26,786 nucleotides of DNA from a virus. Of this stretch, positions 1-26,786 are shown in pieces. Within the stretch, counting starts at the first letter, position 1, and each line of letters starts with the position of its first letter. The translations under genes and the position numbers were made by a program. The stretch is taken from positions 1 to 26,786 of the IMG/VR virus record IMGVR_UViG_3300023196_001080; one strand, written 5' to 3'. The notes beneath the pieces are model-generated. The model had not been told where the DNA came from. It worked only from the letters and a program-made list of their open reading frames with translations, and searched no databases.

Positions 1-3000
1 AATATCCCACTGACTTTTAACAGTTGAATTTGAATTATGTGTTGTAAGTCTTAATGAAGCATCACCTACTGAATCATAGTTAAAGTCTGATCCACTTGGT
101 GTAGCACCATTAGTTTGACCACTCTTAGCATTAATTGTTACACGTGATCCTGTTCTACCAGCTGGATTCTCCCAGTTAGCTTCTAAGAATGTGTGATAAT
201 CATGCAAGTTGTCTGCGTATCTGTTATCAACATAACTTGATGCATCACCTGATTGAGCATAATCTCTTACTGGTCTTAAACTTATTGAGCCTGCTTGGTT
301 AGACGCTAATACTGTTGATCCGCTTTTACTTGCCAAGAACGTTTGTGGTATTGATCCACCTGATGGATCACCTTGAGCGTCTCCAACATATGGTCCGTTT
401 CTGTATGACGTTGCTGATGTGCTTTGGAAATACATATCAACGTTGGCCATTGTGCTAAGATCACCTACACCACCCACCATTGAGGTAATACTTGCTGGAG
501 GATTAAACTGGTCGGTGCCTGAAGTAGAAACAGTGCCACTTGACAGTGCGTTCCATGTGATACGTCCTGGAATATCTCCTGCACTTGCAACTGCTGTTGT
601 TGTCTTTGTGCCGCCCAGTAACTTAAAGTTTAAGTTAGGCGCACCCAAGAACTTCATGTCTACACTAGCATTGCCACCCTGTCCTAAGAATGTGCTCCAG
701 TTAGGGTAAGTTGTTTCACTTGCCAAACTGTTAGTTTTGAAGTTGTTAAACATTAACTTCATTTGAGGTTTAGTTTCTACATCACCAAAGTCTGTAAGAC
801 CGTCTTGTTCTACAGTCATACCCAATGTGGTTGTTGAAGGCAATGCGGCATCTGTGCCAATACTTAACAAGTCAGGTGTAACGTTTGCACCAATAAGCAT
901 TGCTCTAGTTGTTTTTATAGCACTATCTGGGCCAGTGTTTATATCTGCTACATGACGCATTACTATGTTAGCCATGTCCACAGTACTATCACCGTAACTT
1001 ACTCTGTCTAGCGTTACGTTAGCAAGTGATTCTTCTAAGTCATAACCATTAAACAAAGTTTGAGCATAATCAAATGTGAGTGCATTTGTTGAAGTATCAC
1101 CTGTTATAGCAAAACCAATATTTTGTGTGCTACTAAATGCACCTGGGATTAAAATAACTGCACCAGCAACGCCTGCCTTTAGTGGCTCGCTTAGTGTAAC
1201 TGTATTTCCGCTTATACCAGTAATGTGTCCACTAGGACTCAATAGTGTCGATGTGCTGGCAGTTGTTACATCATATACACGCCAACCTGATAAGTTAGCA
1301 AGTCCTGGCCAAGAGACACCGCCAAGTGTTGTGCCTGCAACTGTTAATGCATTTTCTAAACTGCTGTCACCTGCAAGATATCCTGCTGTTGTAAATGCGC
1401 CTCCGGCAGTTTCTATGCCTATGTATATGCCCGAAGGAGTTGACAATCCTAAACATGTCATTGAGGTTGCACCTGCACTTCCAAACATTGCTGTTAATAC
1501 TCTTGGAGCATTTGCAGTTGTTACGTTTGCAGTTCCAAAGTCAGCATCTGCTACACTGTAACCAGTTGTGTCTGCATCAAATATTCTACTTTCTGCACTA
1601 GCAACTGTTTTGTCTAACTGTATACCGCTTGTTTGACCTTTAAGTTGTAAAGGTTGAGCACTGTCACTGATAACATGGTCTGTAAGTACGTTGTCTGCAC
1701 TTACGTTAGCAGTTGTTGTTACATTGCCTGTTAAGTTAGGTAAAGCACCAGTGTATGCTAGTGTTTGAGCATCACCTCTAGCTGTTGTCCAGTATAAATT
1801 AGTTGAACCTTCTGCTAAATCATCAGTATCTTTTGTTGCTAGGCTTGTATCTGCTGGAGTGAATGTGAATACACCTGAAGTGTTATCATATGCTAAACTA
1901 CCATTACCACTTGCAGTTGTTGTGGTCGCACTTAGGTCTGTTAATTCTATCTTAGCACTAAGGTCTGCTGGAGCAAAAGTAAACACACCAGTTCCACTAT
2001 CATATGCCAAACTACCACTGCCACTAGCACTTGCTGTAGTTGTGCTTACAGACGCTCTACTTCTAGCATCTGTGTAATATAAATTAGTGCCTTCACTTAG
2101 GTCACTTGTTGACTTGCCTGTGAACGCTGTATTAAATCTTGCATCTGTATAGTATAAATTAGTGCCTTCTGCTAAATCAGTTGTGCTTGTAGGTATTGCA
2201 TACTCTGTGCTACCGTCATTGCTGATCTTCCATTTGTCACTGCCTTCATCCCACTTGATGTATGAGTTTGCTTCATCACCTCTGTCAATAAAGATTTGAC
2301 TGTTTGCACTTGGTGTGCCTACAGCACCGTATTGCATAGTGATATTTCTATCTTCGACAAATAAGTCTACTACTGTTTCTGAATTTATGTTTCCAGTAAC
2401 ATCTAAATTGCCACCAATTGTAGCGTTTCCGTTAACTATTAAACCTGTTGCACCTGTGCCTTTTAGTGTTACACCACTAATGTTTCCGTTGTGCGATGTA
2501 ATGTTAGTATTTGCTGAAATTTGATACTCGGAATATATGCCAGCGGCTCCGGAATTCGTAGAGCCAACATTTAACGCCGCATCGGCGTTTGCCAACGCTG
2601 ACACCCGGCCAACATTTATTGTCCCATCATAAACATTTATGTTGCCTCCATATGGTGGACCTGAATTAATAGGTTTGCCCATATGTATGTGACTGGATTG
2701 AATGTAAACTTGGCCATTTGCTTTTTCTACATCAATGTTACCATTAACAGTGAGAATTGCACTTGTGGTAATATTTCCTGCTGTGTCAATATCGCCTTGG
2801 TATGCACCAATGGCAGTGTTTGCTCTTGCTGTAGTATAATATAAGTTTGTGCCTTCACTTAGGTCACTTGTTGATTTATTACTAAGGTCTAAGTTAGTTC
2901 CAGTTTGTAAGTTTACTCTAGCGTCTGCCCTAGCATTTGTAAAGTATAAATTAGTTGAACCTTCTGAAAGGTCGTCTGTGGTCTTGCCACTGAATATTGC

Positions 3001-3336
3001 GGCTTCATCAACGCTGATTTGACCATTTGCTTCTAAGTTGATTGGTGATACATTTGAAAAATGTCCAATAACTTGTGTGGGTGCGGCGGCTATTCTTGCG
3101 TTTGCTTCTGTTTGATCTGGACCAGTGTATGTAAATACACCAGTTGTATTACTGTATGTTAAACTACCATCGCCACCAGTGTCTGTTACACTTAGAGCCG
3201 ATCTAATCACAGTGTTTGATGCTACAACACTCTCTCCTACAACAATTGTAGAAGGTGTGCTAGTTACTGAAATTACATTACTTTGGGTATTTACATCCAC
3301 ATTACTAAAGGATGTCTGTACGGTTATATTAGACAT
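1..3336 (-). CDS. Large repeat-containing tail fibre / virion structural protein (3' end beyond the window)
   Basis: The frame is open from an ATG at 3336 to the window edge: 1112 codons with no stop, so the C-terminus is missing. AAGGAGAT lies just upstream of the ATG. Five imperfect copies of a unit like DLSEGTNLYYTTARA occur (near 2940-2985, 2840-2885, 2150-2190, 2080-2120 and 1790-1830). Three copies of a second unit like GSLAYDSGTGVFTF occur near 3125-3190, 1975-2045 and 1860-1930. The composition is rich in Thr, Ser, Gly, Asn and Ala, with few Cys and no membrane segment, as expected of an extended beta-rich fibre. Similar repeats occur in large structural proteins of marine phages (recalled, not searched). 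It is the last gene of the tail module, after a small structural gene and a fibre-chaperone-like gene, so a distal fibre or adhesin is the best guess. The receptor cannot be inferred. Confidence 0.8.
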   Translation of the reverse strand, partial: MSNITVQTSFSNVDVNTQSNVISVTSTPSTIVVGESVVASNTVIRSALSVTDTGGDGSLTYSNTTGVFTYTGPDQTEANARIAAAPTQVIGHFSNVSPINLEANGQISVDEAAIFSGKTTDDLSEGSTNLYFTNARADARVNLQTGTNLDLSNKSTSDLSEGTNLYYTTARANTAIGAYQGDIDTAGNITTSAILTVNGNIDVEKANGQVYIQSSHIHMGKPINSGPPYGGNINVYDGTINVGRVSALANADAALNVGSTNSGAAGIYSEYQISANTNITSHNGNISGVTLKGTGATGLIVNGNATIGGNLDVTGNINSETVVDLFVEDRNITMQYGAVGTPSANSQIFIDRGDEANSYIKWDEGSDKWKISNDGSTEYAIPTSTTDLAEGTNLYYTDARFNTAFTGKSTSDLSEGTNLYYTDARSRASVSTTTASASGSGSLAYDSGTGVFTFAPADLSAKIELTDLSATTTTASGNGSLAYDNTSGVFTFTPADTSLATKDTDDLAEGSTNLYWTTARGDAQTLAYTGALPNLTGNVTTTANVSADNVLTDHVISDSAQPLQLKGQTSGIQLDKTVASAESRIFDADTTGYSVADADFGTANVTTANAPRVLTAMFGSAGATSMTCLGLSTPSGIYIGIETAGGAFTTAGYLAGDSSLENALTVAGTTLGGVSWPGLANLSGWRVYDVTTASTSTLLSPSGHITGISGNTVTLSEPLKAGVAGAVILIPGAFSSTQNIGFAITGDTSTNALTFDYAQTLFNGYDLEESLANVTLDRVSYGDSTVDMANIVMRHVADINTGPDSAIKTTRAMLIGANVTPDLLSIGTDAALPSTTTLGMTVEQDGLTDFGDVETKPQMKLMFNNFKTNSLASETTYPNWSTFLGQGGNASVDMKFLGAPNLNFKLLGGTKTTTAVASAGDIPGRITWNALSSGTVSTSGTDQFNPPASITSMVGGVGDLSTMANVDMYFQSTSATSYRNGPYVGDAQGDPSGGSIPQTFLASKSGSTVLASNQAGSISLRPVRDYAQSGDASSYVDNRYADNLHDYHTFLEANWENPAGRTGSRVTINAKSGQTNGATPSGSDFNYDSVGDASLRLTTHNSNSTVKSQWDI

Positions 3337-3347
3337 ATACTATCTCC

Positions 3348-3893
3348 TTAAGTTGTTACGATGCTTGTAAAGCCAGCTGGATTATCAGCTGAAGTTGGGT
3401 CTCCTGGTGTTCTATCTGGCGAGTAACGTTCAACAATAGCAAATCTGTGACTGTCAGTTCTTGGTGGAGTACTGGCATCAGTCCAAGTAAATTCTAGTAT
3501 TGTTAACACCACATTAGTTCTTGCACTTGGAGTAATAAATCCTGTTGTTGGATATCTATTAGCTGGTATTGTAAAAGTAACTTCACCGCTGGCAGCCTGT
3601 GCAGTATCTATTTGTCCACTGCTTATTGTTACTTTTGAATTGCCTGCTAGGTCAATATTTGCGAAATAGCCTGTTACTGTTGAAGCGGCATAGTTTGGTG
3701 CTCCGTCAGCCACGTTGTAACTTAATGTGTCTACATTAACAATGCTGTAATCAGCACCAAATGTGTATGCAGTTACATTTGTGTTAAAATCATATGTGAA
3801 TGATTGTGTTTGTTCGGGAAGTAATTCTAAATTAATTACGTTGTCTGCGCCACCCAAAAATTGTTTAGCGTCTAATACTCTGCCTGAGGCCAT
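3348..3893 (-). CDS. Putative virion structural protein next to the tail fibre
   Basis: A 181-aa product starting MASGRVLDAKQFLGG, with TTAGGAGACGAAC as ribosome-binding site. I do not recognise a family. The sequence is beta-rich, with many Thr/Val/Asn residues, no signal peptide and no membrane segment. The C-terminal third, around TILEFTWTDAS and HRFAIVERY, looks like a compact beta domain. It lies between the fibre-chaperone-like gene and the giant fibre gene, and has its own leader with an NATAAATA motif and a hairpin. A baseplate, fibre-base or decoration protein is plausible from position alone. Confidence 0.6.
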   Translation of the reverse strand: MASGRVLDAKQFLGGADNVINLELLPEQTQSFTYDFNTNVTAYTFGADYSIVNVDTLSYNVADGAPNYAASTVTGYFANIDLAGNSKVTISSGQIDTAQAASGEVTFTIPANRYPTTGFITPSARTNVVLTILEFTWTDASTPPRTDSHRFAIVERYSPDRTPGDPTSADNPAGFTSIVTT

Positions 3894-3914
3894 GTTCGTC
3901 TCCTAATGGAACTT

Positions 3915-3938
3915 CCTAATAGAGTAATCTCTACTAGG
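3915..3938 (-). other. Leader hairpin upstream of the 3348-3893 gene
   Basis: Two 10-nt arms (minus strand CCTAGTAGAG and CTCTATTAGG) pair over ten positions with one G-T wobble and enclose an ATTA loop. The hairpin lies in the 5' leader between the NATAAATA motif and the ribosome-binding site. No long T tract follows on the minus strand, so it looks more like an mRNA-stabilising or processing element than a terminator. On the plus strand a CGTTTTATTG run follows, which would be a weak terminator. Confidence 0.45.
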
Positions 3939-3955
3939 CGTTTTATTGTTTCTTA

Positions 3956-3963
3956 TATTTATC
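3956..3963 (-). promoter_or_regulatory. Late-type promoter motif GATAAATA
   Basis: GATAAATA on the minus strand, 62 nt before the ATG at 3893 and just beyond the stop of the preceding gene. It matches the NATAAATA late-promoter consensus of T4-like phages and lies in the only sizeable gap of the tail-tip region. It would allow separate transcription of the fibre genes. Confidence 0.5.
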
Positions 3964-3973
3964 CAGATTATGT

Positions 3974-4177
3974 TTAACTGGGCTGTGTTGGCCAAGTTAC
4001 GTCTTCTAACGACGTTGAATCTGGATAAGTTGCTGGTATGTCTCTTAATGCTTGTCTATATGTTTGCCATTCTGTTTTTTTACTATCACTAAGTGGCGAA
4101 TCAATTGTTTGTGTCCAATCTGATTGTGCTATATAATAATCTCGCATTTGTCTAACTGTGTGACTACTTCCTGCCAT
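3974..4177 (-). CDS. Tail fibre assembly chaperone-like protein
   Basis: A 67-aa protein. It carries the pattern typical of small tail-fibre assembly proteins: VRQMRDYYIAQSDWTQ, then PLSDSKKTEWQTYRQALRDI, and a terminal WPTQP. In known families of this type (phage tail assembly chaperone, PF16778-like) the R-x-x-RD...sDWTq...W..YRqaLRDi...WP pattern forms the conserved part of a protein that helps fold or attach fibres. Here the conserved domain is essentially the whole protein. AGGAGAAAAAAT precedes the ATG. It lies just upstream of the two fibre-region genes, consistent with that role. Confidence 0.7.
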   Translation of the reverse strand: MAGSSHTVRQMRDYYIAQSDWTQTIDSPLSDSKKTEWQTYRQALRDIPATYPDSTSLEDVTWPTQPS

Positions 4178-4190
4178 ATTTTTTCTCCTA

Positions 4191-5369
4191 TTATATTGGG
4201 TCTCTACTTAAAACTGATATAAACCCAGAATCAAACGTTCTTGTGGATGCATTATGAGCTTGAGTTAAATCCAATACTCCAGTTGCTTTAATTTCAACAT
4301 TACTTGCTCCAGTGTTAACAGTGTAATTTAATGTTAAATGTTGGTGCATTGGGAGTGTAGTAAAAGCGCCATCATTATGAACAGCACTATATGTAGTACT
4401 AGATCCACTAGCATAATTGACTGTGACATCATAATACAATATAGTTCGTTGTTGTCCTGACGTTACAACCGGCCCTTGGTATATATAATCATAATGTGCT
4501 TCTGCTATTAAAGTCCATGTTCCTATATCACTCTCTGTTAATGGGAATTTTTTTACTGGCAATGATACATTTGCATTCAGGGTTCCTACGGCTACATTAC
4601 CCATATAACTGGCTATACTTGCTCCGCCATTTTCTAACTTGAGGGATGAAATTGATGCATTTGCTATAGGGCCACCGCCATATTCGTAATTACCAGTTAC
4701 GTTAGCGCCTCCGTCAATTGACCCGTCTGTTATAGCCGTTCCAGGCACTGAACCTGTTCTTACAGCACCTCCATCAATAATATCTGAATACTCTTCTGGT
4801 TCAAACTCAATATCATCTAATGCTGGTTTTCTAAATGGTATTCTGTCGTTGTAAGTTTCATTGCTCCATTCTATTGCAGTGATATTTAACATCAGTATGT
4901 CATCGTCCATTGTTTCACGAACTCGCACCACTCTAAATGTTTTTTCTGAGAAACCGTAATCACTGTTAGTTACTTTGATAATGTCGCCGGGCTCAACTCC
5001 CAAGCCAGTATAATCTGATGTGAAGCTGACTACTTTGTCTAATCTATTTTGTTTTAATTCAACGTCTGCTTTTCTTTGTGCTTCACTGGCACTGTCACAC
5101 AATGGATAACTAAGTTCCATTTTGTGTTTGGTTTCATTTGTGTTTAATTGCTGTTGTGGTGTATACACAATAATGTCTTCTTTGACACTGTTATGATTCT
5201 TTTCTATATATTGTGCTCTGGCACTGTTGTAATAAGTTGTGATGTCACTGGTTGTGATTTTAATTTCACCTACTATGTTATCATCACTAAACACTTTAGC
5301 ACCACTAATGTTTGCATTTGCATTTGGAATAGCCTTCCATCTTCCTTCCGGCAATTCCCAATTTAGCAT
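4191..5369 (-). CDS. Tail tip protein, C-terminal part (gpJ-like)
   Basis: The product is about 392 aa if the ATG at 5369 is used. The frame is also open from a TTG at 5387 and a little further upstream, so the start is uncertain and no good ribosome-binding site is seen. The ATG overlaps the stop of the upstream gene (ATGCTAA), which allows re-initiation. The N-terminal half, from LNWELPEGRWK through VEPGDIIKVTNSDYG to FRVVRVRE, resembles the domain that follows the hub in gpJ-like tip proteins. The C-terminal half (GSVPGTAITDGSIDGG, then Asn/Gly-rich sequence) looks like fibre-type sequence. With the upstream 637-aa product it totals about 1030 aa, close to the size of lambda gpJ. I read the two as one functional tip protein encoded in two frames. 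Confidence 0.65.
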   Translation of the reverse strand: MLNWELPEGRWKAIPNANANISGAKVFSDDNIVGEIKITTSDITTYYNSARAQYIEKNHNSVKEDIIVYTPQQQLNTNETKHKMELSYPLCDSASEAQRKADVELKQNRLDKVVSFTSDYTGLGVEPGDIIKVTNSDYGFSEKTFRVVRVRETMDDDILMLNITAIEWSNETYNDRIPFRKPALDDIEFEPEEYSDIIDGGAVRTGSVPGTAITDGSIDGGANVTGNYEYGGGPIANASISSLKLENGGASIASYMGNVAVGTLNANVSLPVKKFPLTESDIGTWTLIAEAHYDYIYQGPVVTSGQQRTILYYDVTVNYASGSSTTYSAVHNDGAFTTLPMHQHLTLNYTVNTGASNVEIKATGVLDLTQAHNASTRTFDSGFISVLSRDPI

Positions 5370-7276
5370 ACAACCACTGTGCCACAATATTTGTTTTTGT
5401 ATATCTTGAACTGTTTATCTGCTTTAACAAGTCCATTAATGGTCATGTTCTTTTCTTCACCTAACACAATTGTGTCGCCACTGGTGTTCTGTGAACTCAT
5501 TACTGCATTTCCTACCAATACATTACTGTATAGCAAATTAGCATGACTGGTCATGTTTGCAGTGCCTGGGAATCTAGTTGCTAAATCTACGTTTGCATTT
5601 GTAAAAGGCCAACCGTTATTCCAAATAATACCAATGTCATCATTGTCAAAGGCAAAACGTTTTGCTTGAGCAACTGCTGTTGAAGGTTGCACATTGTATT
5701 CAGTGCTTAATGAAGCATTACCCATATCAATGTTTGCAAAATCTGGCACAACAATTTTTTCTTTAACTGGAATGTCAAACTGTTTATAACCTGCACCAGT
5801 TACACTAACGTTGCTGGCAACTGTGTAAACAAATGGAGAACCTTCTGGTCTAATTTTGTCACCTTCAACAAATAAGTTTGTTATTGTTGCAGTTGGTGTT
5901 AAATTTGCATCAATGACAAAATTACGTAAGGTTCCAGGTGTTGAAAATGCTGTAAAGTAGTCATCGCCTGGGAATATTGTGCCGTTCATTACATTTGCAG
6001 TAGCTGGCACTCCACTAATATTTGATCCTGCAGGCACTAATCTAGCAATATCTATAAAGCCAGTAAATGTATTTTGTGCTGTGGATGAATTACCACTTAT
6101 AATGTTTGTGCAATTTGCACCTTGTGTTGCGGCGTTTGCCCAGAATACTTTTACTCTGTTAACGCCTAGACTGATTAAGTCACTGCTTGTTGCTGTGTTA
6201 ATACTGTTGTTGCCAGCATATCTCAAGTTAGCAGTGTGGACTACATTTTCAACATCACTTTGACCAATAGTTATATTGCTGTAAGTTGCATTGCCTATAG
6301 CACCGTTTAAAACTAATGTTGGATATAATGTAGCATTGGCAATATTGGCATCGCTTATGTTGGCATTATCTGCCGCTATACTACTGGTAAACAATCTTGT
6401 TTCATCTGCAATACTTTTTAAACTGTCTACACCAGCACCCACAAGAGTGTCAGTACTGATTGTGGTTGTTGGGTATGCCGCCCCGTATCTCTCATTTGTC
6501 AAATAGTCATACATCACATCGCCAGGGTTATTAGCAGTGCTGTTTGTGATATCAAACGTCCATGTGCCTAATCCTTGCACTCCGTTTTCGCCATCATATG
6601 TTTGCTTGATTAGAGCAAATACTGTTCCTCTGGCTTGCACTTGAGTGTTTGCCCAATTGGTCATAAATGTTCTTGCACCACCGTATGTTGCATCAACACC
6701 TGGTTGTATTTTGTCAATTGGTGTGTCTACATCTCCTTGATAGAGATATACTTGAGTATTTTCATTGTATTTTGTAGTAACATTGCCGTCACTGAGTATA
6801 GCGTTAGCAACTGATCCATTTGCATTTAAGTTAAGTTTAGCGTCATTAAAGTATACTTCATTTAACACATAATCAGCATTACCATTAATGCCAGTGCCTG
6901 TTCTTTCTGTCAACATCAATGCTGTGGTTAATGTTGTGCCACCACCTGTTAACTCTGAATCAAACACTGCACCTCTAACTTGACATTGTCCATACAGTAT
7001 AGGAATACCTGCTTGAGGATCTGTGCTTAATTGGTAAGTGCCATCACCAGTTGGCATTGAGTTTATGTTTACGCCATCTGCACTGTTGCCGCCTGTTGCT
7101 GGTGGACTTTGAGGTGGACTAAGAGGTTCTACTTCGTTTGTTTCAGGTGCATTTACGTCTGCTAATTGATTACGCAAACCAATTTGTTCTGCTGTTATTA
7201 AATTACGGTTAGCCACACGACTTGGTCCGCCGCCACCATTCATTTGATTTATTGGGCCAAATAAGAACTTACTCAT
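5363..7276 (-). CDS. Tail tip protein, N-terminal part (gpJ-like)
   Basis: A 637-aa product. AGGATAAC lies upstream of the ATG and overlaps the end of the previous gene. The N-terminus carries a Gly/Pro-rich linker, then the segment ISTDPQAG-like/IPILYGQCQVRGAVFDSE and TERTGTGINGN, which is the usual start of the hub domain in gpJ-type tip proteins. A second recognisable stretch is FALIKQTYDGENGVQGLGTW followed by PGDVMYDYLTNERYGA. The middle is Asn/Ala-rich. The protein ends abruptly with KIYKNKYCGTVVVC, a poor C-terminus for this family, while the next frame resumes with a gpJ-like continuation. Role by family: central tail-tip hub contacting the host and the tape measure. Confidence 0.65.
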   Translation of the reverse strand: MSKFLFGPINQMNGGGGPSRVANRNLITAEQIGLRNQLADVNAPETNEVEPLSPPQSPPATGGNSADGVNINSMPTGDGTYQLSTDPQAGIPILYGQCQVRGAVFDSELTGGGTTLTTALMLTERTGTGINGNADYVLNEVYFNDAKLNLNANGSVANAILSDGNVTTKYNENTQVYLYQGDVDTPIDKIQPGVDATYGGARTFMTNWANTQVQARGTVFALIKQTYDGENGVQGLGTWTFDITNSTANNPGDVMYDYLTNERYGAAYPTTTISTDTLVGAGVDSLKSIADETRLFTSSIAADNANISDANIANATLYPTLVLNGAIGNATYSNITIGQSDVENVVHTANLRYAGNNSINTATSSDLISLGVNRVKVFWANAATQGANCTNIISGNSSTAQNTFTGFIDIARLVPAGSNISGVPATANVMNGTIFPGDDYFTAFSTPGTLRNFVIDANLTPTATITNLFVEGDKIRPEGSPFVYTVASNVSVTGAGYKQFDIPVKEKIVVPDFANIDMGNASLSTEYNVQPSTAVAQAKRFAFDNDDIGIIWNNGWPFTNANVDLATRFPGTANMTSHANLLYSNVLVGNAVMSSQNTSGDTIVLGEEKNMTINGLVKADKQFKIYKNKYCGTVVVC

Positions 7277-7282
7277 ATACTG

Positions 7283-7897
7283 TTATCCTGTTTTACCAAA
7301 TGCAAACTTTTTGCCGTTCAATGCACTTACTCTATCCATAATAGGATCTCTGCTTAATCCTAATGTAAATCTATAATAATCATTAAAGTCATCTGGGTTA
7401 GTTTTTCTGCCACGACTTTCTGTTCGCTTGACACCAAACAAGTTACTTAATTCAAATATGATTGTGTCAGTGTGGTCACCGCCCATTTGTGGGAAACTTT
7501 CTGCAAAGTTTATATTTCTCACAACACCTTTGTATGCTGGATAAAACTTACCGCTAGATCCAATATCTCCTATGCTTGTTTCACTTAACCCTCTGGTGAT
7601 AATTGCGTCACCGCCTTTTGCGTCATTTTGCAATGCAATAGCTTTTAAGTTAGGACCGCTGTCAGGTATTATACCTGACACGATAATGCTTGTAGCGACC
7701 TCTCCGGGGCTTATATCAGCCTCTAATTGCCCAACGTCTACTAAATTTCCTAGCCCTTGATATGTGTTTGCACCGTTACCACTATCGTAACTAATATCAG
7801 TTGGTAAGTCACTCATATAATAAGTTGTGCCGGCTAAACTTATATCAATTAAATATGCATGGTATAAATGTGGGCCTGTTAGTGTTGGGTAAGCCAT
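7283..7897 (-). CDS. Minor tail / tail-tip protein
   Basis: A 204-aa protein whose ATG overlaps the previous stop (TAATG), with GGAGG 12 nt upstream. It begins MAYPTLTGPHLYHAYLIDI and contains LPTDISYDSGNGANTYQGLG, a pattern typical of small tail-tip proteins that begin with a beta-barrel domain (compare lambda gpL or DUF2163 N-termini; recalled, not searched). It lies between the 220-aa tail protein and the gpJ-like hub, where distal-tail to hub adaptor proteins are found. No Cys cluster suggests an Fe-S protein such as gpL. Confidence 0.55.
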   Translation of the reverse strand: MAYPTLTGPHLYHAYLIDISLAGTTYYMSDLPTDISYDSGNGANTYQGLGNLVDVGQLEADISPGEVATSIIVSGIIPDSGPNLKAIALQNDAKGGDAIITRGLSETSIGDIGSSGKFYPAYKGVVRNINFAESFPQMGGDHTDTIIFELSNLFGVKRTESRGRKTNPDDFNDYYRFTLGLSRDPIMDRVSALNGKKFAFGKTG

Positions 7898-8559
7898 TAA
7901 GTTATGACCTCCATTAATTGCATTTCACCACCCCACTCAACATAACGACCTGGCGTTAATGAATAAGGTGGTTGATCAATCATTTTAACTGTGAATGTTA
8001 CATCGTTACCATACAGTACGTTTGCACCTAGGTTAACTTCTATCGGCGTTCTGTGTGTTTTTATTGTAACAGTAGGGCTAGTCCCTTTTGTTACTGTTTC
8101 AACTGCTTGATAAGGATATGTAGAATTAGCGGCTTGTATAAAGTCACCAGCTTCTACTATCACTGTGTCAGCGCCTCCAACAACGTTGGTTGTGTTTATG
8201 CTGATACTGCCAGTGCCGTCTCCAGGTCCAACTTGATCTGCGGCAACAATATAAGTTAAGTTTTGATCTGACGTGGATAAATTACCTTGATATTCTTGTA
8301 TCCATGCACCACCAGCCACGTTGCTCAGTTTAATTTGTTCTTCAGTTATTCTACCTTGCACGTCATAGCTAGTTAACAATGATCTAGTGTTGGTGTTATC
8401 ATATCTGTAACCTGGATTTAATCCTACAACAAATTTGTAGATGCTGATAGCTCTACTTTGTGTTCTTAATTTTTGTCCTCTACTCACGCTCATTGAAGTA
8501 GGAACTGCTTTGTCCATTGTTATTGATGTTGCGCCATCAAGTAATTCTTGTATAGCCAT
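7897..8559 (-). CDS. Minor tail protein, probable distal tail component
   Basis: A 220-aa protein directly after the tape measure. Its ATG overlaps the tape-measure stop (TAATG), and its AGGAG ribosome-binding site encodes the end of the tape measure. It is beta-rich and ends with TPGRYVEWGGEMQLMEVIT. No family motif is certain. In long-tailed phages the gene after the tape measure usually encodes the distal tail protein or gpM-like tip protein, so the call rests on position and on its secondary-structure character. Confidence 0.55.
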   Translation of the reverse strand: MAIQELLDGATSITMDKAVPTSMSVSRGQKLRTQSRAISIYKFVVGLNPGYRYDNTNTRSLLTSYDVQGRITEEQIKLSNVAGGAWIQEYQGNLSTSDQNLTYIVAADQVGPGDGTGSISINTTNVVGGADTVIVEAGDFIQAANSTYPYQAVETVTKGTSPTVTIKTHRTPIEVNLGANVLYGNDVTFTVKMIDQPPYSLTPGRYVEWGGEMQLMEVIT

Positions 8560-10907
8560 TAAAATCTCCTGCTTGAGTTAGTCTTTTGTCCTTCGACTAA
8601 ACTGTGTAAGACACCAGGCTGTGAACTTAATAGTTCTACAAAACTTCTGGAATCTATTGCTTGTATATTGTATGTTACTGAAGTTTGGCCACCGCCACCT
8701 CCTGCAAAGTTTGGTGTAATAGTGCCTGATCCACTTGGTGTGAATATCTCTGGTCCGCCTTCGCCAACAATAATACTTCTGTTACCAGCAACATAGCCAC
8801 CATCTTCAAATCCAAATAATCCTTTAACAAAGTCTTTGCCTTTATCAATCAGCCCGCCTAATCCACCGCCACTGCTTGATCCACCACTGCTTGATCCACC
8901 ACTGCTTCGACTTCCGCCACCACTAGAACCACCACCGCCACCGGAGCCTGCTTGTTTGCCACCTAGGTCTATTCCGAATGCACCAGCAAGTGTTTCTGTT
9001 AATTTGATAAATGCCGCATCTGCTAGGAACATAACTAAACGTTTCTTCATGTTGTCAATTAAATCACCAAAACTTAATTTGCCTGTTTCTGATGCTTCTA
9101 CCCAAGCGTTTCTCCAGTCAGTCGCGGCTCCCACAAACAAGTCACCTGCCAATGTTGCGGCATTGGTAGCATCATCTTTGAATGTGTTAAATGCTTCTTT
9201 GAATCCTTGTTCAAATGTTCTGCTGTTCTCATGCAATGCTCTGGTGAGCTTTTCTATCTCTTCTGTTTGTGCATCATATAAGTCATTAATTTCTTTTATC
9301 TTTGCGGCTTTTTCTTTTGTTGATAGATTTTCAAGACTGTTAATTTTTGCTAGAGCACTTGCACGTTGCTCTTCAATTCTGTTAAGTGCTTCTTTTACTT
9401 TTCTCTCTTCACCAAAGTAATCCAACAATTCTAATTGCTGTTGGGCCGCTTTCTTCTGTGCGGCTAACTGTCCTTTGGTAGCAGTAATAATTTTTTCTGA
9501 TTGTTTTCTGCTTCTCTCTTGTGCTTTTGCTAACTTGTCTGCGGCTTTTTCTGCTTCTTTCATTGCCGCCGCGGCATCCCTTTCAGCATCTGCTAAATCA
9601 CTAGCACTAGCGGCAGTGCCGTCACTGCTTTTCTTAAGGTCTTCTAATGCCTGTGCTTTGTCTATTGCGGCTTGTTGAGCGGCTCTTACTGACTTTTCTA
9701 ATTCACTAAAGGCATCCTGTGCCGCTGTTACTCTTCCTGAGCTTTCACCAATCTTATCAAAAAAGTCTGGTATGCCACTCATACCCTCTTTTAAACTTTC
9801 TGCACTATCTTGTCCATTCTTAAAGAACTTTGCTACGGCATTATCTGCATCAATAACTCCTATAAAACTCAAGAAGTTTGTGAATGCTTCGCCTAAACTG
9901 TATATAGCATCTAGCAAATAACCCAGTGACTTAACACCCAAGTCTGCAAAGAACATTAATACTTGTCCAGCGGCTTGGAATGCTGGCCCAAATATCTGTT
10001 TCATTGTGGTGCCAATTTCTACTGCTTGGTCAATTACGAATGCAATGGCTCTACCTGCAGTAAGTAATCCTTCTACTAAATTGGTAGCGGCTGTTTTTGC
10101 AAAACTTAATATTGCTTCTTCGTTTTCGTTGAATGCTGTGCTTATAAAATCAAATGAGCCTTTGAGTGCTTCATTGAACGTTTCACCAAATGCGGCTTTG
10201 ACTTTGAATGCGGCATCGCCAATCATTGACATCTTACCATCGAAACTTTGTGCTAGTTCACCAACACCTGCTGTGATTTCATCGAAGTTATCCATGAATG
10301 CTTTGGCTGTTTCTTCTGCAGTGTATGTTGCTCCTGCTTGTAAGCCAACGAATGCATTAACACCTCTTTCTCTAAACGTGTCAGCACTAGCGGCTCCACT
10401 AGTTAATGCTCTTTGTAATTGACTTGCTGATGTTTGGAAGTCTATGCCGAAACTTGCCGCGGCACCTGCCGCTAATTGAATTGCGTTATCCAGGCCACCT
10501 ACTTTGTCTGCAATAAGTGTTAGTGCTGGAGAACCTGCGGCTATTTGATCTAAACTGAATGGCAATTTTGCAGCCGCTTCAGTCACAATGTCAAATGCCG
10601 CCGCACCTTCTACTGCACCACCAGTTAATGTTTTAAATTGTATGGCTAAGTTTTCTAGTGTAGCACCGGCTTGTATGCCTGAGCCAATGGCGTCTAGCGC
10701 CTTTCTCACACCAGCAACAGCAACTAGAGCTCCACCAAGCGCCGCAGTAAATTTTAATATACTGGGTCCTGCTTTGGTGAATGAACCACCTAGTTTCATG
10801 TTGTTAGAACTAGCACCAAGTTTCTTTACACTTGCCTCTGCACTATTGACACCTTTCTTAAAACTTTGGTCTTTTAGTTCTAGTATTACTTCAATTTTCT
10901 TAGCCAT
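8559..10907 (-). CDS. Tape measure protein
   Basis: 782 aa, the longest complete gene in the window, in the expected position after the tail chaperones. The N-terminus (AKKIEVILELKDQSFKKGVN) is typical for the family. Small-residue-rich hydrophobic stretches follow at about residues 50-80 and 265-350. A long Ala/Lys/Glu coiled coil spans about 395-560. A Gly/Ser low-complexity linker lies at about 650-682. The C-terminal tail includes VAGNRSIIVGEGGPEIFTPS, common at the ends of tape measures. It sets tail length and is ejected into the host with the DNA. By the usual rule of about 1.5 Å per residue the tail would be roughly 115-120 nm (inference). No lysozyme or peptidase motif is seen. Confidence 0.9.
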   Translation of the reverse strand: MAKKIEVILELKDQSFKKGVNSAEASVKKLGASSNNMKLGGSFTKAGPSILKFTAALGGALVAVAGVRKALDAIGSGIQAGATLENLAIQFKTLTGGAVEGAAAFDIVTEAAAKLPFSLDQIAAGSPALTLIADKVGGLDNAIQLAAGAAASFGIDFQTSASQLQRALTSGAASADTFRERGVNAFVGLQAGATYTAEETAKAFMDNFDEITAGVGELAQSFDGKMSMIGDAAFKVKAAFGETFNEALKGSFDFISTAFNENEEAILSFAKTAATNLVEGLLTAGRAIAFVIDQAVEIGTTMKQIFGPAFQAAGQVLMFFADLGVKSLGYLLDAIYSLGEAFTNFLSFIGVIDADNAVAKFFKNGQDSAESLKEGMSGIPDFFDKIGESSGRVTAAQDAFSELEKSVRAAQQAAIDKAQALEDLKKSSDGTAASASDLADAERDAAAAMKEAEKAADKLAKAQERSRKQSEKIITATKGQLAAQKKAAQQQLELLDYFGEERKVKEALNRIEEQRASALAKINSLENLSTKEKAAKIKEINDLYDAQTEEIEKLTRALHENSRTFEQGFKEAFNTFKDDATNAATLAGDLFVGAATDWRNAWVEASETGKLSFGDLIDNMKKRLVMFLADAAFIKLTETLAGAFGIDLGGKQAGSGGGGGSSGGGSRSSGGSSSGGSSSGGGLGGLIDKGKDFVKGLFGFEDGGYVAGNRSIIVGEGGPEIFTPSGSGTITPNFAGGGGGQTSVTYNIQAIDSRSFVELLSSQPGVLHSLVEGQKTNSSRRF

Positions 10908-10915
10908 CAGTTATC

Positions 10916-11206
10916 CTACCTATTTAATTTTTTGACCAGCTTGTTTACTTGCTTGTCTATATCCTTTATGGTATCATCACTCATACCACGTGGTGCTTGT
11001 TTACTCCATCCTTCATCAAGTCTAGCGGCATATCCATATTCCGCTTTGATTGTGGTGTCTTTTGTGGTAGTGCTTTTCCTTGCGTTACCACTACGAATAG
11101 GTGTCTTTGATACAAAGAATTTACCACTTTCTTCCATCACATCTGGACCCATGCTTTCGAGTTCTTTGAGCATTGCAGTTACTTCTTTAGTGTCTACTTT
11201 AACCAT
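10916..11206 (-). CDS. HK97 gp10-like head-tail joining / tail completion protein
   Basis: A 96-aa basic protein. The core TPIRSGNARKSTTTK ... GYAARLDEGWSKQAP matches the HK97-gp10-like pattern P-x-x-TG-x-L..S ... YA-x-x-lE-x-G in length and spacing. AAGGAAAAAT precedes the ATG, which overlaps the previous stop by 8 nt. Family members complete the neck or the tail-terminator interface. The location is unusual: it lies between the tail assembly chaperone and the tape measure rather than beside the connector and terminator genes. Confidence 0.6.
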   Translation of the reverse strand: MVKVDTKEVTAMLKELESMGPDVMEESGKFFVSKTPIRSGNARKSTTTKDTTIKAEYGYAARLDEGWSKQAPRGMSDDTIKDIDKQVNKLVKKLNR

Positions 11207-11468
11207 ATTTTTCCTTATGCTTACGCATAATATCTTCTAATTCAGTTTGGCTAACTGGTGGTATATCCGGTTTGCCTTCTTGTTTACTTTCTGCTTTTTG
11301 ACGTTGATGATGTCTAAATGTCATCGCTACATCAAAAACAACCATGTCTAATGTTGTTGCATCTCTTAATATGTGTGTAGGTAGTATGCCGTATCTTTCG
11401 CTCATTGCATCTACCAACAACAGTAAATGCAACTCTCTATCTTGCTCATCGAATGCTAGGTCTGTTAC
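11199..11468 (-). CDS. Tail assembly chaperone, gpT-like extension expressed by -1 frameshift
   Basis: This frame has no good start codon of its own; the best candidate is a TTG at 11432 without a clear ribosome-binding site. It is open upstream to the slippery heptamer at the end of the gpG-like gene. After a -1 slip, translation continues with VTDLAFDEQDRELHLLLLV, then LPTHILRDATTLDMVVFDVA, and ends with a charged tail. The product would be a 187-aa fusion to the 98-aa upstream protein. The LP-x-x-I/L-R...W/M-x-x...A pattern is common in the C-terminal domain of tail chaperones. By analogy with lambda gpG/gpGT, the fusion recruits the major tail protein to the tape measure and is absent from the virion. 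Confidence 0.75.
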   Translation of the reverse strand, partial: VTDLAFDEQDRELHLLLLVDAMSERYGILPTHILRDATTLDMVVFDVAMTFRHHQRQKAESKQEGKPDIPPVSQTELEDIMRKHKEKYG

Positions 11469-11761
11469 TTTCCCAGTGCTTCAATGACCTTTGTGAATGC
11501 TTCCATTAATACTGTGCTTGGTAACATTTTGCCATCGCTAACAATTGGTTTACCATCTTCATTCAGTATCATTTCATTTACTGCCGAAACCATTTCATCC
11601 ATGTTGTCTTCTCTGACTCTTGCCATTTGCAAGTACTTGTCAATTGGTTGTCTATCCAATATCCAAAACTCTAGGGGCTCACCGTATTTCTCTACGATAG
11701 TTTCTGCGTCTAGGGTTACTGGGATTAATTTTGGTTCTGCGGCTAAATCTGCTAATTTCAT
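11465..11761 (-). CDS. Tail assembly chaperone, gpG-like
   Basis: A 98-aa protein; AAGGATATATAG precedes the ATG. It lies between the major tail protein region and the tape measure, as tail chaperones do. The sequence includes IPVTLDAETIVEKYGEPLEFWILDR, typical of small gpG-like chaperones. Its last codons are CTG GGA AAG TAA, which contain the heptamer GGGAAAG that drives -1 frameshifting in lambda. Most ribosomes should terminate here and give the short form, and a few should slip to give the gpGT-like fusion. Confidence 0.75.
   Translation of the reverse strand: MKLADLAAEPKLIPVTLDAETIVEKYGEPLEFWILDRQPIDKYLQMARVREDNMDEMVSAVNEMILNEDGKPIVSDGKMLPSTVLMEAFTKVIEALGK
11468..11474 (-). promoter_or_regulatory. 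Programmed -1 ribosomal frameshift site GGGAAAG
   Basis: The heptamer G GGA AAG is in the correct zero-frame phasing (X XXY YYZ) immediately before the TAA of the gpG-like gene. It is identical to the slippery sequence of lambda gpG-T. The -1 frame is open for 89 codons beyond it. I see no obvious strong stimulatory hairpin just downstream. Confidence 0.8.
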
Positions 11762-11774
11762 ATCTATATATCCT

Positions 11775-11966
11775 TTAATGTGTTTTCATATCTGCTGGAT
11801 CTTCTCGATCCGTTAATTCGTGGATTGCTGTTAGGCAAAATCTCACTCTGTTTGATGTTTTTTCAACATCTGCCATTGCACACTTTAGTTCACGTGATGC
11901 TTTGGCTAATTCGCTTTCAAGACTCTTCAGTATCTCTGCTTGACTCTTGGTCTTCCAAATCTGCAT
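11775..11966 (-). CDS. Small coiled-coil protein of unknown function
   Basis: I place the start at the ATG at 11966, because AGGAAG lies 6 nt upstream; an upstream ATG at 11990 has none. The 63-aa product MQIWKTKSQAEILKSLESEL... is helical and charged, with regular heptads for most of its length (coiled coil). It overlaps the end of the previous gene by about 50 nt in another frame, and lies between the major tail protein and the tail chaperones. Function unknown. Confidence 0.5.
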   Translation of the reverse strand: MQIWKTKSQAEILKSLESELAKASRELKCAMADVEKTSNRVRFCLTAIHELTDREDPADMKTH

Positions 11967-12147
11967 ATGCTTCTTCCTGTATATCTTCAACTGTATTTAT
12001 TTCAGGCTCTACTACCTGCCTTGGCTTTTGACCAATAAGGGCTTCAAACTCTGATTGGGTATACTTTTGACCCTCTGTGGTAAATTTGTCTTTGCTTTTG
12101 GCTGACTGTTTCCACTTGTTATATCTTTCTATTGTTTGTGCTTTCAT
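11917..12147 (-). CDS. Small acidic-tailed protein of unknown function in the tail operon
   Basis: A 76-aa product starting MKAQTIERYNKWKQSAKSK. I choose the ATG at 12147 because AGGAGT lies 4-5 nt upstream; the upstream ATG at 12183 would be translated from within the UUCG hairpin at 12164-12187. The N-terminal half is basic; the C-terminal half is strongly acidic (PEINTVEDIQEEAYADLEDQ). No family recognised. Its place just after the major tail protein is where phages often encode small tail accessory or chaperone proteins. Confidence 0.5.
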   Translation of the reverse strand: MKAQTIERYNKWKQSAKSKDKFTTEGQKYTQSEFEALIGQKPRQVVEPEINTVEDIQEEAYADLEDQESSRDTEES

Positions 12148-12163
12148 ATTTACTCCTAAAAGT

Positions 12164-12187
12164 GTAGTTGCCCCGAAGGGCAACTAC
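12164..12187 (-). terminator. Perfect 10-bp hairpin with UUCG loop after the major tail protein gene
   Basis: The arms GTAGTTGCCC and GGGCAACTAC pair perfectly around a TTCG tetraloop on the minus strand, between the major tail protein stop and the next ribosome-binding site. The following minus-strand run is ACACTTTT, a weak U tract, so it may act as an attenuator that keeps major tail protein mRNA above downstream genes, or as a 3' stabiliser. On the plus strand TATTTTTTG follows, so it would also stop antisense transcription. Confidence 0.6.
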
Positions 12188-12201
12188 TATTTTTTGTCAG
12201 C

Positions 12202-12681
12202 TTACGATACTGTGCCTTCTGTAAAGTCGCCATCTACTTCTAGAGTGACGGGTGAGATCCACACTGGTGAATCCATATTTACTGTTGGGCTAAGACCGCT
12301 TATAAAACCTGCTCCTTCAAGATACTTGCTACCTGTGTCAGTGCCGTTGAAATATGCTCTAAAGGCAACTTTGGTTTTGCTTTTGCTAACACCAAATAAT
12401 CCAGTCTCGATGACTAAACCTTTTGCTGTTGCGGCGGCATTTCCAAAGAAGCTAGTCTCATCTACAACAATATTCAAACTAATTTGATTTGTTGCTGGAG
12501 TTGTGACTGCACTTTCTGCCGTGTTATCTAGAGTTTTAAATCTAAATACACCAGTACTGTTATTGATAGTGATATCTTGCATTTGAGGAGTAGTTAATAC
12601 GTTAGCGGCTGTGTCTAGATCGCCTACTACGGCTAATTCTAGAACTGCTTCAGAACCTGCTGATACGTTAATTACTGTCAT
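12202..12681 (-). CDS. Major tail tube protein
   Basis: A 159-aa beta-rich protein preceded by a strong AGGAGATAAC site. Its length, position (after the tail terminator, before the chaperones and tape measure) and sequence (VINVSAGSEAVLELAVVGD at the start, TKVAFRAYFNGTDTGSKYLEG and VWISPVTLEVDGDF near the end) fit the gpV-like tail tube fold. Polymerised rings of this protein form the tail tube. The strong ribosome-binding site and the hairpin after the gene fit a highly expressed product. Confidence 0.75.
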   Translation of the reverse strand: MTVINVSAGSEAVLELAVVGDLDTAANVLTTPQMQDITINNSTGVFRFKTLDNTAESAVTTPATNQISLNIVVDETSFFGNAAATAKGLVIETGLFGVSKSKTKVAFRAYFNGTDTGSKYLEGAGFISGLSPTVNMDSPVWISPVTLEVDGDFTEGTVS

Positions 12682-12690
12682 TGTTATCTC

Positions 12691-13080
12691 CTATATAATA
12701 GTAATAAAATTAAATTCAAATGTATAAGTTATGTCATCGTTTTCGATATCAGTTGATACATCTACACTATTATCAATAGTAGTAGTTATAACACTGTTAG
12801 CGGCAACAATATTGGCGACTACATTTGCTATGTCGCCAGGTTGATTTTTAGCATCCACTGTCAAATAACCATTCAGTGTGATTGTCTTTTGTTCGACGTC
12901 TTGCTTGTCGAGACATTTGATAAATTCATCTCTACTTTCTTGTTGTTCGTCAAGGTAAAAATGTTTTTTATTCTTTGAATATAAAACTTGACCTCCACTA
13001 TTCCAAGGTAACTCCGAACTAACACTGATATTGCTACCAGCAACGTTAGTTGTAATTTGAGTTAGCAGTTGACTCCTCAT
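12691..13080 (-). CDS. Tail terminator-like protein
   Basis: A 129-aa protein whose ATG overlaps the previous stop (TAATG); no strong ribosome-binding site is seen, so translational coupling is likely. The N-terminus MRSQLLTQITTNV followed by FYLDEQQESRDEF, and an extended beta C-terminus (DITYTFEFNFITI), fit the gpU/gp17-like terminator pattern. The position between connector and major tail protein supports this. It would cap the finished tail tube and join it to the head. Confidence 0.6.
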   Translation of the reverse strand: MRSQLLTQITTNVAGSNISVSSELPWNSGGQVLYSKNKKHFYLDEQQESRDEFIKCLDKQDVEQKTITLNGYLTVDAKNQPGDIANVVANIVAANSVITTTIDNSVDVSTDIENDDITYTFEFNFITII

Positions 13081-13628
13081 TATCTAATGCTCACAATGTT
13101 CTTCTTGCCACGTGTTCTACGTGTCATTCTAAATGTTGTAAGTTTTTCACTGTCTTCTATACTGCCATCACCGTCTTTGTCATACCAATCAGCTACAGCA
13201 ATAAGCTCTTGGAACATGTCCTCAAACTTACCGCTGTAGTATTTGATCTTTGCCACTTCAGCACTTTCTTCTATTCCGAAGTCAGCCGCTTTAGGGCATA
13301 TGTATTCTTTTAAGACGTAATAGACAGCCATATCAGTGAAATCTTGCTGACGTGATAAGATTCTATCTGGATTAAGGTCAGGCAAATTGTCTGCACTTGC
13401 TCCTGTATAGCTTCTCCACCAGCTACTTGCTTTAAACTTTAACAGTATTCTAGTCATGCTCTTTTCACAAAGGCTGTCTATATACTCGTCAAGGCTAGCA
13501 AAAGCTGGACTTGCCGCATCCAAGAAGTTAATCTCGTTTGCTTCAAATACACGTTGCTCAATATCTCTTACATCAAAACTATCGCTAAATGCAATTACAT
13601 TTCCTGATGCGTTTGTTACGAATGCCAT
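13080..13628 (-). CDS. Head-tail connector protein with an EF-hand loop
   Basis: A 182-aa protein preceded by AGGAAGATATT, directly after the major capsid gene. The helical middle (DMAVYYVLKEYICPKAADFG) and the length fit HK97 gp6-like adaptor proteins that bind below the portal. Residues 150-161 read DKDGDGSIEDSE, which meets the canonical EF-hand loop at every ligand position (D1, D3, D5, S7, I8, E9, E12). It is preceded by ADWY and followed by a basic tail, TRRTRGKKN. The loop suggests metal binding in the neck, though the full helix-loop-helix cannot be verified by eye. Confidence 0.65.
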   Translation of the reverse strand: MAFVTNASGNVIAFSDSFDVRDIEQRVFEANEINFLDAASPAFASLDEYIDSLCEKSMTRILLKFKASSWWRSYTGASADNLPDLNPDRILSRQQDFTDMAVYYVLKEYICPKAADFGIEESAEVAKIKYYSGKFEDMFQELIAVADWYDKDGDGSIEDSEKLTTFRMTRRTRGKKNIVSIR

Positions 13629-13656
13629 AATATCTTCCTATTTAATTTCCTAGGGG

Positions 13657-14652
13657 TTAAGCTGTTGCTATGCCTGTTGGAACGTTATTACTTCTATAGA
13701 ATCTACATCCGACTGCTTGTCCGATAAGACCTTCTAGTAATGCTCTGTTTGCTAGATCTTGTGCGACCGAACCAATTGAACCACTAGAGATTCCGCCAAC
13801 ACCGTTTAACTGTGATGCTAAGTGGAATTCATGTGCCGCACTAACTACTGCCGCATAAAAGCCGCTTTCGTCAGTTGGAGCATTCATGCTTCTTAGTTCT
13901 GCTACTGATTTGCTTACCATGTCAAGTGAAGCTTTTAATGAAGCATTTGCTTCACCGATAGCACTTGAGGCTATGATAGCTCTAGCTTGTTGAACACCAA
14001 CAGCAATGTTTGCACCTGTGAAAGAAGGAGTTCTTACGAAACCGTTTCTTAAACTTGCAACCATTTGGTATCTGTCTGATTCAATATCTTCAAACATTTT
14101 TACTGAAGGTTGTCTCTTAACACCGTAAGCCATTGCTTCTGGTGAGAAAACGTATGATACGTCTGCAGTAGTTAAGTCGCCTGCTACTAGACCTGAATCA
14201 TTTGATAAGTCAATGTCTGACATATCAGTTGGAGAGGCTGTTCCGCCTGTTCCTAGTACGTTAAATCCTTTAACGTCTGTGCTTTGTGCGATTGAACGAG
14301 AAAGTCTTGTTACAACTGCGTTTCTTACTGTGTTAAACCCACCGTCTTCTAATGCTTCAGTGTTAACGTATGTTCCTGCACCTTGCTTAGCCATGCTAAG
14401 TGTTACTGCGTCTGGACCAAAGTCTTGAGCGTTAGTTGTGATGATGTTTGAACCCTCGGATACAGCCGCTACTGGGCCAGTCCATGAGTTAGTGATTGGA
14501 ATTTGTAGTGAATTACCCACTGCACCTTCGATATTGTATTGGTTCGCGATTAACTGAGAGTTAGGAAGCAATACCATATTATCATAGTGAGGGATTAAAT
14601 CGGCTACTATTTCGCTGTATAGATCTGCTATACCTGTGCTTGATGTTGCCAT
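13657..14652 (-). CDS. Major capsid protein
   Basis: 331 aa, preceded by a strong AGGAGAAATATA site. Position between scaffold and connector, and the sequence character, fit an HK97-fold capsid protein: N-terminal helix (TGIADLYSEIVADLIPHYDN), extended loop (SLQIPITNSWTGPVAAVSEG), the VTLSMAKQGAGTYVNTEALED strands, and a long central helix (MVSKSVAELRSM). No separate head protease gene is found near the scaffold, and the N-terminus shows no obvious delta domain, so the scaffold is probably a separate, possibly unprocessed, protein. Confidence 0.85.
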   Translation of the reverse strand: MATSSTGIADLYSEIVADLIPHYDNMVLLPNSQLIANQYNIEGAVGNSLQIPITNSWTGPVAAVSEGSNIITTNAQDFGPDAVTLSMAKQGAGTYVNTEALEDGGFNTVRNAVVTRLSRSIAQSTDVKGFNVLGTGGTASPTDMSDIDLSNDSGLVAGDLTTADVSYVFSPEAMAYGVKRQPSVKMFEDIESDRYQMVASLRNGFVRTPSFTGANIAVGVQQARAIIASSAIGEANASLKASLDMVSKSVAELRSMNAPTDESGFYAAVVSAAHEFHLASQLNGVGGISSGSIGSVAQDLANRALLEGLIGQAVGCRFYRSNNVPTGIATA

Positions 14653-14697
14653 TATATTTCTCCTGTTATTTTATAATGTATAATATTAATTATTTGT

Positions 14698-15561
14698 TTA
14701 CCTGGTTATCCTTTGTTGAGGATCACCTAAAGTTGATTTACTGACAGCGGCTTTCAATTTGGATTCAGTAATGTCTCCAATCTGCATGCCTTTGCCTCGC
14801 AGTTTAACATAAGCGTTTCTAAGTTCTGGATCATGTTTAATCAGCTCTTGAACTGATTGCCCACTTTCTTTGTTCTTAGTTGGCTGTCTGTCTGCGTCAA
14901 AGGATTCAACTCCTTTCTTTGCAAATGGAAGTCCTAACGTCTTACCAACTACTTCTACGGCAGTCTTGTAATCCGGAGTTTCTCCATCTAAGGTAATAAA
15001 ATCTTCGCCTTGCTTAATGGCAAAAGTATCACCTTCCAACTGTAGCATGTTTCTAGCATTCATCAAATCGACGACTGCTAACTTCTGATCTGCATTCCAT
15101 TGACTTGGCATGTTGTCTTTGAGAGTAGTTATATGCTCTTTTAGGGCATAGTCTCTTTTAACAGTGTTCAACTCATTCCTAAGTTCTTCCACTGTTTGTT
15201 CTCTCTTAGCAACTGCATCACGCAATCCTTGAACGTTCAAACTGTTGTCAGCGATGTCAGTGTTTCTTAATTCAGAAACTACTTGCTTAACCTTGTCGAA
15301 ACTTTCTACTTCTAGATCGTTTAACAATTTGGATTCAACTTCTCGTCTTGCCTTTGATGCTATAACGTTTGTTTCGTCTCTAGAGTAAACTCTATTTCCG
15401 TCAATAAACATTTTATTACCATCTTTTATTTCTACATTTGGTGCTTTAGTTGTTACCTTTTCTTCAGATTTAGTTTCTGCTTTCGCTTCTACTCCCGTCT
15501 CTGTAACGGATTGCACGTTCTCGCCTGCAATTAACGAATCTACTGGAATATCTCCGGTCAT
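14698..15561 (-). CDS. Capsid scaffolding protein
   Basis: A 287-aa protein, strongly charged and helical, preceded by AAAAGGAGAAAC. The N-terminal 60 residues are low-complexity Glu/Lys/Thr/Val. A coiled coil (AVAKREQTVEELRNELNTVK) lies around residues 118-140. The C-terminus is basic. It lies between portal and major capsid protein, the usual scaffold position. It would direct capsid assembly and leave before or during packaging. I see no serine-protease motif, so a protease-scaffold fusion is unlikely. Confidence 0.75.
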   Translation of the reverse strand: MTGDIPVDSLIAGENVQSVTETGVEAKAETKSEEKVTTKAPNVEIKDGNKMFIDGNRVYSRDETNVIASKARREVESKLLNDLEVESFDKVKQVVSELRNTDIADNSLNVQGLRDAVAKREQTVEELRNELNTVKRDYALKEHITTLKDNMPSQWNADQKLAVVDLMNARNMLQLEGDTFAIKQGEDFITLDGETPDYKTAVEVVGKTLGLPFAKKGVESFDADRQPTKNKESGQSVQELIKHDPELRNAYVKLRGKGMQIGDITESKLKAAVSKSTLGDPQQRITR

Positions 15562-15608
15562 GATGTTTCTCCTTTTATATCGGTTGAGTTAACCGTAAGT
15601 TCAATTGT

Positions 15609-17279
15609 TTAAAGACTATTGCTAGTTGATGTGCTAGACATTAACTGTTGTAGTCGTTGGCGCAATTGATCACGCATAGTGTCTTTTAATTCTGCATCAG
15701 TATTACCTACTGCGGCATTGTATTGTTCATGTGTAGCAAACGGCATGTAGATAGTTTCACCATCTTCATCTGTGTGAGTGTGGAATCCAGTTCCACCTAG
15801 TTCACGTGCTCTTGCTACTGCTTGTTGTTCTGAGGGGTATTCTTCTGCTTTTGTATCTTCAAATACTCCATTAAATCTTTCATACACAGTTAACATCTTG
15901 TCTACTTCAGCAATCTCATGCTCTACGGCACGTTTGTTAAATTGTCTGTTGTAGCTGATGCTGAAATCTTGGGGCATGGTCTGATTGGTCCAGTCCATCC
16001 ATATCTGCCACAAGTTGTATTCAGCATTTTCCAAGTTAGTAGCCTTTTTACGAATCATTGCTTCTAGTTTAGCATCGTACTGTTCAACTTGAACACCACT
16101 GCTTGACCTTTTGACTAGGTCTTCTGATCTAATCATTGCAAGTTCATTCATCTTTTCTATTTTTTGGTCTACTAATGCTCTAATCTCTGTTAGTGCTGTT
16201 AATGGTGGCGCTTCAAATGTATAAACATAATTAGGCTGTCCATTTAAATTGTTTTCAACTCTGATAATTCCGCCTGGCTCAGCTGATATTTGACCACCGT
16301 TTAAATCATCAGTGTTTGAATCAATAACCAGTGTAGGATGGGCTGAGTATGTGATAGTGCTGTATATTTCAGCCATGTCACCATACACGCTACGTTGTAT
16401 TTGTGCTAAGTCAAATGTGCTTGTTGAGCCTACGCCATTGTATATCTTTTGATTTTGGTATATTGGGTTACAAGGAATATATCCTAATGGATTTTCTTGT
16501 GTGACCACAAATATGCCTTCAATTTGTTCTAGGCTGTCTATATCTATATTTGGAATGTAACTTTCATCTTCTTCATCGTTACTCATGAACACTGTTCTAA
16601 TAACATCCTTGTCCATATAACGATAAACAGTTTCTGTTTCGTTTGAATTTAATTCAATAAGTATTTTGTTTAATGTTAAATTACCATCTCTGTCGTATCC
16701 GTATTCCCAATTCTTAACGTCAATTGGTGAATGCACTTGCCATGTTGGAATAGGATTGTCGCCAAACTTCATGCAACTTACCCATGCAATACCATACACT
16801 GTGGTTAAGATATCCACTTGGCTCATAAATTCATTAATGGAATCGCCTTCTGAATTTACGTTGTTTACGAATTGGTTTACTTCTGGTGTGTTAGGTAAAA
16901 CTCTCTGAGGTGGAGTTCTAAATAACAAACTGTTGTATTCGCTAACATACAGTTTGAGATAATTTAAGTTTGGAGTGTTGTGTAACTTTTCTGAGTAGAA
17001 ACTACCATCAGATAAGTTATCATTGTCGTTTGCATTGCGACTGTTGTATGCATTAGACACTTGAGCTTTCATTTTGCTAACTGTATTACCATCTGCATCA
17101 AGCTGATAGGTATTAATAGTTTCGCTAGGGGTATTGGTGTCTACTTCATACGCTTTGAGGTATTGCCCATTTCTGTATTCGGGGCCTCCATAATAACTGC
17201 GGATAACTAAAGTCCAATCAGTTAGGTAGCGGTCGTATAAGTCGTGGACGCCAGTGATAAATTCTGAAAAAGTGGTCAC
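15609..17279 (-). CDS. Portal protein
   Basis: I place the start at the GTG at 17279: GGAG lies 5 nt upstream, and an NATAAATA motif lies 38 nt upstream, which would leave the in-frame ATG at 17411 untranscribed. That ATG also lies inside a terminator-like hairpin. The product is 556 aa. Features typical of siphoviral portals are LHNTPNLNYLKLYVSEYNSL, the EGDSINEFMSQVDI region, and the helical stem region (ALTEIRALVDQKIEKMNELA) followed by a KRSSSGVQVEQYDAKLEAMI stretch. It forms the dodecameric ring that is the packaging vertex and tail docking site. It lies upstream of scaffold and capsid, as expected. Confidence 0.85.
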   Translation of the reverse strand: MTTFSEFITGVHDLYDRYLTDWTLVIRSYYGGPEYRNGQYLKAYEVDTNTPSETINTYQLDADGNTVSKMKAQVSNAYNSRNANDNDNLSDGSFYSEKLHNTPNLNYLKLYVSEYNSLLFRTPPQRVLPNTPEVNQFVNNVNSEGDSINEFMSQVDILTTVYGIAWVSCMKFGDNPIPTWQVHSPIDVKNWEYGYDRDGNLTLNKILIELNSNETETVYRYMDKDVIRTVFMSNDEEDESYIPNIDIDSLEQIEGIFVVTQENPLGYIPCNPIYQNQKIYNGVGSTSTFDLAQIQRSVYGDMAEIYSTITYSAHPTLVIDSNTDDLNGGQISAEPGGIIRVENNLNGQPNYVYTFEAPPLTALTEIRALVDQKIEKMNELAMIRSEDLVKRSSSGVQVEQYDAKLEAMIRKKATNLENAEYNLWQIWMDWTNQTMPQDFSISYNRQFNKRAVEHEIAEVDKMLTVYERFNGVFEDTKAEEYPSEQQAVARARELGGTGFHTHTDEDGETIYMPFATHEQYNAAVGNTDAELKDTMRDQLRQRLQQLMSSTSTSNSL

Positions 17280-17316
17280 TAGTTCTCCATTTGTTTTGTA
17301 ATATATATTATGCAAG

Positions 17317-17324
17317 TATTTATC
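17317..17324 (-). promoter_or_regulatory. Late-type promoter motif GATAAATA upstream of portal
   Basis: GATAAATA on the minus strand, 38 nt before the portal GTG. It matches the T4-like late-promoter octamer NATAAATA and restarts leftward transcription after the opposite-strand cassette. It is the only promoter candidate I see for the head and most of the tail genes. Confidence 0.55.
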
Positions 17325-17401
17325 CTCTTCCAGGAATAAAGCCCATAATAACTGTATATTAGTAAATATTAGTGCAAAAAGACACGCATAGTATTTTTGT
17401 T

Positions 17402-17433
17402 GCCTGAGCATTCCAGGATGCTTGGGCTTTTTT
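17402..17433 (+). terminator. Rho-independent terminator, plus strand, at the left edge of the cassette
   Basis: The arms GCCTGAGCAT and ATGCTTGGGC pair over ten positions (two G-T wobbles) around TCCAGG and are followed by six Ts. It would stop rightward transcription just before the cassette. No plus-strand gene lies to its left, so it either insulates the cassette or ends an antisense RNA opposite the portal start. Confidence 0.6.
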
Positions 17434-17588
17434 GTGGATGGTCGATAAGTAAATGTGTTAAATGAATTAGGCGCAGGGCTTGTCCTACCGTAACTTTAGC
17501 AAAACTTTAATCACTTTGCTTATAAGGGTTGCGGGGAGAGTAACCAAACTCTCATATTGTCTACACCAATTCAAAAACAAACTAAAAG
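17434..17588 (+). other. Hairpin-rich gap between two plus-strand terminators; possible small RNA
   Basis: The 465-nt gap between the portal start (17279) and the ATPase start (17745) holds no convincing gene. Between the two terminators it contains GAGAGT-AACCAA-ACTCTC (6 bp), AGCAAA...TTTGCT (6 bp, 11-nt loop) and AGG...CCT, and it ends in a strong terminator. This suggests a short plus-strand structured RNA. I cannot find a convincing promoter for it, so the call is tentative. Confidence 0.3.
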
Positions 17589-17625
17589 AACTGCATTGTG
17601 ACCATTCACATTGTAGTTTTTTTTT
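17589..17625 (+). terminator. Strong rho-independent terminator, plus strand
   Basis: The arms AACTGCA/TGTAGTT and TGTGA/TCACA stack with a single T-T mismatch around a CCAT loop, 12 pairs in all including one wobble, and run into nine Ts (17617-17625). It lies only 10 nt before the -35 box of the next promoter, so it separates whatever is transcribed to the left from the ATPase operon. Confidence 0.7.
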
Positions 17626-17634
17626 GGAAAAAGG

Positions 17635-17662
17635 TTGACTTTGATCCAAAAAGACGTATACT
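17635..17662 (+). promoter_or_regulatory. Sigma70-type promoter for the ATPase operon
   Basis: TTGACT and TATACT boxes with a 16-nt spacer, preceded by an A/T-rich stretch. It shares the block AAAAAGGTTGAC with the promoter at 19731. Expected start about 7 nt downstream gives a leader of roughly 75 nt. The host-type boxes imply expression by unmodified host RNA polymerase, either early in infection or independent of the late programme. Confidence 0.75.
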
Positions 17663-17726
17663 ATAAACAGTGGCATAACATTTATACCACATTAACCCGC
17701 AAGGTAACATAGGAACACTTGCAAAC

Positions 17727-17744
17727 ATAACCATAGGAGGTTAT
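17727..17744 (+). promoter_or_regulatory. Hairpin that encloses the ribosome-binding site of the ATPase gene
   Basis: ATAACC pairs perfectly with GGTTAT, which directly abuts the ATG, and the loop is ATAGGA. The Shine-Dalgarno AGGAGG is thus split between loop and stem. Folding would mask part of it, so translation of the ATPase could be controlled by a protein, RNA or temperature. A 6-bp AT-rich stem is weak, so the effect may be modest. Confidence 0.4.
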
Positions 17745-18662
17745 ATGATTAATAATACATTAAAGACCTACATTCCTGTAGGCAATTCAAAACGCAAATT
17801 AACAGAAAACATTATCGAAGATTTCTTTGATGACTTTGATAGCCATGTTTACTTACGTGGGCAACCTGGTGTGGGTAAAACACACATTGTAACATCGGTA
17901 GCAGGCTCAAAGAATGTTGTGTTAATGCAAATAGACGGCAACATCACAAAGTGGGCATTTACAAAATTGTTAAGTGTTTATCTTTACAATGCTGGATGGC
18001 CCAGCAGTAATCATAAAGCATCACAAAAGACAATTAACCAATTGCCACGTGTAGTAGTGTTTATGGATGATTGCCCTAATGCACTAGATGGTGACTTTAT
18101 TGACACAATGAAAATAGCATTAGACACTGATGAAAAAGACTTTTGGCCATATAATGTTTCACTAGGTGGCCAATATAAACAAGCAGAAGTGTTTGAACGT
18201 GAAGCAATGGATCATTTTAGAATAGATGGTGAAGTTGGCTTACACATTCCTTTTTATGATAAAGTCAAGTTTATTTTCACAATGAACCATGCATTAGTAA
18301 GTGAGAAAGAAGCAGAAGCATACAAAAACAATAACCCAAAAGCAAGTATGAAAGTTATTGCTAACATGCAACACAAAGCCGCACTAGACAGCAGAGTTGA
18401 CTATCATGACTTACACATGACCAAAGAAGAGTATTGGGGCTGGATAGCAGACTTGTTGCTCAATGAAAAGATCCTTAAGGGTGCTACTAAGAGTGACTGC
18501 GAAGAGATGCTACAATTCTTATATGACAATTGGAGCACACTAAGAGATAAAAGTGTGAGAATGGTCAAAAACAAATTATGGAAAAACATGCAAAAAGCAA
18601 AATTCCGTAAAGGCTTTGACTATAAAGCACGTTGGTATGCATTGTGTGAAAGGGATATCTAA
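17745..18662 (+). CDS. AAA+ ATPase
   Basis: A 305-aa protein. Walker A is GQPGVGKT at residues 39-46, Walker B is VVVFMDD at 103-109, and a sensor-1-like FTMN lies at 178-181. A conserved-looking ALDSRVDYHDL at about 213-223 could hold an arginine finger, and SVRMVKNKLW near 270 fits sensor 2. The order and spacing fit a single AAA+ module of the loader/motor type. No helicase, protease or nuclease domain is attached, so the partner is likely a separate protein. The next gene overlaps by TAATG and is the obvious candidate. It is transcribed against the flanking packaging and head genes. Possible roles are DNA-replication loading, DNA remodelling or interference with the host or competing phages; the sequence does not decide. 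Confidence 0.8.
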   Translation: MINNTLKTYIPVGNSKRKLTENIIEDFFDDFDSHVYLRGQPGVGKTHIVTSVAGSKNVVLMQIDGNITKWAFTKLLSVYLYNAGWPSSNHKASQKTINQLPRVVVFMDDCPNALDGDFIDTMKIALDTDEKDFWPYNVSLGGQYKQAEVFEREAMDHFRIDGEVGLHIPFYDKVKFIFTMNHALVSEKEAEAYKNNNPKASMKVIANMQHKAALDSRVDYHDLHMTKEEYWGWIADLLLNEKILKGATKSDCEEMLQFLYDNWSTLRDKSVRMVKNKLWKNMQKAKFRKGFDYKARWYALCERDI

Positions 18663-19717
18663 TGAACAGCAAAGATATTGAAAACAAAATAAAGGGTCTG
18701 TATGAAAATATAGACCCCAATTGGCAAACAAAAAGTGATAAAATTTTGTTAGCCAATGAACTGCAACAAATAAATTGGCAAAACAAATCTGATGAAGAAA
18801 TCGAGGAACATAGACGTATTTCTATAGAAAACAGTAGAAAGTTTTGGGGATCTGCTACTGATGAATTTAAAAAAGAAAATGGCAAAAAGATTAAAGAGGC
18901 ACGTTGGGATAGTTTAACACCTGCAGAAAGAAAAAAGCAAAAAGATAGATTTAAAGCAATGGCTAAAGATCCTCTAATTAAAAAACAGCAACGTGAAACA
19001 AAAATTGCTAACGGATTTCAATTGGATCCAAAAATAAAATTAGAGATTTATAAAAAATGTTTAATTCCCTTAAGGCATGATAGAACATATCCTCTTTATA
19101 AGGAGTTAGCAACTGCATATGAGCAACCTATTAAAACAATAGAACATATTGCAAACAATTTTACTGATATACCAGGTATTACTGATGTTGTGCATAAAAA
19201 GAATATGGCAAAAGTAAAAAAACAATGGGATAAAATATGTGCTAAAAAACAAGCAGTACTTGATAAGGCACAACAAGAACGTTATGAGGCACGTTGGTGG
19301 TTTACATGGGAAATTATTAGCCCGGGTAAAGAAGCATGTGAATTATTAGATTATTATAATAGTTTAAGAACTGCAAATCAAAAAATGCCAGTGCCCCCAT
19401 CTGTTGTATACTATGTAAGAGAGCAAGACATGACTGCTAAAGAAATAAAAGAATATTGTAAAGAAAATAATATATATGAAAGCAACGATATAACATACTG
19501 GCATAAACTTAAAAAACATCCTTACAATTGGTATTCATTGAACAAGTCTGTTACACATAAGTTTGAAACTACAGCAGAAGCAATACAGTTTTTAAATAAA
19601 ATATTTGACCATGAATTTAATCATGAGAGACTACATGGAATGGCAGAACGTGGTTTTCAAACACATAGTAAGTGTAAAGGTTGGATAATTAGAAAAGTAA
19701 AAAAGGAAAAAAATTAA
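18662..19717 (+). CDS. Basic, putative DNA-binding protein coupled to the AAA+ ATPase
   Basis: A 351-aa protein rich in Lys, Glu, Trp and Tyr. Its ATG overlaps the ATPase stop (TAATG), with AAGGGAT as ribosome-binding site. No catalytic motif is recognised. Residues 60-115 (RKFWGSATDEFKKENGKKI, then WDSLTPAERKKQKDRFKAMA) look like the small repeats found beside homing-nuclease DNA-binding modules. The C-terminal 50 residues (KFETTAEAIQFLNKIFDHEF ... GFQTHSKCKGWIIRKV) resemble the F-x-S/T-x-x-EA-x-x-x-L...GW-x-I pattern of NUMOD-like modules. No GIY-YIG, HNH or LAGLIDADG core is seen. I infer a DNA-binding partner of the ATPase, comparable in layout to an ATPase-plus-specificity pair; this is not proven. 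Confidence 0.65.
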   Translation: MNSKDIENKIKGLYENIDPNWQTKSDKILLANELQQINWQNKSDEEIEEHRRISIENSRKFWGSATDEFKKENGKKIKEARWDSLTPAERKKQKDRFKAMAKDPLIKKQQRETKIANGFQLDPKIKLEIYKKCLIPLRHDRTYPLYKELATAYEQPIKTIEHIANNFTDIPGITDVVHKKNMAKVKKQWDKICAKKQAVLDKAQQERYEARWWFTWEIISPGKEACELLDYYNSLRTANQKMPVPPSVVYYVREQDMTAKEIKEYCKENNIYESNDITYWHKLKKHPYNWYSLNKSVTHKFETTAEAIQFLNKIFDHEFNHERLHGMAERGFQTHSKCKGWIIRKVKKEKN

Positions 19718-19730
19718 TTACCAAAAAAGG

Positions 19731-19758
19731 TTGACATCTCCTTCTAAGATGTTATAAT
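19731..19758 (+). promoter_or_regulatory. Consensus sigma70 promoter for the 19765-20025 RNA
   Basis: Perfect TTGACA and perfect TATAAT with a 16-nt spacer. The start site would fall at about 19765, exactly where the first helix of the predicted RNA begins. This is the best promoter in the window, and no protein-coding gene of any size follows on this strand before a terminator. Confidence 0.85.
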
Positions 19759-19764
19759 TAGTGA

Positions 19765-20025
19765 TGTAACAAAGGAAACATTAATTTTTAATATAATGGA
19801 GAATTCCTGTATTAGAATACAATGTTTATTGTTTCCTTGCTGGACCCGGGTGGGAAAGGTGTGTTACACTCTACAGTGAGTGTTTAGGGTTAAACTTAAA
19901 CAATTTGTGTGTGTAGTCTACACCCTAAACACCCACAATTAAATAACAAACACTTTGGTTATGCTGAAGCGATTGGAATTTTAAATCCTTAAGAAGGGAG
20001 TAACTGTGCGTTACTCCTTTTTTTT
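19765..20025 (+). ncRNA. Candidate structured non-coding RNA, about 260 nt
   Basis: Lies between a consensus promoter and a strong terminator, with no convincing ORF. Helices visible by eye: TGTAACA (19765-19771) with TGTTACA (19862-19868); AAGGAAACA (19772-19780) with TGTTTCCTT (19830-19838), stacked directly on the first; an inner TGTAT-TAGA-ATACA hairpin (19808-19821); CACT-CTAC-AGTG (19867-19878, competing with the end of the first helix); and an 11-bp perfect helix GTGTTTAGGGT (19880-19890) with ACCCTAAACAC (19922-19932) closing a 31-nt loop. The 3' part has weaker stems and the terminator. I recognise no known RNA family. It could be an antisense or regulatory RNA, a decoy, or an RNA partner of the adjacent ATPase and DNA-binding protein. 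Confidence 0.65.
19994..20025 (+). terminator. Strong rho-independent terminator ending the plus-strand cassette
   Basis: GGAGTAAC (19997-20004) pairs perfectly with GTTACTCC (20010-20017) around TGTGC. The stem is extended by AAG/TTT pairs and followed by eight Ts. The T tract touches the stop codon of the convergent minus-strand gene at 20024. Confidence 0.9.
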
Positions 20026-20260
20026 ATGCTATTGTGATATCTTTTGTTATTGGATTATCAGTGAATGTGGTTGTCTCATGGTCTGTGCCTGAGTGTTTTG
20101 AATCTATACCACTTACCAGTCTGGTTTGCTGATGTAACTGTTTAATTTTATTGAATGTGCTTACGGTCTTTCCGTATGCTACACCTTTACCTTTTCTAGC
20201 AACGTTCTTAGCCGCTTTCTTTTTGGCTCTGTTAATTGCGCCTTTCTTTTTATTCTTCAT
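20024..20260 (-). CDS. Small, very basic protein of unknown function
   Basis: A 78-aa protein with a highly cationic N-terminus (MKNKKKGAINRAKKKAAKNV), likely nucleic-acid binding, and a Thr/Asp-rich C-terminus. GAGGAAATAACC precedes the ATG, which overlaps the previous gene by 11 nt. It is the last gene of the leftward packaging block before the opposite-strand cassette. No family recognised. Confidence 0.55.
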   Translation of the reverse strand: MKNKKKGAINRAKKKAAKNVARKGKGVAYGKTVSTFNKIKQLHQQTRLVSGIDSKHSGTDHETTTFTDNPITKDITIA

Positions 20261-20447
20261 TGGTTATTTCCTCATATTTGTATGCACCATAATGCTCTGC
20301 TTCATACTTTGCATAAAGATCTAAACTTTTTTCAGTGGGCATGGTGCGTGTTTTGTCTACTGTTCTAGTTGTAAGTTCACTGATTGGTTTGTGCCAGTCT
20401 AGGCTACTCATTTCCCGCCAATGAAACCTAAACGTCTTTGTTTTCAT
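20250..20447 (-). CDS. Small protein of unknown function
   Basis: A 65-aa product. I choose the ATG at 20447, because GGAG lies 6 nt upstream; the in-frame ATG at 20453 abuts the GGAG directly. The sequence has FRFHWREMSSLDWHKPISEL, then a charged segment and an acidic/aromatic end (AKYEAEHYGAYKYEEIT). It overlaps both neighbours. No family recognised. Confidence 0.5.
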   Translation of the reverse strand: MKTKTFRFHWREMSSLDWHKPISELTTRTVDKTRTMPTEKSLDLYAKYEAEHYGAYKYEEITNEE

Positions 20448-20625
20448 TTTCATCTCCTTCTACACTTTCTTGCGCCACTTTTGCTACTGATTCGACAGTT
20501 TCTTGCACTTGTTTTTGTTTTTGATCTGCATTGCCAAATATCTTATCCCAATTGTGAGCATACTGCTTTTGGTCATTGCTTTTGCGTGGGGCTGATCCTT
20601 TGCCGCCATGCCATTGTTTACTCAT
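20428..20625 (-). CDS. Small conserved-type phage protein (KQWHGGKGS motif)
   Basis: A 65-aa product from the ATG at 20625, which overlaps the previous stop (ATGAGTAA); an in-frame ATG at 20640 is possible. The N-terminus SKQWHGGKGSAPRKSN followed by YAHNWDKIFG matches a short motif I recall in hypothetical proteins of T4-like and other marine phages (W-x-GGKGS-x-x-R...Y-x-x-N-x-D-x-IFG). The C-terminus is acidic and helical. Function unknown. Confidence 0.6.
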   Translation of the reverse strand: MSKQWHGGKGSAPRKSNDQKQYAHNWDKIFGNADQKQKQVQETVESVAKVAQESVEGDENENKDV

Positions 20626-20869
20626 CTGTGTATTTTCCATTTATTTTTGTTCTGAACTTTGGCTTAGGCTTTGATTCATCCTTCTTGCCTTTGCTCCAGT
20701 CTATCTTGTCAAAGTTTGCTTTGTATTCTTCACTGTTATCATAACTGCTTATACCACTGCCTGCTTTAAATCCTTCAGCGGCATCTCTTGCACCTCTAAG
20801 TACTGGATTGGAAGCAATAAGTTTTTCGTTCCGCTTCCATTGGTCACTACCTTTCTTTGGTATGCTCAT
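20618..20869 (-). CDS. Small charged protein coupled to TerL
   Basis: An 83-aa product whose ATG overlaps the TerL stop (ATGA). It is charged and probably partly disordered, rich in Lys/Asp/Ser, with the segments KGSDQWKRNEKLIASNPVLR and NFDKIDWSKGKK. No family recognised. The strict coupling suggests it is made together with the packaging motor. Confidence 0.55.
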   Translation of the reverse strand: MSIPKKGSDQWKRNEKLIASNPVLRGARDAAEGFKAGSGISSYDNSEEYKANFDKIDWSKGKKDESKPKPKFRTKINGKYTDE

Positions 20870-22125
20870 CTTGTTTGTCTCCCTGAATATCTCATTGATT
20901 TGCCTTTGTCCTCACGTCTTATATCCTTGCGTATAACAAAGTTGTTGAATACGAGGTAACCTAACGAGTCTAAAAGATGGTCATATCCATCAGTCTTATT
21001 AGGCTGGCGTGTGCCTTCTTTATAGGTATGCTTTATTAAACATTCTCGTAAACGTTTGCAACTTGGGTCTATTAGCAGTTTGCGTTCACCCAAGTTGTTG
21101 CATAACAAACTGTTTACACTGTTAATCCTGTCTACTACTGGAGGATTAGTATTGCCTACTCTCACTTTGAATCCAGCATTTTGTAATATAATATGGTCAG
21201 TTACTCCAGCGGCACTTGTCTTTTGTGCTTGTCCACTTGCATCTGGAAAAGCATTTATTAATCTGTGTGGGTAACGTGTTTTAATCTCTTGCACTAGTTC
21301 ATTTGTATTGGAGGAATAAATTTCTAGTTCATCTATTATGTGTAACACACCATTCTTATTAATGTAACCTATCACAGCACTCATTGGGTTAATGTTCATA
21401 TCGATTCCTACATATATAGGATCTCTAGCAGTCAGTTTGTTTTTGTTGAATGGTTGCACGTTGTCTTCAGTAAAACTATAGTATATAACACCAGCATAGT
21501 CCACAAACGTTGCCAGGTATTCTTGTTGGAACTGTCGCTCATCCATATCTCTTTTTGCGGCTTCTATCTCTTCAGCATCTACTTGGCCGCCTTCAATTGT
21601 GGTAAACTGATGGGCACTCCAATCTTTAGTTGCTCCGGCTTGCACATACAAGTCATAAAACCAATTACGCCCTTTGGGTGAACCAATAAACATACAGTGA
21701 CCTTTCATATCACTCAGTGTTGGACGCAAACATGTAAAAAATGTGTCAGGATCCATGTCTGCACACTCGTCTAACACGATAAAATTGTATTTCCCACCTC
21801 TTAGTGCATCTTTGTTGTCACTGCTACGTATGGTTATCTTAGACCCGTTTACGAGCAGGATTGATAAGTCTGATTCGTTAACTTTCTTGATCCAATTAAC
21901 AGCATACAACAATGTCTTTAAATCATCCCAGATAACGGTTCGTGCTTGTCGATACGTTGGTGCTACATACAAACACTTTTGGTTAGGCTTACGGGCAAAC
22001 TTGGCTAATTCATTAATACTTAAATATGATTTACCCAGACGTCTACCGCCTACTACAACTCTAAAGCGATTTGGATCATTGCTAACTGTTTGTTGTGGCT
22101 TGCTTAGTTTCAAACATGTCTCCAT
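20866..22125 (-). CDS. terL: Terminase large subunit (packaging ATPase and nuclease)
   Basis: A 419-aa protein. The ATPase domain has Walker A GGRRLGKS (residues 26-33), Walker B FIVLDE (115-120, catalytic E120) and coupling motif FIGSPKG (146-152). The RNase H-like nuclease domain has acidic residues in VGIDMN (D242), PDASG (D295) and DGYDHLLDSLGY (D382, D386). It cuts concatemers and drives DNA into the portal. The ATG at 22125 has no clear ribosome-binding site. A TTG at 22113 has GGAG 6 nt upstream and overlaps the stop of the HNH gene as TTGA, so the true start may be there, giving 415 aa. Both leave all motifs intact. Confidence 0.93.
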   Translation of the reverse strand: METCLKLSKPQQTVSNDPNRFRVVVGGRRLGKSYLSINELAKFARKPNQKCLYVAPTYRQARTVIWDDLKTLLYAVNWIKKVNESDLSILLVNGSKITIRSSDNKDALRGGKYNFIVLDECADMDPDTFFTCLRPTLSDMKGHCMFIGSPKGRNWFYDLYVQAGATKDWSAHQFTTIEGGQVDAEEIEAAKRDMDERQFQQEYLATFVDYAGVIYYSFTEDNVQPFNKNKLTARDPIYVGIDMNINPMSAVIGYINKNGVLHIIDELEIYSSNTNELVQEIKTRYPHRLINAFPDASGQAQKTSAAGVTDHIILQNAGFKVRVGNTNPPVVDRINSVNSLLCNNLGERKLLIDPSCKRLRECLIKHTYKEGTRQPNKTDGYDHLLDSLGYLVFNNFVIRKDIRREDKGKSMRYSGRQTR

Positions 22126-22586
22126 GTCTTGCGTATAATGATGTCTCTGATACAGCCAGGACTAACACCATACTTTTCACCAATTGGACCTAATCCATGT
22201 GCTTTACTTCTAGGTGTATAACGTGCTCTAATGGCGGCAACATCAGCTTCTTGTAGTTTACTTGCTCTGTTCTTTGATCCAACACTTAATGTGCCACGTT
22301 CTCTAGCTACTTCTAACAGTTCACGTTGAGTAGCAGTATACAAGTGCTTGGGGTTGCAACATGTTTTACTTCTGCAAGTAGTTGCAATTCGAAGTCCACG
22401 TGGTATAGGACCTATACTGTATGTGTATGCAAAACGTTGTGCTCTGTGTAATCCACCAGCGGCACTAAACAGTGCATAGCCTTGACTGGTAGTGCATAAG
22501 TTCCAATCCCAACATTCTTCATCGCCATGTTTGGTCACACTGCGCCAAAATCTATCTACATCTTTCTGTTTTATTTCTTTTTTCAT
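22110..22586 (-). CDS. HNH endonuclease-like protein lacking the usual first histidine
   Basis: A 158-aa product starting at the ATG at 22586, preceded by GAGGAATAATT; an in-frame upstream ATG at 22646 lies in the previous gene. The fold signature is W-D-W, then LHRAQRFAYTYSIG, then CRSKTCCNPKHLYTAT. The C-terminus is an HTH-like segment (IGEKYGVSPGCIRDIIIRKT) ending in WRHV, as in phage HNH homing endonucleases. In the family the motif reads v-x-H-x-C ... C-x-NP-x-HL; here the first His position appears to be Thr69, while N78 and H81 remain. The protein may thus be catalytically dead but still bind DNA. It lies between TerS and TerL, a frequent place for HNH genes. Confidence 0.75.
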   Translation of the reverse strand: MKKEIKQKDVDRFWRSVTKHGDEECWDWNLCTTSQGYALFSAAGGLHRAQRFAYTYSIGPIPRGLRIATTCRSKTCCNPKHLYTATQRELLEVARERGTLSVGSKNRASKLQEADVAAIRARYTPRSKAHGLGPIGEKYGVSPGCIRDIIIRKTWRHV

Positions 22587-22588
22587 AA

Positions 22589-22771
22589 TTATTCCTCGTC
22601 CCATGGGTGCGGCTTTATTGCTCCACCCTTTGGCATGTAATCCCAATAGTCTTCTCTCAACACTTTCTCATATTTCAAGTAAAAGAACATTTTCTCTTCT
22701 TCAGTATCAAAGCCTTTTTCCCAGGCTATAATAATGTCTCTAACATCATTCATGTCTTGGCATATACTCAT
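22589..22771 (-). CDS. Small acidic protein between the two HNH genes
   Basis: A 60-aa product if the ATG at 22771 is used, which overlaps the stop of the upstream HNH gene (ATGA); an ATG at 22789 is also in frame. The sequence contains MNDVRDIIIAWEKGFDTEEE and EDYWDYMPKGG. Acidic, helical, no family recognised. It could be a terminase accessory protein separated from its neighbours by HNH insertion. Confidence 0.5.
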   Translation of the reverse strand: MSICQDMNDVRDIIIAWEKGFDTEEEKMFFYLKYEKVLREDYWDYMPKGGAIKPHPWDEE

Positions 22772-23355
22772 CTGCCTAAATGCCGCCATATTTTGTTGCG
22801 GTGTATTGCTTCTACTGTGCTAACACTAATACTGTGTTGCTCTGCTAATCTCTTTTGTGTTATAATGTGGTGATTGTCAATTATGTATTGTGCTTGACTT
22901 TGAGTCAATTTGCTGTTACCATTCTGTTCACCTAGACGCGGTTCTCCTGTGCGGTGTCTACCTTTGGCAACACAATCCAATGCATTGTCTTGCACCGTGC
23001 CTAGAAATAAATGTGCTGTGTTCACACATTGTCTGTAACTAACATCATCCTTATCATAGTTTTGGTCACAATCATGTAACACACAATATTCATTTACTTC
23101 TGCTTCTGTAAACTTGCCACTCACTAATGCACTGAATCTGTGAGCACTTATATAACGTATTCTCATCTCACCAGTATGATCTTCATACCTATACCACCAA
23201 TTGATGTAGCCATTGTTTTGAGTATTGCCCATTAAGAAATGACAACCATTGGGTTGCACTTGGATTCTGTCAGCAAACTTTTGGATATAATGATTACTTA
23301 TATTTGTAATGCTGTGTGGCTCACCGGGGATGCCTGGCTTCTTGCAGTGCTTCAT
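22768..23355 (-). CDS. HNH endonuclease with C-terminal helix-turn-helix
   Basis: A 195-aa protein whose ATG overlaps the previous stop (ATGA). The nuclease core runs AHRFSALVSG (residues 71-80), VLHDCD (92-97, His94 as general base), then CVNTAHLFLGTVQDNALD (110-127) and KGRH. The pattern H-x-C...C-v-N-x-x-HL-x-x-GT-x-x-DN-x-x-D is characteristic of HNH homing endonucleases. A C-terminal HTH (KRLAEQHSISVSTVEAIHRN) ends in IWRHLGR, as in the other HNH gene. All catalytic positions appear intact. It probably acts as a mobile nicking or cleaving enzyme; a role in packaging, as for HNH proteins next to terminases in cos phages, is an alternative. Confidence 0.85.
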   Translation of the reverse strand: MKHCKKPGIPGEPHSITNISNHYIQKFADRIQVQPNGCHFLMGNTQNNGYINWWYRYEDHTGEMRIRYISAHRFSALVSGKFTEAEVNEYCVLHDCDQNYDKDDVSYRQCVNTAHLFLGTVQDNALDCVAKGRHRTGEPRLGEQNGNSKLTQSQAQYIIDNHHIITQKRLAEQHSISVSTVEAIHRNKIWRHLGR

Positions 23356-23561
23356 TGGTCTAGTTTGGTTGGTAAAGGTTTATTGATTTCACTGCCATAT
23401 CCTATGCAGAATAGCAGTACTGTTAGTGGCAAGAACCATAAGTTCAATAGGCCTAGCATGTGACCCCATATCATGCTAACAGCACTCAAGCTGATAACAT
23501 TTAGTGGTCCTGTTATGGTGCCAGTTTTAACAGTTTGTGTTATTGTATTACTAAACTTCAT
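23352..23561 (-). CDS. Small membrane protein
   Basis: A 69-aa product with AAAGGAAAAAAGAT before the ATG. Two hydrophobic segments (about residues 18-35 and 38-57: LNVISLSAVSMIWG and LWFLPLTVLLFCIGYG) and a charged C-terminus make it a possible holin-like or other membrane peptide. The upstream 112-nt gap (23562-23673) holds two copies each of GTAAGACCT and TGAGGAT on the minus strand but no gene. Confidence 0.5.
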   Translation of the reverse strand: MKFSNTITQTVKTGTITGPLNVISLSAVSMIWGHMLGLLNLWFLPLTVLLFCIGYGSEINKPLPTKLDQ

Positions 23562-23673
23562 ATCTTTTTTCCTTTATATCTATAAAAACGGGTGCCTCCA
23601 TCCTCAATATCTTATAGGTCTTACTCTACTGCCTATCCTCAGCGATACCTAGGAGGTCTTACCCCTCAGAACT

Positions 23674-24237
23674 TTAATCATCATCGTCTCCATCTACCCA
23701 AGGTAGTGTTACGTTATTATCTGTGTTATTTGGTGCGTCATTCCATCCAAGAATATTTTTTGACGTCCAAATTTGCATAGTAGGATTCATCTTTTCTATT
23801 GCGTTAGTAAGCATGGCTTCCATCAAACGGTGTTTTGTTTTCTGTCTACCTTGTTCTACCACAAAACGGAAATTGTCTCTAAATGTAGTTTCTTTACAAC
23901 CAAAGAAGTCTGCCATATCCTTATAACTGAGGTTAAGGTGTGCTAACTTCTTTACTGTGTCTAATTCAATAACACGTTTGCTATCGCCTCTGCCAATAAC
24001 TATACCACGTATGGTCTTTTCAGCAGTTCGCCATTTGGGCTTTGCATCATATTCTGGTAAACTACCATCTTCATAATGCAGATATACTTCCTTAACTGTT
24101 TTTTGTTCATTTTCCGCGGAAGTGTTAACATCTGAACTGGGTGCATCTGTCTCTACGCTATCCGCAGTTACTTCTAGACTGTCAAAGTCTATTGGTGAGG
24201 TTGGGTTTTGTAAAGGTTTGCGGCTGTTTTCAGTCAT
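23674..24237 (-). CDS. terS: Terminase small subunit
   Basis: A 187-aa protein. The N-terminal 45 residues are acidic and probably disordered. A HTH-like region follows (ELDTVKKLAHLNLSYKDMAD, then FFGCKETTFRDNFRF). The C-terminal part TMQIWTSKNILGWND is a signature often seen at the end of the core of TerS proteins. The C-terminus is acidic (DGDDDD). It would recognise the packaging site and hand DNA to TerL. It lies about 1.5 kb upstream of TerL in the same direction, the gap being filled by the HNH genes. AGGATTTAACACTG precedes the ATG. Confidence 0.8.
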   Translation of the reverse strand: MTENSRKPLQNPTSPIDFDSLEVTADSVETDAPSSDVNTSAENEQKTVKEVYLHYEDGSLPEYDAKPKWRTAEKTIRGIVIGRGDSKRVIELDTVKKLAHLNLSYKDMADFFGCKETTFRDNFRFVVEQGRQKTKHRLMEAMLTNAIEKMNPTMQIWTSKNILGWNDAPNNTDNNVTLPWVDGDDDD

Positions 24238-24293
24238 CAGTGTTAAATCCTGTAAGTCACTATAAGTATTACCTTATACTGTAATTGCATTGT

Positions 24294-24301
24294 TATTTAT
24301 C
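24294..24301 (-). promoter_or_regulatory. Late-type promoter motif GATAAATA upstream of TerS
   Basis: GATAAATA on the minus strand, 57 nt before the TerS ATG, in a 74-nt gap. It is the same octamer as at 3956 and 17317 and would drive the packaging module. Confidence 0.5.
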
Positions 24302-24311
24302 AAGTTTCTGG

Positions 24312-24650
24312 CTAGAGTCTTGCTTTATACTGGAGTTCTAGAGCTTCTGAACGCTTTAAACGTGTTTTGCTGTGCAAATTGTATGTGGTATGCTCACTGC
24401 TCAGCATTGGATGCCATTTGTTCAACATGTAAGTGTGAGTGTTCAAGTATTTGTCTGTGCTGTTGTATATGTGAGTTAAGAACTCTTGGTCTATAGGGAT
24501 AACTACTCCCTCAGTGCGCCATTTGTGTGCAATACGTCTGATATCATAAGTGAGATGACTAGGAGTCTTTTTGCTCAGTGCAATGTTATCTCTGCCATTC
24601 TTTATTTTATCAACTGCATGTGTTACCAGTGTGTTTGTGGGTATACTCAT
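24312..24650 (-). CDS. Basic protein of unknown function
   Basis: A 112-aa product, basic, rich in His, Lys and Thr (TYDIRRIAHKWRTEGVVI, HTYMLNKWHPMLSSEHTTYN). No family recognised. The ATG lies only 7 nt after an NATAAATA motif, so the mRNA would be nearly leaderless if that promoter is used. No other in-frame ATG occurs before residue 75. No Shine-Dalgarno sequence is visible. Confidence 0.5.
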   Translation of the reverse strand: MSIPTNTLVTHAVDKIKNGRDNIALSKKTPSHLTYDIRRIAHKWRTEGVVIPIDQEFLTHIYNSTDKYLNTHTYMLNKWHPMLSSEHTTYNLHSKTRLKRSEALELQYKARL

Positions 24651-24656
24651 ACAGCA

Positions 24657-24664
24657 TATTTATA
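24657..24664 (-). promoter_or_regulatory. Late-type promoter motif TATAAATA
   Basis: A perfect T4 late-promoter octamer on the minus strand, between the 50-aa gene and the 112-aa gene. It is only 7 nt upstream of the ATG at 24650, closer than the other copies (33-62 nt). Confidence 0.4.
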
Positions 24665-24673
24665 AGGTATCTG

Positions 24674-24826
24674 TTAATTTTGTTTGTTAGACTGATTTTG
24701 ATTGCTTGAGTAACTATCTACTACTGCTTGAAGTAACATTAACCGTTCAAGTTCTTTTCTCAAATAGTATAATTCAGCATCCAGTTTGGTTCGGTGTATA
24801 ACTGGTTTTGATTGTTTAAATTTCAT
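24674..24826 (-). CDS. Small coiled-coil protein, 50 aa
   Basis: The ATG at 24826 is preceded by AAGGATAGAG and overlaps the end of the upstream gene by 11 nt. The product, starting MKFKQSKPVIHRTKLDAELY and continuing YLRKELERLMLLQAV, has one amphipathic helix with leucine heptads and a polar Asn/Gln/Ser tail. No family recognised. Confidence 0.5.
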   Translation of the reverse strand: MKFKQSKPVIHRTKLDAELYYLRKELERLMLLQAVVDSYSSNQNQSNKQN

Positions 24827-24986
24827 TCATCTCTATCCTTAATAAATGGGGTAAGTCCTTTTTACTTACCCATTGTATCCATTTATCAGTATCTTTACAC
24901 TTCAGCGCCGGTTGTCCATGTGCATTAGTGTGAGCATAGTCCACATACACTTGTGCATTGTCATGTTTTGTGTTTTTAGTAATCAT
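24816..24986 (-). CDS. Small protein, 56 aa
   Basis: The ATG at 24986 overlaps the stop of the 246-aa gene (ATGA), so translation is probably coupled. The product starts MITKNTKHDNAQVYVDYAHT and has GQPALKCKDTDKWIQWVSKK in the middle. It is a compact Trp-containing peptide of unknown function. Confidence 0.5.
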   Translation of the reverse strand: MITKNTKHDNAQVYVDYAHTNAHGQPALKCKDTDKWIQWVSKKDLPHLLRIEMNEI

Positions 24987-25723
24987 AGTGCATCCATCCC
25001 ATCAAGTTCATCATCATTGTAGTGACCTTCTTCCCAATCTTCTTGATATACACCTTTAGCAAAGTAGTGTAGTCCACTTTTATCTTGGTCTGTGGGTTCA
25101 GCACATAACTTTAGTGGTATCCAATACTCTTTGTTATAGATGTATAGTACTGCATACAGTGTGTTGTCTTTGAATACAGTTCCTCCAAGCATACCAGGAG
25201 CAATAGTTCTACTTAATGTTTTAGTGTATGTAGTTCTTTGCACAAACTTACCAAAGGCGGCATCATCTTTAAGTTCTGTGTATAAGTCTTTGCTTTTTTG
25301 CCATGCACTCCAACTTTTTGTTTTAGCTGGTATGTTTTGATACACACCATGTTTGTGTTTGTATGGCGCTAAACTGCAAATATACTTACTGGGCTTATCA
25401 CCTGGTTCTGGTATAATGTCTATGTTTAGTTTGTTACGTTTGCCTGGCTTTGAACTAACACTACAACTGAGAAAGAATATTTTATCAGCGGCTCGGATTT
25501 TCTGGCGCACAGCCTTATATATGAGATCCAATTGAGGAACTTCTGAGGGACTAGCACCTCTGGTGCCTCTCAAAGGAGTCCTATCAGGACTATCATTTGG
25601 TGTAGATTCATCTCCACAAATGTATATTAGTTCTTTATTATTAGTTCTTTTATTATTAGTTCTTTTATTATTGCTAGTAATATAGTTTTGTGGAGCATCG
25701 CCTTTTAAAAAAGTATTTTTCAT
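24983..25723 (-). CDS. Protein of unknown function with N-terminal NNKRT repeats and acidic tail
   Basis: A 246-aa product whose ATG overlaps the previous stop (TAATG). Residues 18-32 are a tandem NNKRT NNKRT NNKEL repeat in a basic, probably disordered N-terminus. A folded domain of about residues 60-225 includes KIFFLSCSVSSKPGKRNKLN, PSKYICSLAPYKHKHGVY and YAVLYIYNKEYWIPLKLCAE. The C-terminus is acidic (NDDELDGMDAL), a layout reminiscent of single-stranded DNA-binding proteins with a basic or OB-type core and an acidic tip, but I cannot establish homology. Confidence 0.6.
   Translation of the reverse strand: MKNTFLKGDAPQNYITSNNKRTNNKRTNNKELIYICGDESTPNDSPDRTPLRGTRGASPSEVPQLDLIYKAVRQKIRAADKIFFLSCSVSSKPGKRNKLNIDIIPEPGDKPSKYICSLAPYKHKHGVYQNIPAKTKSWSAWQKSKDLYTELKDDAAFGKFVQRTTYTKTLSRTIAPGMLGGTVFKDNTLYAVLYIYNKEYWIPLKLCAEPTDQDKSGLHYFAKGVYQEDWEEGHYNDDELDGMDAL
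25627..25673 (-). repeat. In-frame 15-bp tandem repeat (three copies, one a base shorter)
   Basis: Minus-strand units AATAATAAAAGAACT, AATAATAAAAGAACT and AATAATAAAGAACT. The first two encode NNKRT. The third lacks one A of the AAAA run, so it is read NNKEL and the open frame depends on that A-run length. Confidence 0.85.
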
Positions 25724-26079
25724 TATACAATCTCCAGTTCTTGCTTGATAAAGTTATACAAGTCTTCTATAGGACCAGTACTGTATACATTAAATTTAGC
25801 ATCGCCATTAATTAAGTCTTTTGCACCTGTGCTTGTTCTACCTGGTGCCTTCTTTCTAAAGTGTCCACGTAACATGTAACACAACTTAGGATCGTATTCA
25901 TCAAAGAATGTTGCCCATCTAGAATAGTTATCCAATGTGTCACTGATGTATGTGCGGTAATATTTAAAATTGTCGTTTGAGTCTGTCAAGTCTACTTGTA
26001 TGTATTCACTGCCAGGTATACTTTGACTAGTGCGGGTAGGATGCACCTTAACTACTATTAGTTCGTCTATAAAATTCAT
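25723..26079 (-). CDS. Protein of unknown function, 118 aa
   Basis: The ATG at 26079 is preceded by TGGAGAATAAT and, 33 nt upstream, by an NATAAATA motif. The product has a beta-rich N-terminus (FIDELIVVKVHPTRTSQSIP) and a basic middle (MLRGHFRKKAPGRTSTGAKD), ending in a helix (IEDLYNFIKQELEIV). It is coupled to the 246-aa gene by TAATG. Function unknown; the basic patch allows nucleic-acid binding. Confidence 0.6.
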   Translation of the reverse strand: MNFIDELIVVKVHPTRTSQSIPGSEYIQVDLTDSNDNFKYYRTYISDTLDNYSRWATFFDEYDPKLCYMLRGHFRKKAPGRTSTGAKDLINGDAKFNVYSTGPIEDLYNFIKQELEIV

Positions 26080-26111
26080 ATTATTCTCCAGTTATATGAT
26101 TGAGCTAATAG

Positions 26112-26119
26112 TATTTATA
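26112..26119 (-). promoter_or_regulatory. Late-type promoter motif TATAAATA
   Basis: A perfect TATAAATA on the minus strand, 33 nt before the ATG at 26079 and downstream of the terminator of the right-hand RNA. It would drive the six-gene run ending at 24312. Confidence 0.55.
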
Positions 26120-26159
26120 CAACTATGCGTAAGAAAGGGTAGAAACTGGATAAAATACC

Positions 26160-26195
26160 AAAAAAAAGCACAATCACTGGAGTAATTGTGCTTTT
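26160..26195 (-). terminator. Rho-independent terminator
   Basis: AAAAGCACAAT and ATTGTGCTTTT pair perfectly (11 bp) around a 10-nt loop. On the minus strand eight Ts follow (26167-26160). It ends the right-hand RNA and any transcript from the XhlA-like gene. On the plus strand only four Ts follow. Confidence 0.8.
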
Positions 26196-26345
26196 CAAAT
26201 TCCTTAAGGGAATAAGTTGTGTTAGACAGTATAGTTCTTAGGAGCTCAATCCGAGGAACTGAACATAAAAGCAGGAAGCCGTTATGTCTGTTATGGCTAA
26301 CATGTGGAATAAATCAATGGCAATCGATTTAACATGTCTAACACA
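26160..26345 (-). ncRNA. Candidate structured non-coding RNA, about 185 nt
   Basis: This fills most of the 308-nt gap 26080-26387, which has no convincing gene. Reading the minus strand: TGTGTTAGACA (26345-26335) pairs perfectly with TGTCTAACACA (26228-26218), closing a multi-branch loop. Inside are TAAATCGAT-TGCC-ATTGATTTA (26331-26310, 9 bp with one wobble), AGCC...GGCT with a 14-nt loop (26298-26277), and AGTTC...GAACT extended by a mismatched CGGA/TCC stem (26260-26233). An ATTCC/GGAAT stem and the terminator hairpin follow. The 5' end coincides with a start expected from the CATAAATA motif. I do not recognise a known RNA family. Confidence 0.6.
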
Positions 26346-26349
26346 CATA

Positions 26350-26357
26350 TATTTATG
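26350..26357 (-). promoter_or_regulatory. Late-type promoter motif CATAAATA
   Basis: CATAAATA on the minus strand, between the XhlA-like gene and the candidate RNA. The predicted start, about 6 nt downstream, falls at the first base of the RNA's closing helix. Confidence 0.45.
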
Positions 26358-26387
26358 CAAATTTGTTGTTTTTGGTTGTTTTTGTGG

Positions 26388-26627
26388 TTAAAGGATTCCA
26401 CTAAGTAATGTTATTAATACTGTGAACAATGTGCTAACTGTGCCAACCATAATAAGCCATATTCTGCTGTCTAGTCTATCTAAACGTTCAGTAAAGAATG
26501 TTCTATTCTCTTTTATTTGGTTTTGTAGGTCATCCACTTTCTTCTCCAGAGCGCCATGCTCCTTGGTATTTTCTTTTGTGAGCTGTATAAGTTCTGCTTG
26601 AACTGTGTGTGCTGTGGGTTTAGGCAT
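26388..26627 (-). CDS. XhlA/holin-like coiled-coil membrane protein
   Basis: A 79-aa product. Its ATG overlaps the stop of the upstream small gene (TAATG). A coiled coil spans about residues 20-52 (ALEKKVDDLQNQIKENRTFF). A single C-terminal membrane segment follows (IWLIMVGTVSTLFTVLITLL). This architecture fits XhlA-type haemolysin/holin accessory proteins and other small phage membrane proteins, so a role in lysis is likely. No endolysin is visible in the window. Confidence 0.6.
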   Translation of the reverse strand: MPKPTAHTVQAELIQLTKENTKEHGALEKKVDDLQNQIKENRTFFTERLDRLDSRIWLIMVGTVSTLFTVLITLLSGIL

Positions 26628-26728
26628 TATAAGACCTTAAAGCCATTGGCAATCTTTTCATTCAGTTCATCTAATTGTGCTAAAAGTTCTGCATCCATTT
26701 CAGCTCTTGCTTGTTCTTCAGTCATCAT
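26627..26728 (-). CDS. Small 33-aa helical protein
   Basis: Starts at the ATG at 26728 (or 26725), with AGGATTCG just upstream. The product begins MMTEEQARAEMDAELLAQLD and ends GFKVL: an acidic amphipathic helix. It overlaps the upstream gene by 11 nt and the XhlA-like gene by 1 nt, so it is tightly coupled to both. It may assist the membrane protein. Function unknown. Confidence 0.45.
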   Translation of the reverse strand: MMTEEQARAEMDAELLAQLDELNEKIANGFKVL

Positions 26729-26786
26729 CGAATCCTATTTTTTTTCTTAAATCAGTTAATGTTTGTTTGTCCTGACAGATTACACA
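26718..26786 (-). CDS. C-terminal end of an unknown gene (5' part beyond the window)
   Basis: The frame is open from the window edge to a TGA at 26718-26720. The visible end includes CVICQDKQTLTDLRKKIGF and a DDD terminus. It overlaps the start of the 33-aa gene. The CxxC could be part of a metal site, but too little is visible to say. Confidence 0.4.
   Translation of the reverse strand, partial: CVICQDKQTLTDLRKKIGFDDD

Follow-up and report, generated by a model that had tools for sequence, protein, structure and literature searches.

Morons are autonomously transcribed cargo which lies between late genes in lambdoid phages and others. The cassette described here lies between the genes for the large terminase subunit (terL) and the portal protein in the window, the whole 26,786-nucleotide stretch of viral DNA that was analysed. 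It resembles a moron in that it has a predicted promoter of its own, is accessory, differs in composition, is missing from this site in relatives and is predicted to be independent of the late operon. It differs in that a whole docking site exists in which structured RNAs are resident, in that a promoter box shared by the cargo marks the junctions and in that the terminator is shared with one of these RNAs, RNA-B. The AAA+ ATPase of the cassette is reminiscent of the NrdC.10-type AAA+ proteins (phrog_1250) of T4-like phages such as Acj9, with which it has in common the AAA+ core and a C-terminal region matching phrog_1250, whereas its identity is about 24-29%, its N-terminus is shorter and it has a NUMOD-type partner and a structured leader linked to it. 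The partner, gene 2, has relatives in L001, L002, L004 and FLC8 whose tails are like those of homing endonucleases with NUMOD3 / I-TevI tails (MobE, I-TevI and the Seg families). Unlike these enzymes the partners have a new conserved N-terminus, adjoin an AAA+ gene in all loci found and contain no nuclease domain, whether GIY-YIG, HNH or other. IS21 (IstB) and Tn7-like (TnsC) elements work in an analogous way, with an ATPase directed by a DNA-recognition partner, but the similarity is confined to the P-loop and the cassette has neither transposase nor terminal repeats. The closest cultured relatives are the Pelagibacter phages HTVC202P, HTVC111P and HTVC026P (TerL 45%, portal 24-26%), from which the docking island is absent since their terL and portal genes are only about 100 nt apart. 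A literature search returned nothing on the AAA+/gene 2 pair or on the terL-portal site.

The island between terL and portal

The portal, scaffold, MCP, terL and remaining late genes are all encoded on the minus strand. The portal gene (15609-17279; phrog_145 profile match, E 2e-29) forms the lower flank of the docking site and more likely starts at the GTG at 17279 than at the ATG at 17411, as the alignment to distant relatives begins near residue 45, and terL (20866-22125; phrog_2, E 8e-51) forms the upper flank. Two HNH-type genes are found at terL, and these are also resident in relatives that do not have the cassette. The gap between portal and terL holds a plus-strand unit in the order promoter P1, AAA+ gene, overlapping gene 2, promoter P2, structured RNA (RNA-B) and terminator. 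The AAA+ ORF (17745-18662) and the gene 2 ORF (18662-19717) overlap as TAATG, and the GC content of gene 2 (30-32%) is below that of the late genes (about 38-40%). The opposite-strand unit of two coupled genes, two promoters and an RNA described in the initial annotation is confirmed by the ORFs, the promoter scan and the RNA fold; that description does not include two further features, the structured leader in front of the AAA+ gene (17667-17744) and another resident RNA at about 17440-17625.

P1 (17628-17662, plus strand) consists of AAAAAGGTTGAC followed by TATACT, agrees with the consensus at 10/12 positions and matches the RNA-B promoter of L215. P2 (19724-19758, plus strand), with AAAAAGGTTGAC followed by TATAAT, agrees at 12/12 positions and is of the type of the RNA-B promoter in L009 and L204. 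As matches at 17635-17662 and 19731-19758 they are the two top-scoring promoters in a 7-kb scan; promoter-like matches overall were rarer there than in shuffles (13 found vs 24.7 expected) and hence only P1 and P2 carry weight. The sequence that both had been said to share, AAAAAGGTTGAC, indeed occurs exactly twice in the window. In the relatives, 33 of 38 promoters of the AAAAGGTTGAC type fall inside terL-portal intervals on the opposite strand, these intervals making up 12.5% of the strand-specific sequence, and judged by this comparison the interval is a group-wide opposite-strand island.

Three plus-strand terminators had been assigned to the cassette and all three are present, but the terminator-like hairpin and U tract at 17402-17427 is upstream of P1 and does not terminate transcripts of the cassette. 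It is part of the resident intergenic stretch that separates portal from RNA-A, and it is conserved in close relatives. RNA-A (17440-17625, plus strand) is a structured RNA candidate with a conserved GGCTTGTCC (17477-17485); it is likewise resident and ends in a terminator hairpin (17588-17622) which is the same one in L215 and L204. Relatives conserve both this hairpin and the one around 17402. That at 17402 is in the program-scan list, and the hairpins and U tracts at about 17588-17622 and at 19989-20023 are outside it and visible in the sequence and in folds.

RNA-B (19765-20023, plus strand) is composed of a three-way junction (19765-19868), a hairpin (19876-19936) and a terminator (19989-20023). 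The parts of the junction are a P1 stem (TGTAAC/GTTACA), a P2 rod and a P3 with a CGGGUG loop. For 19765-20026 the folding energy is -77 kcal/mol (z = -5.15, 0/200 shuffles as low), and the junction with its invariant C-GGGU-G loop recurs in five phages, with a looser form in two more; covariation is seen. RNA-B is present without the AAA+ gene and gene 2 in L009, L204, L215 and L017, so that the RNA placed inside a mobile cassette by the initial annotation is a real structured RNA but lies outside the unit that moves. Neither the window, RNA-B included, nor the L003 leader matched an Rfam covariance model at the gathering score. A blastn search of cultured phages with RNA-B gave short chance matches only, and the conserved hairpin flank GTGCAA-N5-CACGCAT retrieved mostly unrelated chance matches. 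A phi29-type packaging RNA was rejected because, although RNA-B adjoins terL, the terminase is of another type than that of phi29 and similarity is absent; 6S RNA and tmRNA identities were considered and dropped.

The insert, leader plus AAA+ gene plus gene 2, is predicted to span about 17661-19709 on the plus strand from the alignment gap of L215. This contig provides a near-perfect empty site which matches the window at 17573-17660 and then at 19710-19837, with only the promoter common to both. L009 also matches from 19710, L204 has a tRNA-Asn at the insert junction, and the stop codon of gene 2 falls in the resident sequence AAAATTAATTACC. The pair is absent from 22/22 other contigs spanning the terL-portal interval, where the cargo consists of other ORFs, tRNA-Asn or the RNAs alone. 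The two genes are therefore not core genes of all relatives, and the comparison indicates that they were inserted beside a resident RNA-B. Together with the promoters common within the island, this supports the initial view of a moron-like, insulated island with predicted separate transcription, which may also be expressed early as was then suggested. As expected of a moron, the cargo genes have a predicted promoter upstream of them, P1, which is conserved in relatives. Immediately 3' of gene 2, however, are P2 and RNA-B and the next terminator is at 19989-20023, so that a predicted transcript would run from gene 2 into RNA-B; for lack of a dedicated terminator directly after gene 2 the unit is called moron-like cargo in a shared island. 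No transposase ORF was found in the insert and no terminal inverted repeats at its mapped ends.

The AAA+ ATPase, its leader and its partner

The AAA+ ATPase (17745-18662, plus strand) is a 305 aa protein with a distant relation to T4 NrdC.10. It contains Walker A (GQPGVGKT), Walker B (VVVFMDD) and sensor 1 (FTMN) motifs as well as candidates for the arginine finger (R217) and sensor 2 (SVR272), which are placed by position only, and on these motifs it is a member of the AAA+ class. G42-T46, D108-D109, N181, R217 and R272 are invariant in the alignment. The phrog_1250 profile matches the ATPase with E 7e-7 over only 66 residues of the C-terminal region; FLC8 gp129 matches with E 8e-16 and NrdC.10 of Acj9 over its full length. 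In a PDB sequence search the only matches were to kinesins, at the level of the P-loop and with E above 0.01, and neither the genome collection nor a plasmid search yielded relatives. No family library assigned a function to either protein, and PADLOC and NCBIfam recognised only the tails of homing-endonuclease type in the partners. AlphaFold models of the ATPase and gene 2, made from alignments of 5-6 sequences, have a mean pLDDT of 46 and 50, which is too poor for a fold search.

The AAA+ gene is preceded by a structured leader (17667-17744, plus strand) consisting of HP1 (17670-17690), TTAACCC, HP2 (17699-17722) and HP3 (17727-17744). HP3 contains the Shine-Dalgarno sequence AGGAGG (17735-17740), and as the ribosome-binding site is held in a hairpin, synthesis of the cargo is probably under translational control via the leader. 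The three-hairpin leader, in which 9/14 base pairs differ at both positions (0/500 shuffles; no more than 3 in slid controls), accompanies the pair, and its model matches only the six AAA+ leaders in 0.8 Mb. A leave-one-out model built without the window did not find the window leader with default filters; unfiltered, it found it weakly (E about 0.03 in 26.8 kb), as best match and in the correct register. The leader pattern was not found in the genome collection.

The pair is found in four unrelated phage contigs (L001-L004) with 51-53% identity, and gene 2 overlaps or adjoins the AAA+ gene in all of them. The same arrangement is seen in gp129/gp128 of FLC8, which with FLC6 represents distant cultured phages. 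The gene content of the carriers differs widely, with nrdAB and clpX in L001 and a DNA ligase in L004, and FLC8 is a jumbo phage. An HNH gene neighbours the pair in L001 and a SegE-type GIY-YIG gene in L003, and in L004 the partner is duplicated in tandem. Every locus found with the N-terminal motif of gene 2 has the ATPase upstream; most NrdC.10-like ATPases of the cultured phages examined (Acj9, X1, DLP6, Gundel_1, F86 and Cassandra) have no adjoining recognisable NUMOD protein. Across these genomes the pair and its structured RNA leader appear to move together among phages that are unrelated.

Gene 2 (18662-19717, plus strand) encodes 351 aa, and the partner proteins are alike only over about 35 N-terminal residues, which are common to all. 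The tails in L001, L002, L004 and FLC8 match NUMOD3 / I-TevI-type DNA-binding modules, and modules of this kind are present in FLC6 too. In the window protein the match to a DNA-binding domain of its own and an hhalign comparison with I-TevI-like repeats were not significant. The DNA-binding-like character proposed in the initial annotation thus draws on the tails of relatives and not on direct support from the window protein, and gene 2 probably binds DNA.

Possible origin and role of the cargo

The reading we favour, and hold to be fairly probable as a whole, is that this region serves moron-type cargo as a docking site and that the present moron delivers a DNA-directed AAA+ machine, whose target and purpose are deduced. 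The terL-portal gap of the group would hold the resident RNA-A and RNA-B, which each have a terminator and run opposite to the late genes, with a strong sigma70-type promoter driving RNA-B. Cargo would be swapped in and out between the two RNAs, apparently via recombination around the common promoter box. Here the leader, ATPase and gene 2 would form a mobile unit set behind the resident P1, RNA-B having kept or received its own P2 on insertion. Gene 2 would dock on the ATPase by its conserved N-terminal motif, its exchangeable tail of homing-endonuclease type would bring the ATPase to chosen DNA, and ATP hydrolysis would then remodel or load something on host or competitor DNA.

An AAA+ gene adjoining one for a DNA-binding-type protein would also suit an initiator/loader pair, that is a replication module with a DnaC/DnaI-like helicase loader and a phage origin-binding protein. 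The ATPase does show weak similarity to DnaC-like loaders, DnaI, Hda and IstB, but this is limited to the P-loop, and with the pair missing from all 22 other group contigs across the interval and its carriers so different in gene content such a module is improbable. A mobile element proper, in which an IstB/TnsC-like helper acts with a target-picking partner and neighbouring homing endonucleases supply the nuclease or transposase, is also unlikely, if less so. It would account for the different genomic places of the pair in unrelated phages, the HNH and GIY-YIG genes beside it in L001 and L003, the HNH-type genes at terL and the type of the partner tails. However, the unit itself has no transposase, nuclease or terminal inverted repeats, the HNH genes at terL are resident without it, and the junction, a promoter box common to the whole group that also serves unrelated cargo, speaks for ordinary recombination.

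The constant ATPase with exchangeable recognition tails, the tandem partners of L004, the accessory location and the homing-endonuclease ancestry of the tails would fit a cassette for inter-phage competition or superinfection exclusion, which would recognise rival phage DNA in a manner like marker exclusion and without cutting. PADLOC gives nothing beyond the homing-endonuclease tails, and we regard this role as conceivable but doubtful. Chance promoters, hairpins and spurious ORFs would be in line with the fewer than expected promoter-like matches of the region, but have a negligible probability and are already refuted by the comparative data: the AAA+ motifs and gene pairing are conserved in unrelated phages, the promoter box is enriched in the interval, and the leader and RNA-B show covariation.

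If the favoured docking-site reading is right, a group related to marine Pelagibacter phages has a defined swap site, with gain and loss of cargo between small RNAs that stay in place, RNA-B would represent a so far undescribed family of small RNAs whose junction and loop are conserved, and the pair would make homing-endonuclease recognition tails aim something other than a nuclease. More tentatively, the cargo may be a domain-swappable DNA-targeting machine with a constant AAA+ protein, a self-regulating leader and interchangeable nuclease-less recognition tails, traded among unrelated phages and docked here beside a new three-way-junction RNA family. Two proteins and DNA would suffice to test the pair in vitro, and the cultured phages FLC6 and FLC8 carry a distant version of it.

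The opposite-strand unit between terL and portal

The window, a virus record of 26,786 bases, encodes a TerL that shares 43-45% identity with those of Pelagibacter and Vibrio phages, and its portal is 24-26% identical to Pelagibacter phage portals. Both terL (20866-22125) and portal (15609-17279) are on the minus strand with the late genes, and the plus-strand unit that the initial annotation placed between them is borne out. It consists of an AAA+ ORF (17745-18662), a partner ORF, gene 2 (18662-19717), which overlaps it as TAATG, the RNA candidate RNA-B (19765-20026, folding z = -5.15) and two strong sigma70-type promoters, P1 ahead of the AAA+ gene and P2 ahead of RNA-B, that have AAAAAGGTTGAC in common.

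Relatives were gathered by TerL and portal searches. In the close ones terL is followed in turn by small genes, portal, scaffold and MCP, and tblastn with the window proteins found the AAA+ gene and gene 2 in none of them. Presence or absence among relatives, which the annotation proposed to compare, resolves into a missing pair and an interval of varying content. In the 22 other contigs with both terL and portal, a set with near-duplicates (L012/L047, L016/L018) and hence fewer independent lineages, the interval spans 0.9-5.8 kb. It contains only opposite-strand RNAs in L009, L010, L011, L058, L017 and L215, and opposite-strand ORFs of other kinds in L012, L013, L060, L061, L062, L074 and L075, one of which (L075) encodes an FkbM-type methyltransferase. 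A tRNA-Asn (gtt) is located in the docking region of L060 (5633-5708) and L204 (8591-8665). The terL-portal unit is real, well delimited and distinct from ordinary core gene content, and the docking island represents a new variant of moron biology.

Several further features accompany the region. The 5' end of the L204 tRNA-Asn falls inside the terminator U tract of RNA-A, a second structured RNA candidate. Small proteins with FEEKYGKTIGQLALELNLHP-like repeats recur among the island ORFs of L065, L066, L068, L073 and L080 and may be DNA-binding cargo; the one in L073 has a weak AsnC-type HTH match. In L010 (2253-2600), L011 (7387-7700) and L058 (reverse complement of 1300-1700) the stretch that separates the terL small genes from RNA-B has additional conserved hairpins and a small conserved ORF (RELxKLYVDRAYTEWY); hairpins and ORF are lost in the window. 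Ahead of portal a conserved minus-strand GATAAATA/CATAAATA (17300-17330), which resembles the T4 late promoter TATAAATA, occupies the same place in L009, L010, L011, L061, L204 and L215. Between terS and terL are two HNH-type genes (22110-22646 and 22768-23355), one or both of which are kept in place in L009, L011, L014, L015, L204 and L215.

Island promoter, junctions and resident RNAs

The promoter motif noted within the cassette recurs across the group. Of 38 AAAAGGTTGAC-like sites with a good -10, 33 fall on the opposite strand of the terL-portal interval, which makes up 12.5% of the strand-specific sequence examined (nominal binomial p ~4e-25, inflated by contig relatedness), identifying the motif as a group-wide island promoter. 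The near-perfect empty site of L215 aligns with window 17573-17660 (the terminator plus P1 as far as the -10) and then with 19710-19837 (P2 region and RNA-B), the promoter being the only part common to both flanks of the insert; L009 resembles the window from window position 19710 onwards and L204 from 19721. These junctions delimit an insert of ~17661-19709 comprising leader, AAA+ gene and gene 2, with the gene 2 stop codon within resident sequence. P1 resembles the promoter of L215 and P2 those of L009/L204, so a simple duplication does not account for the two copies; recombination between lineages at the promoter box would be the likely route.

Minimum-energy folding of the 5' domain of RNA-B, which is resident, gives a three-way junction in five phages (the window, L009, L204, L215 and L017); L010 and L058 have a shortened version. 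The closing helix is absent from the minimum-energy fold of the full-length window RNA and forms once the 5' domain is folded by itself. In the five-member alignment 90.7% of cells pair, with two double-sided pair changes in helix P3 around an invariant CGGGUG; as double-changed pairs are few, the covariation is suggestive, not overwhelming. RNA-B had no Rfam match. Its 19765-19868 segment looks mosaic, with a P2 arm like L215/L017 and P3 plus the next segment like L009/L204. RNA-A (~17440-17625), upstream of P1, has GGCTTGTCC and a terminator common to the window, L215 and L204 and a stable fold in the seven members examined (z-scores from a rough shuffle); no promoter was found for it. The default guess is that both are regulatory RNAs, and the RNA family is undescribed as far as the searched libraries and papers show.

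The ATPase, its leader and its partner

The AAA+ protein is 51-53% identical to those of four unrelated phage contigs (L001-L004), with all AAA+ motifs kept, and has a distant relative in NrdC.10 of T4-like phages. No further proteins similar to the window phage were found in these contigs among those tested by tblastn. In L002 the pair is again opposite in strand to portal, though there it separates portal from the late-type ORF that comes next; in L001, L003 and L004 it sits among non-structural genes.

A structured leader precedes the AAA+ gene in the window, L001-L004 and L007. After the transcript start region, two hairpins surround a TTAACCC-like stretch and a third carries the Shine-Dalgarno, a fold that each of the six adopts individually. 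In their alignment 86.7% of cells pair and 9 of 14 pairs are changed on both sides (0/500 shuffles, a control that ignores relatedness), compared with at most three for slid partners, a favourable control since the structure derives from the same sequences. Across 0.8 Mb of phage DNA the model matches only the six leaders, which are its own training set. With the window leader excluded from training, the model misses it under default filters and recovers it only unfiltered, as the best match of the window (E ~0.03); for this reason the prediction is probable here and solid for the other five (L001-L004, L007). Upstream of the AAA+ gene in L003, L004 and L007, the -10 box lies within a near-perfect, operator-like palindrome, ATGCTATA-C-TATAGCAT; the window has the group promoter in its place.

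Gene 2 overlaps or abuts the AAA+ gene in all five contigs (window, L001-L004) and occurs in two tandem copies in L004. Conservation is limited to about the first 35 residues, and a search with this segment returned only loci having the ATPase upstream. The tails differ, with matches to I-TevI_DNA-bd in L001, to NUMOD3 in L002 and L004 and to homing endonuclease profiles, none of them to a nuclease domain, and the window tail has no significant domain match, so that we infer DNA binding by the window protein from its relatives only. The cultured phage FLC8 has a similar arrangement, with the ATPase gp129 followed by gp128 (170 residues, NUMOD3 and I-TevI_DNA-bd, no nuclease). The other NrdC.10-like proteins examined lack a recognisable NUMOD-type neighbour. 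The ATPase/targeting pair is undescribed within the searched libraries and papers.

Most likely the gene 2 tail would bring the ATPase to DNA sites and the leader would limit or autoregulate translation. Help to homing endonucleases is one rival explanation. Helicase loading is another. An accessory design with exchangeable tails would be best matched by competition against other phages or by takeover of host DNA. Close to the L001 cassette are a permuted tmRNA gene (12572-12924, tag ANDERFALAA) and a porin-like ORF (12953-13846), and this contig also holds nrdAB, grx, cspA and clpX.
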